Positions 1 to 64,000 of a DNA stretch of 64,000 bases are shown one piece after another. The position numbers were made by a program, and so were the translations under genes. The stretch is from positions 3,048,272 through 3,112,271 of the forward strand of contig NZ_CP093845.1 of the NCBI RefSeq assembly GCF_024732245.1, read 5' to 3'. Position 1 is the stretch's first letter. Each line of letters opens with the position of its first letter. The DNA comes from Dietzia sp. B32. Its GTDB lineage: Bacteria > Actinomycetota > Actinomycetes > Mycobacteriales > Mycobacteriaceae. A model generated the notes under the pieces. That model ran no database searches. It saw only the letters and a list, made by a program, of their open reading frames with translations, and was not told where the DNA came from.

Positions 1-1192
1 CGAAGCCGAACATCTCGCCGTCCGTCCAGGCGGTGGAGGCGTTGACCATCACCGCCGCGGCGTCGACGCGGGCGCAGAACTGATCCGCCACGTCGATGCT
101 GCGGGTGGAGATGGCCTCGGTGTGGCCCGAGGACCAGCGGTCGATGTGCTCGATCGCCTCGTCCACCCCGTCGACCACCTTGAGTGCGATGTCCATGCTG
201 AGGTACTCCTCGCCCCAGTCGACGTCGTCGGCGGGGACGAGCCCCTCGCGGTCGCCGTGGACGGTGACGCCGGCGGACTTCAGCGCACCCACGACGCGGT
301 CCACGGCCGCGTCGCCGAGTGCGGCGTCGAGCAGCACGGTCTCGGTGGCGTTGCAGACGCTGCAGCGGCGGGTCTTGCCGTTGAGCAGCAGGCTGATCGC
401 CTCGTCGAGATCCGCGTCACCGTGGATGTAGAGGTGGCAGTTCCCGGTGCCGGTCTCGATGGCCGGGACCTTGGCGTTCTCCACCACGGTCTGGATCAGG
501 CCCGCACCACCTCGGGGGATGACGACGTCGACCAACCCGCGAGCCTGGATCAGGTGGGTCACCGACGACCGGTCCTCGGAGGGCAGGAGCTGGGCCGCGT
601 CCACGGGCAGGCCGTGCTCGGCGAGCACCCCCCGCAGGACCTCGACCAGCGCCTCGTTGGAGTTGCGGGCCGACCGCGACCCCCGCAGTAGGGCGGCGTT
701 GCCGGACTTGAACGCCAGACCGAACGCGTCCACCGTGACGTTGGGGCGCCCCTCGTAGATCATTCCGACGACGCCCAGCGGCACGCGGACCTGCCGTAGT
801 TGCAGCCCGTTGGGCCGGGTCGACCCACGGGTGACCGTCCCGACGGGGTCGGCCAGCCCCGCCACCTGCCGCAGGCCGCCGGCGATGCCCTCGATGCGCT
901 CCGCGGTGAGCCGCAACCGGTCGAGCATGGCCTCACCCGTGCCTGCCTCTGCCTGCTCGGCGATGTCCCGGGCGTTGGCCTGGAGGATCGTCGACTCTGC
1001 GACCACCAGTGCGTCGGCAGCCGCCAGCAGGAGTGCGTTCTTGCGATCCGCGGTGAGCAGGGCCAACTCACGCGAGGCGGACCGGGCGCGGCGGGCGGCG
1101 TCGTGGACGGCGTCGCGGGTCGGGTCCGCGGCGGGCCCGTCGGCGTCCGTCCGGCCGGTGATCTCAGGAGCGTCGAGGTGGCTGGCTGTCAT
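1..1192 (-). CDS. proA: Gamma-glutamyl phosphate reductase, 3'-truncated by window edge
   Basis: Catalyses NADPH-dependent reduction of glutamyl-5-phosphate to glutamate-5-semialdehyde, the second step of proline synthesis. About 397 residues are visible from the ATG at 1192-1190; the C-terminus lies outside the window. The visible protein has the aldehyde-dehydrogenase-like fold signatures of Pro[21 protein letters not shown], the glycine-rich [10 protein letters not shown] stretch, and [12 protein letters not shown], which carries the candidate nucleophile cysteine. It is separated from proB by about 10 kb of unrelated genes, although the two enzymes act consecutively. Identification is firm. 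Confidence 0.95.
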
Positions 1193-1237
1193 GGGTTCCA
1201 GCTTACCGATGCGGCCCGTGGGACCACCTCCGGCGAG

Positions 1238-2122
1238 TCAGACCGCCGGGACGACTCCGACCTCGCGCACGGCGAACTCCCGGAACCGGCGGGCGAGCCC
1301 GGAGTCGCCGGCCGGGCCCGAACGCTCACCGGGCCCGGGCGGGCCCGCGATCTGCCGAAAGCCGGTCGGACCGGTGTACGACGCCGGCGGCAGTTCCTCC
1401 GTCGCCGCGTACAGCAGTGGGCGGGCCCCGTCGGCCGCCGTGGGGACGATCCGCCGGCCGAGCAGGTTGAGTACGGCGTTGACCGGCGGGAACGGGGTCG
1501 GGTCGAGGATCGAGGTGGCGGCGAACCCGGGGTGGGCGAGCTGTACGTCCACCGGGGAGCCCGCGGCGGTGAGCCGGTTCTGCAGGTCGAGTCCCCAGAG
1601 CATGCACGCGAGTTTCGACTGCGCGTACGCCGCCGCCATCGAGTAGGGGCGCCGGCGGAAGTGGGGGTCGGCGAAGTCGATCCGCCCCTTGGCGTGGGCC
1701 ATCGAGGCCGTGATCACCACCCGCTCCCGGATCCGGGGCAGCAGGAGTTCGGTGAGCAGGAACGGCGCGAGGACGTTGACCCCCAGGTGCAGTTCGAAGC
1801 CGTCCGCGGTCTCCCGCCGGGTCTTGCTCATCAGACCGGCGTTGTCCAGCAGGATGTCGACGGGGTCCGTGTTCGAGGTCGCGAACTCCCGCACGGCGTG
1901 CAGGTCGCTCAGGTCCAGCTCGTGGACCTCGGTGGACCCGCCGATCTCCGCGGCCGCCGCCTCACCCTCGGCGCGGGTGATGGACGGGAGCACGACGTGG
2001 GCGCCCCGGTGCGCGAGTTCACGCGCGGCTTCCTTCCCGATGCCGCTGGTGCCGCCCGTGATCATGACGGCCTTCCCGGTCAGGTCGGGCAGGTTGTCGA
2101 CGATCCACGCCGCGGAGCTCAT
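1238..2122 (-). CDS. Short-chain dehydrogenase/reductase, retinol-dehydrogenase-like
   Basis: A 294-residue NAD(P)-dependent oxidoreductase of unknown substrate. The Rossmann motif TGGTSGIG is at residues 22-29, the usual NNAG is DNAG at 93-96, and the catalytic triad is visible as Ser140, Tyr166 and Lys170 (YAQSK). The length exceeds a classical 250-residue SDR and fits the group related to retinol dehydrogenases and light-dependent protochlorophyllide-reductase-like proteins. The ATG at 2122 overlaps the stop of the upstream methyltransferase by four bases (ATGA), so the two are probably co-translated. Substrate cannot be deduced. Confidence 0.85.
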   Translation of the reverse strand: MSSAAWIVDNLPDLTGKAVMITGGTSGIGKEAARELAHRGAHVVLPSITRAEGEAAAAEIGGSTEVHELDLSDLHAVREFATSNTDPVDILLDNAGLMSKTRRETADGFELHLGVNVLAPFLLTELLLPRIRERVVITASMAHAKGRIDFADPHFRRRPYSMAAAYAQSKLACMLWGLDLQNRLTAAGSPVDVQLAHPGFAATSILDPTPFPPVNAVLNLLGRRIVPTAADGARPLLYAATEELPPASYTGPTGFRQIAGPPGPGERSGPAGDSGLARRFREFAVREVGVVPAV

Positions 2123-2745
2123 GAGGCGACCCCGTCGCTGCGCACGAGGACCGTGACCATGAAGCCGCTGTCGTCCTCGAACGGCAGCAGATCCCAGGTC
2201 GACCATCGCTGCTGCACCCGCAGCCCGGCGAGTTCGGCGTCGCGGTCGAACTCCTCCCGGGTCCAGCCCCGGTCGAGCCCGAAGCCCACGACCAGCCGTC
2301 CGGGGCGGCCCTCGGTTCCCTCGCCCGCGGTGGCGAGCCGCGCGGCGAGGTTGGTGAGCACGGTGCCGCGGTCGGCGGGGTCGACGAAGGCTAGGACGTT
2401 GCCCGCCGAGACGGCGAGGTCGAACGGTCCGCGGGCCCAGCCGTCGTCGGCCAGGTCCGAGACCTCCCAGGTGGCATCCGGGCACAGCTCCCGCGCCCGC
2501 TCGATCAGGTGGGGGTCGAGGTCGACGCCGGTGACGCGGTGTCCACGCGAGTGCAGGTAGGCGCCGGTGCGCCCCTGGCCGCAGCCCACGTCGAGGATGC
2601 GGGCGCCGCGCGGGGCCATCGCGTCGATCAGCCGCGCCTCGCCGTCGATGTCCACGCCCTCGGCCACCATGTCGTCCCACCGTCGGGCGTACCGACGGGA
2701 GTGCTCGGGGTCGGCCTCCACGATCTGCTTCCATGTCTGAGCCAT
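2119..2745 (-). CDS. Class I SAM-dependent methyltransferase
   Basis: A protein of 208 residues from the ATG at 2745, or 218 if translation begins at 2775; no convincing ribosome binding site separates the two choices. Motif I, LDVGCGQG, is at residues 51-58, followed by an acidic residue (GVDLD) at the end of beta 2, as in class I methyltransferases. It is followed by the SDR with a four-base overlap. The acceptor molecule is unknown. It is divergent from the RecQ-like helicase gene at 2874. Confidence 0.82.
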   Translation of the reverse strand: MAQTWKQIVEADPEHSRRYARRWDDMVAEGVDIDGEARLIDAMAPRGARILDVGCGQGRTGAYLHSRGHRVTGVDLDPHLIERARELCPDATWEVSDLADDGWARGPFDLAVSAGNVLAFVDPADRGTVLTNLAARLATAGEGTEGRPGRLVVGFGLDRGWTREEFDRDAELAGLRVQQRWSTWDLLPFEDDSGFMVTVLVRSDGVAS

Positions 2746-2873
2746 GCGGCCCAGTATGGCCGCCGGGAGCGACATGCGTCGCGGAGGAGGCCGATGGCCC
2801 GGGTAAGCGGAAGGTCGGCGGATCGACTCCGCGCCGACGGTGACCTGTCGGAGCGGTGGGGCACCATGGGGCC

Positions 2874-5015
2874 ATGACCTCGACAGCGGACCGTCCCACT
2901 TCCGACGACCCGGCCACCGGGGGCCGGGCCGGGCTCCGAGCCCGCGCCGACGAACTGCTCAGCGCGCTCGCCGGTCCGGGCGCGGTCCTGCGCGAGGACC
3001 AGTGGGTCGCCATCGAGGCGTTGGTGGCGGACCGGCGGCGCGCCCTGGTCGTCCAACGGACCGGCTGGGGCAAATCCGCGGTGTACTTCATCGCGGCCCG
3101 GCTGCTCCGCGAACTGGGGTCCGGTCCCACCGTGATCGTCTCGCCGCTGCTGGCGCTCATGCGCAACCAGGTCGAGGCCGCGGCCCGGGCCGGGGTGCGG
3201 GCGGCCACCATCAACTCCGCCAACATGACCGAGTGGGACGAGGTCCGCGAGTCGGTGCGCGGCGGCGAGGTGGACGTGCTGCTGGTGAGTCCAGAGCGGC
3301 TCAACAACCCCGACTTCCGCGACACCGTCCTGCCCGCCCTGGCCGCGGATGCGGGCCTGGTGGTGGTGGACGAGGCGCACTGCGTGTCGGACTGGGGCCA
3401 CGACTTCCGCCCCGACTACCGGCGCATCCGCACGCTGTTGGCCGACCTGCCGGAGGGTGTTCCGGTGCTCGCAACCACCGCCACCGCCAACGACCGCGTG
3501 GTTCGGGACGTGGCGCAGCAGCTCGGCGTGGGCGAATCGGTGGAGTCGGACACCCTCGTCCTGCGGGGCGGCCTGGACCGCGAGTCCCTACGCCTGTCGG
3601 TCGTGACGATCGACGACTCAGAGAAGCGCGCGGCATGGCTGGTGGAGAACCTCGAGTCCCTGCCGGGCAGCGGGATCATCTACACCCTCACCGTCGCCGC
3701 GGCGCAGGACATGGCCGAGCTGCTCACGTCCGCCGGACACCGCGTCAGCGCCTACACCGGGCGCACCGACGCGGGCGAGCGGGAGGAACTCGAGCGGGCG
3801 CTGCTGGACAACGAGGTCAAGGCGCTTGTCGCCACGTCCGCGCTGGGGATGGGGTTCGACAAGCCCGACCTGGGGTTCGTGGTGCACCTTGGCGCGCCGC
3901 CGTCCCCCATCTCCTACTACCAGCAGATCGGTCGCGCCGGCCGTGCCGCCGACCGCGCCGAGGTCGTCCTGCTTCCGGGGCCCGAAGACCGGGCGATCTG
4001 GAACCACTTCGCCTCACTGGCCTTTCCCCCCGAGGACGTGGTCCGGCGGGTGCTGGATGCCCTCGAGCCCGGCCGGCCGCAGTCCACGCAGGCACTCGAG
4101 CCGGCCGTGAACCTCGGCCGGACCCGCCTCGAGATGGTGCTCAAGGTGCTCGATGTGGACGGCGCGGTCCAGCGCGTGCGGGGCGGGTGGATCTCCACCG
4201 GGCAACCGTGGCACTACGACGCCGAGCGGTACGCGGGTCTGGCCCAGGCCCGGCAGTCCGAGCAGAAGACGATGATCGAGTACGAGCGCACCGGTGCGTG
4301 CCGGATGGAGTTCCTGCGCGCCCAGCTCGACGACCCGACGCTCGAACCCGCCTCCGGCGGCTGCGGGCGCTGCGACAACTGCACCGGTGAGCGCCGCACC
4401 ACCTCGGTCGACTCCGGCGCGCTCACCCGCGCCCGTGAGGCCCTGGAGCGGCCCGGTGTCGTGCTCCCGCCGCGGAAGCAGTGGCCCACGGGCCTGACCA
4501 AGCTCGACGTGCCGCTCAAGGGCAAGATCGCCGACGGTCCCGGCGAGGGCCGGGCGCTGGCGCGGGTGACCGACCTCGGGCTGGGCCAGAAGCTCCGTGG
4601 CCTCTTGGCGGAACCAGATCAGGAGGCGCCCGAGTGGATGGTCCGCGCCTGCGTGCCGGTACTGCGCGAGTGGGGATGGGACGAGCGGCCCACCGGGGTC
4701 GTGGCGCTACTCAGCGGTGATCACCCGGTGCTCGTGGAGAGCCTGGCGCGCGCGCTGTCGCAGATGGGGCGCATGGACTATCTCGGTGAACTCACCCGCG
4801 CCGACGCACTCCCGCCGGTGACCGCCCAGAACTCGGCCTACCGGGTGGCCCAGCTGTGGGGCACGTTCACCGGCCCCGCCACCACCCCGGAGGGGCCGGT
4901 CCTGCTGGTCACGGACTTGTTCGGGACCGGCTGGACGGCCACGGAGGCCGCCCGTCACCTGCGTGCGGCCGGAGCGCCGGCCGTCCTGCCACTGGCGGTC
5001 GCCTCCGCGGGCTGA
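2874..5015 (+). CDS. RecQ-family DNA helicase with C-terminal phosphoribosyltransferase-like domain
   Basis: A 713-residue ATP-dependent superfamily 2 helicase, probably 3'-5'. The Q-motif glutamine is near residue 43, Walker A TGWGKS at 63-68, DEAH at 166-169, and motif VI QQIGRAGR at 350-357. A RecQ-type zinc site is made by Cys476, Cys497, Cys500 and Cys503. After about residue 520 the RQC and HRDC regions of E. coli RecQ are not recognisable. Instead the last 40 residues contain VLLVTDLFGTGWTATEA (676-692), which resembles the PRPP-binding loop of type I phosphoribosyltransferases. The ATG at 2874 is preferred over an upstream in-frame GTG at 2856. A role in DNA repair is inferred from family only. 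Confidence 0.85.
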   Translation: MTSTADRPTSDDPATGGRAGLRARADELLSALAGPGAVLREDQWVAIEALVADRRRALVVQRTGWGKSAVYFIAARLLRELGSGPTVIVSPLLALMRNQVEAAARAGVRAATINSANMTEWDEVRESVRGGEVDVLLVSPERLNNPDFRDTVLPALAADAGLVVVDEAHCVSDWGHDFRPDYRRIRTLLADLPEGVPVLATTATANDRVVRDVAQQLGVGESVESDTLVLRGGLDRESLRLSVVTIDDSEKRAAWLVENLESLPGSGIIYTLTVAAAQDMAELLTSAGHRVSAYTGRTDAGEREELERALLDNEVKALVATSALGMGFDKPDLGFVVHLGAPPSPISYYQQIGRAGRAADRAEVVLLPGPEDRAIWNHFASLAFPPEDVVRRVLDALEPGRPQSTQALEPAVNLGRTRLEMVLKVLDVDGAVQRVRGGWISTGQPWHYDAERYAGLAQARQSEQKTMIEYERTGACRMEFLRAQLDDPTLEPASGGCGRCDNCTGERRTTSVDSGALTRAREALERPGVVLPPRKQWPTGLTKLDVPLKGKIADGPGEGRALARVTDLGLGQKLRGLLAEPDQEAPEWMVRACVPVLREWGWDERPTGVVALLSGDHPVLVESLARALSQMGRMDYLGELTRADALPPVTAQNSAYRVAQLWGTFTGPATTPEGPVLLVTDLFGTGWTATEAARHLRAAGAPAVLPLAVASAG

Positions 5016-5073
5016 CCGCACCACCCGCCCGAGAGAATCGATCCCCGCTTCGTCATACAAGACCGACAGATGA

Positions 5074-5100
5074 TGTCGATTCGGGCGCCGGTGGGACGTC
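5074..5100 (+). promoter_or_regulatory. Candidate ECF42-type promoter for the YCII gene and sigma factor
   Basis: TGTCGA lies at 5074-5079 and CGTC at 5097-5100, separated by 17 bases. TGTCGA is the -35 element recalled for ECF42 sigma factors, and CGTC is a common ECF -10 core. The site is 50 bases before the YCII start codon, which would allow autoregulation of the module. No transcription data support it. Confidence 0.5.
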
Positions 5101-5150
5101 ATTACTCGAACCGGTCGGCACGCGGCCGGATCTCGAGGAAGGATCAGACG

Positions 5151-5531
5151 ATGCGCTATGCACTGATGTTCCACGCGCCCGAACCCGACAGTGATGGTCC
5201 GCAGCCCACGGATGAGCAGATCGCGGAGATGCAGCAGCTCATGACGGACTACGTCTCCGCTCTGCACGCGGCGGGAGTGCTCGTCTCCGCCGAGATGCTG
5301 CAGCCGTCCACGGCCGCGACCACCGTGTCCCGACGCAGTGGTGGGACCGTCATCGAGGACGGCCCGTTCGCCGAGGCGAAGGAGGCGCTGGCAGGGGTCT
5401 TCATCTTGGATGTGCCGGGCCCCGACGCCGCGCTGGCGTGGGCTGAAAAATTCCCGGGCGCGACATACGGGGTCGTCGAGGTGCGGCCGGTGGGTGTCTA
5501 CGTCAGCGACGGCTCATGGATGACCGCCTGA
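5151..5531 (+). CDS. YCII-related (DGPF) protein
   Basis: A 126-residue protein beginning MRYALMFHAPEP, the typical start of YCII/DGPF proteins, with the name-giving DGPFAEAKE motif near residue 70. The fold is a dimeric ferredoxin-like barrel; biochemical activity is not established for this subgroup. The ATG at 5151 has a good ribosome binding site (GAGGAAGGA at about 5134-5142). The gene overlaps the next one, an ECF sigma factor, by 16 bases. This pairing is the conserved context of ECF42 sigma factors, whose known or predicted targets are DGPF proteins. Confidence 0.88.
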   Translation: MRYALMFHAPEPDSDGPQPTDEQIAEMQQLMTDYVSALHAAGVLVSAEMLQPSTAATTVSRRSGGTVIEDGPFAEAKEALAGVFILDVPGPDAALAWAEKFPGATYGVVEVRPVGVYVSDGSWMTA

Positions 5532-6745
5532 CCGGAAGGACGATCGAGGACGTCGTCCGCACCGCACGGCCGCGCCTCGTGGCTTTCCTCGCGGCGCCGG
5601 ACGGCGACCTCGCCGGCGCCGAGGACGCCGTCTCAGACGCGGTCGAACGGGCGCTTCTGACCTGGCGCCGCGACGGTGTCCCCGACCGCCCCGAGGCGTG
5701 GCTCCTCACTGTGGCCCGCAATCGACGCCGCGACGGCTGGAGGGCTTCCGGGCGCCTCGATCCATTCCCTGGAGACCACCCCTCGCCGGGCGCCGCGGCG
5801 GTCGACCGCAGTGCTCTCGAGATTCCCGACCGGCGGCTCGCGCTGATGGCGGTGGCCGCCCATCCCGCCATCCACCCCGCGGCCAGGACGCCGCTCATGC
5901 TCAACACCGTCCTCGGCTTGACGGCCCAGCAGATCGGCGCGGTGATGCTCGTCCCCCGGGTGACGATGGCGGCCCGGCTCACCCGGGCGAAGAAGCGGAT
6001 CCGCCAGAGCGACATCGCCTTCGAGGTGCCCGGTGTGGACGAGTTGCCGGCCCGGCTCACATCGATCCGCGACGCCGTCTACGGCGCGTACTCAGTCGAA
6101 TGGGAGTTCTCGGCGTCCGAGCCACGATCAGACCTCGCCGGGGAGGCGTTGTTCCTCGCCGAACTGCTCGCTGAGCTCGTCCCCGCCGACGCGGAATCGC
6201 ACGGGCTCGCCGCCCTGCTCTGTCTCTCGGCCGCCCGCTCGGGCGCACGTCGGGACGAGCGCGGCGAGTTGGTCCCGCTCGCCGAGCAGGACACCGGCCG
6301 ATGGGACGACCCGCTTCTCGAGCGGGGACGCGAACACCTGCGCCGGGCCGGGACGGCTGAGTCCCCCGGCCCGTACAGATTGCAGGCGGCCGTTCAGGCC
6401 GTGCACTGCGCCCGGCGGGACACCGGGGTCACCGAATGGGACTCGATCCGGCGCCTCCTCAGCGCCCCCCGGCGACTCGCCCCGACCGTCGGCGGGTCGG
6501 TGGCCCTGGCCGTCGCGACCGCCGAGTGCGACGGCCCCAACGCCGGGCTGTCCGTGCTCGACGAGATCGGGCCCCGGGCGGAGCGGTTCCAACCGGCGCT
6601 CGCCGCCCGCGCCCGGCTGCTCGCGGACGCCGGCAGGGTCGACAGTTCGCTGGTCGCCTACGACCGCGCGCTCGCGCTCACGACCGAACCTGCCGAGCGC
6701 CGGTTCCTCGAGCGCGCCCGCGAAGCCGCCCGGCGTACCTCCTGA
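5516..6745 (+). CDS. ECF42-type RNA polymerase sigma factor with C-terminal TPR-like domain
   Basis: A 409-residue protein. Residues 10-80 form sigma region 2 (EDAVSDAVERAL, then RPEAWLLTVARNRRRD) and residues 110-165 form region 4, with the helix-turn-helix LTAQQIGAVMLVPRVTMAARL. The remaining 240 residues are alpha-helical and resemble the tetratricopeptide extension of the ECF42 group, thought to replace an anti-sigma factor as the controlling element. It overlaps the DGPF gene by 16 bases, so both are probably transcribed together, possibly from the sigma factor's own promoter. No anti-sigma factor gene is nearby. The signal sensed is unknown. Confidence 0.88.
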   Translation: MDDRLTGRTIEDVVRTARPRLVAFLAAPDGDLAGAEDAVSDAVERALLTWRRDGVPDRPEAWLLTVARNRRRDGWRASGRLDPFPGDHPSPGAAAVDRSALEIPDRRLALMAVAAHPAIHPAARTPLMLNTVLGLTAQQIGAVMLVPRVTMAARLTRAKKRIRQSDIAFEVPGVDELPARLTSIRDAVYGAYSVEWEFSASEPRSDLAGEALFLAELLAELVPADAESHGLAALLCLSAARSGARRDERGELVPLAEQDTGRWDDPLLERGREHLRRAGTAESPGPYRLQAAVQAVHCARRDTGVTEWDSIRRLLSAPRRLAPTVGGSVALAVATAECDGPNAGLSVLDEIGPRAERFQPALAARARLLADAGRVDSSLVAYDRALALTTEPAERRFLERAREAARRTS

Positions 6746-6783
6746 CACTCACTCGCCCTTTCCGCGAGGATTCAGTAAACGTC

Positions 6784-8604
6784 TCAGACCTCGCGGGCCA
6801 TCGCGCGGCCGGCCTTCATTCCGGAGAAGATGCAGCCACCGAGGAAGGTGCCCTCGAGCGAGTTGTACCCGTGCACGCCGCCCCCTCCGAACCCGGCCGC
6901 CTCGCCCGCCGCGTACAGCCCCGGGAAGACCTCGCCGCCGGGGGTCAGGCACTGGGAGTCGAGGTTCGTCTCGATGCCGCCGAGCGTCTTGCGGGTCATG
7001 AGGTGAACCTTCACGCCGATGAGCGGGCCTCCCGACCCGGCCGCCGAGCCCTTGCCCTGTCCCGAGTGCTCGAGCAGCCGGTGTGGCTTGGCCATCCGGG
7101 TGAGCTTGTCGGTGAGGACACGCCGCGCGTTGTGGATGGCCTGCACCTGGGCGTCCTTGGCGAACGGGTTGTCCATCTGCCCGTCCATGGCCAGCACGAT
7201 CCCGCGGACCTTCTCGACGTCCAGTTCGGGCTCGCCCTCGCGGAGCGTGCCGTTCAGCCCGGCGACGAGCTCCTCGATCGTGTCGGCCACAACCCAGTCG
7301 ACGCCCTTCTCCGTGAACTCGGAGATCGACGGTGGCAGACCGCTGCCCGCCTTGGAGGCGAACTTCTTGATGCTCTTGTCCGTGAGCTCTGGATTCTGTT
7401 CGGAGCCCGAGAGGATGAACTCCTTGCCGGCGATGGCGGAGTCGAGGATGAACCAGGAGTAGTCCCGGCCGGTGCGGCGGATGGCCTCGATGGAGGCGGT
7501 CGTGTGGAAGCCGGGGAACAGCGGCACCGGCATGCGGTCGCCGTTCGCGTCCAACCACAGGGTGGACGGCCCCGGGATGATGCGGATCGCGTGCGAGGGC
7601 CACACGGGCGCGTAGTGGGCGACACCCTCGGTGTAGTGCCACATCCTGTCCCGGTTGATGAGATTCGCCCCGGCCACCGCGGAGATCTCCAGCATCCGGC
7701 CGTCCACGTGCTCCGGCACCCCCACGATCAGGTGCTCAGGCGCGGCTCCGAGCCGGTCGGTGGGCCAGTACTCGCGGACCAGGTCGGGGTTGCCGCCGAT
7801 GCCGCCGGACGAGAGCAGCACCGCCCCGGCGCGGAACTCGAACTCCCCGGTCCCCTCGCGTGGGGATGCCACACCCCGGTCGTGGTCGCACGGGGTGAGG
7901 GTGGCGCCGCGTACGCCCACGGCCCGGCCGTCCTCCACGACGATCTCGTCCACCCGGTGACGTACGGCGAACCGGACGAGCCCGGAGCGGGCCGCATCGA
8001 GGACGGGCTCCTCGAAGACCCGCACCACCTCGGGCCCGGTCCCCCACGTCACGTGGAAGCGCGGAACCGAGTTGCCGTGGCCGGCCACGTCGCCGCCGCC
8101 GCGCTCGGCCCAGCCGACGGTGGGGACGATCCGCAGTCCCAGGTCATGCAGGTACCGACGCTTCTCCCCGGCCGCGAACTCGACGTAGGCCCGCGCCCAC
8201 TTCTGCGGCCAGTGGTCCTCGGGGCGGTCGAACCCCGCGGAGCCGAGCCAGTCCCGCCAGGCGAGTTCGAGCGAGTCGGAGATCCCGATCCGTCGTTGCT
8301 CGGGGGTGTCGACGAGGAAGAGACCGCCGAGCGACCAATAGGCCTGACCGCCGAGGTTCTTCTCGTTCTCCTGGTCCACCACGAGCACCTTCTTGCCGGC
8401 GCGGCTGGCCTCGTAGGTGGCGACGAGTCCGGAGAGTCCGTGCCCCACGACGATCACGTCCGGGGTGAAGCCCTGTTCGGGCGCCGGCAGCGGGCCGGTG
8501 TTGGCGGCGCGGGAGGTCGACGGCGGCTGCCAGGCCGGGTAGACGGGGTGTACCGGCCGGGCCTCGCCGGTGGTGCGCTGGGAATGGGACGCGGAACTGG
8601 TCAT
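6784..8604 (-). CDS. FAD-binding dehydrogenase of the fumarate reductase/KstD-like family
   Basis: A 606-residue flavoprotein. The dinucleotide-binding motif VIVVGHGLSGL is at residues 50-60, followed by VLVVDQE. The C-terminus has the second FAD signature, GLYAAGEAAGFGGGGVHG, ahead of NSLEGTFLGGCIFSG. The family includes fumarate reductase/succinate dehydrogenase flavoproteins and 3-ketosteroid dehydrogenases; this member resembles actinobacterial FAD-binding dehydrogenases such as M. tuberculosis Rv0785. The N-terminal 45 residues are polar, with no signal peptide. It lies 20 bases downstream of the ATPase gene on the same strand. Substrate unknown. Confidence 0.87.
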   Translation of the reverse strand: MTSSASHSQRTTGEARPVHPVYPAWQPPSTSRAANTGPLPAPEQGFTPDVIVVGHGLSGLVATYEASRAGKKVLVVDQENEKNLGGQAYWSLGGLFLVDTPEQRRIGISDSLELAWRDWLGSAGFDRPEDHWPQKWARAYVEFAAGEKRRYLHDLGLRIVPTVGWAERGGGDVAGHGNSVPRFHVTWGTGPEVVRVFEEPVLDAARSGLVRFAVRHRVDEIVVEDGRAVGVRGATLTPCDHDRGVASPREGTGEFEFRAGAVLLSSGGIGGNPDLVREYWPTDRLGAAPEHLIVGVPEHVDGRMLEISAVAGANLINRDRMWHYTEGVAHYAPVWPSHAIRIIPGPSTLWLDANGDRMPVPLFPGFHTTASIEAIRRTGRDYSWFILDSAIAGKEFILSGSEQNPELTDKSIKKFASKAGSGLPPSISEFTEKGVDWVVADTIEELVAGLNGTLREGEPELDVEKVRGIVLAMDGQMDNPFAKDAQVQAIHNARRVLTDKLTRMAKPHRLLEHSGQGKGSAAGSGGPLIGVKVHLMTRKTLGGIETNLDSQCLTPGGEVFPGLYAAGEAAGFGGGGVHGYNSLEGTFLGGCIFSGMKAGRAMAREV

Positions 8605-8624
8605 GGGGTCAGTGTGCCCGGTCA

Positions 8625-9380
8625 CTACAGCAGGTGGCGCAGATACCGTTCGGGCGCGTCGAGATAGCGCCGGTAGTGGTCGACCATCGCGAGATCCTCC
8701 CAGCGGGTCCGGTGCATCCCGGCGTCCGAGAGCTCGTACAGCGCGGCCCCGGGCACGGACGCCAGGATCGGCGAGTGGGTCGCCATGAGCACCTGCGCCC
8801 CACGCCGGTCGGCCAACTCGAGCAGCAGGGCGACCAGCCGGAGCTGGGCGTCGAAGGACAGGCCCGCCTCGGGCTCGTCCAGAACGAACAGTCCGCCGTC
8901 CGAGAACCGTGACGTGCTGACGAGGTCCCAGAACGCCTCGCCGTGGCTGCGAGAGTGGAAGTCCTGCTCCGGGCCGGAGGACTGCAGGTAGGTGAACATC
9001 CCGTGCATCGTCTCGGCACGCAGGAAGTACCCCCACTTCGAGGCGCCGCCGCCGCGCACCAGGGTGACCGACTCGTGCAGCGGGGACTCCGACTCCCAGG
9101 TGACGTCCCGGCCGTTGACCGACCCGCCCTCCGCGCCGAGCCCGTACGCCATCGCGACGGCTTCGACGATCGTCGACTTGCCGGTGCCGTTCTCTCCCAC
9201 GAGCACGGTGAGGTCGTCGAGCTCGAGCCCGTCGCGCAGCAGCTGGGCCACCGCCGGGATGGAGTACGGCCACCCCGCGTCCGACGACGCGGGCGGCGAC
9301 CCGGCCGCGGCCCCGCCCCCGTCGCGCTGCCGCTCGACGCGCACCACCGGCCTCGGATCGAGCACTCCACCTGCGGCCAT
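8625..9380 (-). CDS. Small RecF/SMC-like AAA ATPase (COG3910-type)
   Basis: A 251-residue single-domain ATPase. Walker A GENGTGKS is at residues 62-69, Walker B with switch residues is FVLDEPEAGLS, and the H-loop is MATHSPIL. The ABC signature region reads SRSHGEAFW rather than LSGGQ, as in predicted ATPases of the PF13304/COG3910 type. There is no membrane partner nearby, so it is not an ABC transporter component. Its start at 9380 is only 37 bases from the divergent metallo-hydrolase start. Function unknown; a DNA-related role is possible by family. Confidence 0.82.
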   Translation of the reverse strand: MAAGGVLDPRPVVRVERQRDGGGAAAGSPPASSDAGWPYSIPAVAQLLRDGLELDDLTVLVGENGTGKSTIVEAVAMAYGLGAEGGSVNGRDVTWESESPLHESVTLVRGGGASKWGYFLRAETMHGMFTYLQSSGPEQDFHSRSHGEAFWDLVSTSRFSDGGLFVLDEPEAGLSFDAQLRLVALLLELADRRGAQVLMATHSPILASVPGAALYELSDAGMHRTRWEDLAMVDHYRRYLDAPERYLRHLL

Positions 9381-9417
9381 GCCACGCACCCTACCGACGG
9401 TCGGTACCGTTTCTCCC

Positions 9418-10194
9418 ATGCGGATCCACCAGCTCAACTGCGGCACGATGGGGGGCCTGGTCCCCACGCGCGTCCTGCTCGTGGAGACCCCGGACGCGCT
9501 CGTGCTGGTGGACTCCGGGATCGGGGTGCAGGACATCGCCGACCCGGCAGGCCGCCTCGGCGCGATGCGCCACGCGCTGCGCCCGGCACTGCGCACCGAC
9601 GAGACCGCCGTCCGGCGGATCCAGGCGCTGGGTCTGGATCCCCGGGACGTTCGGCACATCGTCCTGACCCACATGGACGCCGACCACATCGGGGGGCTCG
9701 CGGATTTCCCGGAGGCGCAGGTGCACGTCGCAGCCCAGGCGCTGACGTGGGCGGTGCGCACGCCGCGGTTCGTCGAGCGCCGCCGCTACCGCCGCCCCCA
9801 GTGGTCGCACGGGCCGCGGTTCGTCGAGTACGCCTACGGGACCGACCGGTGGGAGGGCTTCCGGGCGCATCCCCTGGACAACGTCGCCGAGGGGATGATC
9901 CTGGTGGATCTGCCGGGCCACGCGATGGGGCACGCCGGGGTGTTGGTGCCCGGTGGCGGTGACGACGACGACGACAAGGACCTCCTCCACGCCGGGGACG
10001 CCTTCTACCACCGGGGGCAGATCAGTCCGAAAGGTCGGGTACCCCGGCCGATCCCCGTCCTGGAACGCGCCCTGGCCCTGGAACCCGGTGCCGTCTCCCT
10101 CACCCACGCCAGGCTCGCCGGGCTGGCCCGGCGCCGCCGGGACACCCTCGACGTGGTGTGCGCACACGACCCCTCGGGACCCGGGGGCCTCTAG
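9418..10194 (+). CDS. Metallo-beta-lactamase-fold hydrolase
   Basis: A 258-residue protein. The zinc-binding motif HMDADH is at residues 85-90 (HxHxDH class), with further ligands probable at GHAMGHAG and at HAGDAFYH. This places it with glyoxalase II and quorum-quenching lactonase-like hydrolases. The substrate cannot be read from the sequence. An acidic insertion, GDDDDDKD, precedes the HAGD motif. The gene directly abuts the sirtuin gene: its TAG at 10192-10194 is followed by ATG at 10195, so co-transcription is likely. Confidence 0.85.
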   Translation: MRIHQLNCGTMGGLVPTRVLLVETPDALVLVDSGIGVQDIADPAGRLGAMRHALRPALRTDETAVRRIQALGLDPRDVRHIVLTHMDADHIGGLADFPEAQVHVAAQALTWAVRTPRFVERRRYRRPQWSHGPRFVEYAYGTDRWEGFRAHPLDNVAEGMILVDLPGHAMGHAGVLVPGGGDDDDDKDLLHAGDAFYHRGQISPKGRVPRPIPVLERALALEPGAVSLTHARLAGLARRRRDTLDVVCAHDPSGPGGL

Positions 10195-11088
10195 ATGGTC
10201 CGGATCCGCGAGACCGCCTGGACGCCGGCCGAACGCACGGAGGCGGACCCGGACCTGCCCGACCGGGCGGCGGCACTCGCCGAACTCCTGCGGGGGCGGC
10301 GGGCGGTGGTGCTCACCGGCGCCGGGATCTCGACCCCGTCGGGCATCCCCGACTATCGCGGGCCCGATTCGCCCGGCCGGACCCCGATGACCTTCCAACA
10401 GTTCGTCGGCGACCCCACGTTCCGCCGGCACTACTGGGCCCGCAACCATCTCGGCTGGCGGCACATGGAGGCGGCGCGTCCCAACACCGCGCACCTCCTG
10501 CTCGCCGACTGGGAGCGGCGTGGTCTGGTCACCGGGGTGATCACGCAGAACGTGGACCTGCTGCACCTCAAGGCGGGCAGCCGCCGCCTCGTGGACCTGC
10601 ACGGCACCTACGCGGTGGTCACCTGCCTGGACTGCGGCCTGCGGCTGAGCAGGTGGGCGCTGCACGAGGAGCTCGAGCGCCTCAACCCGGGCTTCACCGA
10701 ACGCGTGGCGTCCCGGGGCGCGATCGAGGTGGCCCCGGACGCGGATGCCGTCCTGGGCGACACCTCGGACTTCCGCATGGCCGACTGTCGGGCCTGCTCG
10801 GGAGTCCTCAAACCGGACATCGTCTACTTCGGCGAGAATGTCCCCGCCTCCCGTGTCCACGCGGCTAACGACCTCGTGGACTCCTCTGACGTCCTCGTCG
10901 TCGTCGGCTCCTCTCTCACCGTCCGCTCCGGATACCGGTTCGTGCGACGTGCGGTGACCACCGGTACGCCCGTCGCGGTGGTCAACCGCGGCCGCACCCG
11001 CGCGCACGGCGAGGCCACCCTGACGATCGACGGCGACTGCGTGGAGGTCCTCGAGCTGACAGAGGCGGCCCTGCCGCACCACCGGTGA
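10195..11088 (+). CDS. NAD-dependent protein deacylase, Sir2 family (SIRT4-like class II)
   Basis: A 297-residue sirtuin expected to remove acyl groups from lysines using NAD+. It shows GAGIS at residues 42-46, IPDYRG soon after, TQNVD at 117-121, the catalytic His136 in DLHGTY, and two zinc pairs at Cys144/Cys147 and Cys198/Cys201. The arrangement and the TQNVD-LLH-KAG sequence fit class II. The start codon abuts the stop of the upstream hydrolase gene, and the carbonic anhydrase gene follows 23 bases after the stop. Confidence 0.92.
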   Translation: MVRIRETAWTPAERTEADPDLPDRAAALAELLRGRRAVVLTGAGISTPSGIPDYRGPDSPGRTPMTFQQFVGDPTFRRHYWARNHLGWRHMEAARPNTAHLLLADWERRGLVTGVITQNVDLLHLKAGSRRLVDLHGTYAVVTCLDCGLRLSRWALHEELERLNPGFTERVASRGAIEVAPDADAVLGDTSDFRMADCRACSGVLKPDIVYFGENVPASRVHAANDLVDSSDVLVVVGSSLTVRSGYRFVRRAVTTGTPVAVVNRGRTRAHGEATLTIDGDCVEVLELTEAALPHHR

Positions 11089-11111
11089 GCGTCGAGGAGC
11101 AAAATGGGGCC

Positions 11112-11735
11112 ATGCAGATCGCAAAGACACCGGAGACCGCACTGGCCCGACTACTCCGCGGCAACGCCCGCTACGTGGCCGGGGAGAACCTCAACGAGCA
11201 CAAAGACCCCTCTCGGCGCACCGAGCTCGCCGGCCAGCAGAATCCGTTCGCGCAGGTGTTCGGCTGCGCGGACTCCCGAGTCCCCGCCGAGGTCGTCTTC
11301 GACCAGGGGCTCGGCGACCTGTTCGTGATCCGCAACGCCGGCCACATCGTGGACTCATCGGTGCTCGGGTCGATCGAGTTCGGGATCGAGGCCCTGAACA
11401 TCCCGCTGACCCTCGTGCTGGGGCACACCTCGTGCGGCGCGGTGGGCGCCACGATCACCGCCATCGACACGCACTCCACCCCGTCCGGTTACCTGCGCGA
11501 CGTGGTCGAGCGGATCTCGCCGGCGGTGTTCGAGGCGCGGCGCGACCCCGACGCCGGGTACGACGACGTCGTGGTCGAGAACGTTCGCCACACCGTCACC
11601 GCGATCCGGCAGAAGTCGGCGGCCGTCGACCGCGCGATCACCGAGGGCCGCACCGCGATCGTCGGCGCGATCTACAACCTCGAGGAGGGCACCGTCACCC
11701 CGGTCCACACCGAGGGGACCGTCACCGAGGGCTGA
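11112..11735 (+). CDS. Beta-class carbonic anhydrase
   Basis: Interconverts CO2 and bicarbonate in the cytoplasm. The protein has 207 residues from the ATG at 11112; a GTG at 11085 would add nine. Zinc ligands and the catalytic dyad are visible: Cys52, Asp54 and Arg56 in CADSR, and His105/Cys108 in HTSC. Length and motif spacing match mycobacterial beta-carbonic anhydrases. It is the last gene of a plus-strand run with the metallo-hydrolase and sirtuin, and converges on proB. Confidence 0.94.
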   Translation: MQIAKTPETALARLLRGNARYVAGENLNEHKDPSRRTELAGQQNPFAQVFGCADSRVPAEVVFDQGLGDLFVIRNAGHIVDSSVLGSIEFGIEALNIPLTLVLGHTSCGAVGATITAIDTHSTPSGYLRDVVERISPAVFEARRDPDAGYDDVVVENVRHTVTAIRQKSAAVDRAITEGRTAIVGAIYNLEEGTVTPVHTEGTVTEG

Positions 11736-11775
11736 GCGCGGGCCGACCGGGGTCGGTGGTGGGCCGTGGCCGGTG

Positions 11776-12891
11776 TCAGACCGCCACGAGGTCGTCGGCG
11801 TGCACCAGTGGGCGACCCTGGCCGACGGCGCCGGTGCCCGCCTGGCGTTCCGCCAACCGCGCCCGGACCTCGATCGAGTCGTACTGGGCGATCCCGCGGG
11901 CGACCACCCGGCCGTCGACGTCGTGCATCTCGATGACGTCGCCGAAGTGGAACAGGCCGTCCACCCCCGTCACCCCGGCGAGCAGCAGTGATCGCCGCGA
12001 ACCGGTCACCGCGCGGACCGCGCCGTCGTCCAGCAGGACCGCGCCGCGCGAGTCGGCGGCGTGGCGGACCCAGAAGCGCCGGGCGGTCATCCGCTCCGGC
12101 CGGGCCGCGAATACGGTGCCCACGGACGGGTCGGGAGCGAGGGCCTGCGGCGCGAGCTCGGCCGCGGTGAGCAGGACGGGGATACCCGCGTCGGCGGCCA
12201 GGCGGGCGGCGGCGAGCTTCGAGGCCATCCCGCCGGTCCCCAGTGCCCCGCCGGCGCCGGCGACCACGCCGTCGAGGTCGTCCTGCCCAGCGACCATCGT
12301 CACCGCGGTGGCGCCGCCCTTGCGCGGGTCCGAGTCGTACAGGGCGTCGACGTCCGAGAGCAGGATGAGGGCGTCGGCGCTGATGAGGTGCGCGACCAGG
12401 GCCGCGAGCCGGTCGTTGTCGCCGAACCGGATCTCGTTGGTCGCCACGGTGTCGTTCTCGTTGATCACCGGCACGGCGTGCAGGGTGCGGAGACGGTCGA
12501 GGGTCCGCTGGGCGTTGGCGGCGCTGTCGCGGCGGCCGATGTCACCGGCGGTGAGCAGCACCTGGCCCACCACCCGGTCGAAGCGGGCGAAGGAGTCGCC
12601 CCACGCGCGGGCCAGCTCGAGCTGACCGACACTGGCGGCGGCCTGCTTGGCGGACAGCGTCCCGGGCCGGGTGGTCATCCCCAGGGGCGCCATGCCGGCG
12701 CCGATCGCGCCGGAGGAGACCACGAACACGTCGGACCCGGCGGTCATGCGCGACTGGCAGACGTCGGCGAGGGCGTCGAGCTCCGCCCGCCGGATCCCGC
12801 CGTGGAAACTGGTGATGGCCGACGAGCCGATCTTGACCACCACGCGGCGGGCCGCGCCGATCCGACGTCGCAGCTCCCGCTCCGTGGTCAC
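11776..12891 (-). CDS. proB: Glutamate 5-kinase
   Basis: Phosphorylates glutamate to glutamyl-5-phosphate, the committed and usually proline-inhibited step of proline synthesis. The protein has 371 residues from a GTG at 12891. The amino-acid kinase domain begins with [11 protein letters not shown] and contains SSGAIGAGM and [12 protein letters not shown]-terminal PUA domain occupies roughly the last 90 residues. The GTG overlaps the stop of obgE by four bases, so translation is probably coupled. proA is about 10 kb away in the same orientation. Confidence 0.96.
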
Positions 12892-14348
12892 TCCAGGATC
12901 TCCTCGTCCGGGTCGATCAGACCGCGACGCACGCGCTTGCGGTACTTGCGCTCGGTGGCCCCGATCCGCTCGTCGGACTCGAGCCTGATGTCCGTGCCGC
13001 GGCCGGTCCGCATGAGGTCGACGCCCGCCGGGGTCTGCGGCTCCCACTCGAACGAGACGTCACCGATGGTGACGGTGCAACCCTCCGTGGCCCCGGCCTT
13101 GATGAGCGCCTCCTCGACGCCGATCCGGGCCAGGCGGTCGGCGAGGAAGCCGACGGCCTCGTCGTTGTCGAACTCCGTCTGACGGATCCACCGCTCGGGC
13201 TTGGCACCGGTGACGATGAACGCTCCGGGGTCGGCCGGGTCCGGGCGTACGCGGAACTCCTCCACGTCCACGGCCTTGGGGCGGATGACGATCCGCTCGG
13301 GCGCGGCCGGCGGGTTGGCCTTGCGGTGCGCCTTGATCAGCTCGTAGAGGCCGTACCGCAGCTCGTCCAGGCCCTTGTGGGCGACCGCGGAGATGGCGTA
13401 GACCGGCCACCCCTTGGCCTCGAAGTGTTCGCGCACCATCTCCGCCATGTCGGCGGCGTCGGGCACGTCGATCTTGTTGAGCACCACCACGCGGGGCCGG
13501 TCGGCCAGGTCACCGATCCCGGCGTCGGCGAGCTCGGACCGGTAGGCGGCGAGCTCGGCCTCTAGTGCGTCCACGTCGGAGATCGGGTCCCGGTCCGACT
13601 CGAGGTTCGCGCAGTCCACCACGTGCGCCAGGACGGCCGTGCGCTCGATGTGACGCAGGAAGTCCAGGCCCAGTCCGCGGCCCTCGCTCGCGCCGGGGAT
13701 GAGGCCGGGAACGTCGGCGATGGTGAAGGTGTCGTCGCCCACCGAGACCACTCCGAGGTTCGGCGCGAGGGTCGTGAAGGGGTAGTCGGCGATCTTGGGC
13801 TTGGCCGCCGAGAGCACCGAGACGAGGGAGGACTTCCCGGCGGACGGGAAACCCACCAGGCCGACGTCGGCCATGGACTTGAGCTCGAGCGTGAGGTCGC
13901 GGACCTCGCCGGGCTCACCGAGCAGGGCGAATCCGGGGGCCTTGCGCGCCCGGGAGGCCAGCGCGGCGTTGCCCAGTCCACCCTTGCCGCCCTCGGCTGC
14001 GACGAAACGGGTGCCGACGCCGGTGAGGTCGGCGAGTACCTCGCCGTCCTCGTCCAGGACGACGGTGCCGGGCGGCACCGACAGTACGAGGTCGGCACCC
14101 TGGGCGCCGTTGCGGTTGGCGCCCATGCCGGGCTGGCCCCTGCCTGCGCGGGCGTGGGGCCGGAAGTGGAAGTCGAGCAGGGTGTGGACCTGGGGGTCAA
14201 CGACGAGTACGACGTCGCCGCCGTGTCCCCCGTTACCGCCGTCGGGGCCGCCGAGCGGCTTGAACTTCTCGCGGTGCACGGAGGTGCAGCCGCGGCCTCC
14301 GTCCCCGGCCGCGAGGTGGAGGACTACGCGGTCGATGAATCTCGACAT
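12888..14348 (-). CDS. obgE: Obg-family GTPase
   Basis: An essential GTPase linked to 50S ribosome maturation and growth control. The 486-residue protein has the glycine-rich Obg fold at residues 1-160 ([18 protein letters not shown]), the GTPase domain with G1 GFPSAGKS at 166-173 and NKID later, and a C-terminal OCT domain with an acidic tail (DPDEEILE). It lies downstream of rplU and rpmA, the usual order. A strong hairpin at 14401-14447 between rpmA and obgE may reduce read-through. Confidence 0.97.
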
Positions 14349-14400
14349 GGTGGGGGCTCCTCCTGGTGACGGGCGATGACGGCGGGGTCGTACAAATGCT

Positions 14401-14447
14401 CTCGGGGGCCGGGTGTGGAGTCGTGATGACCCCGCCCGGCCCCCGAG
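14401..14447 (-). terminator. Hairpin between rpmA and obgE
   Basis: Perfect 13-bp inverted repeat: 14401-14413 (CTCGGGGGCCGGG) pairs with 14435-14447 across a 21-base loop. On the minus strand it follows rpmA and precedes obgE and is trailed only by a short T tract, so it may be a partial terminator or attenuator that sets ribosomal protein versus GTPase levels. Confidence 0.6.
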
Positions 14448-14479
14448 GGCGAATCCTGAAAAGTGGTCGGCTGGGAGGC

Positions 14480-14743
14480 TCAGGCCTCGGCGCCGGCCGG
14501 CACGATGTTCACGGTCTTGCGACCGCGCTTGGTGCCGAACTCCACCGCACCGGCGGAGAGGGCGAACAGGGTGTCGTCGCCACCACGGCCGACGTTGACG
14601 CCCGGGTGGAACTTGGTGCCGCGCTGGCGCACCAGGATCTCACCGGCGTTGACCTCCTGGCCGCCGAAGCGCTTGACGCCGAGGCGCTGCGCGTTGGAGT
14701 CACGACCGTTACGGGTGCTGGATGCGCCCTTCTTACTTGCCAT
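14480..14743 (-). CDS. rpmA: 50S ribosomal protein L27
   Basis: An 87-residue ribosomal protein near the peptidyl transferase centre. The start [16 protein letters not shown] is the canonical L27 N-terminus without the Firmicutes leader that is proteolytically removed, and [14 protein letters not shown] follows. It lies 69 bases downstream of rplU in the usual rplU-rpmA-obgE order. Confidence 0.98.
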
Positions 14744-14812
14744 GTCCGAGTCCCTCCTTCAGGGAGCACGCCCGAGGGCGCTGAGCTGGTGGCCTGATCG
14801 GCCGGAGATGGA

Positions 14813-15118
14813 TTACTTGATACCGGTGATCTTGACGACCGTCAGCTTCTGACGGTGGCCCTGACGCTTGTGGTACCCGGTCTTGTTCTTGAACTTGTGG
14901 ATCCGGATCTTCGGTCCCTTGGTCTGCTCGACGATCTCGCCGGAGACGGTGACCTTGGCCAGGGCGTCGGCGTCGGAGGTGACGGCAGAACCGTCGACCA
15001 CGAGGATCGGGGACAGCGACACGGAGGTTCCGGCCTCGCCCTCGATCTTCTCGACCTTGACGTGGTCCCCTTCGGCGACCTTGTACTGCTTGCCGCCGGT
15101 CTTGACGATCGCGTACAT
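14813..15118 (-). CDS. rplU: 50S ribosomal protein L21
   Basis: A 101-residue ribosomal protein that binds 23S rRNA. It begins [14 protein letters not shown] and ends with the L21 signature [13 protein letters not shown] before VVKITGIK. It is the first gene of the rplU-rpmA-obgE-proB run and is preceded by a good sigma-70 promoter and a leader of about 145 bases. Confidence 0.98.
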
Positions 15119-15141
15119 CGAGGGCTTCCCCTTGCTTCTCG

Positions 15142-15180
15142 GGTGTGCGGCCGCCTGGGGCGACCACACCTGGTGTGCGG
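15142..15180 (-). promoter_or_regulatory. Dyad and direct repeat in the rplU leader
   Basis: A 13-base palindrome CACACCTGGTGTG is at 15165-15177. GGTGTGCGG occurs twice, at 15142-15150 and 15172-15180. Both lie inside the predicted 5' leader of rplU and could form structure used for ribosomal-protein autoregulation. This is inference only. Confidence 0.35.
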
Positions 15181-15268
15181 TGTTCTCTCTTGCTCGCCGA
15201 CTCGCATCGGTCGAGGGTCGCTGGCCCCGGGACCGCGTACGGTCCCGTTGCGCGACTCCTCGCGCCAC

Positions 15269-15298
15269 GACATAGCGCCGCGACGAGCGACCTGTCAA
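15269..15298 (-). promoter_or_regulatory. Sigma-70-type promoter of rplU-rpmA-obgE
   Basis: On the minus strand TTGACA (15298-15293) is followed after 18 bases by TATGTC (15274-15269). The perfect -35 element is unusual in such GC-rich DNA, and its position about 150 bases before rplU fits a strong housekeeping promoter. Confidence 0.68.
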
Positions 15299-15307
15299 GG
15301 TTACGGT

Positions 15308-15344
15308 CCGGCGGCACAGCAGGTCAAACCGACCGTGCCGCCGG
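15308..15344 (-). terminator. Hairpin downstream of rne
   Basis: Inverted repeat CCGGCGGCAC (15308-15317) / GTGCCGCCGG (15335-15344) with an inner GGTC/GACC pairing in the loop. It starts 17 bases beyond the rne stop and precedes the rplU promoter. No clear T tract follows. Confidence 0.55.
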
Positions 15345-15360
15345 CCCGCGGCCCGGCGCG

Positions 15361-18300
15361 TCAGTCGCCGGCGGGAGCCGTCGTCGACCTGGTGGCCCGC
15401 CGCCTCGCCGGGCGCTTGCGCGGCTCGGCGACCACGGCGGTCGGAGCCTCCGCCAGGGCTGCGGCCTCGACCTTCGCCACGGTCTCGCCCTGCGCGCCCT
15501 GCGCGCCCTGCGGCGCGGTGTCGCCCTGCGCGGCCTGCTGCGCGGTGTCGACCCCGGCGGCGCCGGCCTCACGGCGGGTGGACCGCCGACGGGGGCGACG
15601 ACCGCCCGTGCCCGTGGACCCGGAGTCCGATCCCGCCGTACCCGGGGCCGCCGCGGCGACCTCGTCCACGACGGTCTCCGCCTCGGCCACCACCTCGGCC
15701 TCGGAGCGCGGGGTCTCGACCACCTCCGCCGCGGCGCGGTCCTCGGCGGCGGTCGTCGGCGCCGGCGCAGTGGTGGCAGGGCGCCTCGACGCCCGGCGAC
15801 GTCGCGCGGGCCGCGACGTCCCTGCGGCGTCCGCGGAGTCGGCCACGGCCTTCTCCTGCGTCGCCTCTGCCCCGCGGTCGATGGCGGGCGCCGCCGTCTC
15901 GGCCACGTCCGTCTCCGCCGTCGTCACGGTCTCCGCCTTCGCCGGCGTCTCGGTCGCCGCGTCGACCACCGTCGTCACGGTCTCCGCCTTCGCCGCCGTC
16001 TCGGTCGCCGGCGTCTCGGACGTCGCGTCGCGGCCCCCGCGGTCGCCGCTGCCGCTGGCGGCGGCGGCCTCGTCGGTGTCCGTCTCGCCGTCGGAATCGG
16101 CGCTCCGGTGGGCGATCGCGAGCGCGGCCGGGTGCGCGGCCGGCGCCGGGCCGTCCTTGCGCGGGGCCTGCTTGGGCACGGACGCGTCGGACTCCCCCGC
16201 CCCCTTGCCGTTGCCGCCCTTGCGCCGCCCACGCCGTGCGCCGGGCTCGTCGGCGTTGTGCGACTCGGTGTGCAGCGGGTCGGCGTGCACGATCAGCCCA
16301 CGGCCCTGGCAGTGCTCACACGGGGTCGAGAAGGCCTCGACCAGCCCGGTACCGAGCTTCTTGCGGGTGAGCTGCACGAGCCCCAGAGACGTGACCTCGG
16401 AGACCTGGTGACGGGTGCGGTCACGCCCCAGCGCCTCGGTGAGCCGCCTCAGGACCAGGTCGCGGTTGGACTCGAGCACCATGTCGATGAAGTCGATGAT
16501 CACCATGCCGCCGACATCGCGGAGGCGCAGCTGCCGGACGATCTCCTCGGCGGCCTCGAGGTTGTTCTTGGTGACGGTCTCCTCGAGGTTGCCGCCGGAG
16601 CCGGTGTACTTGCCGGTGTTGACGTCGATGACGGTCATCGCCTCGGTGCGGTCGATCACCAGGGAGCCGCCGGACGGCAGCCACACCTTGCGGTCGAGCG
16701 CCTTGGCGAGCTGCTCGTCGACGCGGTGCGTGGCGAACACGTCCACGTCGGGGTTGTCGTGGCGTTCGAGCCGCTCGACCATCTCCGGCGCGACCCGGGA
16801 GACGTAGTCGTGGACCGTGTCCCAGGACGTCTCGCCCTGGATGACGAGCTTGGAGAAGTCCTCGTTGAACAGGTCGCGGACGACCTTCACCAGCAGGTCC
16901 GGCTCCTCGTACAGGGCCACGGGGGTGCCGGCTCCGGAGTCGGTGCGCTTGGCGGCCGCCTCGGAGATGTCGGACCACTGACCCGCGAGACGCTCGACGT
17001 CGCGGCCGATCTCCTCGGCGCTGACCCCCTCGGCGGCGGTGCGGATGATCACGCCGGACCCCTCGGGGACGACGTCCTTGAGGATCGCCTTGAGGCGACG
17101 ACGCTCGGTGTCCGGCAGCTTGCGGGAGATGCCCGTGGAGTTGCCGTCCGGCACGTACACGAGGAAGCGCCCGGCCAGCGAGATCTGCGTCGACAGGCGG
17201 GCACCCTTCTGCCCGATGGGGTCCTTGGTGACCTGGACCAGGACCATGTCGCCGGACTTGAGCGCCTGCTCGATGCGCCGGGCCTTGCCCCCGAGCCCGG
17301 CGGCCTCCCAGTTCACCTCGCCGGCGTACAGGACGCCGTTGCGGCCGCGCCCGATGTCGACGAACGCCGCCTCCATGCTGGGCAGCACGTTCTGCACGCG
17401 GCCGAGGTAGACGTTGCCCACCATCGACCGGGCGGATTCGGTGGTGACGAAGTGCTCCACGAGCACCTTGTCCTCGAGGACACCGACCTGGGTCATGACG
17501 CCCTTGCCGTCGCCCCGCTGCTTCTCGCGCACGACCATGACGCGGTCCACGGCCTCGCGGCGGGCGAGGAACTCGGACTCGGACAGGATGGGCTGACGAC
17601 GGCGTCCGGCCTCGCGACCGTCGCGACGCCGCTGACGCTTGGCCTCGAGGCGGGTGGAGCCGGTGATGCCCTGCACCTCGTCGGACGACGTGCTGGCGCC
17701 CTGTCCCCCGCGTCCGGACCGGCGACGCGCCTCGCGCTCGTGGACCTCGGTGTCGGCCGGGTCGTCGCCCGTGGTCTGGGTCTCGTCGGAGCCGGAACCC
17801 CCACTGCGACGACGACGACGGCGACGCCGCCTCGAACCCGACGGGGCGTTCCCGGAATCGTCCGAATCGTCACCGTCGGCGTCACCGGAGTCGGCCTGCC
17901 CGTCGGAGTCATCCGCCGTGCGGCCGTCGGTGTCGTCGGAGCCGTCGCGGCCGGTCCCACGGTCGTCGGAACCCGACTCGCGGGAGTCCCCGGAATCACC
18001 GGCGGACCCGGAGCGGGCGTCGGAGCGCTCCTCGTCGCGCCCGGAGGCGTCGTCGGAGGCATCTGCGCGCGAGTCGTCGTCGGCGGTACCGGTGTTCTCA
18101 CCGTTCTGCTCGTCGCCGCCCTCGCCCCGCCCGCGACCACGTCCGCGGCGACCCCGCCGCCGCCGACGCGCCCCACCGTCACCGGAGTCCGACTGGTCGG
18201 ACTGGTCGGGGCCGCGGCCCTCGTCGGAACCCTCGTCCTGCGTGTCCTGGTCGGCCTGCTCACCCTCGGGCGCGCGGGCAGCCCCGGCGGCCACCTCCGC

Positions 18301-19152
18301 GCGGGCCCGGTCCTGGCCCCGGCGGCCGCGCGGCTCGTCTCCCGAGCGGGATTCCGCCGGCGGCTGCGCAGGAGTGTCGTCGGGAGAGAGGAACAGGGGT
18401 GAGAACGTCGGGGTCGCGGTGGACCGGCGTCGCCGGTTGCCCGACTCCTCCGAACCCACCTCGCCGGTGACGATAGCGATCTCCGGCAGCGCCGGACGAT
18501 TACGGCCTCCCGTGGTGCCACGCCCGGTTGCGGCCGAATCGTCCGAAGTCCCGCGGGCGGTCTTCCCGGCGGTCCTCGAGCCGGACTTCTCCGCTGCCCC
18601 GGAGGCGGACTTCTCGTCGGCCGTGGCCTTCTCCGCGGTCTTCTCCGCAGTGGTCTTGCGCGCCGGGCTCTTCCTGGCCGGCGCCTTCTTCGCGGGAAGG
18701 GCGTCGGTCGACGCGGCCTCGCCGGCGGGCGCCTCCGCGGATGCGCCCTCGGCGGGGGCCTTCCCGGCGGAGATCTTCTCTGCCGGGGCCTTCTCTGCGG
18801 GGGTCTTATCTGCGGGGGCCTTCTCCGCGGGGGTCTTGGCGGCCTTCTTGGCGGGAGCCTTCCGCACGGGGGCCTTCCGCACGGGGGCCTCGGCCGCCGG
18901 CGTCTGCACGTCGGAGCCTCCGGCCACGGCGGCATCCGTCGCCGTCCCGGCGTCCTGCCCCCGCGAGGTGAACCAGTTCAGCAGCACGTCGCGGGTCACC
19001 CCGGACTGGGCGCTCTTGATCTCCACGCCGATCCCGGCCATGGCGACCAGGAACTCCTTGCTGCTCATGCCCACGGCTCTCGCGGCCGCGTGCGCGCGCA
19101 TCCTCTCGGGAAGCGCGGTGATGTCGTCGATGGTCAGGTTCGGATCCGACAC
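15361..19152 (-). CDS. rne: Ribonuclease E/G family endoribonuclease, very long form
   Basis: Endonuclease for mRNA decay and rRNA maturation. The 1263-residue protein has three parts. Residues 1-60 ([20 protein letters not shown]) resemble the IF2_N domain. Residues about 60-540 are low complexity, first Lys/Ala/Pro repeats of the KAPAEK type, then acidic Asp/Ser/Gly and Arg tracts. The catalytic core, about 550-945, has an S1 domain ([12 protein letters not shown]), metal-binding [10 protein letters not shown] and IDFIDM, and the zinc-link CEHCQGRG. An Ala/Glu/Val-rich tail ends in basic RRxxR clusters. The core placed between two disordered arms is typical of actinobacterial RNase E. Confidence 0.95.
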
Positions 19153-19480
19153 GTGTCTCCTCCGGCCGGACTCCGGGCGCGATCACGTCACCGGTTATCG
19201 GTGACCCACGCCGCCGCACGGGGTCGGGCGTCTTCTCTGTCTGGGCCCCACCGGGGTGGGGCTACGTCTTGTGGTCCGCGGGACCGGGACGAACCGGGCC
19301 ACGGGTGGCGGGCGCCCGTTCCGGGGCGGACTGGTGATCCACTCGCCAGGATGAGCTCCCGCCATTCTCCCACATCCGTCACCGAAACGTCGTCGCCCGG
19401 CGCCACCAATGCGAACGCGCCCGCCGGGCAGGGGCCGACGGGCGCGCGTGCAGCGCGATCGCTGCGGGACGAGTGGTGGT
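19153..19480. other. Intergenic region between rne and ndk (328 bases)
   Basis: No gene seen. It must contain the rne promoter and leader on the minus strand. It holds a hairpin GCCCCACC/GGTGGGGC at 19245-19262 close to the rne start, which may belong to a regulatory 5' leader, and an inverted repeat CGCGCCCG/CGGGCGCG at 19416-19446 that could end the ndk transcript. Confidence 0.5.
19416..19446 (-). terminator. Possible ndk terminator hairpin
   Basis: CGCGCCCG at 19416-19423 pairs with CGGGCGCG at 19439-19446. It is located 35 bases beyond the ndk stop on the minus strand. GC-rich stem with no T tract, so confidence is moderate. Confidence 0.4.
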
Positions 19481-19891
19481 CTACAGGCCGGGGAACCAGA
19501 GCGCGATCTCCCGGGCCGCGGACTCCTCGGAGTCCGAGCCGTGGACGAGGTTGAACTGGGTCTCGAGGCCGAAGTCCCCGCGGATGGAACCGGGGGCGGC
19601 CTTCTCCACGGGGTCGGTCCCGCCGGCGAGCTGACGCCAGGCGGCGATGGCCCGCGGCCCCTCGAGGACGCCCGTGACGACCGGACCGGAGGTGATGAAC
19701 TCGAGCAGGGAGCCGTAGAACGGACGCTCCGCGTGCTCGGCGTAGTGCTCGGCTGCGGTCTCCTGCGGCACCCGGCGCATGTCCATGGCGACGATCCTGA
19801 GGCCCTTGGCCTCGATGCGGGCGAGGATGGTGCCGGTCAGGCCGCGCTCGACGCCGTCGGGCTTGATGAGGAAGAAGGTTCTCTCGGTCAC
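19481..19891 (-). CDS. ndk: Nucleoside diphosphate kinase
   Basis: Transfers the terminal phosphate of ATP to other NDPs through a phosphohistidine. The protein is 136 residues from the GTG at 19891, the normal length for the family. It begins [17 protein letters not shown] and carries the catalytic histidine in [12 protein letters not shown]. It lies downstream of the DUF4233 membrane protein and folC, the order also found in mycobacteria. Confidence 0.97.
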
Positions 19892-19943
19892 GACGGCGAT
19901 CCTACAAGCCCGATGTCCACCCCGGTCGCGCGGAGCGTCGCGC

Positions 19944-20357
19944 TCAGTCGTGCTGGCTGGGCAGGTATCCACCGGCCATCCGGCGCGACAGGTCGCGGCG
20001 TAGGTACAGGATGTACGCCCAGACCGCGGCGAACATCAGTCCGCACACCCCCATCGACCAGTGCACGGCCCACCCGGCGACGGCCAGTCCCGCGAGCGAG
20101 AGGTTCAGCGGGATCGCCCAGGGCTTGCGTTGGAGTCCACTGGCCACCAGCATCGCGATCGCGAGCAGGCTGACGAACCACACCTTCCACGACTGGAAGT
20201 GGGCACCGTCGTCGAGCCGGGCGATCACCGTGAGCACCAGGCCGATCACGATCGCCTCGAGGACCAGGGTGCCGGCCATGATGCCCCGCAGCCCCTTCCA
20301 CGGGTCCACCGAGGGGGCGTGTGCGGCTTCCCGGGGACCGGGGGTCGGTACGGTCAC
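19944..20357 (-). CDS. DUF4233 family membrane protein
   Basis: A 137-residue protein with about four predicted transmembrane helices, for example [35 protein letters not shown] and [17 protein letters not shown]. It corresponds to the small membrane protein conserved between folC and ndk in Mycobacteriales (Rv2446c position). Function unknown. The start overlaps the folC stop by four bases. Confidence 0.85.
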
Positions 20358-21952
20358 GTCGCGTCCTTTCCGAACAGGCTGCGGGCGGCTCCGGCGGTGA
20401 CCACGGAGCCCGTGACGAGAACGCCCACGCCCGACACGTCGTCGTCCGCGGTCGGATCCGGGACCCCGACCAGGTCGAGGGCGGCGCTGACCGCGTCGGG
20501 AAGGGTGTCCACCACGTGGACCCGCTGGGCGGTGAACCGCTCCTCGGCGATGCGGGCGAGGTCACCCGGGTCCATCGCGCGCGGCGAGGCGGCCCGGGTC
20601 ACGACGACCTCCTCCACGACGGGTTCGAGTGCGGCGAGGAACGCGTCGGCGTCCTTACCGTCGAGCATCGCGACCACGGCCACCAGTCGTCTGAAGTCGA
20701 ACTCGGAGGTGACGGCTTCGGCGAGCGCGCGCCCCCCGTGCCCGTTGTGGGCCGCGTCCACCAGAACGGTGGGGCTCGAACTGAGCCGCTCCAGACGCCC
20801 GGGGTTGTCCACCGCGGCGAAACCCGCGCGGATGAGTTCCGGGTCCAGGCCCCTGTCCGGACCGGCGCCGAAGAAGGCCTCCACGGCGGCGAGTGCGGTC
20901 GCCGCGTTCTCGGCCTGATGCTCACCGAAGAGCGGGAGGAACACCTCCGGGTACTCGCCACCGAGTCCCCTCAGGGTGAGCTGCTGGCCGCCGACGGCGA
21001 CGCGCCGCTCGACCACATCGAACTCCGAGCCGAGGCGGGCGACGACCGCGCCCACCTCCACGACACGTCTCAGCAGGACGTCCATGGCCTCGGGCTCCTG
21101 GCGACCGATCACGGCGATCGGGTCGCGCGGGAGCAGGTCGTCCTCCGGACCGGGTTGGATGATCCCGGCCTTCTCCCCCGCGATCGTCGCGAGGTCCTCA
21201 CCCAGGTAGTCGGTGTGGTCCAGGCCGACGGGGGTGATCACGGCGACGGCGGGCCGGACCACGTTGGTGGCGTCCCAGGTGCCGCCCATCCCCGTCTCCA
21301 CGACGGCCACCTCGACCGGTGCGTCGGCGAACGCGGCGAAGGCCATCGCGGTGAGCACCTCGAAGTAACTCATGCGCGGGCCGCCGGTCTCCTCGGACCG
21401 CTGGTCGACGAGCTCGAGGTAGGGCTGTAGTTCGCGGTAGGTGTCCACGAAGGCGCGCGCGGTGATCGGCTCACCGTCGAGTGCGATGCGTTCGGTGACA
21501 CTCTGCAGATGGGGGCTGGTGTTGCGCCCGGTGCGCTGGTGCAGCGCGCGCAGCAGCGCGTCGATCATCCGGGTGACCGAGGTCTTGCCGTTGGTGCCCG
21601 CCACGTGGAGCACGGGGTAGGCGTGCTGAGGGTCCCCCAACACCGACATCAGCTCCGCGATGCGGTCCAGACTCGGCTCGAGCCGGGACTCCGGCCAGCG
21701 GGTGGCCAACTCCTCCTCGACCGCCGCCAGATCTGCCGTGTCGGCCTGCCACTCGGGGCTGCCCACCTCCGGGATCGGGCGGGGCGGCAGGTGGTCGTCA
21801 CCGTCGCTCTCCTCGTCACCCGGGATAGGTCCGCCGAGCGGGACGCCCGAGACGAGGCCGTCCTCGCCGAGCATCTCGGCGACGTCCTCCTCCGTGGGGG
21901 TGTCCCACCCCTCGGCCGGGTCGTGCGGCGGGAGCCACTCGCGGCCGCTCAC
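20354..21952 (-). CDS. folC: Folylpolyglutamate synthase / dihydrofolate synthase
   Basis: Mur-ligase-type enzyme that adds glutamate to dihydropteroate or folates. The 532-residue protein has the ATP-binding loop [13 protein letters not shown] and the Mur ligase centre [16 protein letters not shown]. An N-terminal acidic extension of about 80 residues precedes the enzyme core and is longer than in E. coli FolC. The gene overlaps valS by four bases upstream and DUF4233 by four bases downstream, giving a tightly coupled valS-folC-DUF4233 group. Confidence 0.95.
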
Positions 21953-24660
21953 GCGGGATCACTCCCCGCGGGCATCGCCTCGAGGCGGGTGGTGATCCGG
22001 GTGACCTCGGCCTCGGCGAGGTCACGGCGGGCGCGGATCTTGTCGACGACGTGGTCGGGCGCCTTGCCGAGGAACGCCTCGTTGCCGAGCTTGGCGCCGG
22101 TCGTCTCGAGCTCCTTGCGGGCGGCGGCGAGGTCCTTCTCCAGCCGGCGTCGTTCGGCGGCGAGGTCGATCGTCCCGGAGGTGTCGATCTCCACGTCCAC
22201 CGTCGACAACCCGAGCCGGACCTCGAGCGAGGCCGTGGCGGTGAAGTCCTCGGCTGCCGGGGTCAACCGGGCCAGCGCGGACACCTGGGCGAGCAGGTCC
22301 TCGGGCAGGTCCGCGGCGTCCACGCCGGAGATCCGCGCGGGTACCCGCTGGCCGGGCTTGAGCCCCTGGTCGGAGCGGAAGCGCCGGATCTCGGTGACGA
22401 GGGTCTGGGCGTCGGCCACCCGGCGGACCGGGTCCGCGGCGTCACCGGCCGGCACCACGTCGGACGGCCAGTCCGCGACCACCACGGACTCTCGACCGGT
22501 CAGCGCGGTCCACAGCGTCTCGGTGACGAACGGGATCACCGGGTGCAGCATCCGGAGCAGCACGTCCAGCACGTGGCCGAGTACGAGTCGGGTGTTCTCG
22601 GCGCGCTCGGAGGCGCGGGCGGCGTCGTCACCTCCGAACTGGACCTTGGCGAGCTCGAGGTACCAGTCGCACACCTCGTCCCACGCGAAGTGGTAGAGCG
22701 CCTCGCACGCCTTGGAGAACTCGTAGCGGTCCAGCGCGTCGTCGACGGACACCCGCACCTCACCGAGACGGTGAAGGATCCACCTGTCGGCGTCGGAGAG
22801 TTCGGACGCGTCGGGGAGCCGGCCCACCTTCGCGCCGTTCATCAGGGCGAAGCGGGTGGCGTTGAACAACTTGGTGGCGAAGTTGCGGGACGCCTGGGCG
22901 GCGTCGTCCCCGACGGAGAGGTCGCCGCCCGGGTTGGCTCCGCGGGCCAGGGTGAAGCGCAGTGCATCGGCACCGAAGCGGTCGACCCAGTCCAGGGGAT
23001 CGATCCCGTTGCCCTTGGACTTGGACATCTTCTGGCCGTGCTCGTCACGCACGAGGCCGTGGAGGAACACGTCGGTGAAGGGGACCTTGCCCGGTGCGGC
23101 CTCGTCGCCGGTGAGGGTGCGGCCCACGAAGGTGCCGAACATCATCATGCGGGCCACCCAGAAGAACAGGATGTCGTACCCGGTGACCAGCACGGACGTG
23201 GGGTAGAAGCGTTCGAGGTCGACGGTGCGATCGGGCCAGCCCATGGTCGAGAACGGCCACAGGCCGGACGAGAACCACGTGTCGAGGACGTCGGTGTCCT
23301 GGGTGTATCCGGCTGGCGGCTCCTCGTCGGGGCCCACACAGACGACCTCTCCGTCGGGCCCGTACCAGATCGGGATCCGGTGACCCCACCACAGCTGGCG
23401 CGAGATGCACCAGTCGTGCATGTCGTCGACCCAGTCGAACCAGCGGGGCTCCTGGCTCTTGGGGTGGATGACGGTGTCGCCGTCGCGGACGGCGTCCCCC
23501 GCCATCGCGGCCAACTCCTCGACCCTGACCCACCACTGCAGTGACAGGCGCGGCTCGATCGGCTCGCCGGAGCGCTCGGAGTGGCCCACCGAGTGCAGGT
23601 ACGGACGCACCTCCTTGACGATGCGCCCCTGCTCGGCGAGGTCCTCGCGCACGGCCCTCCGTGCCTCGAACCGGTCCATCCCGTCGTAGCGGGTCCCGGT
23701 GCCGGCGATGTGGCCGGTGGCGTCCATGATCGTGGGCATCTCGAGCCCGTGACGCTGGCCGATCGCGAAGTCGTTGGGGTCGTGCGCGGGCGTGACCTTG
23801 ACCGCGCCGGTCCCGAACTCGGGGTCGACGTAGTCGTCCGCCACCACGCGCATGGTCCACCCCTCGCGGAACGGATGCGGGATCTCAGTACCCACCAGAT
23901 GGGCGTACCGCTCGTCGGAGGGATGGACGGCAATCGCGGTGTCTCCGAGCATCGTCTCGAGGCGGGTCGTGGCCACCACCAGGTGCGGCTCGGAGTCGTC
24001 CATCGACCCGTAGCGGAAACTGACCAGCTCGCCCTCGACGTCGGCGTACTTGACCTCGATGTCGGAGATGGCGGTCTGAAGGGTGGGCGACCAGTTGACC
24101 AGCCGCTCGGCGCGGTAGATCAGTCCGTGGTCGTAGAGCTTCTTGAAGATGGTCTGGACCGCTCGCGAGAGTCCGTCGTCGAGGGTGAACCGCTCGCGCG
24201 ACCAGTCGACGCCGTCGCCGAGGCGACGCATCTGATCGCCGATGGTGCCGCCGGACTCACGCTTCCACTCCCAGACCTTCTCGATGAACGCCTCGCGGCC
24301 GATCTCGTGGCGGTCGATCCCCTCGTCGCGGAGTCTGCGGTCCACCAGGGTCTGTGTGGCGATGCCGGCGTGGTCCATGCCGGGCAGCCACAGCACCTCG
24401 TACCCCTGCATGCGCTTGCGCCGCGTGAGCACGTCCATGAGCGTGTGGTCGAGCGCGTGCCCCATGTGCAGGCTGCCGGTCACGTTCGGGGGCGGCAGCA
24501 CCACCGAGTAGGCGGGCTTGTCGCTCGACGGGTCGGCCTCGAAATACCCGGCCTCCACCCAGCGCTCATACAGCCCGTTCTCCACCTCACCTGGATTCCA
24601 GGAAGCGGGCAGGGCGTCCGCACGGTCGGTGTTCGGGGAGGCAGCGGCTGGAGTCGTCAC
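21949..24660 (-). CDS. valS: Valyl-tRNA synthetase
   Basis: Class I aminoacyl-tRNA synthetase of 903 residues. The HIGH region is [19 protein letters not shown] near residue 57-75 and the KMSKS loop is [14 protein letters not shown] near 540. An editing domain sits between them, and the C-terminal coiled coil [20 protein letters not shown] ends the protein, as in ValRS. It is followed by folC with a four-base overlap. Confidence 0.97.
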
Positions 24661-24724
24661 CCGACCATCCTAGGCCGTGGGCGCCGGGGTCCGGCACACG
24701 CCGTCGACCCCGGCACACCCGAGG

Positions 24725-26455
<1,731 letters not shown>

Positions 26456-26459
<4 letters not shown>

Positions 26460-27223
26460 GACCGATCCCCTCCCTTGCTGCTGAGCTTCTCGATCTCCAC
26501 TCCGGTCTCCTGGCGTCCGACCTCGACCAGGCGCTGGACGAAGATCCCGGGCACGTGGACGTCGGCGGGGTCGATCTCGCCGGCGGCGACGATCTCCTCG
26601 GCCTGCACGATCGTCACCCGGCCCGACATCGCCGCATCGGGGTTGAAGTTGCGGGCCGTTCCGTAGAACTGCAGGTTGCCCGCAGTATCCGCACGGTGGG
26701 CGTGGACGAGGGCGTAGTCCGTGACGATCGAGCGCTCCAGGACGTACGGGATCCCGTCGAACTCGCGGACCTCCTTGGGCTCGGAGGCCAGGGCGACCCC
26801 GCCGTCACCGTCGTAGCGCAGCGGCAGGCCGCCCTCGGCGACCATCGTGCCGACGCCCGCGGGGGTGTAGAACGCGGGGATGCCCGCGCCACCGGCCCGC
26901 ATGCGCTCGGCGAGCGTGCCCTGCGGGGTGAGTTCCACCTCGAGCTCGCCCGAGAGGTACTGACGGGCGAACTCCTTGTTGGCGCCCACGTACGAGGCGG
27001 TGGTCCGCGTGATGCGGCGGGCCTCGAGCAGTTTGCCCAGGCCGAAGCCGTCGGTCCCGCAGTTGTTGCTCACCGTCTGCAGATCGGTGGCCCCCTGGTC
27101 GAGGAGCGCGTCGATGAGGACGGCGGGGATGCCGACCAGACCGAAACCCCCCACGGCGAGGGAGGCGCCGTCCGGGATGTCCGCGACCGCGTCGGCAGCC
27201 GAGGAGAAGATCTTGTTGGTCAT
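26456..27223 (-). CDS. pcaI: 3-oxoacid (3-oxoadipate) CoA-transferase subunit A
   Basis: Alpha subunit partnering with the gene directly downstream. The 255-residue protein begins [19 protein letters not shown] and has the subunit A glycine loop [15 protein letters not shown]. An in-frame ATG 12 bases upstream (27235) is an alternative start. It is transcribed divergently from pcaD across a 141-base region containing repeated TGTTCGC elements. Confidence 0.9.
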
Positions 27224-27241
27224 GTCACGCACCATATCCCT

Positions 27242-27276
27242 TGTTCGCATCTTGTACAACTGTTCGCCCTTCGCAC
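27242..27276. promoter_or_regulatory. Candidate PcaR (IclR-type) operators between pcaI and pcaD
   Basis: TGTTCGC occurs at 27242-27248 and again at 27261-27267, 19 bases apart. The second copy is part of GTTCGCCCTTCGCAC (27262-27276), which has the same outer halves, GTTCG and TCGCAC, as the PcaR site recalled from Pseudomonas putida. Related GTTCGC elements occur between catA and benA. Operator function is inferred. Confidence 0.45.
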
Positions 27277-27364
27277 GATTCCCGCGTATCGTGGACCGCA
27301 CACCACGCCGCGCCCCGCCCGCGACCAGACACCCCGCGACCAGACACACGGAAGGACCGACACC

Positions 27365-28156
27365 ATGCCCGCCACCCTGTCCCACGAGGTCAGTGGACCC
27401 CGGTCCGCCGACACCCCCGTCCTCGTCCTCCTCGGATCGCTCGGGTCCGACCGCTCCATGTGGGACGCCCAGGTCCGCGATCTGTCCCGCGATCACACCG
27501 TGGTCGCCGTGGACCACCGGGGGCACGGCACGTCCGAGGTCATCCCCGGTCCGTGCACGATCGCCGACCTGTCCGCGGACGTGGTGGCCCTGCTCGACTC
27601 ACTGGAGATCGATCGGTTCCACATCGCCGGGCTGTCGCTCGGCGGCGCGGTGGCCCAGTGGCTCGCCGTCCACGAGCCCGCCCGTGTCCTCTCCGTCGCC
27701 CTGCTGTGCACCGCCGCGAGGTTCGGCGAACCGGCCGGGTGGGCCGATCGCGCCGCCGCGGTCCGCGAGGGCGGGACCGCCGCTGTCGCCGACGCCGTCG
27801 TCGCACGGTGGATCACCGCCGCACGAGCCGAGGCCGAGCCCGACCTCGTCGCGGGCCTGCGCGAGATGGTCCTGGCCACCCCGGCCGAGGGATACGCCTC
27901 CTGTTGTGACGCACTGGCCGGGTGGGACAACCGGGCCGAGCTGGGTCGGATCTCCTGTCCCACCCTCGTGCTCGCCGGGGACGAGGACCCGTCCACGCCC
28001 CCGGATGTGGTCCGGGAGATCGCAGACGGTGTACCCGGGTCCGACTTCGTCGTCGTCACCCCCGCCGCCCACGTCCCCACCGTCGAGATCCCGGAGCGCA
28101 TCAACGAGATCCTCCGCCGCCACCTCGAGACCGCCCGGAACACGGGCGCGGCATGA
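27365..28156 (+). CDS. pcaD: 3-oxoadipate enol-lactonase
   Basis: Alpha/beta hydrolase of 263 residues that opens 3-oxoadipate enol-lactone to 3-oxoadipate. It has the nucleophile elbow GLSLGG (serine), the oxyanion stretch VLLGSLGSDRSMWD, a candidate catalytic aspartate in LVLAGDEDPSTP, and a histidine in TPAAHVPTVE. Start ATG at 27365 follows GGAAGGA. It overlaps the IclR regulator gene by four bases. Enol-lactonase is preferred over other hydrolases because of the SLGSDRSMWD signature and pathway context. Confidence 0.88.
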   Translation: MPATLSHEVSGPRSADTPVLVLLGSLGSDRSMWDAQVRDLSRDHTVVAVDHRGHGTSEVIPGPCTIADLSADVVALLDSLEIDRFHIAGLSLGGAVAQWLAVHEPARVLSVALLCTAARFGEPAGWADRAAAVREGGTAAVADAVVARWITAARAEAEPDLVAGLREMVLATPAEGYASCCDALAGWDNRAELGRISCPTLVLAGDEDPSTPPDVVREIADGVPGSDFVVVTPAAHVPTVEIPERINEILRRHLETARNTGAA

Positions 28157-28980
28157 CCCGCCCCGACGTGGTGTCGACCCCGGCGCGCCCCGGGGGCGAC
28201 GGCGGGGACCGCTCCGCCTCCCCCGACTTCGTCCAGTCACTCGCACGCGGACTGTCGGTCATCCGGGCGTTCGACGCCCGCCAGCCGCGCCAGACCCTCA
28301 GTGACGTCGCGCGCAACACCGGCCTGACCCGGGCGACCGCCCGCCGCTTCCTCCACACCCTCGTCGAACTGGGGTACGTGGACACGGCGGACTCGGTCTT
28401 CTGGCTCACCCCCCGCGTCCTGGACCTCGGGTACAGCTACCTGTCCTCCCTGCCGCTGACCGACCTCGCCCAGCCGCACCTGGAGAAGCTCAGCTCGCGG
28501 CTCGGCGAGTCGTCCTCGGTGGCGGTGCTCGACGGTTCCGACATCGTCTACGTGGGTCGCGTCCAGGTGCGTCGCATCATGACGATCGGCATCACCATCG
28601 GCACCAGGTTCCCCGCCTACGCCACGTCGATGGGTCGGGTCCTGCTGGCGTCGCTGCCGGCGGAGGACCTCGACGCCTACCTCGCCGCGACCGACCTGCG
28701 GGCCCTCACCCCACACGGACTGGCCGACGAGGCCGCGCTCCGCGCGGAGTTGTCGCGGGTGGCCGAGCGCGGCTGGTGCGTGGTCGACCAGGAACTCGAA
28801 CCGGGCCTGCGTTCCGTGGCCGCCCCGGTCCACGACCGCCACGGCGCGGTCCGCGCAGCCCTCAACGTCTCCACCCACGCCGCCCGCTACTCCCCCGACC
28901 AGCTCCACGACGAGGTCATCCCCGAGCTGCTGGCCACCACCCGCGCGCTGTCGGCCGACCTCGCCATCGTCAACCGCTGA
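28153..28980 (+). CDS. pcaR: IclR-family regulator, PcaR-like
   Basis: A 275-residue transcription factor. The N-terminal winged helix (LARGLSVIRAF, then TLSDVARNTGLTRATARRFL at about 57-76) is followed by an IclR effector domain containing FPAYATSMGRVLLA. This sequence is characteristic of the PcaR/PobR/PcaU branch, which responds to 3-oxoadipate, 4-hydroxybenzoate or protocatechuate. It is cotranscribed with pcaD (four-base overlap) and pcaF, and probably controls the pca genes and perhaps cat. Effector not determined. Confidence 0.87.
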   Translation: MTRPDVVSTPARPGGDGGDRSASPDFVQSLARGLSVIRAFDARQPRQTLSDVARNTGLTRATARRFLHTLVELGYVDTADSVFWLTPRVLDLGYSYLSSLPLTDLAQPHLEKLSSRLGESSSVAVLDGSDIVYVGRVQVRRIMTIGITIGTRFPAYATSMGRVLLASLPAEDLDAYLAATDLRALTPHGLADEAALRAELSRVAERGWCVVDQELEPGLRSVAAPVHDRHGAVRAALNVSTHAARYSPDQLHDEVIPELLATTRALSADLAIVNR

Positions 28981-28999
28981 ACCCGAACGAAGGAACCCC

Positions 29000-30211
29000 A
29001 TGCGTGACGTCGTCATCTGCCAACCCCTCCGCACCCCGGTCGGGCGATTCGGCGGGGTGTTCCGCGACCTGGACGCGAACACCCTCGCCACCGACCTGCT
29101 CGCCGCCCTCGTCGAGCGGACCGGCCTGACCGGAGCCGACGTCGACGACGTCGTGCTGGGGCAGGGCTCGCCGAGCGGTGAGGGACCGGCCATCGGCCGC
29201 ATCGCCGCACTCGACTCCCCGCTCGGGATCGACGTACCGGGCATGCAGCTCGACCGGCGTTGCGGCTCCGGCCTCCAGGCGGTCATCACCGGCGCGCTCC
29301 AGGTGGCCTCCGGCGGTATGGACCTCGTCGTGGCCGGCGGCGTCGAGTCGATGAGCCAGGTGGAGTTCTACGCCTCACCCAGCCCCCGCTGGGGCATCCG
29401 CGGGGACGGGATCTCGCTGGTCGACCGCCTCGGACGGGCCCGCACCACGGTCGGCGGTCGCTCGCACGTCATCGACGGCGGGATGATCGAGACCGCCGAG
29501 AACCTCCGGCGCGAGTACGGCATCGGGCGGGACGAGCAGGACCGGCTGGCCGTGCAGTCCCACCAGCGCGCCGTGGCCGCGCAGGAGTCCGGGGTGTTCG
29601 CCGAGGAGATCGTCCCGGTGACCGTCCCACAGCGTAAGGGTGAGGACCTCGTCGTCGACACCGACGAGCACCCCCGGGCCGACAGCACCGTGGAGGCGCT
29701 GGCGCGCCTGCGACCCATCATGGGCCGCACCGACCCCGAGGCCACCGTCACCGCCGGCAACGCCTCCGGCCAGAACGACGGCGCCGCGATGTGCATCGTC
29801 ACCACCGCGGACAAGGCCTCCGCCCTCGGCCTCACCCCGCTCGTCCGCCTCGCCTCGTGGGCCGTCGCGGGGGTGGCCCCCGAGACGATGGGCATCGGGC
29901 CGGTCCCCGCCGCGGCCAAGGCCCTCGGCCGGCTCGGGCTGACGCTGTCGGACATGGGCGTCATCGAACTCAACGAGGCGTTCGCCGCGCAGGCGCTGTC
30001 CGTCATGCGCGAATGGGACATCGATCCGTCCTCCGAGCACCTCAACCCCCACGGCTCCGGCATCTCCCTGGGCCATCCCGTCGGGGCGACCGGTGCCCGC
30101 ATGCTGGCGACGCTGTCCCGCGAGATGGTGCGTCGAGACGTGCAGTGGGGACTGGAGACCATGTGCATCGGCGGCGGTCAGGGCCTGGCCGCGGTGTTCG
30201 AGCGGGTCTGA
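29000..30211 (+). CDS. pcaF: 3-oxoadipyl-CoA thiolase
   Basis: Cleaves 3-oxoadipyl-CoA to succinyl-CoA and acetyl-CoA, the last step of the route. The 403-residue thiolase has the nucleophilic cysteine in LDRRCGSGLQA, NEAFAAQ, the histidine motif GHPVGATGAR, and the second cysteine in MCIGGGQG. Sequence alone could also fit an acetyl-CoA acetyltransferase; the position after pcaD and pcaR decides. It has a GAAGGA ribosome binding site and ends at a strong bidirectional terminator. Confidence 0.87.
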   Translation: MRDVVICQPLRTPVGRFGGVFRDLDANTLATDLLAALVERTGLTGADVDDVVLGQGSPSGEGPAIGRIAALDSPLGIDVPGMQLDRRCGSGLQAVITGALQVASGGMDLVVAGGVESMSQVEFYASPSPRWGIRGDGISLVDRLGRARTTVGGRSHVIDGGMIETAENLRREYGIGRDEQDRLAVQSHQRAVAAQESGVFAEEIVPVTVPQRKGEDLVVDTDEHPRADSTVEALARLRPIMGRTDPEATVTAGNASGQNDGAAMCIVTTADKASALGLTPLVRLASWAVAGVAPETMGIGPVPAAAKALGRLGLTLSDMGVIELNEAFAAQALSVMREWDIDPSSEHLNPHGSGISLGHPVGATGARMLATLSREMVRRDVQWGLETMCIGGGQGLAAVFERV

Positions 30212-30232
30212 CCCACTCCGCTCCCGACGCAG

Positions 30233-30267
30233 AAAGGGGCCGAGCCGATCTCCGGCTCGGCCCCTTT
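30233..30267. terminator. Bidirectional terminator between pcaF and catC
   Basis: Perfect 14-bp stem: AAAGGGGCCGAGCC (30233-30246) and GGCTCGGCCCCTTT (30254-30267) with a 7-base loop. The A and T ends serve both strands, and the two operons converge here. Confidence 0.9.
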
Positions 30268-30282
30268 CCACGCGTGGGGGCG

Positions 30283-30564
30283 TCAGTCGACGCGCGAGGG
30301 GTGCCGGGTAAGGGCCATGACCTGCATGTCCATGTACGGGAACAGCGGCAGACCCTGGAGGATCTCGTGCAGCTCGTCAGCCGACTCGACGTCGAAGATG
30401 CTGATGTTCGAGTACTGGCCGACGATCCGCCAGAGCTCACGCCACTTGCCCGACCGCTGCAGGTCCTGGCTGTAGGCCTTCTCGCGGGCCAGGGTGTCGG
30501 CGCGGACCTCGGGGTCCAGGTCGTGCGGGATGTGGACGTCCATGCGGACGTGGAACAGTGCCAT
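30283..30564 (-). CDS. catC: Muconolactone delta-isomerase
   Basis: A 93-residue enzyme converting muconolactone to 3-oxoadipate enol-lactone; forms homodecamers in known cases. It starts MALFHVRMDVHIPHDLDP and contains the family-typical EKAYSQDLQRSGKWRELWRI, with LPLFPYMDMQVMAL near the end. The length equals that of characterised CatC proteins. It is the last gene of the minus-strand catA-catB-catC operon. Confidence 0.96.
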   Translation of the reverse strand: MALFHVRMDVHIPHDLDPEVRADTLAREKAYSQDLQRSGKWRELWRIVGQYSNISIFDVESADELHEILQGLPLFPYMDMQVMALTRHPSRVD

Positions 30565-30599
30565 CGTCTGACTCTCCTTCTGGGATGGTGGTGCCGCGG

Positions 30600-31721
30600 T
30601 CAGCGGCGCGTGAACTTCTCGACGGCGTCGTGGTCGATCTCGACGCCCAGGCCCGGCCCGGCCGGCAGGTGAACCCGGCCGGCCTCGTAACGGATCGGGG
30701 TGGTCACGTAGGTCTCGGCCAACAGCAGCGGGCCGAACAGCTCCGAGCCGTAGTTGAAACCGGGCTCCGCGCACGCGAGGTGCAGCGAGGCGACCGTCCC
30801 GATCGGCCCCTCGAGAGACGTGGCGGCGTGGCACGCGATCCCGGCCGCGCGGGCGATCGCCACGACCTCCTTGCCACGGGTCAGGCCGCCGAGCTTGGTG
30901 GTCTTCACCGCGATCACCCCGGCCGCGTCCCGACGCGCCACCTCGAGGGCGTCATGCGGGGACTGGACCGACTCGTCGGCCATGAACTGCACCGGCAGCG
31001 AGCGGTTGAGCTCGGCCAACACCTCGATCTGCTCCGTGGGGGTCGGCTGCTCGATCAGCTCGATGCCGGCGTCCACGAGCGCCGGGAGGTGGACGTTCGC
31101 GGTGAACCGGTCCCAGCGGGCGTTGATGTCCACCCGCAGGCCGGCCCGCCCGTCGAGGCGCTCGGCCAGCGCGGCGATGCGGGCGACGTCCTCGGCCGGG
31201 TCCAGGGCGCCCATCTTCAGCTTGAACGTACGGTGACGGTCCGCCGCCAGCAGCTCGTCGATCTCGTCGACCATCTCCTCGAGCGGCATGGCACCGAGGG
31301 CCCAGGTGCACTCGATCGAATCCCGGACCGCGCCGCCGAGCAGCGAACGCACCGGCACGTCCAGCGACCGGGCCCACGCGTCGAACATGGCGATCTCGAG
31401 GGAGGCCTTGGCGAAGCGGCCGCGGGCCACGACGCCCTCCATCGCCTCGAGGACGGCGGGGATCTCGTCGACGCGCCGGCCGATGGCGACCGGGGCGAGG
31501 TACTTCTCCACCAGGACCTGCATGGTCTCGGCGGATTCACCGCCCCACCACGGTCCGCCCGGGGTCACGCCCTCCCCGTAGCCGATGACCCCGGACTCGG
31601 TGGTGACCGAGACGAGCAGGATCGACTGGGCGGTGGCGGTGGTCGTGGCGAACTTGTGCGGTCTGATGAGCGGCACGTCGAGGATCCGTGTCTCCACGGA
31701 ACGGATGGTCAGGTCAGACAT
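30600..31721 (-). CDS. catB: Muconate cycloisomerase
   Basis: Enolase-superfamily enzyme of 373 residues that cyclises cis,cis-muconate to muconolactone. A KxK-type catalytic motif lies in FKLKMGALDP, and metal ligands occur around VDINARWD and MADESVQSP, followed by the second lysine in VKTTKLGGL. It is located between catA and catC, 35 bases before catC. Confidence 0.95.
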   Translation of the reverse strand: MSDLTIRSVETRILDVPLIRPHKFATTTATAQSILLVSVTTESGVIGYGEGVTPGGPWWGGESAETMQVLVEKYLAPVAIGRRVDEIPAVLEAMEGVVARGRFAKASLEIAMFDAWARSLDVPVRSLLGGAVRDSIECTWALGAMPLEEMVDEIDELLAADRHRTFKLKMGALDPAEDVARIAALAERLDGRAGLRVDINARWDRFTANVHLPALVDAGIELIEQPTPTEQIEVLAELNRSLPVQFMADESVQSPHDALEVARRDAAGVIAVKTTKLGGLTRGKEVVAIARAAGIACHAATSLEGPIGTVASLHLACAEPGFNYGSELFGPLLLAETYVTTPIRYEAGRVHLPAGPGLGVEIDHDAVEKFTRR

Positions 31722-31765
31722 CTTTCAGCCCTTCGTGTTGGTGGTCCGGCCGGGTCGATCGCCGA

Positions 31766-31794
31766 CGCCCCGGCCGCTCGTGGCGGCCGGGGCG
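31766..31794 (-). terminator. Intra-operon hairpin between catA and catB
   Basis: Perfect 12-bp stem CGCCCCGGCCGC (31766-31777) / GCGGCCGGGGCG (31783-31794) with the 5-base loop TCGTG. No T tract follows, so it is more likely an attenuator or an mRNA-processing/stability element that favours catA over catBC than a full terminator. Confidence 0.6.
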
Positions 31795-31824
31795 GGCGGG
31801 GACTCCAGATGGGTTCGTCGCCGG

Positions 31825-33018
<1,194 letters not shown>

Positions 33019-34449
33019 ATGTCAGATCGACTCGACCACGTCCAGGCCACCCTCGAGACCGCACTCGAGGACCGGCCCGAGGACGGCATCATCCGCGCCA
33101 ACCGCCGCATCTTCACCGACGAGGAGATCTTCGAACTCGAGATGAAGCACATCTTCGAGGGCAACTGGGTCTACCTGGCGCACGAGAGCCAAGTCCCCGA
33201 GGTCGGCGACTACTTCACCACCGACATCGGTCGCCAGCCCGTCGTGATCACCCGCGGCAAGGACGGGCAGCTCAACTGCCTCATCAACGCCTGCTCGCAC
33301 CGCGGCGCGATGCTGTGCCGGCGCAAGACCGACAACCGCACCACCCTGACGTGCCCGTTCCACGGCTGGACGTTCTCCAACTCGGGCGAGCTGCTCAAGG
33401 TCAAGGACCCGCGTGACGCCGGCTACCCCGAGCAGTTCAACACCGACGGCTCCCACGACCTGCGACGCGTGGCCCGCTTCGAGAGCTACCGCGGTTTCCT
33501 GTTCGGCAGCCTCAACCCGGACGTCCTCCCGCTGGAGGAGCACCTGGGCGACAGCCGGACCGTCATCGACATGCTGGTCGACCAGTCCCCCGAGGGACTC
33601 GAGGTCCTGCGCGGCTCGTCGACCTACACGTTCGACGGCAACTGGAAGCTCCAGGCCGAGAACGGCGCCGACGGATATCACGTGTCGGCCACCCACTGGA
33701 ACTACGCGGCCACCACCGCACGCCGCTCGTCCGGCGAGTCCAAGAACGAGACCAAGGCCATGGACGCCGGTACCTGGGGCAAGCAGGGCGGCGGCTACTG
33801 GTCGTTCGAGCACGGGCACCTGCTGCTGTGGATGTGGTGGGGCAACCCCGAGGACCGGCCGCTGTGGGACCGTCGCCAGGAGCTCGCCGACCAGATCGGC
33901 ACCAAGAAGGCCGAGTTCATGGTGGGCGCCTCGCGCAACCTGTGCCTGTACCCGAACGTCTACCTGATGGACCAGTTCTCCAGCCAGATCCGGCACTTCA
34001 AGCCCATCTCGGTCGACAAGACCGAGGTGACGATCTACTGCATCGCACCCAAGGGTGAGAGCGCCGAGAACCGCGCGGCGCGGATCCGCCAGTACGAGGA
34101 CTTCTTCAACGCCACCGGCATGGCGACCCCGGACGACCTGGAGGAGTTCCGCTCCTGCCAGAAGACGTACCTCGCCGACGCCGCGCCGTGGAACGACATG
34201 ACCCGCGGCAGCACCCACCAGCTCACCGGTCCGGACGAGACCGCCCGTGGCCTGGGGATGGAGAACGTGCTGTCCTCCGGCGCCAAGACCGAGGACGAGG
34301 GCCTCTACCCGATCCAGCACGCCTACTGGCTCGAGACCATGCAGCGTGCCCTCGAGGCCGAGTCCGCCGCCCGCGACGAGGCCGAGCGCCGGGCCCGCGA
34401 GGACGCCGGGGCCCGGGTGCATCGCACGACCGTCGCGGCCGACGCCTGA
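33019..34449 (+). CDS. benA: Benzoate 1,2-dioxygenase large (alpha) subunit
   Basis: A 476-residue Rieske non-haem iron oxygenase subunit that dihydroxylates benzoate to the cis-diol carboxylate. The Rieske ligands are in CSHRGAML and [10 protein letters not shown]. The mononuclear iron site is in [13 protein letters not shown] (Asp-x2-His-x4-His). The start at 33019 has an AGGAG ribosome binding site. The C-terminal Glu/Arg/Ala-rich helix ([18 protein letters not shown]) is typical of BenA/XylX proteins. First gene of the benABCDKRE run. Confidence 0.96.
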
Positions 34450-34500
34450 CCCGGCCCGAGTCGACCGCACGCCCATCCCCGCCCCACGAAAGGCCTGATC

Positions 34501-35010
34501 ATGACCGCACCCGCCGTGGCGTCGATCTCCGTCGACGAGATCTCCGCTTTCCTGTTCCGCGAGGCACGACTGCTCGACGACCGCCAGTTCGAGCAGTGGA
34601 TCGAGTGCTATCGCGAGGACGCGATGTACTGGATGCCCGCCTGGGACGACGACGGTGAGCTCACGACCGATCCGTACTCGGAGATCTCGTTGATCTTCTA
34701 CCCCAACCGGGCCGGTATCGAGGACCGGGTGTTCCGCATCCGGACCGAGCGTTCCTCCTCGACGTCGCTTCCCGAACCGCGGACCAACCACCTCATCAGC
34801 AACGTCGAGGTGCTCGACCGCCGTCCCGGCGAGGTCGACATCCGCTTCAACTGGTTGTCGTCGTACTTCCGTTACAACACCACCGACCAGTACTTCGGGA
34901 CGTCCTTCTACACCCTCGACGTCACCGGCGAGTCGCCGCTGATCACCTACAAGAAGGTGGTCCTGAAGAACGACTACATCCACCACATCGTGGACGTCTA
35001 CATGGTGTGA
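34501..35010 (+). CDS. benB: Benzoate 1,2-dioxygenase small (beta) subunit
   Basis: A 169-residue NTF2-like beta subunit of the ring-hydroxylating dioxygenase. The sequence REARLLDDRQFEQWIECY followed by EDAMYWMPAWDDD is characteristic, and it ends in KKVVLKNDYIHHIVDVYMV. It has an AAAGG ribosome binding site. It forms the oxygenase with benA upstream. Confidence 0.95.
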   Translation: MTAPAVASISVDEISAFLFREARLLDDRQFEQWIECYREDAMYWMPAWDDDGELTTDPYSEISLIFYPNRAGIEDRVFRIRTERSSSTSLPEPRTNHLISNVEVLDRRPGEVDIRFNWLSSYFRYNTTDQYFGTSFYTLDVTGESPLITYKKVVLKNDYIHHIVDVYMV

Positions 35011-35022
35011 TCCCACACCCCG

Positions 35023-35047
35023 GCCGGCGCCCGACCAGGGCGCCGGC
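35023..35047 (+). terminator. Hairpin between benB and benC
   Basis: Perfect 10-bp stem GCCGGCGCCC (35023-35032) / GGGCGCCGGC (35038-35047) with a 5-base loop. It lies in the 92-base gap between benB and benC without a T tract. It probably modulates the ratio of oxygenase to reductase mRNA rather than ending transcription. Confidence 0.5.
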
Positions 35048-35102
35048 ACACCCCCGGTCGCCGTGCGCGGCCGACACCGCCAGCGACCTGGAGTGAGACC
35101 CC

Positions 35103-37172
35103 ATGAGCTATTCAGTGGCCCTGGCCTTCGAGGACGGCGTGACGCGCTTCGTCAACTGCGGTCCGACGGAGACCGTCGCCGACGCCTCGTACAAGGCCCG
35201 GATCAACATCCCCCTCGACTGCCGTGACGGAGCGTGCGGGACGTGCAAGTCCCTGTGCGAGTCCGGCGAGTTCGACGGCGGCGACTACATCGACGACGCC
35301 CTCACCGAGGACGAGGCCGCGGCCGGCTACTGCCTGCCGTGCCAGATGGTCCCGCGGTCCGACCTGGTCGTGCAGATCCCCACCACCTCCGATGTGGCCA
35401 AGACGGCCGCCGCGGCGCACCCCGCGACGGTCACGGCCGTCGAGCGGCTGGCCGAGGGCGCGTTCGCGCTGTCCGTCGAACTGGACGACCGCGACGCCCT
35501 GGCGTTCCTGCCCGGCCAGTACGTCAACATCTCGGTCCCGGGCACCGACCAGACACGGTCGTACTCGTTCTCCACCGGTGCGGACTCCCGGAACCTGTCA
35601 TTCCTCATCAAGTACGCCGCCGGCGGCGCGATGTCGGAGTACCTGGCCCAGCGCTGCGCCGTGGGCGACCGCCTCGAGCTGACCGGCCCGATGGGCAGCT
35701 TCTTCCTCCGCGAGTCCACCCGTCCACTGCTGCTGCTGGCGGGCGGTACCGGCCTGGCGCCCGTGCTGTCCATCCTCGAGACCCTCGCCGCCGCGGGCAC
35801 CTCCGACCGCCCGGTCCACCTCATCTACGGCACCTCGTTCGACACCGACGTGGTCTACACGGACCTGCTCGACGAGTTCACCACCCGGATCCCGGGCATG
35901 ACCTGGGATCTGGTCGTCTCCGACCCGGCGACGACCCACCCGAACAGCGGATACGTCACCGGTCTGATCCGGCCGGAGCACCTCCACGACGGGACGACCG
36001 ACATCTACCTGTGCGGGCCACCACCGATGGTCGAGGCGGTGCGCGGATTCCTCGACGACGAGGGCCTGCAGGTGACGCACTTCTACTACGAGAAGTTCAC
36101 CCCCGCGACCGCGGTGCCCGACCAGTCCGCCGAGCGCGCCACGGAATCGGCGGAGCCGACTGAGGAGGCCGCCCTCGCCGTCGACCCGTCCCCCACCACG
36201 CCGGAAACGACGACGACGACGACGACGACAACGGCAGCAGCAACGGCAACGGACATTCCCGTCGCCGCGCCCGCACCCGTGGCCGAGCCCGCGGCACCCG
36301 CCGCGGCCACCACGGCCCCGGCCGCACCACACGGGCCGGCCCGGATCCTCTCGCGCCGCCCCGGGGACCCCGTGCCGGCCATCGAGGCCCGACCGGTCGG
36401 CTACACCCCGCCCGCCCCCGGCGGCCACACGGCGCCCGTCACCCGGACCGCCGAGCCGGTGGCGAACATCGCCGCGCGCCCGGTCGGGTACACCCCGCCG
36501 GCCCCGGGCGGACACGCCGCACCAGGCGTCCCCGCGACCGAATCTCCCGCGCCCATCGCCGCGCGCCCGGTCGGTTACGTCCCGCCGCAGGTCACCCTGA
36601 CGCGGGCGTCGACCGCGCCCACCGCGGGGACCACGACCACGGTGTCCCTGGCCGGCGGAGGCCGTTCCGAGACCATCACCTCGGCCCCCGGCGTCGTCAG
36701 CGGCGAGGTGCACCCGGCGATCCGGCACTCCGACGCCCAGTTCGACGCCCGCATGGCGCTCGAGCTCGGCGTGATCGAGCTGACCATGGGACGCCTCGAC
36801 GACGCCCGGCTCGCCGAGTTCCGGTTGCTCGCCGAGTCGGCCAACCAGTACATCGAGCGCGACAGGTTCCTCGATCCCGAGCGGTTCACCGCCGCGAACG
36901 CGCAGTTCCACGAGTTCCTGTTCCGCTGCACCGGCAATGACTCGCTGCTGCAGGCCTACCGCATGCTGGAGGTGACCCAGGTGATGAACCGCGTCCTGCC
37001 CGACGCCCGCTGGGTGTCCGAGGACATCGTCCCCGAGCACCTTGAGATCGTCGCGGCCTTCGAGACCGGTGACCGCGACGCCGCGCGATACCTCATCCGT
37101 CGGCACAGCGAGCACGCCAAGGCCACCATGCGCACCGCGCTGGACCAGAACGCCGTGGAGGCCGCGTCGTGA
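35103..37172 (+). CDS. benC: Benzoate dioxygenase reductase fused to a C-terminal FCD (GntR-type effector) domain
   Basis: A 689-residue protein; classical BenC is about 340. Residues 1-95 are a plant-type ferredoxin with Cys40, Cys45, Cys48 and Cys80. Residues 100-335 are a ferredoxin-NAD reductase unit with RSYSFS (152-157), GGTGLAPVLS (214-223) and CGPPPMVEAV (304-313). Residues 335-535 form a Pro/Ala/Thr-rich linker with a nine-threonine tract and three ARPVGYxPP repeats (429, 458 and 487). Residues 540-685 match an FCD domain, with candidate metal ligands His603, His646 and His668 and the phrases NAQFHEFLFRCTGN and TGDRDAARYLIRRH. No winged helix is present. It overlaps benD by four bases (GTGA). 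The reductase role is certain; the role of the FCD part is unknown, perhaps aromatic-acid or metal sensing. Confidence 0.9.
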   Translation: MSYSVALAFEDGVTRFVNCGPTETVADASYKARINIPLDCRDGACGTCKSLCESGEFDGGDYIDDALTEDEAAAGYCLPCQMVPRSDLVVQIPTTSDVAKTAAAAHPATVTAVERLAEGAFALSVELDDRDALAFLPGQYVNISVPGTDQTRSYSFSTGADSRNLSFLIKYAAGGAMSEYLAQRCAVGDRLELTGPMGSFFLRESTRPLLLLAGGTGLAPVLSILETLAAAGTSDRPVHLIYGTSFDTDVVYTDLLDEFTTRIPGMTWDLVVSDPATTHPNSGYVTGLIRPEHLHDGTTDIYLCGPPPMVEAVRGFLDDEGLQVTHFYYEKFTPATAVPDQSAERATESAEPTEEAALAVDPSPTTPETTTTTTTTTAAATATDIPVAAPAPVAEPAAPAAATTAPAAPHGPARILSRRPGDPVPAIEARPVGYTPPAPGGHTAPVTRTAEPVANIAARPVGYTPPAPGGHAAPGVPATESPAPIAARPVGYVPPQVTLTRASTAPTAGTTTTVSLAGGGRSETITSAPGVVSGEVHPAIRHSDAQFDARMALELGVIELTMGRLDDARLAEFRLLAESANQYIERDRFLDPERFTAANAQFHEFLFRCTGNDSLLQAYRMLEVTQVMNRVLPDARWVSEDIVPEHLEIVAAFETGDRDAARYLIRRHSEHAKATMRTALDQNAVEAAS
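36207..36233 (+). repeat. ACG trinucleotide tract in the benC linker
   Basis: Seven ACG units at 36207-36227 followed by ACA ACG, encoding nine threonines at residues 369-377. Slippage here would change linker length in whole codons without shifting the frame. Confidence 0.85.
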
Positions 37173-38002
37173 GCGCGCCCGTCGGCGAGTACGACGCCGT
37201 CCCGCCCGTCGTCTCCCCCGGCCGCTTCGCCGGCCGGTCGGTACTCATCACCGGCGCCGTGCAGGGGATCGGCCGCGCCGTAGCCGACCGGGTGGTCCGC
37301 GAGGGCGGGCTGGTCACGGTGGTGGACCGGGCCGACCTCATCACCACGGTCGCCGACGAGCTGACCGCGGTGTCCCCGGACGGTCACCGGGTCGTGCCCG
37401 TCGAGGCGGACCTGGAGACGTTCGAGGGGGCCGAGGCCTCGGCCCGTGCGGCTCTCGACGCCCACGGCCGGATCGACGTGCTCATCAACAACGTCGGCGG
37501 CACCATCTGGGCCCGGCCGTACCACGAGTACTCTGCCGACCAGATCGAGGCCGAGGTCCGCCGGTCCCTGTTCCCGACGCTGTGGATGTGCCGGGCTGTC
37601 CTGCCGTCCATGGTCGCGGCGGGCGCGGGCACGATCGTCAACGTCTCCTCCGTGGCGACCCGCGGGGTCAATCGCGTCCCCTACGCCGCGTCCAAGGGCG
37701 GGGTCAACGGCCTCACCTCGGCGCTCGCGCTGGAGGCCGCCCCGCACGGGGTCCGGGTGGTGGCCACCGCCCCCGGCGGCACCCTCGCCCCCGAGCGGCG
37801 GATCTCCCGTGGCGGCGACGCCCGCACGGACCAGGAGAAGACCTGGTACTCGCAGATCGTCGAGCAGACCGTCGACTCCACCGTGATGGGCCGCTACGGC
37901 ACGCTCCACGAGCAGGCCGCCCCGATCTGCTTCCTCGCCTCCGACGAGGCCTCCTACATCACCGGTTCGGTCCTCCCCGTCGCCGGCGGCGATCAGGGCT
38001 GA
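37169..38002 (+). CDS. benD: Benzoate cis-diol dehydrogenase
   Basis: Oxidises 1,6-dihydroxycyclohexa-2,4-diene-1-carboxylate to catechol with NAD+ and loss of CO2. The 277-residue SDR starts with a GTG and has the cofactor motif TGAVQGIGRAVADRV, NNVGGTIW in place of NNAG, and a catalytic YAASKGG. It overlaps benC by four bases, indicating coupled translation. Confidence 0.95.
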   Translation: MSAPVGEYDAVPPVVSPGRFAGRSVLITGAVQGIGRAVADRVVREGGLVTVVDRADLITTVADELTAVSPDGHRVVPVEADLETFEGAEASARAALDAHGRIDVLINNVGGTIWARPYHEYSADQIEAEVRRSLFPTLWMCRAVLPSMVAAGAGTIVNVSSVATRGVNRVPYAASKGGVNGLTSALALEAAPHGVRVVATAPGGTLAPERRISRGGDARTDQEKTWYSQIVEQTVDSTVMGRYGTLHEQAAPICFLASDEASYITGSVLPVAGGDQG

Positions 38003-38009
38003 CCGGCCC

Positions 38010-38052
38010 GTCGACCAGGGCAGGCCGGCCTGTCGACCAGGTCAGGCCGGCC
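38010..38052 (+). repeat. Tandem 21-base direct repeat between benD and benK
   Basis: Two copies differing at one base, GTCGACCAGGGCAGGCCGG and its GTCGACCAGGTCAGG counterpart, start at 38010 and 38032. They fill the short gap before benK. They could be a slippage product or an mRNA element; no promoter was recognised. Confidence 0.7.
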
Positions 38053-38088
38053 CGGTTCCTCCCCACCCCCACCGAACGGAGCCCTTCC

Positions 38089-39624
38089 GTGTCCCCGAGC
38101 ACTCCCGTGCCCTCCAGCCGACCCGTCCCCTCCAGCCCTCCCGGGACGTCCGGCCCCGCCGCCGGCGTCTGGGAGTCCCCCGCCCACCGCCGCACCGTCT
38201 ACGGAGTCCTCGCCGTCGTCGCCGCCGCCATCCTCTTCGACGGCTACGACCTCGTCGTCTACGGCGCCGTCCTGCCCACCCTCATGGCGGACCCCGGCCA
38301 GATCGGCGCCCTCGGCGCGGCCCAGGCCGGTGCGCTCGGTTCCTACGCCCTCGTCGGCGTGATGATCGGTGCCCTCAGCGCGGGGGCAGTCGGCGACCGC
38401 ATCGGCCGCCGCCGGATCATGCTCGGTGCCATCGCCTGGTTCTCGATCGGCATGGCCGCCACCGCATTCGCCCGCGACATCACCACGTTCGGTGTCCTCC
38501 GCCTGCTCACCGGACTGGGGATCGGCGCCATCGTCGCCACGGCCGGGGCGATCATCGCCGAGTTCGCCCCCGCCGGCCGACGCAACCTGTTCAACGCCAT
38601 CGTCTACAGCGGCATCCCCGCCGGCGGCGTCCTGGCCTCCGCGCTGGCGATGGTCCTGCGGGAGCACATCGGCTGGCGCGGCCTGTTCCTCATCGGCGCC
38701 GTCCCGCTGGTACTGGTCCTGCCGTACGCCTGGTTCGCCCTCCCCGAGTCCCCGCGGTGGCTGGCCTCCCGCGGCCGGACCGGGCGGGCCGCCGAGGTCT
38801 GCGCGACCAGGGGCCTGCCGCTCGAGATGGCCGGCGCGCCGGGCGCGCCCCTCACCGCCGGCACGACGCCCCGACGCGGTGACGACGACAACCACGACGA
38901 CGACAAGGTGGTCGCCCGCACCGGCTTCGCCGCCCTGCTGTCCCCCGGATACCGCCTCGGCACCCTGCTCCTGGGGTTCATGAGCTTCGCGGGCCTGCTG
39001 CTCACCTACGGACTCAACACCTGGCTGCCCACGATCATGGAGAACTACGGTATCAACGCCAAGAGCTCCCTCGGCTTCCTGCTCGTCCTCAACGGTGGAG
39101 CGATCGTGGGTGGACTCGCGGCCTCCTGGCTCGCCGACCGACACGGGCCGCGCGTGATCGTCGCCTGCTCGTTCGTGCTGGCCACGCTGGCGCTGGTCGC
39201 GATCACCGTCTCCCCGCCGTTCGTCCTGGTCGTGGCGCTGGTCGCCGCCGCCGGCATGGGGACGATCGGCACACAGGTCCTGCTGTACGGCTTCGTGTCC
39301 AACTACTACGAGACGGGCGCCAGGGCCGCGGGCGTGGCGTGGTGCGCGGGCTTCGGACGCCTGGGCGGCATCCTCGGCCCGGTGATCGGCGGCCTCCTCG
39401 TGGCGGCCGGGCTGGAGGCGGACACGTCCTTCCTGGTGTTCGGGGGAATCGCCCTGGTCGGCGCCGCGCTGACGTTGGCCGTGCCCCGGTCGCCCGCGCG
39501 GGAGGAGCCCACGGACGTGCCGGAGGAGATCGCTCCGCTGGACTTCGAACCACAGGCCACCGCGGGTACCGCGACCCTCGTCACCGCGGAACCGGTCGGG
39601 CACGCCGGGTCGGATCTACGCTGA
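38089..39624 (+). CDS. benK: Benzoate transporter, major facilitator superfamily
   Basis: A 511-residue inner-membrane protein, probably a proton symporter for benzoate of the aromatic acid:H+ symporter family. The GTG start at 38089 is preceded by GGAG. TM1 carries the family motif FDGYDLVVYGAVLP, and the loop 2-3 motif is GAVGDRIGRRR. Twelve hydrophobic segments are apparent, split by a polar central loop with an acidic stretch (RGDDDNHDDDK). Both termini are extended and hydrophilic. Confidence 0.92.
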   Translation: MSPSTPVPSSRPVPSSPPGTSGPAAGVWESPAHRRTVYGVLAVVAAAILFDGYDLVVYGAVLPTLMADPGQIGALGAAQAGALGSYALVGVMIGALSAGAVGDRIGRRRIMLGAIAWFSIGMAATAFARDITTFGVLRLLTGLGIGAIVATAGAIIAEFAPAGRRNLFNAIVYSGIPAGGVLASALAMVLREHIGWRGLFLIGAVPLVLVLPYAWFALPESPRWLASRGRTGRAAEVCATRGLPLEMAGAPGAPLTAGTTPRRGDDDNHDDDKVVARTGFAALLSPGYRLGTLLLGFMSFAGLLLTYGLNTWLPTIMENYGINAKSSLGFLLVLNGGAIVGGLAASWLADRHGPRVIVACSFVLATLALVAITVSPPFVLVVALVAAAGMGTIGTQVLLYGFVSNYYETGARAAGVAWCAGFGRLGGILGPVIGGLLVAAGLEADTSFLVFGGIALVGAALTLAVPRSPAREEPTDVPEEIAPLDFEPQATAGTATLVTAEPVGHAGSDLR

Positions 39625-39628
39625 CCGC

Positions 39629-42496
39629 ATGACCTTCGCCCACCCCGTCCCCCGTTACGGTCACCACCGCGCCGCGGATCGCCTCCACGCGATCCACGGC
39701 GCGGTGGCGGGCAAGCGATCGACGATCGTGCTGGTCACCGCCGCCGACGGCGGGGGCAAGAGCCACCTCGTCGATTCCGTGGTCGCCGAACTCACCGGGG
39801 TCACCTCGGTTCTCGTCCGCGCCCTGCCGTGGGAGAAGGACACGAGGTGGGTGGTGGCCGCCAGGGTCCTCGAGCGGCTGCCCCGGCCCGACACCGAGCC
39901 CCCCCGTCGCGCCGGGGCCGCGGAGCCGGTGGGCGCAGCGTCGACCGAACCGGTCGGCGACGCGGTCCTCGTCGACGCACTGGCCCCGGCGTTCGTCACC
40001 GCCGGCCCCGGCGCCGTGGTGGTCGTCGACGACGCGGAGTACTCGGACCCCGACTCCCTGCGGGTCCTCGCCTCCGCGGTGGAGGCCGCGGGCCGGGCCT
40101 CCGTCCTGGTCGTGCTCACCCTCGGCAGCCCCGCCCACGGACCCTCCGCCGATCTGTGCGCGGAGCTCGCCCGCGAGACGGTGCGGCTGGGCTCCCTCGA
40201 CCAGTCCGAGATCCGGACCCTCGTGGCGACCCGGACCGGGCGCGAGCCGTCGGCCGCGGCGGCCCGACGGCTGCTGGACTACACGGGCGGCGAGGCGGGG
40301 GCGGTGGCGACAGTGGCCGACCAGGCGCCCGACTCGTGGTGGATCGCCCCCTTCTCCGTCCCTCCGCTGCCCGCGTCCGTCGAACGGGAGACGGCGGCAC
40401 GGCTGGCGGCGATGGATCCCGAGCAACGCGAGGTCATCGAGGCCGCCGCCGTCCTGACGCCCCCGGTCACGCTCGAATCACTCACGGCGCTCATCTCCGC
40501 GCGCAGCGGGGCCACGCCCGGCACGGCGCTCGTCACCGCCGCCCTGGACGCCGCCCATGCCGCGGACCTGGCGCAGGTGGACCTCTCCCCCGGCGCCGCG
40601 ACCCTCCGATTCCGCTCCCCCCTGCTGCGGACGGCGGTCCTGCGCGGGATACCACCCAGCGAACTGCTGCACCTGCACTCACTGGCCGGCCTCGTCGCCG
40701 AGGCCGCCGACGACCTCGACGCCGCACTCGATCACCGAGCGTCGGCGTCCACCGGTCCCGACGCCGACCTGTCCGAGACCCTGCGGGCCCGCGCCCTCGT
40801 CCACGCCCGCGCCGGCCGCTGGAGTGCGGCCGGGCACGCCTACCTCACCGCGGCGGCCCTCACCCCGGACACCGACCGCGCCCGCGATCTCCACATCGAC
40901 GGGGTCGACGGTCTGATCAACGCCGGTCGGATCAGCGAGGCCCGATCGCTCGCGCAGGGGCTGGAGCGGGTGCGGTCCGATCCCCGCCGGGACGCGGTGC
41001 TCGGGTCCCTCGCCGTCCACCTCGGGCACGCCGGGGAGGCCCGGGTCCTGCTCGATCGCGCGCTCGCCGCGCGCGAGGACGGCGTACCGGGATCACCCGC
41101 CGCGGACCCGGTCGCCCTGGCCCAGAAGTTCGTCGTCCACTCCCTGTGCGAGTGGCGGCCGGCCCGCATCCGACACTGGGCGCGGGTGGTCACCAGCAGC
41201 GGACGCCCGGATCAGCCCGAGGTCGAGGAGGCCCGGGCGATCGAGATGCTGGGGCGCGCGATCGAGGGAGGCCCCGACGCGGCCCCTCCCGTCGAGGACC
41301 GACTCCCCGGCCTCGCGCCGGCCGTGGCGCAACGTTTCGAGATGGCGTCGGGATGGATCGCCCTCGCCCACGACGACCTGGAGACCGCCCGCCGCCACCT
41401 GGGGTCCGCGGTCCCCACCGCGGACGTCTCCGGCTCCGCGCGGATCTCCATCTGGGCCCAGGCGTGGCTCGCCCGCACCCTCCTGCTGCGCGGCGACTGG
41501 GACGACGCGTTGCGCGTGGTGGACACCGCGGCCCGCCGGGTGGACGACCTCGAACTGGACCTGCTCGCCCCGGTCGTCCACTGGCCCGGCGCCGTCATCC
41601 GGTCGATGCGCGGGGACCACCTCGGTGCCGCCGCGCATCTGCGCAACCTCACCACCAGCGCCGATGCCTACCCGATCCAGGTCATCCCCTCCGCCATGGC
41701 CCGGATGCAGGTGGCGGCCTCCTCCGGCGACTACACCTCCGTGCGCCTGGCCGCGGAGCCCGTCGTCGCCCTCTCCCGCGAGATCGACATCGACCAGCCC
41801 GGCTACTGGCCGTGGCACGACCTGTACTCCCACGCCCTCGTCCTCGCGGGCCGGATCGACGAGGCGGAAGAGCTCATCGGCCCCGCCGAGGCCCGGGCCG
41901 AACGCCAGGGCCACCGTTCCACCCTGGCCCGCCTCGGGGCGGTCCGGGCCCGCATCGCGGCCGTGCGCGGGGACGTCGACGAGTGCAACCGGATCTTCCG
42001 CCGCAGTCTCGACCACCTCGACGGACTGGCCATGCCCTATTACTCGGCACGCATGCACTTCGGCTACGGGCAGACGCTGCGCCGGGCCGGCCGGCGCCGT
42101 GAGGCGCACCTCGCGCTGGGCACCGCTCGTGACATCTACGAGCAGCTGGGCGCCCGGGCCTACGTGGAGCGGTGCGACCGCGAACGCCGTGCAGGCGGTG
42201 TGGACGTGACCCGGACCGGGGGCAACAGCACCCTCACACCCCAGGAGACCGCGGTCGCGACCCTCGTCGCCGCGGGCCGCACCAACGCCCAGGCGGCCGA
42301 GGAGTTGTTCCTGTCCATCAAGACCGTCCAGTACCACCTGACCCGCATCTACTCGAAGCTCGGGGTCAGTGGCCGCACGGAGTTGGCCGCCCACGTCTCC
42401 CGCGGCAGCGAACCCTTCCGCACCGACCCCTTCCGTACCGACTCACCCCGTATCGACTCACCGCGTACCGACCCCGACCCGACGGGAGACCTGTGA
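39629..42496 (+). CDS. benR: Large ATP-binding LuxR-family regulator (LAL type), BenR-like
   Basis: A 955-residue transcription factor. The N-terminal ATPase has a degenerate Walker A, AADGGGKS (38-45), and Walker B VVVVDDAEYSD. A long helical middle region looks like tetratricopeptide repeats. The LuxR helix-turn-helix lies at about 867-922 (LTPQETAVATLVAAGRTNAQ, then SIKTVQYHLTRIYSKLGV). The last 25 residues hold imperfect FRTDP/PRTDP repeats. It starts 4 bases after benK and overlaps benE by four bases. In C. glutamicum a LuxR-type regulator occupies the ben locus, so activation of ben genes is likely. Confidence 0.87.
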   Translation: MTFAHPVPRYGHHRAADRLHAIHGAVAGKRSTIVLVTAADGGGKSHLVDSVVAELTGVTSVLVRALPWEKDTRWVVAARVLERLPRPDTEPPRRAGAAEPVGAASTEPVGDAVLVDALAPAFVTAGPGAVVVVDDAEYSDPDSLRVLASAVEAAGRASVLVVLTLGSPAHGPSADLCAELARETVRLGSLDQSEIRTLVATRTGREPSAAAARRLLDYTGGEAGAVATVADQAPDSWWIAPFSVPPLPASVERETAARLAAMDPEQREVIEAAAVLTPPVTLESLTALISARSGATPGTALVTAALDAAHAADLAQVDLSPGAATLRFRSPLLRTAVLRGIPPSELLHLHSLAGLVAEAADDLDAALDHRASASTGPDADLSETLRARALVHARAGRWSAAGHAYLTAAALTPDTDRARDLHIDGVDGLINAGRISEARSLAQGLERVRSDPRRDAVLGSLAVHLGHAGEARVLLDRALAAREDGVPGSPAADPVALAQKFVVHSLCEWRPARIRHWARVVTSSGRPDQPEVEEARAIEMLGRAIEGGPDAAPPVEDRLPGLAPAVAQRFEMASGWIALAHDDLETARRHLGSAVPTADVSGSARISIWAQAWLARTLLLRGDWDDALRVVDTAARRVDDLELDLLAPVVHWPGAVIRSMRGDHLGAAAHLRNLTTSADAYPIQVIPSAMARMQVAASSGDYTSVRLAAEPVVALSREIDIDQPGYWPWHDLYSHALVLAGRIDEAEELIGPAEARAERQGHRSTLARLGAVRARIAAVRGDVDECNRIFRRSLDHLDGLAMPYYSARMHFGYGQTLRRAGRRREAHLALGTARDIYEQLGARAYVERCDRERRAGGVDVTRTGGNSTLTPQETAVATLVAAGRTNAQAAEELFLSIKTVQYHLTRIYSKLGVSGRTELAAHVSRGSEPFRTDPFRTDSPRIDSPRTDPDPTGDL

Positions 42497-43764
42497 CCAC
42501 CGGACCCCCGAACCCCGCCGCCGTCCGCTCGGCCGGCCCGCCCACGACCGGCCACCCACCCGCTCCTGCCCCGGCCGGGCGACCCTCACCCCGCCGGGTC
42601 CTCACCGACCTCGGCCCCCGCGAGTTCGCCAACGCGCTGATCGCCCTGGTGTTCTCGGCCACCGGCCCCGTCGCCGTCATCCTCGCCGCCGGCGGGCAGG
42701 GGGACCTGTCCCCCGCCCAGCTGTCCTCGTGGATCTTCGGCGTGTTCTTCGCCAACGGGCTGCTCACCATCATCATGAGCTGGGCCTACCGGACGCCGCT
42801 CGCGTTCTTCTGGACCATCCCGGGCACCGTGATCGTCGGGAACTCGCTCAGTCACCTGCGGTGGTCGGAGGTCCTGGGCGCCTACGTCGTCACCGGCGTG
42901 GTGATCCTGCTCGTCGGTCTGTCCGGCCTGGCCCGCCGACTCATGGACTGGATCCCCATGCCGATCATCATGGCGATGGTCGCCGGGGTGTTCCTCCGGT
43001 TCGGGTTGGGGTTGGTCGAGGCCGTGTGGGCCTCCGCCGCGGTGGCGCTGCCGATGGCGATCGCGTTCCTCGTCGTCGGCGCCGTCCCCCGCCTGGCCCG
43101 GGTCGTACCGCCCATCCTCGCCGCCATGATCGTCGGGATCCTCGCCGTGGTCCTGACCGGCGGGTTGTCGCGGGGGGTCCTCGACGACGGGCTCATCGCG
43201 GCCCCGATGATGCAGGCCCCGGAGTTCACGCTCCGGGCGATGGCCGAACTCGTCGTGCCGCTGGCGATCACCGTCCTGGTGGTGCAGAACGGTCAGGGCA
43301 TCGCGGTGCTGCGGGCGAAGGGGCACCATCCGCCGGTGTCGGCGTGCGCGGTCGCGTGCGGCATCTGGTCCCTGCTGGTCTCGGCGGTCGGCGCCGTCTC
43401 GACGTGCCTGACCGGGCCGACCAATGCTCTGCTCGTCTCCTCCGGTGAGCGCGATCGTCACTACGCCGCCGCGATCGGCAACGGCGCGCTGGCCCTGGTC
43501 GTCGGCATCTTCTCCCCCGCCTTCGTGGGCCTCATCCTCGGCACCCCCGCGGCGTTCATCGCGGCGCTGGGCGGGCTGGCGATGCTCGCGCCCCTCCAAT
43601 CGGCGTTCGTCACGGCGTTCCGGACGGACAGGGCACTCGGCCCGCTCGTGTGCCTGCTCGTCACCGTCGCGGACGTCTCGCTGCTCGGCATCTCCGCGCC
43701 GTTCTGGGGCATCGTTCTGGGCATGGCCGTGTCGGCCCTGCTCGAGCGCCGGCTCGCGGCCTGA
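42493..43764 (+). CDS. benE: Benzoate/H+ symporter, BenE family
   Basis: A 423-residue integral membrane protein of the BenE family with about 12 transmembrane segments after a proline-rich hydrophilic N-terminus of 35 residues. Typical features include TPLAFFWTIPGTVIVGNSL, VQNGQGIAVLRAKGHHPP and a closing GAPFWGIVLG-like segment (SAPFWGIVLGMAVSALLE). It begins with a GTG overlapping the stop of the LuxR regulator gene. It provides a second uptake system beside benK. The gene ends before a strong terminator shared with clpX. Confidence 0.93.
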   Translation: MTTGPPNPAAVRSAGPPTTGHPPAPAPAGRPSPRRVLTDLGPREFANALIALVFSATGPVAVILAAGGQGDLSPAQLSSWIFGVFFANGLLTIIMSWAYRTPLAFFWTIPGTVIVGNSLSHLRWSEVLGAYVVTGVVILLVGLSGLARRLMDWIPMPIIMAMVAGVFLRFGLGLVEAVWASAAVALPMAIAFLVVGAVPRLARVVPPILAAMIVGILAVVLTGGLSRGVLDDGLIAAPMMQAPEFTLRAMAELVVPLAITVLVVQNGQGIAVLRAKGHHPPVSACAVACGIWSLLVSAVGAVSTCLTGPTNALLVSSGERDRHYAAAIGNGALALVVGIFSPAFVGLILGTPAAFIAALGGLAMLAPLQSAFVTAFRTDRALGPLVCLLVTVADVSLLGISAPFWGIVLGMAVSALLERRLAA

Positions 43765-43862
43765 AACGCGGCACCGGGCCGTGGCGGCCGGCACGCGACA
43801 CCGGGCCCGTGGCGCGGTCCGGACGCGGGCCCGCGGCGAGGTCCGCCCCTCTCGCCGATAGG

Positions 43863-43893
43863 AGAAGGCCCCCGCCGTGGGCGGGGGCCTTCT
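43863..43893. terminator. Bidirectional terminator between benE and clpX
   Basis: Perfect 14-bp stem AGAAGGCCCCCGCC (43863-43876) / GGCGGGGGCCTTCT (43880-43893) with a 3-base loop. The benE and clpX genes converge on it. Confidence 0.88.
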
Positions 43894-43940
43894 GCTGTCG
43901 GTCCCTGGAGTGGACGGACCCGGGTCACCCGGGTCCGGGG

Positions 43941-45209
<1,269 letters not shown>

Positions 45210-45320
45210 GAGTTCTACGTCCTCGCATTCCGGGGGCGCCGATGTCACGCCCCGTAGTCGACGGTACGCGGTGGCGGCCGTAAAGCCGACCCCCGCGTGA
45301 TCAGTTCATTGCACCCGACA

Positions 45321-45346
45321 GCGCGCCGCTCCCCTGAGCGGCGCGC
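45321..45346 (-). terminator. Terminator hairpin after clpP2
   Basis: Perfect 11-bp stem GCGCGCCGCTC (45321-45331) / GAGCGGCGCGC (45336-45346) with the tetraloop CCCT. It is placed just beyond the clpP2 stop and before the clpX start on the minus strand. Confidence 0.7.
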
Positions 45347-45356
45347 CGCCGTCGCC

Positions 45357-45980
45357 TCAGTTGCCCGTCGACAGCTTGCGGTAGTCGAACACGGTGTCGA
45401 TGATCCCGTATTCCTGGGCCTCCGCGGCGGTGAGGATCTTGTCGCGGTCGGTGTCCTTGCGGACCTGCTCGGCGGAGCGACCGGTGTGCTGGGCCAGCGT
45501 GGTCTCCATCAGGCGACGCATCCGCTCGATCTCCGCGGCCTGGATCTCGAGGTCCGAGACCTGGCCCTGGATGCCACCCGTGGCGGGCTGGTGGATGAGG
45601 ACGCGAGCATTGGGCAGCGCCGCGCGCTTGCCCTTGGTGCCCGCCGCGAGCAGCACGGCGGCGGCCGACGCGGCCTGACCGAGGCACACCGTCACGACGT
45701 CCGGCCGGACGTACTGCATGGTGTCGTAGATCGCCATCAGCGAGGTGAACGAGCCACCCGGCGAGTTGATGTACATGGTGATGTCACGGTCCGGGTCCTG
45801 ACCCTCGAGGACCAGCAGCTGGGCCATGATGTCGTTCGCCGAGGCGTCGTCGACCTGGGTGCCCAGGAAGATGATGCGCTCCTCGAAGAGCTTGTTGTAG
45901 GGGTTGGACTCCTTGACGCCGTAGCTGGAGTGCTCGACGAAGGACGGCAGAATGTACCGGGAGGAAGGCAGTGAGGTCAT
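45357..45980 (-). CDS. clpP2: ATP-dependent Clp protease proteolytic subunit 2
   Basis: Serine peptidase of 207 residues from the ATG at 45980, which has a GGAG site and gives the conserved N-terminus [24 protein letters not shown] at 46052 overlapping the clpP1 stop would add 24 residues. The catalytic serine is in [10 protein letters not shown] and the histidine in LIHQP. In Actinobacteria ClpP1 and ClpP2 form a mixed double ring; the gene is cotranscribed with clpP1. Confidence 0.96.
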
Positions 45981-46048
45981 CGGTGACTCCGTGGTGGTGG
46001 TCGAGGCTGGGTGGGCTGCGGGAGCGCTCCCGTGGGCGGAGGACTGGA

Positions 46049-46711
46049 TCACGACGGCGCGGTACCGCCGGTCTGGGACGCACGCGAGATCACGTGGTCG
46101 ACGAACCCGTACTCCTTGGCCTCCTCGGCCGAGAACCAGCGGTCACGGTCGGAGTCCTCGGTGACCTGCTCGAAGGTCTGGCCCGTGTGGAAGGCGATCA
46201 GCTCGGCCATCTCACGCTTGGTGGCGGCGTACTGCTCCGCCTGGATGGCGATGTCGGCGGCGGAACCACCGACGCCGGCCGACGGCTGGTGCATCATGAT
46301 CTTGGCGTGCGGGAGGGCGTAGCGCTTGCCCTTCGTGCCCGCGGTCAGCAGGAACTGGCCCATGGAGGCGGCCAGGCCCATACCGTAGGTCGCCACGTCG
46401 CACTCGACGAACTGCATCGTGTCGTAGATCGCCATGCCGGCGGTCACCGAACCACCGGGCGAGTTGATGTACAGCGCGATGTCGCGGGTGGGGTCCTCCG
46501 CCGCGAGCAGGAGGATCTGCGCGCAGAGGCGGTTGGAGATGTCGTCGTCCACCTGGGAACCCAGGAAGATGATCCGCTCCTGCAGGAGGCGCTCGTACAC
46601 CGAGTCGCCGAGGGTGAGTCCGTGCGACCCCGGCGAGCTGAGTGCGGGCTGCGTCGAACCGGGCTGAGCCGCTGAACCGTTCTGGGCCACGGGGAACCTA
46701 CCTTCGCTCAT
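46049..46711 (-). CDS. clpP1: ATP-dependent Clp protease proteolytic subunit 1
   Basis: Serine peptidase of 220 residues from the ATG at 46711, preferred over a GTG nine bases upstream because GGTGAA precedes it. The catalytic serine is in [11 protein letters not shown] and the histidine in [10 protein letters not shown]. The first 30 residues are a processed-type extension. A ClgR-like operator about 110 bases upstream suggests stress-inducible expression. Confidence 0.96.
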
Positions 46712-46769
46712 CGTCTTCACCGCTAGTGCGGCGCCCGGCCGACCGGTGGCCGGGGAACCGTTACGTCAA

Positions 46770-46830
46770 ACACTAACCAACACCGACGACGGAACCGTCC
46801 CGCCGGGGCGGGTGTTCGCTCTCAGCGTCG
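46770..46830 (-). promoter_or_regulatory. Candidate ClgR operator and -10 element of clpP1P2
   Basis: On the minus strand CGCTGAGAGCGAAC (46827-46814) matches the core of the ClgR consensus recalled from C. glutamicum, CGCYNANRGCGWWS. A TAGTGT -10-like hexamer follows at 46775-46770, about 40 bases downstream, appropriate for activation from an upstream site. Confidence 0.6.
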
Positions 46831-46864
46831 GGCCACCAGCACCGTCCCCGGGGGCCGGAACGAC

Positions 46865-46897
46865 AGGGCCGGGACCACGTGACGCGGTCCCGGCCCT
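46865..46897 (-). terminator. Terminator of tig
   Basis: Perfect 12-bp stem AGGGCCGGGACC (46865-46876) / GGTCCCGGCCCT (46886-46897) with a 9-base loop, starting 22 bases beyond the tig stop on the minus strand. Confidence 0.75.
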
Positions 46898-46918
46898 TTC
46901 AGGGGTCTGAGCTGACGG

Positions 46919-48322
46919 TCAGGCGTCGGCGTCCTTCTCGTCCGCGGTCGCCTCGGCGGCGGTGTCGGACTCGACGGCGTCGGCGTCGGCGTCGGCGGCC
47001 TCAACGGTGCCGAAGAACTCGCTGGTGTCGACCACGTTGCCCTCGGTGTCCTTGACGGTGACCTTCTGGATCACGTCGGCCAGGGCCTTGGACCGGCGGA
47101 CGTCGGAGAACAGCGAGCCGAGCTGGCCGGCCTGCTGGATCTGCTGCACGAACTGGTTGGGGTCCATGCCGTAGCGCTGGGCCTGGAACAGGATGTGCTG
47201 CGTGAGCTCCTCCTGCGAGACGTCGGTCGAGTTCTGCTCGGCGACGGCGTCCAGCAGGAGCTGGCTGCGGATGGCGCGGGCGGCGCCCTCGCGGGTCTCG
47301 GCCTCGAACGTCTCGCGGTCGGTGCCCTCGGCGGCCAGCGCCTGGTCCAGGATCGACGCGTCGCCACCGAACTGGTCGATGAGCTGGTGCATCTGGGCGT
47401 GGGCCTCGGACTCGACGACCGCCTCCGGCGTCGGCACGTCGGTTGCCTCCATCAGGGCGTCGAGGACCTTGTCGCGGATCTCGCCCGCGAGGCCGGCCCT
47501 GGCCTGCTGCGCGACCTTCTCCGACAGGTCGGCCTTGAGCTCGTCCAGGGTGTCGAACTCGCTGGCCATCTGCGCGAACTCGTCGTCGGCCTCGGGGAGC
47601 TCGCGCTCCTTGACGGACTGCACGGTGACGGTGATGACCGCCTCCTTGCCGGCGTGGTCGCCGGCGACGAGCGAGGAGGTGAACTCCTTGGACTCGCCGG
47701 CCTTCAGACCCTCCGCCGCGTCGTCCAGGCCCTCGACGAGGGTTCCGGAGCCGAGCTCGTAGGACAGGCCCTCGGTGGAGGCCTCATCGACGGGCTCACC
47801 GTCGACGGTCGCAGCGAGGTCCACCGACAGGAAGTCACCCTTGGTGGCGCCACGCTCGACGCCCTTGAGCGTGCCGAAGCGGGCACGCAGGTTGTCGAGC
47901 TCGGCGTCGACCGCCGCCTCGTCGGTCTCCGGGGCCTCCACGGTGACCTCGAGGTCCTCGTAGGTCGGGAGGGTGATCTCCGGACGGACGTCGACCTCGG
48001 CGGTGAACTCGACGACGTCGTTGTCCTCGAGCTTGGTCACCTCGATCTCGGGCTGCGCCAGCACCACGAGCTCGTGCTCGTCGACGGCCTGGCTGTAGCG
48101 CGACGGGATCATGTCGTTGATGACCTGCTCGAGGACGGCCGGCCGGCCGATCCGCGACTCGAGGAGCTTGGCCGGAGCCTTACCCGGGCGGAAGCCCGGG
48201 ATGTTGACCTGGCCGGCGAGCGACTTGTAGGCCTTGGCGAAATCCGGCTCGAGCTCCGCGAACGGCACCTCCACGGTGATCTTGACCCGGGTCGGGTTGA
48301 GCTGCTCGACAGTGCTCTTCAC
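46919..48322 (-). CDS. tig: Trigger factor
   Basis: Ribosome-associated chaperone and peptidyl-prolyl isomerase of 467 residues. The GTG at 48322 gives VKSTVEQLNPTRVKITVEVP and has an AGGAGA site. The ribosome-binding signature GFRPGKAPAKLLESR is present near residue 44, followed by the FKBP domain (GDFLSVDLAATVDGEP) and the helical C-terminal domain. The end is strongly acidic. The gene order tig-clpP1-clpP2-clpX is standard. Confidence 0.97.
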   Translation of the reverse strand: MKSTVEQLNPTRVKITVEVPFAELEPDFAKAYKSLAGQVNIPGFRPGKAPAKLLESRIGRPAVLEQVINDMIPSRYSQAVDEHELVVLAQPEIEVTKLEDNDVVEFTAEVDVRPEITLPTYEDLEVTVEAPETDEAAVDAELDNLRARFGTLKGVERGATKGDFLSVDLAATVDGEPVDEASTEGLSYELGSGTLVEGLDDAAEGLKAGESKEFTSSLVAGDHAGKEAVITVTVQSVKERELPEADDEFAQMASEFDTLDELKADLSEKVAQQARAGLAGEIRDKVLDALMEATDVPTPEAVVESEAHAQMHQLIDQFGGDASILDQALAAEGTDRETFEAETREGAARAIRSQLLLDAVAEQNSTDVSQEELTQHILFQAQRYGMDPNQFVQQIQQAGQLGSLFSDVRRSKALADVIQKVTVKDTEGNVVDTSEFFGTVEAADADADAVESDTAAEATADEKDADA

Positions 48323-48372
48323 GGTGATGTTCTCCTAGGAAGTTTCTCGGGGTTCGTGTCTTTCGGCTCCGC

Positions 48373-48449
48373 TGGTCGGGATGACAGGATTCGAACCTGC
48401 GACCCTCCGCTCCCAAAGCGGATGCGCTACCAAGCTGCGCCACATCCCG
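48373..48449 (-). tRNA. tRNA-Pro (anticodon UGG)
   Basis: 77 bases including encoded CCA. On the minus strand the acceptor stem is CGGGATG/CATCCCG, the anticodon stem-loop is TCCGC-TTTGGGA-GCGGA with anticodon TGG, and the T loop is GGTTCGAATCC. The 3' end reads A-CCA. Confidence 0.97.
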
Positions 48450-48519
48450 GTGAGTCGCGCGGCCGACCATCCCGCGATCGAGCACGGGACATCTGCCGGG
48501 CCGCCAAACCAACTCGCCC

Positions 48520-48525
48520 AGTGTA
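48520..48525 (-). promoter_or_regulatory. Possible -10 element of tRNA-Pro
   Basis: TACACT on the minus strand, matching TANNNT, lies about 70 bases before the mature tRNA-Pro end. No good -35 element is seen. Confidence 0.35.
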
Positions 48526-48570
48526 CGACAGGCCCATCGGGGCGCCGATTCCGCGTTCTCGGGCCGGGAG

Positions 48571-48599
48571 TTGGGAGCACCGGCACGGTCCGGTAGTGT
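48571..48599 (+). promoter_or_regulatory. Possible promoter of tRNA-Gly
   Basis: TTGGGA (48571-48576), a 17-base spacer and TAGTGT (48594-48599) precede the tRNA-Gly by about 50 bases. Confidence 0.45.
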
Positions 48600-48650
48600 T
48601 ATCCGGGCGTGAGCGTGACCCGGCGGAAAAGCCCAGGTCAGCGCTTCGAT

Positions 48651-48724
48651 GCGGGTGTAGCTTAATGGTAAAGCCCCTGCCTTCCAAGCAGGCTACGCGG
48701 GTTCGATTCCCGTCACCCGCTCCA
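48651..48724 (+). tRNA. tRNA-Gly (anticodon UCC)
   Basis: 74 bases including encoded CCA. The acceptor stem is GCGGGTG/CACCCGC, the anticodon loop CTTCCAA carries TCC, and the T arm is GGGTTCGATTCCC. Confidence 0.97.
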
Positions 48725-48727
48725 CTG

Positions 48728-48766
48728 GATGCCCCGCCCCGTCAGACACTGACGAAGCGGGGCATC
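48728..48766 (+). terminator. Terminator after tRNA-Gly
   Basis: GATGCCCCGC (48728-48737) pairs with GCGGGGCATC (48757-48766). A nested GTCAG/CTGAC stem lies in the loop. It starts 4 bases after the tRNA. Confidence 0.75.
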
Positions 48767-48972
48767 GTCGATTTCCCGGCCGGAGTTCCCACGCAGTGCC
48801 TCCCGCCCGCGACATCCCCACCTCCGCCCCGCAGGCGCTCCCGCGGATGGCGTCTCGCGCGAGCGCCTGTTCGATCAGCTCGCAGCCGCCCCTCGGCCTG
48901 GCGTCGCGCGCGCACTTCGGTGCAGGCCAGACGACATGGCGGCGGGCGGCTACGATAAACGTGCCCGCGGCT

Positions 48973-49839
48973 TCAGCGCGGTCGGCCCGCCTGACACGTC
49001 GGGCACCAGAAGAGGGTCCGGGCCTCCATCGTCTGCAGGGCGATCTCGTCGCCGCACACCCGGCACTCCCAGCCGTCGCGTTGGTAGACGTAGTTGCGAG
49101 GTCGATCGGCCCCCCGGCGGGGTACGTCGCCGTGGTCGTGCTCGGGGCGGATCGTATGGATGGCGCCGGTCTCCACACCGATCTCCATCAACTCCACGAG
49201 GTCGTCCCAGAGGGCTCGGAACTCCTGCTCACGCAGTTCGACCCCGGGGAGGAACGGGGTGATCCCGTGCCGGAAGAGCACCTCGGCGCGGTAGACGTTG
49301 CCGACGCCGGCCAGGACCTTCTGGTCCATCAGCAGGGCACCGATCGTCCGCGCACTGCGACTGATCCGTGCCCACGCGCGGGCGGGGTCGGCGTCGGGGT
49401 CCAACGGGTCCGGGCCCAGGCGTTCGCGCACTCCGGCGACCGCCTCGTCGGCGATCACCTCGCAGCGGGTCGGGCCCCGCAGGTCGACGTAGTGGACGGA
49501 CCCGTCCCCCGCCACCCCGTCCCTCGTCACCCGGTCCCCCGGCGCGGCGCCCACCCGCATCCGGACCTGCCCGACCGGGGTGGGCGGGTCCTGCCCCTCG
49601 GGGACCAGGTGGGTGTCGAAGAAGCCGTACAGGCCCAGGTGGACGTGAACGGCGAGGCCGCCCTCGTAGTGGTGGAAGAGGTGCTTGCCCACCGCCGTGG
49701 CGCGGTCGAAGTACCGGCCGTCGACGGCGGTGGCCTGGTCGGCGAACCTCCCCTGGGGACTGGACACACGGACGGGCCCGCCTGCGAAATACTCGGTGTG
49801 CAGGCGGGCCAGCCGGTGGAGGGTGTGCCCCTCGGGCAC
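48973..49839 (-). CDS. nei: Fpg/Nei-family DNA glycosylase/AP lyase
   Basis: Base-excision repair enzyme of 288 residues. It begins MPEGHT, in which Pro2 is the catalytic nucleophile after Met removal and Glu3 the acid. The helix-two-turn-helix region is MDQKVLAGVGNVYRAEVLF. The C-terminal zinc finger is CRVCGDEI with CPTCQ. Position next to rpiB matches M. tuberculosis nei1 (Rv2464c). Nei is preferred over MutM because of the MPEGHT start. Confidence 0.92.
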   Translation of the reverse strand: MPEGHTLHRLARLHTEYFAGGPVRVSSPQGRFADQATAVDGRYFDRATAVGKHLFHHYEGGLAVHVHLGLYGFFDTHLVPEGQDPPTPVGQVRMRVGAAPGDRVTRDGVAGDGSVHYVDLRGPTRCEVIADEAVAGVRERLGPDPLDPDADPARAWARISRSARTIGALLMDQKVLAGVGNVYRAEVLFRHGITPFLPGVELREQEFRALWDDLVELMEIGVETGAIHTIRPEHDHGDVPRRGADRPRNYVYQRDGWECRVCGDEIALQTMEARTLFWCPTCQAGRPR

Positions 49840-49878
49840 GGGTACTCAGGCTCCGGGTGTCGTCGGACTCAGGTGTCG

Positions 49879-50352
49879 TCAGGCCCCGGGGACGGCGGGG
49901 GCCTCGCCGGTGCGCTCGTACTCGGCGAGGATGTCGATGCGCCGCTGGTGCCGCTCGGCTTCCGACCACTCCTGATCGAGGAACGCGTCGACGATCGCGA
50001 GCGCCTCCTCGCGCGAATGCATCCGACCGCCGATGCCGATGAGCTGGGCGTTGTTGTGCTCACGCGCCAGCCGCGCGGTCTCGACGCTCCACGCCAGGGC
50101 GCAGCGCGCGCCGGGCACCTTGTTCGCGGCGATCTGTTCGCCGTTGCCGGAGCCGCCCAGGACGATGCCGAGACTGCCCGGATCGGCAACGACCTTGGCG
50201 GCCGCGTCGATGCAGAAGGCCGGGTAGTCGTCCTCGGCGTCGTAGGTGTGGGCGCCGCAGTCGACCACTTCGTGCCCGGAGGCCTTCAGGTGCTCGGCGA
50301 TGGCGTTCTTGGTCTCGAAGCCGGCGTGGTCCGCCCCCAGGTAGATGCGCAT
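49879..50352 (-). CDS. rpiB: Ribose-5-phosphate isomerase B
   Basis: Interconverts ribose-5-phosphate and ribulose-5-phosphate in the pentose phosphate pathway. The 157-residue protein starts MRIYLGADHAGFETKN and has GSGNGEQIAANK, the mycobacterial type in which Glu replaces the catalytic cysteine of E. coli RpiB. A CALAWS segment follows. Confidence 0.95.
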   Translation of the reverse strand: MRIYLGADHAGFETKNAIAEHLKASGHEVVDCGAHTYDAEDDYPAFCIDAAAKVVADPGSLGIVLGGSGNGEQIAANKVPGARCALAWSVETARLAREHNNAQLIGIGGRMHSREEALAIVDAFLDQEWSEAERHQRRIDILAEYERTGEAPAVPGA

Positions 50353-50396
50353 GGCGCCGATTCTGCCACGCGCGACCGCAACCCCACCCCCGGGCG

Positions 50397-51023
50397 TCAG
50401 TCGAACTGCGGCGCCTCGGTGCGGCTGCGCTTGAGCTCGAAGAAGTACGGGTAGTCGGCCAGCAGCGCGGCACCGTCGAAGACCTTGCCGGCGTCCTCAC
50501 CACGCGGGATGCGGGTCAGGACCGGCCCGAAGAACGCGGTGCCGTCGACGTGGAGGACCGGGGTCCCGACCTCGTCGCCCACCGGGTCCATGCCACGGTG
50601 GTGCGAGGCGCGCAGCTCGTCGTCGTACTCATCGGTCCCCGCGGCGGCCGCGAGGCCGGCGTCCAGACCGGCCGCCTCGAGCGCCTCGGTGATGACGGTG
50701 GGGTCCTCGATGCCGCGCCCCTGGTCGTGGATCCGGGTCCCCAGCTCGGTGTAGAGCGCGCCGAGGACCTCCTGGCCGTGGCGCTGCGCGGCGGCGATGG
50801 CCACGCGCACCGGACCCCAGCCGCGCTGCATGAGCGCCGTGTAGTCCTCGGGCAGGTCACGGCCCTCGTTGAGCACGGACAGGCTCATGACGTTCCACGT
50901 CACGGAGATGTCGCGGACCTTCTCGACCTCGAGGATCCACCGGCTGGTGACCCACGCGAACGGGCACAGCGGGTCGAACCAGAAGTCGACGGAACGGGTG
51001 GCGGACCGGGCATTCGATGTCAT
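50397..51023 (-). CDS. DsbA-fold oxidoreductase, Rv2466c-like, monothiol variant
   Basis: A 208-residue thioredoxin-superfamily protein with a helical insertion. It corresponds in sequence and position to M. tuberculosis Rv2466c, the mycothiol-dependent reductase. Near the N-terminus it reads [14 protein letters not shown], where the M. tuberculosis protein as recalled has CPWC; only the first cysteine is kept, so a monothiol mechanism using mycothiol is likely. The cis-proline region is GTPVLHVDG and the end [15 protein letters not shown] is strongly conserved. The ATG at 51023 is preferred over an upstream start at 51059. Confidence 0.9.
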
Positions 51024-51134
51024 GACCCCATACTCCCTGCCCGCGGCGGCTGCCGCCACTGTGGCCGACTCGGTGCCCGCCGGGTGGTAGGACTGGTGCG
51101 GTATCCGACACCCACCGAACCGAGGTCCTCACCG

Positions 51135-53738
51135 ATGCGCTCGCTCAATCTCACCCGCGCCGACGCCGCCGCCCGGTCGGAACTGCTCACCGTCGAGTCG
51201 TACGACGTGGAGATCGATCTCACCGACGGCCGCGGTGGGCCCGGGACCGACACGTTCCGTTCACGCACCGTGGTGCGCTTCTCCTGTACGCGCCCGGGCG
51301 CGGAGACGTTCATCGACCTCCGCGCCGCGGTGATCCGGTCCGCGACCCTGAACGGCCGGGAGCTGTTCCCGGCCGCCGGAGAAGAGCGGTACGACGACGA
51401 GGACGGCATCACCCTGACCGACCTGCAGGCGACCAACGAGCTGATCGTGGACGCCGATCTCGCTTACACCACGACCGGTGAGGGCCTGCACCGGATGGTC
51501 GACCCGGCCGACGGGGAGGTCTATCTCTATTCGCAGTTCGAGACCGCGGACGCCAAACGGGTCTTCGCCTGTTTCGACCAGCCCGACCTCAAGGCGCGCT
51601 ACACCCTGACGGTGACCGCTCCGGAGAAATGGGTGGTGGTGGCCAACACTCCGGCCGAGGAGGCCCCGGCTGACGGGGGCGGCGTGGTGCACCACTTCGC
51701 GCCGACCGAGATCATGTCGACCTACCTGGTCGCCCTCATCGCGGGGCCGTACCACGTCGTGGAGGACACCTACACCGACGAGCACGGCACGATCCCTCTA
51801 CGTCTGCTGTGCCGGGCATCGCTGGCCGAGTTCCTCGACGCCGACCGCCTGTTCGCCGAGACCAAGGAGGGTTTCGGCTTCTACCACCGGGAGTTCGGCC
51901 TGCCGTACGCGTTCGGCAAGTACGACCAGATCTTCGTCCCCGAGTTCAACGCCGGTGCCATGGAGAACGCCGGGGCCGTGACGTTCCTCGAGGACTACGT
52001 CTTCCGCTCCCGGGCCACCGGCTACCGCTACGAGCGGCGCAACGAGACGATCCTGCACGAGATGGCCCACATGTGGTTCGGCGACCTGGTGACCATGCGC
52101 TGGTGGGACGATCTGTGGCTCAACGAGTCGTTCGCCACCTTCGCCTCGGTGTTGGCCCAGGTGGACGCGACGCAGTACACCGACGCGTGGACCACCTTCG
52201 CGATCGTCGAGAAGGCGTGGGCGTACCGCCAGGACCAGCTGCCGTCCACCCATCCGGTCGCTGCGGACATGACCGACCTCGAGACGGTGGAGGCGAACTT
52301 CGACGGGATCACCTACGCCAAGGGCGCCTCGGTGCTCAAGCAGCTCGTGGCCTACGTCGGGCGCGAGCCGTTCCTGGCCGGGCTGCGCGCCTACTTCGCC
52401 GAGCACGCCTTCGGCAACGCCCAGTTCGACGACCTGCTGTCGGCGCTCGAGAAGTCGTCGGGCCGCGACCTGTCGGGCTGGGCCGACCAGTGGCTGCGCA
52501 CGACCGGCATCAACCCGATCACCGTCGACATCACGACCGGCGGCGACTCCCGCACGATCTCGGAGCTGACCGTCGTCCAGGGCCCGGCCGCCCCGGGGGC
52601 CGGCGAGCTGCGCACGCACCGGCTCGGGGTGGGCCTGTACAGCCGCGACGCCTCCGGGGCCATCGTGCGCACCGAGCGGGCCGAGCTGGACATCTCCGGC
52701 GAACGGACGGAGGTGGCCGAACTGGCCGGCCGACCCGTGCCCGATCTGGTCCTGCCCAACGACGAGGACCTGACCTACTGCTCGGTCCGGCTCGACGAGC
52801 GGTCACTGACCACCGTCCTGGACTCGCTCGAGGACGTCGCGGATCCGCTGGCGCGCACGTTGTGCTGGTCCGCGCTCTGGGAGATGACGCGGGAGGCGAG
52901 GCTGCCCGCCCGCAGGTTCGTGGAGGTCGTCTCCCGGGCGGCCCCGCGCGAGACCCACATCGGCGTGGTGCAGCGGGTGCTCACCCAGGCGCAGACCGCG
53001 CTGGCCCGCTACGCCGACCCGGACTGGGCCGCCGCCACCGGGTGGAGGACGTTCTCCGGTGCGATGCTCACCGCGGCGCGGGAGGCCGAGCCGGGGTCGG
53101 ACCACCAGCTGGCCTTCCTCACCGCGCTCTGCGCCTGCCCGATCGGCTTCGACCAGGGGCGGGTGCTCGGCACTCTCCTCGACGCGGGTGCGGACGAGGC
53201 GGGGCTGCCCGGTCTCGTCGTCGACACCGACCTGAGGTGGACCGTCCTTACCGCACTGGTCGCCGCCGGCGCCGCGGACACCGACCGCATCGACGCCGAA
53301 CTCGCGGTCGACGACACCGCCGGCGGCGCCCGTCGCGCCGCCACCGCGCGTGCCGCCCGCCCCTTCGTCGGGGCCAAGGACGAGGCGGAGCAGCTGTTGC
53401 TCGCGACCGGGGCCGACGCCCCGAGCAACGCGATCGTGCGCGCCACGCTCCTCGGTCTCGACCTCCCCGGCCAGGAGCACCTGCTCACCGGCCTGTGTGA
53501 GCGCTACCTGGACAACGTCACGGCCCTGTGGACCGCACGCCCCGGTGACCTTGCCCAGACCGTCGCCGAGGGCACCTTCCCGTCGTGGGCGGTGGACCGC
53601 GAGACCGTGGAGCGCTTCGAGCAGGTCCTCTCCGACGAGTCGCGACCGGCGTCTCTGCGCCGGATCATCGCCGAGCAGACCGCTGACATGATCCGGGCGC
53701 TGGACGCCCGCGCCGTCGACACCGCCGAGTCGGACTGA
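51135..53738 (+). CDS. pepN: Aminopeptidase N (M1 family)
   Basis: Zinc metallopeptidase of 867 residues removing N-terminal residues from peptides. The exopeptidase motif GAMENAG is near residue 273, and the zinc site HEMAH is near 308 with the third ligand in LWLNESFATF. An ERAP1-like helical C-terminal domain follows. It is divergent from the Rv2466c-like gene, as in mycobacteria. Confidence 0.95.
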   Translation: MRSLNLTRADAAARSELLTVESYDVEIDLTDGRGGPGTDTFRSRTVVRFSCTRPGAETFIDLRAAVIRSATLNGRELFPAAGEERYDDEDGITLTDLQATNELIVDADLAYTTTGEGLHRMVDPADGEVYLYSQFETADAKRVFACFDQPDLKARYTLTVTAPEKWVVVANTPAEEAPADGGGVVHHFAPTEIMSTYLVALIAGPYHVVEDTYTDEHGTIPLRLLCRASLAEFLDADRLFAETKEGFGFYHREFGLPYAFGKYDQIFVPEFNAGAMENAGAVTFLEDYVFRSRATGYRYERRNETILHEMAHMWFGDLVTMRWWDDLWLNESFATFASVLAQVDATQYTDAWTTFAIVEKAWAYRQDQLPSTHPVAADMTDLETVEANFDGITYAKGASVLKQLVAYVGREPFLAGLRAYFAEHAFGNAQFDDLLSALEKSSGRDLSGWADQWLRTTGINPITVDITTGGDSRTISELTVVQGPAAPGAGELRTHRLGVGLYSRDASGAIVRTERAELDISGERTEVAELAGRPVPDLVLPNDEDLTYCSVRLDERSLTTVLDSLEDVADPLARTLCWSALWEMTREARLPARRFVEVVSRAAPRETHIGVVQRVLTQAQTALARYADPDWAAATGWRTFSGAMLTAAREAEPGSDHQLAFLTALCACPIGFDQGRVLGTLLDAGADEAGLPGLVVDTDLRWTVLTALVAAGAADTDRIDAELAVDDTAGGARRAATARAARPFVGAKDEAEQLLLATGADAPSNAIVRATLLGLDLPGQEHLLTGLCERYLDNVTALWTARPGDLAQTVAEGTFPSWAVDRETVERFEQVLSDESRPASLRRIIAEQTADMIRALDARAVDTAESD

Positions 53739-53864
53739 CCGTCGGGGTCGGGACGAAAGGCGGGTTCCAACTGCCCCGATAAGCGGACTCACATCCCGCT
53801 CGTGGCAGAATTCCAGGCCTGATGGTCGGCGCAGCGGTGCGGGCCCGAAGTGACGGGATGGCCT

Positions 53865-55301
53865 GTGACCGACAACCGACCTGCGGGGCGCACCCGCCGG
53901 GGACCAGGCGCGGCGGTGGCCGCCGCCGCCGCGCTCGTCCTGCTGGTGAGCGGATGCTCCGCCGACGCCGAGCCCGCCGACGGCGCCGGGGGCCGCGGGG
54001 CACCGGGTCCCGAGCCGGTGCTGGTGGGCGGACTGCTCGCCGATCCGAGTTCGATCGCCGTGCGGCCCGGCACGGCGGAACTGTGGATCACCAACGCCGG
54101 TGACGACTCGCTGACCGTGGTGGACCCGGCCGACCCCTCCTCGGCCCGCACGCTGCGGGACGGGTACGGGGAGCACTTCACGGCCAGGCCCTCGGGAATC
54201 GCCTTCAACGAGGACGGGTCGTTCTTCGCCGTGTCCAACGACTCCACCAACGAGGTCAGGGACATGGAGTTCGTGCTCAACCCCGAGCGCGATGCACATT
54301 TCCGCAACAACAACTTCATGGGGCCCTCGCTCTTCTCGCCGGAGACCTTCGCCCTCGCGGGCCAGAACAAGCCCTACCTCGCCGACTGGCCGCAGCCGGG
54401 CCTGAGTCACGACCCGCCGGACGACATCCCCGAGCACCAGTGCCCGGCCGAGTACTGGTCGGACACCATCGCGCGGTGCGTGTGGCCCCGCCAGGGCAGC
54501 CACCTGGACATGCTGCACGGCAACCCGCTGAGCACCGGGATCCTCCACGACGCCGTCAACGCGTACTACGTCCTCGACGGCTGCGGGGTCGGTGACACCG
54601 AGGGGCGGTGCAGCGGGCCGGGGCACGTGGCCCGCGTCGACTTCAACCGCGACCACCAGGAGGGCAACGGTTTCCACGGGGACGGCACCACCCGGCGCTA
54701 CATCGACCTGCCCTACGAGCGCGTCGACGGCGTCCCGAGCGGGATGATGGCCCACGACGGCTGGATCTACTACGCCGACACCGGCGCGGGCGTGGTCCGC
54801 CGTTTCCAGCCGGACAGCGGGCGCACCGAGGTCATGGTCTCCAACTGGAACGACTCCCCCGCCGGCCACGGCGAACACGGCCCCGGCGTGATCGACTGGA
54901 GCCACCTCCCCGACGGCCCCGGCGACGGTGACGACCCGGACACCGTCCGGACGTGGGTCGACGAGCACGGAGATCGCGACGCCATCGACGCCGCCGGGGA
55001 CCGCTGGATCATGCCGCGCGAGACCCTCGCCGAGTACTCCTACGTGTGGGACGCCACCGTCGAGGCCGCGGGCCCGGCCACCGCGGAGCGACCGTCGGGG
55101 CTGGCGGCAGGCACCGACTCGTGGTTCGTCGCCGACAATGCCACCGGCCGGATCCTCGAGTTCGCCTGGGACGGTTCCCCCGGCCGGGTCATCGAGACCG
55201 GCATGGCCGGTGTCACCGGGCTGGCGGTGTCCGAGGACGGGCGCACCCTGTACTTCGCCGACACGGACTCCGACGGGGTCTACAGCCTGACGCTCGGCTG
55301 A
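53865..55301 (+). CDS. Secreted lipoprotein with predicted beta-propeller fold
   Basis: A 478-residue protein from the GTG at 53865 (a GTG at 53850 would add five). A basic n-region and hydrophobic AAVAAAAALVLLVSGC end in a lipobox (LVSGC), so it is probably anchored to the outer face of the membrane. Repeated blades are seen, such as PSSIAVRPGTAELWITNAGD, PSGIAFNEDGSFFAVSND, and VTGLAVSEDGRTLYFADTDS near the end. Two cysteine pairs (CPAEYWSDTIARC and CGVGDTEGRC) may form disulfides. NHL/SMP-30-like binding or lactonase activity is possible, but no catalytic residues can be assigned. Confidence 0.8.
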   Translation: MTDNRPAGRTRRGPGAAVAAAAALVLLVSGCSADAEPADGAGGRGAPGPEPVLVGGLLADPSSIAVRPGTAELWITNAGDDSLTVVDPADPSSARTLRDGYGEHFTARPSGIAFNEDGSFFAVSNDSTNEVRDMEFVLNPERDAHFRNNNFMGPSLFSPETFALAGQNKPYLADWPQPGLSHDPPDDIPEHQCPAEYWSDTIARCVWPRQGSHLDMLHGNPLSTGILHDAVNAYYVLDGCGVGDTEGRCSGPGHVARVDFNRDHQEGNGFHGDGTTRRYIDLPYERVDGVPSGMMAHDGWIYYADTGAGVVRRFQPDSGRTEVMVSNWNDSPAGHGEHGPGVIDWSHLPDGPGDGDDPDTVRTWVDEHGDRDAIDAAGDRWIMPRETLAEYSYVWDATVEAAGPATAERPSGLAAGTDSWFVADNATGRILEFAWDGSPGRVIETGMAGVTGLAVSEDGRTLYFADTDSDGVYSLTLG

Positions 55302-55350
55302 CCCCGGCGGCAGGCGCCCGGACTGTCGGTCAGGCGGGCACCCGATCGCC

Positions 55351-55962
55351 TCAGGCGGCGTCGAGGTAGAGGTAGTCCTCCCAGTGCGGGCCGATCTCGC
55401 GCAGTTGGGAGACCAGCCGCCACGTCCTGCCTCGCGGGGCGGCGAGGGGAACCCGCAGCTCCCACCCCAGCTCCGAGAGCAGCTTGTCGGCCTTGCGGTG
55501 GTTACACGGGGCACAGGAGGCCACGCAGTTCTCCCAACCGTGCGCTCCCCCGCGACTGCGCGGGATGACGTGGTCCACGGTCGTGGCCCTGGCGCTGCAG
55601 TATCCGCACCGGTGGCCGTCGCGGTGCATGAGCGCGGCGCGGGTCATCGGGACCTGCGAGCGGTACGGGATCCGGACGTACTCGCGAAGTCGGATCACCG
55701 ACGGCACGCGAATCGCGGTGTCCACCGAGCGGACGAGGACCTCCACCGGGTGGTCGTGGACCACGTCGGCCTTACCGCCGATCAACATCACCACCGCGCG
55801 ACGGGCGGGCAGCGCCGTGAGTGCCTCGTAACTGGCGTTGAGCAGCAGGACGCGTGGGGCCGACGCGAGCGGGACATGCCGGTCCGGGACCGGCTCCAGC
55901 CGGGAGGGGGCTCGTGAACCCCGTTGTCGGTACTCCGTGTTCTCGCGCACTGCAGCGCCCAT
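55351..55962 (-). CDS. HNH endonuclease
   Basis: A 203-residue protein with a C-terminal HNH motif: CGYCSARATTVDHVIPRSRG, then NCVASCAPCNHRKADKLL, giving two zinc CxxC pairs. The N-terminal half (RVLLLNASYEALTALPARRA) is typical of the conserved actinobacterial family at the Rv2469c position next to glbO. This family is widespread and chromosomal, so it is not evidence of a mobile element. Cellular role unknown. Confidence 0.88.
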   Translation of the reverse strand: MGAAVRENTEYRQRGSRAPSRLEPVPDRHVPLASAPRVLLLNASYEALTALPARRAVVMLIGGKADVVHDHPVEVLVRSVDTAIRVPSVIRLREYVRIPYRSQVPMTRAALMHRDGHRCGYCSARATTVDHVIPRSRGGAHGWENCVASCAPCNHRKADKLLSELGWELRVPLAAPRGRTWRLVSQLREIGPHWEDYLYLDAA

Positions 55963-56312
55963 GGTCGGTCTCCGCTCGTCTGCCCCGAGCCCAGTGCATC
56001 AGCCGCGTCCGGGCTCGTCGTGAACCTCGCCTGCCACGATGATGCACCTTCGATGAACACTTCGTGCGGCTAACGCATAGCAGAAGGTGACCAACCCGGC
56101 CGATTCGGCCCGTCAGGCGGGCGGATCCGGGGTCCCGCCGCCGATCCATCCGCGCGCTCCAGAGTCATCCGGCCGGGATATATCGCGTCCGTATGACTCT
56201 GGAGCGCGCGGCTGCGGAGGAACGCAGGCAACCGAGGCGACGGAACAGTCGGGGTTGGCGGCACCTCCTACCCGGAGACCCCGCAGGCACCCGCACAGGC
56301 ATGATGGAAGGC
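55963..56312. promoter_or_regulatory. Divergent HNH/glbO intergenic region (350 bases)
   Basis: No gene seen. It contains promoters for both sides and the strong inverted repeat at 56150-56211. The region between the repeat arms is AT-richer (GGATATATCGCG), which could contain a -10 element. Confidence 0.5.
56150..56211. repeat. Perfect 19-bp inverted repeat upstream of glbO
   Basis: CCGCGCGCTCCAGAGTCAT (56150-56168) and ATGACTCTGGAGCGCGCGG (56193-56211) are exact reverse complements separated by 24 bases. The repeat ends about 100 bases before the glbO start. It may be a regulator site, a leader hairpin or a relic of an element; no transposase gene is near. Confidence 0.9.
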
Positions 56313-56708
56313 ATGAGCAGCAGCACTTTCTATGACGAGATCGGTGGAGCGGAGACGTTCCGGAAGATCGTCCACGAGTTCTACCGCCGGGTGGCGGACG
56401 ACCCCGTGCTGCGCCCGATGTACCCGGAGGCGGACCTGGGGCCGGCCGAGGACCGCCTGCGGATGTTCCTCGAGCAGTACTGGGGAGGGCCCACCACGTA
56501 CTCCGAGCAGCGCGGGCACCCGCGGCTGCGGATGCGGCACAACCCGTACGTCGTCGACCGCGCCGCCCACGACGCCTGGCTCACCCACATGCTGGCCGCG
56601 GTCGACACGATCGACGGCGAGACCCTGGACGACGAGCACCGGGCGGCCCTGATCGACTACCTCACCCGCGCCGCCGCGATGATGGTCAACACCGCGGAGA
56701 TCGGGTGA
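56313..56708 (+). CDS. glbO: Truncated haemoglobin, group II (GlbO type)
   Basis: A 131-residue haem protein, likely involved in oxygen or reactive nitrogen chemistry. [19 protein letters not shown] is the trHb N-terminus, the CD1/E region is [20 protein letters not shown], and the proximal histidine is in [13 protein letters not shown] tryptophan in DAWLTHML corresponds to the G8 position of group II. The ATG at 56313 has GGAAGG before it. It overlaps aglA by four bases, a pairing also seen in mycobacteria. Confidence 0.94.
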
Positions 56709-58297
56709 GACCTCCCTCCGACGCGGCGCGCCCGTGGGAGGACATGATCCTCTACCAGATCTACCCGCGGTCGTTCGCCGACTCCGACGGCGACGGCGTC
56801 GGTGACCTGCGTGGCGTGATCGACCGCCTCGACCATCTGGACGACTTGGGCGTCGACGGGGTGTGGTTCTCCCCGATCATGCGCTCGCCCGGCGCCGACC
56901 ACGGGTACGACGTGTCCGACCCGCGGGATGTCGACCCGCTCTTCGGCGACGTCGACACCCTGCGCGAGCTTCTCGAGCGGCTCCACGCCGTCGGCAAGGT
57001 GCTCATCATGGACCTGGTGCCCAACCACACCAGCGTCGAGCACCCCTGGTTCCCCGCCGCGGTCGCCGCCGGGCCGGGCAGCCCGGAACGCGCGCGCTAC
57101 CTGTTCCGGGACGGCCGCGGCGACGACGGTTCCGAACCTCCGAACAACTGGCCGTCGGTGTTCGGCGGTCCCGCCTGGACCCGGGTCACCGAGCCCGACG
57201 GCACGCCCGGCCAGTGGTACCTCCACCTGTTCGCCCCCGAACAGCCGGACCTGGACTGGACGAATCCCGAGGTCGCCGACGATCTCGAGCGGACCCTGCG
57301 GTTCTGGCTCGACCTGGGAGTGGACGGCTTCCGGATCGATGTGGCCCACGGACTCGCCAAACCCGACGACCTCGCCGACCTGCCCGACGATGTGGAGATC
57401 GCCCAGCTCATCGTCGACCCCCGCGATGCACGCTGGGACCGGCCGGGCGTCCACGACATCCACCGACGGATCCGGCGAGTTCTCGACGACTATCCGGGCG
57501 CGGCCACCTTCGGCGAGGTGTGGGTGGGGCCGATCGAGCGGTTCGCCCGCTACCTCCGACCCGACGAGCTGCACTTCGCCTTCCACTTCGCCCTCACCGG
57601 CGCCCCATTCGACGCTGCGGCGATCCGCGAGGCCATCAACTCCACGCTCGAGGCCGCGCGGGTCTCGGGCGCGGCGCCCACGTGGGCCCTGTCCAACCAC
57701 GACGTCGTCCGCGAGGTGACCCGCTACGGCAACGGCGCCGTCGGCACCGCCCGCGCCCGCGCCATGCTCCTGGTGACCCTCGCGCTGCCGGGGATCGCGT
57801 TCGTCTACAACGGTGCCGAGCTCGGACTGCCCAGCGACTTCGCGATCCCCCACGACCGGCTCACCGACCCCACCTGGGAACGCACCGGCCACGCCGAGGT
57901 GGGCCGTGACCACTGCCGGGTGCCCATTCCATGGGAGGGCGACCGACCTCCGTACGGGTTCTCGACGGCAGCCGACACCTGGCTTCCGATGCCGGAGGGG
58001 TGGCCCCACCTCACGGTCGCCGCCCAGCAGGAGGACCCCGACTCCGTGTTGTCGCTGTACCGGGCGGCGATCGGGATGAGGCGTTCATGGCCGTCCGCGG
58101 ACACGGCGGCGATCGTCTGGGAGAGCGAACTTGACGAGTGTCAGGCGTTTCGGCGCGAGGGCGGCGGGGTCCTATGCATGATCAACACATCCCCTCGGTC
58201 GGTGCCTCTGCCTCACGGCGAGGTCCTTCTCGCCTCCGGCCCGCTCGACGGGAGGGATCTGCCACCGGACACCTCCGTGTGGCTGCAGGACTCCTGA
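56705..58297 (+). CDS. aglA: Alpha-glucosidase, glycoside hydrolase family 13
   Basis: A 530-residue cytoplasmic GH13 enzyme hydrolysing alpha-1,4 or alpha-1,6 glucosides. The start [20 protein letters not shown] is typical of the oligo-1,6-glucosidase/trehalose synthase group. Conserved regions are DLVPNHTS, the nucleophile aspartate in GFRIDVAHG (near 208), the acid/base glutamate in TFGEVWVG (near 269), and the aspartate in SNHDVV (near 330). The GTG start overlaps the glbO stop. Exact substrate is uncertain. Confidence 0.92.
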
Positions 58298-58308
58298 AGG
58301 GCTTCGAC

Positions 58309-59052
58309 GTGCGACTGAACGACAAGACCTCGATCATCACCGGCGGCGCCGGCGGGATCGGCCGCGGCATCACCCGTGCGTTCGTCAAGGAGGGCGCCAA
58401 CGTCCTCGTGGTGGACATCAACGACGAGGCCGGGGACGCGCTGGCGGCCGAACTCGGCGGGAAGGTGCGCTACCTCCACTGCGACATCTCGGTCGAGGCC
58501 AACGCCGCCATGATCGTCGCGGCCGCCGTCGAGGCGTTCGGACACCTGGACATCCTGGTCAACAACGCCCACGCTTCCCGCCAGGCCCCGCTGCTCGAGA
58601 CCACCGGCGACATGATGAACCTGTCCTTCGGCACCGGCTTCTACCCCACCTTCTGGCTGATGAAGGCCGCTCACCCCCGTCTGGCGGAGCGGGACGGATC
58701 GGTCATCAACTTCGCCTCCGGCGCCGGTATCGACGGCAGCCCCACCCAGGCGTCCTACGCCGCGGCGAAGGAGGCGATCCGAGCCATCAGCCGGGTGGCC
58801 GCCAACGAGTGGGCGCGCGACGGGATCAACGTCAACGTCATCTCCCCCCTCGCGCTCACCGAGGGCGTGGAGGCCTACATCGAAGCGAACCCGGGGATCG
58901 AGAAGAAATTGCTGGCCGGCACCCCGATGCGCCGCTTCGGCGACCCGGAGTCGGACATCGGCCGGGTCGCGGTCTTCCTCGCCAGTGACGACGCGTCCTA
59001 CATGACCGGGCAGACGATGATGGTCGACGGCGGCGGGCTCATGCTCCGCTAA
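58309..59052 (+). CDS. Short-chain dehydrogenase/reductase
   Basis: A 247-residue classical SDR from the GTG at 58309 (GAAGG site), 11 bases after aglA. The cofactor motif TGGAGGIG is near residue 11, followed by DINDEAGD, suggesting NAD preference. NNAHAS replaces NNAG, and YAAAK is the catalytic pair. The C-terminus YMTGQTMMVDGGGLML is the usual SDR ending. It converges on the methyltransferase gene with a four-base overlap of stop regions. Substrate unknown. Confidence 0.87.
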   Translation: MRLNDKTSIITGGAGGIGRGITRAFVKEGANVLVVDINDEAGDALAAELGGKVRYLHCDISVEANAAMIVAAAVEAFGHLDILVNNAHASRQAPLLETTGDMMNLSFGTGFYPTFWLMKAAHPRLAERDGSVINFASGAGIDGSPTQASYAAAKEAIRAISRVAANEWARDGINVNVISPLALTEGVEAYIEANPGIEKKLLAGTPMRRFGDPESDIGRVAVFLASDDASYMTGQTMMVDGGGLMLR

Positions 59053-60299
59053 CCGTCGCCGGAGCCGACACGCAACCTCGGCACCAGCACGTCGCGGACC
59101 GTCTCGGGGTTGCGTTCGACCACCACCCAGCGCCGGCCCAGCGCACCGGCCGCGACCGCCGTGGTCCCGGACCCGGCGAACAGGTCCACGACCAGCTCGC
59201 CGGGCTCGGTGGCCAGCTCGACGATCCGCCGCATCAGGGCCTCCGGTTTGGGGGTGCGGAATCCGTCGACCCCGGCCGCCCGCAGTTCGGCGCGAGCGGT
59301 GTCGGTCGACCCGACCTCCTGGGACAGCCAGATAGTCTTGAGCTTCTTGATCCGCCCGGCCTCGAACCGGTCCCGCTGGTAGATGTCCACCCGGGGACCC
59401 GAACGGCCCTTCACCGTGCGGCACACCAGGTCGCCGACGCGCTCCCTCGCCCTCTCGCGCGACCACCGCCACACCGCCGGGGTGAGATCGCCGAACACCG
59501 GGAGGATCTCCTGCAGACCGGGAATCGCGTCCACCGACACCTCGCCGGTGTCCGGGTCGCCGTAGAGCGCATACGTCATGGTGGGTGTGGTCCGCGGGTT
59601 GAAGCGCTTGTTGGTGTTACGCAGGGGCAGGAGCCGGAAGCTGACACCGTCCATGCCGCGGTGCGGGAAGTCCGCCGGGTCGACCGCCGAGGCGACCCCC
59701 CCGGCCAACCGCACCTGCTCGGGGTCGCGGGCGTACACCATCAGGCGGTCGTGGGAGCCCGCGAAGAAGCGGTCCAGCTGTCGCCCCTTGGGATTGCTCT
59801 CCACCGTGAGGTCCGCGATGAACGCCTCGGCGCCGAAGATCTCGTCGAGCAGGCAGCGCACGCGGTGGGCTTCGGCGTCGTCGAGGTGCACCCACACGGT
59901 TCCCGTCTCCGCGAGCAGGTCACGGGCCACGGCGAGCCGGGTCTCGATGTAGTCGAGCCACTCGTGACGCGGCATGTTGTCGTGATACCCGTCGAACCGG
60001 CCCCCGCGGTTGTACGGCGGGTCGAGATAGACCAGCTGCGCGGTGCCGGACGGTGCGAGGCCGTGTTCCGCGAGGGCGTCGTGGGCGTCGGCGATGCGTG
60101 CGCCGTCGCCGACCAGCACGGCCCCGTCGACGGGGTTCGTGCCGCCTGCTCCGCCGGGAACGACGGTTCGATCGGGCTCGTGGGCGACGTCCGCGCGGCG
60201 CGCGAACAGTGCGGCGACCCGGGGAACCGGCCCGTCCGCGCCCGAGGACCCGGCGCCACCCCGCCCGGGCCAGGAGATCGAGAAGTCGGGAGAGGTCAC
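59049..60299 (-). CDS. Beta-class DNA methyltransferase (adenine-N6 or cytosine-N4)
   Basis: A 416-residue enzyme. The catalytic motif IV is YLDPPYNRGG and lies before the SAM-binding motif I, DLFAGSGTTAVAA, the order of beta-class methyltransferases such as type III Mod subunits. The segments GTVWVHLDDAEAHRV and SNPKGRQLDRFFAGSHDRLM are typical of that group. No restriction subunit or helicase is adjacent; neighbours are an SDR and a conserved hypothetical gene. It is probably a solitary methyltransferase acting in regulation or defence. Its start overlaps the upstream gene's stop by four bases. Confidence 0.88.
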   Translation of the reverse strand: MTSPDFSISWPGRGGAGSSGADGPVPRVAALFARRADVAHEPDRTVVPGGAGGTNPVDGAVLVGDGARIADAHDALAEHGLAPSGTAQLVYLDPPYNRGGRFDGYHDNMPRHEWLDYIETRLAVARDLLAETGTVWVHLDDAEAHRVRCLLDEIFGAEAFIADLTVESNPKGRQLDRFFAGSHDRLMVYARDPEQVRLAGGVASAVDPADFPHRGMDGVSFRLLPLRNTNKRFNPRTTPTMTYALYGDPDTGEVSVDAIPGLQEILPVFGDLTPAVWRWSRERARERVGDLVCRTVKGRSGPRVDIYQRDRFEAGRIKKLKTIWLSQEVGSTDTARAELRAAGVDGFRTPKPEALMRRIVELATEPGELVVDLFAGSGTTAVAAGALGRRWVVVERNPETVRDVLVPRLRVGSGDG

Positions 60300-60979
60300 C
60301 GCAGCGGTTCGAGGGTCAGGGAATCGGTCCGGCGGAACACCGTGCCGTAGCGGGCGTCCAGTCGGATCCAGGCGCCGCGTTCGCTCACCCGGACCGGCTC
60401 ACCCTCCGGGGCGCGGCCGGCCTTCTCCGGCACGAAACCGCACATCACCACCGAGAACACCGTGCGCATGTCCACCCCGACGGGGTGGGACGTGTCCGCC
60501 CGGACCGTGAGCGCGACCTGGTCGAGCAGGGACGGTGGCAGACCCGCGGGGCCGGCGTTCTCCCGCGCGGCCTCCCGTCCCGACCGCGTGAGGTCGAGCA
60601 GGACCTGCGCCGGTACGTCCTCGACGCGCTGGAACCCGTCGGTGGGCGGCAGCAGTCCCTGCCAGGCGGACAGGAGCGGCATCCCGGGGTCGATCAGCCC
60701 CTCGCCGTCCCCGCGCGGCAGGACGTCGAGCTCGGTGAGGAGGTGGTCCGCCCCGGCCACGACGTCGCCACCGGGGCACGTTCCCCCGAGCACGCGGACG
60801 ACCAGCGCCCCGAAGGGGGTTCGGGCCCAGACGCGCATCCGGCCGTCTCCCCCGGAGGTCAATCGCACGACGGCGGCCTCGTCCAGGCGGAGAATGCGGC
60901 GGAGCAGGGTGCGCAGGTCGTCGCGGTCGGCGGGGTCGGGCACACGGATCATCCCGGTATCAGACCCCGGTCCGATCAC
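60296..60979 (-). CDS. Conserved hypothetical protein (Rv2474c-like position)
   Basis: A 227-residue protein of unknown function. The GTG at 60979 is chosen because it overlaps the thioesterase stop by four bases and has a GAGGA site; an ATG at 60952 would shorten it by nine. The N-terminus DDLRTLLRRILRLDEAAVVR and the middle FGALVVRVLGGTCPGGDVVA show no recognisable catalytic motif. It lies at the place where mycobacteria carry a similar-sized conserved protein beside the thioesterase gene, so a shared pathway is possible. Confidence 0.75.
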   Translation of the reverse strand: MIGPGSDTGMIRVPDPADRDDLRTLLRRILRLDEAAVVRLTSGGDGRMRVWARTPFGALVVRVLGGTCPGGDVVAGADHLLTELDVLPRGDGEGLIDPGMPLLSAWQGLLPPTDGFQRVEDVPAQVLLDLTRSGREAARENAGPAGLPPSLLDQVALTVRADTSHPVGVDMRTVFSVVMCGFVPEKAGRAPEGEPVRVSERGAWIRLDARYGTVFRRTDSLTLEPLR

Positions 60980-61461
60980 GCCGGGTCCTCGTGCCGGAAC
61001 TCCAGCAGGTAGTCGCGCTCGGCGCGGGAGAAGCGCCGGGGGCGTTGGGTGGTCAGGTCGAACGCGGCGATGGTGGCCGCGCAGTCCACGGCCGGCGGCG
61101 CCGAGTCCGGGGTGGTGCGGCCGCGGACCTCGTGGCGGGCCACGAACATCGCGCCACCCACCTTCTCGCACCACATCCGAATGCGGACGGGACCGTCGGC
61201 GTGCTTGACCTGGCCGCGGTACTTCACCGAGAGGTCGGTCATCACCGCTCCGGCGGTGAGCGTCGCGGTGGGCGTGCCCTCGGAGAAGAGCCACGGGATC
61301 CGCGCCTCCTCGATGAGCGTGATCATCCGGGCGTGGTTGACGTGGTGGTAGAGGTCCTGGTCCGACCACCGGACCGGCATCGCCGAGGTGAACACCCGAC
61401 GACCCGGCTCCCCCGACACCCCGAGCGGCCCCCCGGCCTCCAGGACGAGCTGTTCGGTCAC
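60976..61461 (-). CDS. Hotdog-fold acyl-CoA thioesterase (first of three, downstream copy)
   Basis: A 161-residue 4HBT-type protein expected to hydrolyse acyl-CoA. The signature is VRWSDQDLYHHVNHARMI near residue 30, with the catalytic aspartate before the HVN motif. The end RRFSRAERDYLLEF matches the mycobacterial Rv2475c type. The start is a GTG overlapping the preceding thioesterase gene. Confidence 0.86.
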   Translation of the reverse strand: MTEQLVLEAGGPLGVSGEPGRRVFTSAMPVRWSDQDLYHHVNHARMITLIEEARIPWLFSEGTPTATLTAGAVMTDLSVKYRGQVKHADGPVRIRMWCEKVGGAMFVARHEVRGRTTPDSAPPAVDCAATIAAFDLTTQRPRRFSRAERDYLLEFRHEDPA

Positions 61462-61919
61462 GTGGCGGGCCCCTGGTCGGTGATGGCCGCCCGCTGCTGC
61501 GCCGCCTCGAGTACGTGGCGCACCCCGGACGGGATCTCCACAGCCGTCGAGGTGGAGGTGTCGTAGGCCACCATGACCACCCGCAGCGCGCAGCAGATCT
61601 CGCCCGCCGCATCCAGGATGGTCTGGCGGATCTGGTACGACGTCGTACCGACGTGCTCGACCTCGATCTCGACCTCGACGGTGGTCGAGTCACGCAGGAC
61701 CGGCCGCAGATGGTCGATCTCCACCCGCCGCACCACCTGCGGCAGGTTACCCAGTCCGAACGGGCCGAAGCGGCTGCGGATGAACAGGATCCGCGCCTCC
61801 TGGGCGTATTCGATGTACTTGACGTTGTTGACGTGCCCGTACTGGTCGAAGTCCGCCCACCGCACCTGCAGAGTGCAACGGAACGTGTCGGCGTCCGTCG
61901 CGTCGTGAAGTGAACTCAT
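61458..61919 (-). CDS. Hotdog-fold acyl-CoA thioesterase (second of three)
   Basis: A 153-residue 4HBT protein with the canonical VRWADFDQYGHVNNVKYIEY motif near residues 19-38. It overlaps both neighbours by four bases. Chain-length preference cannot be predicted. Confidence 0.87.
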   Translation of the reverse strand: MSSLHDATDADTFRCTLQVRWADFDQYGHVNNVKYIEYAQEARILFIRSRFGPFGLGNLPQVVRRVEIDHLRPVLRDSTTVEVEIEVEHVGTTSYQIRQTILDAAGEICCALRVVMVAYDTSTSTAVEIPSGVRHVLEAAQQRAAITDQGPAT

Positions 61920-62398
61920 CCCGCCTCCTCCCGGTCCCCCAGCAGCGCGGCTCGCTCCTCGGGGGTGATCTCCAGTGTCGTGGTCTCGTCATCCGCCGTC
62001 ACGACCATCACCGTGTCGACCACCGCGCACGGTTCGGCGCCGGTCGACTCGGAGCCGATCGAGGTCCGCATGGTGAACGAGGTACGACCCACCCGCAGGA
62101 CCTGCACGTCCACCCACACCTCGGCCACACCCATGGCGATGGTGCGGCGGAAGTCGATCTCCATCCACCGCGCCAGTGCGATCGGCACCCGCGAGCCCGG
62201 CACCCCGAACTTCTCGCGGAACCACATCAGCCGGGCGTCCTGGGAGAACTCCTGGAACCGCACGTTGTTGACGTGCATGCCCACGAAGTCGGAGATCCGC
62301 AGCGGGATCCGCACCCGGTGCACGGCTCCCGCCGACTCGGTGACGGTCGTGGCGCCCGCGGCCGGGGTGCCCGCGCTCTGGGTGGTCGGTGTGGCCAT
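61916..62398 (-). CDS. Hotdog-fold thioesterase-like protein with altered active-site loop (third of three)
   Basis: A 160-residue protein of the same fold as the two downstream genes. The active-site region reads LRISDFVGMHVNNVRFQEF: the spacing between aspartate and the histidine is one residue longer than in the second copy (DQYGH), so activity may differ or be lost. An Ala/Thr-rich N-terminus of 25 residues precedes the fold. It lies 6 bases downstream of ettA, so all three may be cotranscribed with it. Confidence 0.8.
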   Translation of the reverse strand: MATPTTQSAGTPAAGATTVTESAGAVHRVRIPLRISDFVGMHVNNVRFQEFSQDARLMWFREKFGVPGSRVPIALARWMEIDFRRTIAMGVAEVWVDVQVLRVGRTSFTMRTSIGSESTGAEPCAVVDTVMVVTADDETTTLEITPEERAALLGDREEAG

Positions 62399-62404
62399 GT
62401 GCGG

Positions 62405-64000
<1,596 letters not shown>

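Follow-up and report, generated by a model that had tools for sequence, protein, structure and literature searches.

FCD domains are known from GntR regulators, where they form the sensing half of the protein. A comparable appendage occurs on an enzyme, the p-hydroxyphenylacetate hydroxylase reductase C1 of Acinetobacter, whose regulator-like domain binds the substrate and relieves autoinhibition. C1 and the protein described here are alike in that each serves an oxygenase of aromatic acids as its reductase and bears a regulator-like effector domain. However, C1 is a flavin reductase and its extra domain is MarR-like, whereas the present protein carries an FCD domain on BenC, a reductase that consumes the NADH made by BenD.

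According to the accessible text of the papers concerned, the zinc ligands of LldR are His148, His196 and His218 (PMC4746285), and a metal is required for binding of the carboxylate effector by DgoR and CitO (PMC7674646, PMC4746285). BenC has been linked to an FCD domain in print before. In 2019, one sentence on Gordonia alkanivorans YC-RL2 described benC and benD as fused with an FCD domain (PMC6362181). The benC product of Rhodococcus sp. TG-1 was called an FCD domain-containing protein in 2025 (PMC11858498), and benC of R. ruber was labelled reductase/diol dehydrogenase (PMC6498646), so the BenC-FCD fusion is already known. The accessible portions of these three papers give no function for the FCD domain, and that of the Gordonia paper is silent on metal site, distribution, mechanism and linker motif. 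A literature search pairing "FCD domain" with ferredoxin found nothing, and the spelling "(FCD) domain" in PMC6362181 escapes that phrase.

Layout of the Dietzia protein and its operon

The window, which is the whole 64,000-nucleotide stretch of Dietzia sp. B32 DNA that was analysed, contains a benABCD cluster. The benA and benB genes lie upstream and benD downstream of an extended benC, each scoring above its family cut-off, and the GTG start of benD overlaps the benC stop by 4 nt. The features of the cluster are as follows.

33019..34449, + strand, benA, oxygenase large subunit (TIGR03229, 845.9 bits, cut-off 780.95)
34501..35010, + strand, benB, oxygenase small subunit (TIGR03232, 256.6 bits, cut-off 225.55)
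35103..37172, + strand, benC-FCD gene, 689 aa
35130..35354, + strand, 2Fe-2S ferredoxin domain, residues 10-84 (Pfam match, Fer2, PF00111)
35424..35702, + strand, FAD-binding domain, residues 108-200 (Pfam match, FAD_binding_6, PF00970)
35733..36044, + strand, NAD-binding domain, residues 211-314 (Pfam match, NAD_binding_1, PF00175)
36120..36710, + strand, low-complexity, fast-evolving linker of ~200 residues, residues about 340-536
36356..36616, + strand, three linker repeats of about 29 residues each, with ARPVGYxPP
36741..37112, + strand, FCD domain, residues 547-670 (Pfam match, PF07729)
36897..36911, + strand, predicted metal ligands N599 and H603 (alignment with LldR)
37038..37040, + strand, predicted metal ligand H646 (alignment with LldR)
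37104..37106, + strand, predicted metal ligand H668 (alignment with LldR)
37169..38002, + strand, benD, diol dehydrogenase (NF040811, 404.1 bits, cut-off 380)
39629-42496, LuxR-type protein, 955 aa (GerE domain; AAA match just below cut-off)

The LuxR-type protein is the probable regulator of the ben operon. Further on past the ben genes lies a probable transporter, read from the sequence alone. Between 30600 and 32691 on the minus strand, divergent from the operon, are a catechol dioxygenase gene, catA, recognized by Pfam, and a probable muconate cycloisomerase gene, catB, assigned by reading only.

An initial sequence-only reading had described one 689-codon frame holding a ferredoxin, an FAD/NAD reductase, a linker and, in residues 540-689, an FCD domain without its GntR partner. 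Pfam and NCBIfam bear this out. The frame runs from 35103 to 37172 on the plus strand without a break, and the FCD match scores 66.6 bits (gathering cut-off 24.3, E 3.7e-18). The BenC equivalog model NF040810 matches residues 3-334 with 483 bits (curated cut-off 430), covering model positions 1-332 of 333. No helix-turn-helix family is present among the Pfam matches of the protein at E values up to 1. BenC-FCD thus has PF07729 in common with the effector domains of the GntR/FadR regulators LldR, TM0439, CitO and DgoR, and the three LldR histidines align, but it lacks the N-terminal winged helix-turn-helix of that family. Its catalytic part is composed of Fer2, FAD and NAD domains rather than the flavin-reductase domain of C1; the entry 5zc2, which bears the p-hydroxyphenylacetate hydroxylase reductase name, matches the latter domain.

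The same reading had allowed that the frame might be an assembly artefact joining two genes. This is excluded, because the Dietzia genome is a single contig of 3.73 Mb and six further genomes of the genus share both gene order and architecture with differing linker lengths. The length differences among these congeners are of whole codons, and a run of threonine codons occupies the linker at 36120-36300 of the window. The window's FCD domain shares 98% identity with its Dietzia maris counterpart and 95% with that of D. natronolimnaea.

BenC proteins of Azospirillum, Paracoccus and Roseomonas share the ferredoxin-FAD-NAD part encoded in a ben cluster, where they are 54-58% identical to the window protein. 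However, they end at 340-347 aa without a linker or FCD domain, in agreement with the earlier statement that classical BenC stops after the reductase. The Gordonia protein joins BenC to an FCD domain as in Dietzia, but is also fused to BenD according to its accessible description.

Distribution, partners and history of the FCD domain

BenC frames above the family cut-off are present in 11 of 23 genomes of the window's genus, 47 of 397 in a draw from the order and 13 of 394 in a draw from the class, these draws overlapping. From such draws, 60 BenC loci besides the window were fetched, comprising 39 BenC-FCD-BenD triple fusions, 9 BenC-FCD fusions, 2 BenC-BenD fusions without FCD and 10 with BenC alone. 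The last group consists of four loci cut by contig ends inside the linker, one (L130) below the family cut-off and five FCD-less BenC genes. Among intact loci over the cut-off, all in actinobacterial genomes, an FCD domain is present in 48 of 55, with 39 as triple fusions. It is absent from the BenC-BenD fusions L081 and L087 and from the BenC loci L069, L070, L072, L111 and L113, and hence is dispensable in some lineages.

An FCD-profile scan of named records was restricted to the best 80 of 204 relatives, overlaps the fetched set and cannot count FCD-less BenC. These 80 loci include 54 triple fusions, 24 BenC-FCD fusions (3 Dietzia, 20 Rhodococcus and 1 Arthrobacter) and 2 cut by contig ends, and BenC precedes FCD in all but the two that are cut (78 of 80). 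Only 3 of the 23 Rhodococcus loci in this set are triple fusions, the remaining 20 being without fused BenD, and BenD is unfused in all six intact loci of the window's genus. In triple fusions, the distance from the end of the FCD domain to the BenD match is 12 residues in 31 of 39 cases (range 3-18, from BLAST ends). The supposition that long BenC forms may exist in related genera is therefore correct, while the label "orphan" for the FCD domain does not hold: BenC-FCD is an architecture conserved among actinobacteria, and its Gordonia form had been noted before (PMC6362181, from its accessible text). Related bacteria often have the fusion and conserve it strongly, and it is probably no accident.

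Two kinds of locus deserve separate mention. The benC gene on a Tsukamurella tyrosinosolvens plasmid (L003:6001-8583) encodes an 860-aa triple fusion that is annotated as BenC only. Certain Rhodococcus loci (L071, L144, L147, L149, L150, L152, L192 and L201, with L071 identical to L152) contain, no more than about 6 kb from benC-FCD, a second reductase frame that is BenC-like (33-37% identity) and lacks an FCD domain.

Of 16 pattern matches in viral contigs none was confirmed, and eight phage records match in the reductase part only. Searches of 118 class genomes at E 1e-8, with up to 34 candidates scored in each, and of 396 phylum genomes at E 1e-20, with 10 scored in each, found no free-standing BenC-type FCD domain. 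Beyond the BenC type, the next matches in those genomes belong to GntR proteins of the ordinary kind or to flavin reductase fusions.

Relatives of this FCD domain are nevertheless joined to other partners. Five Paraburkholderia plasmid records encode a 929-aa protein (counted from ATG) consisting of a BenC-like reductase, an FCD domain and a cytochrome P450:

L004:4948-7737, also L005-L008, Paraburkholderia reductase-FCD-P450 (Pfam domains checked in one)

This protein is possibly a self-sufficient P450 with an unfamiliar domain order. With the BenC-FCD profile, its FCD domains score 132-141 bits, compared with at least 194 for BenC-type FCDs and at most 48.6 for the ordinary GntR proteins seen; in a direct comparison, five ordinary GntR proteins reached no more than 47 bits. 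The P450 fusion examined contains no BenD. Among the actinobacterial plasmid matches listed, the closest relative of the P450 partner is a separate gene of Rhodococcus sp. USK10 (47%), and no BenC-FCD frame is present in 13 kb near it. No paper on a P450-FCD fusion was found among the literature matches listed, a scope with subscription journals mostly outside it.

In the draw of 396 phylum genomes, seven have an FCD match at E 1e-20 or better, four of them BenC frames and three flavin reductase fusions (L240-L242). The latter are the best FCD matches outside BenC in these genomes (83-102 bits), and a GntR helix-turn-helix between flavin reductase and FCD exceeds the cut-off in one of the three. 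A protein from a plasmid of Dietzia lutea (L243:3953-5143) aligns to one of them over 92% of its length with 41% identity. Like BenC-FCD, these proteins have the FCD domain on an oxygenase-serving kind of reductase, although the reductase fold differs. Judging from profile matches, the BenC-type FCD subfamily also joins a BenC-like reductase to a P450 and, within the sampled genomes, has its nearest other kin on flavin reductases, both of which are new here.

A quick LG+G4 tree of 138 reductase domains was built without L065-L068, draft loci cut in the linker, and with seven distinct second BenC-like frames plus L130 as outgroup; several long branches meet in it, which leaves the deep order unsure. 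BenD fusions form one clade of 86 rows (99*), within which L081 and L087 are without FCD and L111 and L113 are without both FCD and fused BenD. The BenD fusion therefore looks like one event. Because Dietzia and the BenC-FCD loci of Rhodococcus fall outside this clade, the tree suggests that BenC-FCD is older than the triple fusion. Fission of a former BenC-FCD-BenD protein as the source of the Dietzia form is not favoured, given the position of Dietzia. In a 35-row FCD tree, BenC-type FCDs are a single clade in 12% of 200 bootstrap trees, which weakens any claim of a single origin, and the order of the BenC-type, P450-fused and flavin-reductase groups is not separated.

Metal-site residues, selection and linker motifs

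Alignment with LldR (2di3) places N599, H603, H646 and H668 (domain positions 63, 67, 110 and 132) opposite D144, H148, H196 and H218. The E value is 0.027 with a profile, weak by itself, and 0.00061 with the single sequence, and both alignments read alike. Searched against solved structures, an FCD profile from alignment A2 gives no match at E 0.001, and one from alignment A3 has its best GntR protein at E 0.0063. His603, His646 and His668, named as hallmarks in the sequence-only reading, thus occupy the positions of the LldR zinc ligands, and neither they nor R550 vary in any of 117 distinct BenC-type FCDs. N599 is retained in 113 of the 117 and replaced by T in the other four. The three histidines are also present in all five ordinary GntR proteins compared, and so the triad marks an intact FCD domain rather than a special one.

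From alignment and spacing, we infer that R550 is the pocket arginine, a counterpart of CitO R97, and would contact the effector. The invariant arginine and the metal-ligand positions make carboxylate binding by BenC-type FCDs likely. Position 637 is W in 111 of 112 FCDs that are not fused to P450 and E or K in all five that are, as if the pocket had been retuned in the P450 fusions.

Purifying selection on the FCD domain is about as strong as that on the reductase. When the window is compared with five congeners, BenC has a dN/dS of 0.10-0.13 and FCD one of 0.07-0.20, whereas that of the linker is 0.39-0.58. The repeat-containing part of the linker (residues 425-500) has values of 0.25-0.87 and is no better kept than the rest. 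Two of its three repeats are reported by a repeat-finding tool (87 nt, 72% identical), the third being recognized by eye and in a six-protein alignment.

The linkers of triple fusions carry a motif, R-x-[IVL]-[AVICTS]-G-Q, at least one copy of which is found in 75 of 78 linkers (78 of 82 distinct triple fusions were counted); there are 147 copies, compared with a mean of 0.12 in 200 shuffles. These counts are without L065-L068, cut in the linker, the eight second BenC-like frames, and the linkers of L072, L082, L084, L085, L091 and L130, four of which are triple fusions with visible motifs. Most triple-fusion linkers have one to three copies of R-x-[IVL]-A-G-Q, and adjacent copies are mostly 28-33 residues apart. 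By eye, distinct first, middle and last versions can be discerned in the linkers of L073-L114 (for example L079 and L087). Elsewhere the motif is found in 2 of 2 BenC-BenD fusions, 0 of 30 BenC-FCD fusions, 0 of 5 P450 fusions and 2 of 10 proteins with BenC alone (six of them proteobacterial).

With a stricter pattern, 140 matches (counting duplicates) fall in BenC frames and none in the remaining 1.33 million residues translated from these loci, many of them from frames that are not real genes. When a motif profile was run over 16 whole genomes, the best 24 matches (to E 0.0145) were all in BenC, and the first outside had E 0.0167. Ten of these genomes supplied proteins to the profile. Genome G320, which has a BenC-BenD fusion and supplied none, shows three copies at 2.3e-7 to 2.6e-6. 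Since only 150 of the first-look candidates were scored in seven of the 16 genomes, weak copies outside BenC could be missed. The significant matches to this newly recognized motif are all in BenC. The three Dietzia copies of ARPVG[YF]xP have a similar spacing and are perhaps a diverged form of it. Because the motif is kept where FCD or fused BenD is gone, we infer that the motif more probably has BenC itself or BenAB as its partner than FCD or BenD. Lengths of BenA and BenB show no difference that tracks the motif (class medians 454-468 for BenA and 169 for BenB).

Possible functions of the FCD domain

The reading we favour, with a probability of about 0.45 and so somewhat short of an even chance, is that the FCD domain equips this benzoate dioxygenase reductase with a carboxylate sensor of its own, dependent on metal, through which electron delivery is tuned. 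A carboxylate of the pathway, such as benzoate, its cis-diol or muconate, would be held by the arginine and a divalent metal, and binding would alter either electron uptake by BenC from NADH or transfer to BenAB, such that NADH would not be wasted without substrate. The linker would let the FCD domain reach the reductase and, through its repeated motifs, might hold the oxygenase nearby. The action on the reductase is modelled on that of C1. A sensing role is supported by the match to a true FCD, the lack of a helix-turn-helix, the conserved ligands and R550, purifying selection, the need for metal in carboxylate binding by DgoR and CitO, and the changed residue 637 of the P450 fusions. The FCD domain also accompanies BenC-type reductases with BenD, with a P450 or with no partner downstream, and its flavin reductase kin count in the same direction because they are another kind of oxygenase electron donor. 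On the other side, a distance of 12 residues to BenD suits a spacer too, the FCD domain is missing from seven BenC loci, and the Dietzia repeats are no better conserved than the rest of the linker.

A structural role is the less probable but still serious alternative. The FCD domain, with a structural metal, would bring BenC, BenD and the BenAB hexamer, or the P450, together by dimerizing or docking the reductase, and NADH from BenD could then be reused by BenC. Such a tether is also alive as an explanation because the domain so often lies between two enzymes: BenC and BenD flank it in 39 of the 60 loci fetched and in 54 of the 80 named ones (best 80 of 204; the sets overlap), and a BenC-like reductase and P450 do so in the five plasmid records. 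The near-constant spacing to BenD (31 of 39 triple fusions) and the retention of the linker motif where FCD is lost fit as well. However, an invariant arginine beside the metal triad would be superfluous for pure scaffolding, and BenD is unfused in six loci of the window's genus and, among the best 80 of 204, in 20 of 23 Rhodococcus loci and one Arthrobacter locus. Cofactor recycling may still be a benefit of joining BenC and BenD in the triple fusions, as BenD-made NADH is the substrate of BenC.

The adjacency to BenD and the likely carboxylate pocket could also mean that the FCD domain holds the acidic cis-diol product and hands it over to BenD, with no gating of the reductase. This is improbable, since the domain seems older than the BenD fusion, which is one clade beside unfused FCD-bearing BenC, and BenD is lacking from the P450 fusion examined. 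Absence of the domain from some BenC proteins might be taken as a sign of a decayed regulator domain without present function, but dN/dS of 0.07-0.20 and ligand positions invariant over many genera make this very hard to sustain. Least credible is a second role for BenC-FCD in regulating transcription of the ben operon. FCD domains are familiar from GntR regulators, yet the protein has no helix-turn-helix and the LuxR-type protein at 39629-42496 could regulate the operon.

Built on the sensing role is a broader proposal that we regard as tentative and rather doubtful. One FCD subfamily might be a plug-in substrate sensor for oxygenase electron donors, namely actinobacterial BenC and the BenC-like reductase-P450 of Paraburkholderia, with nearest kin on flavin reductases. 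In BenC-FCD-BenD, R-x-[IVL]-A-G-Q linkers would dock the reductase to the oxygenase, giving a sensor-gated, NADH-recycling assembly.

Beyond the known fusion, the additions made here are the single BenD fusion, selection on the FCD domain, the P450 and flavin reductase kin, the linker motif, and the metal-site invariance, in which H603, H646 and H668 are predicted by alignment to match the LldR zinc ligands and the triad and R550 are constant among BenC-type FCDs. The linker motif and the P450 fusion provide further concrete objects for tests. A large, conserved set of enzymes with a metal-ligand-intact FCD domain suggests that enzyme activity, too, may be under the direct control of this sensor. 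In that case, oxygenase reductases could be switched by the acids of their own pathway, with a bearing on wasteful NADH use in biodegradation and on engineered oxygenase systems.
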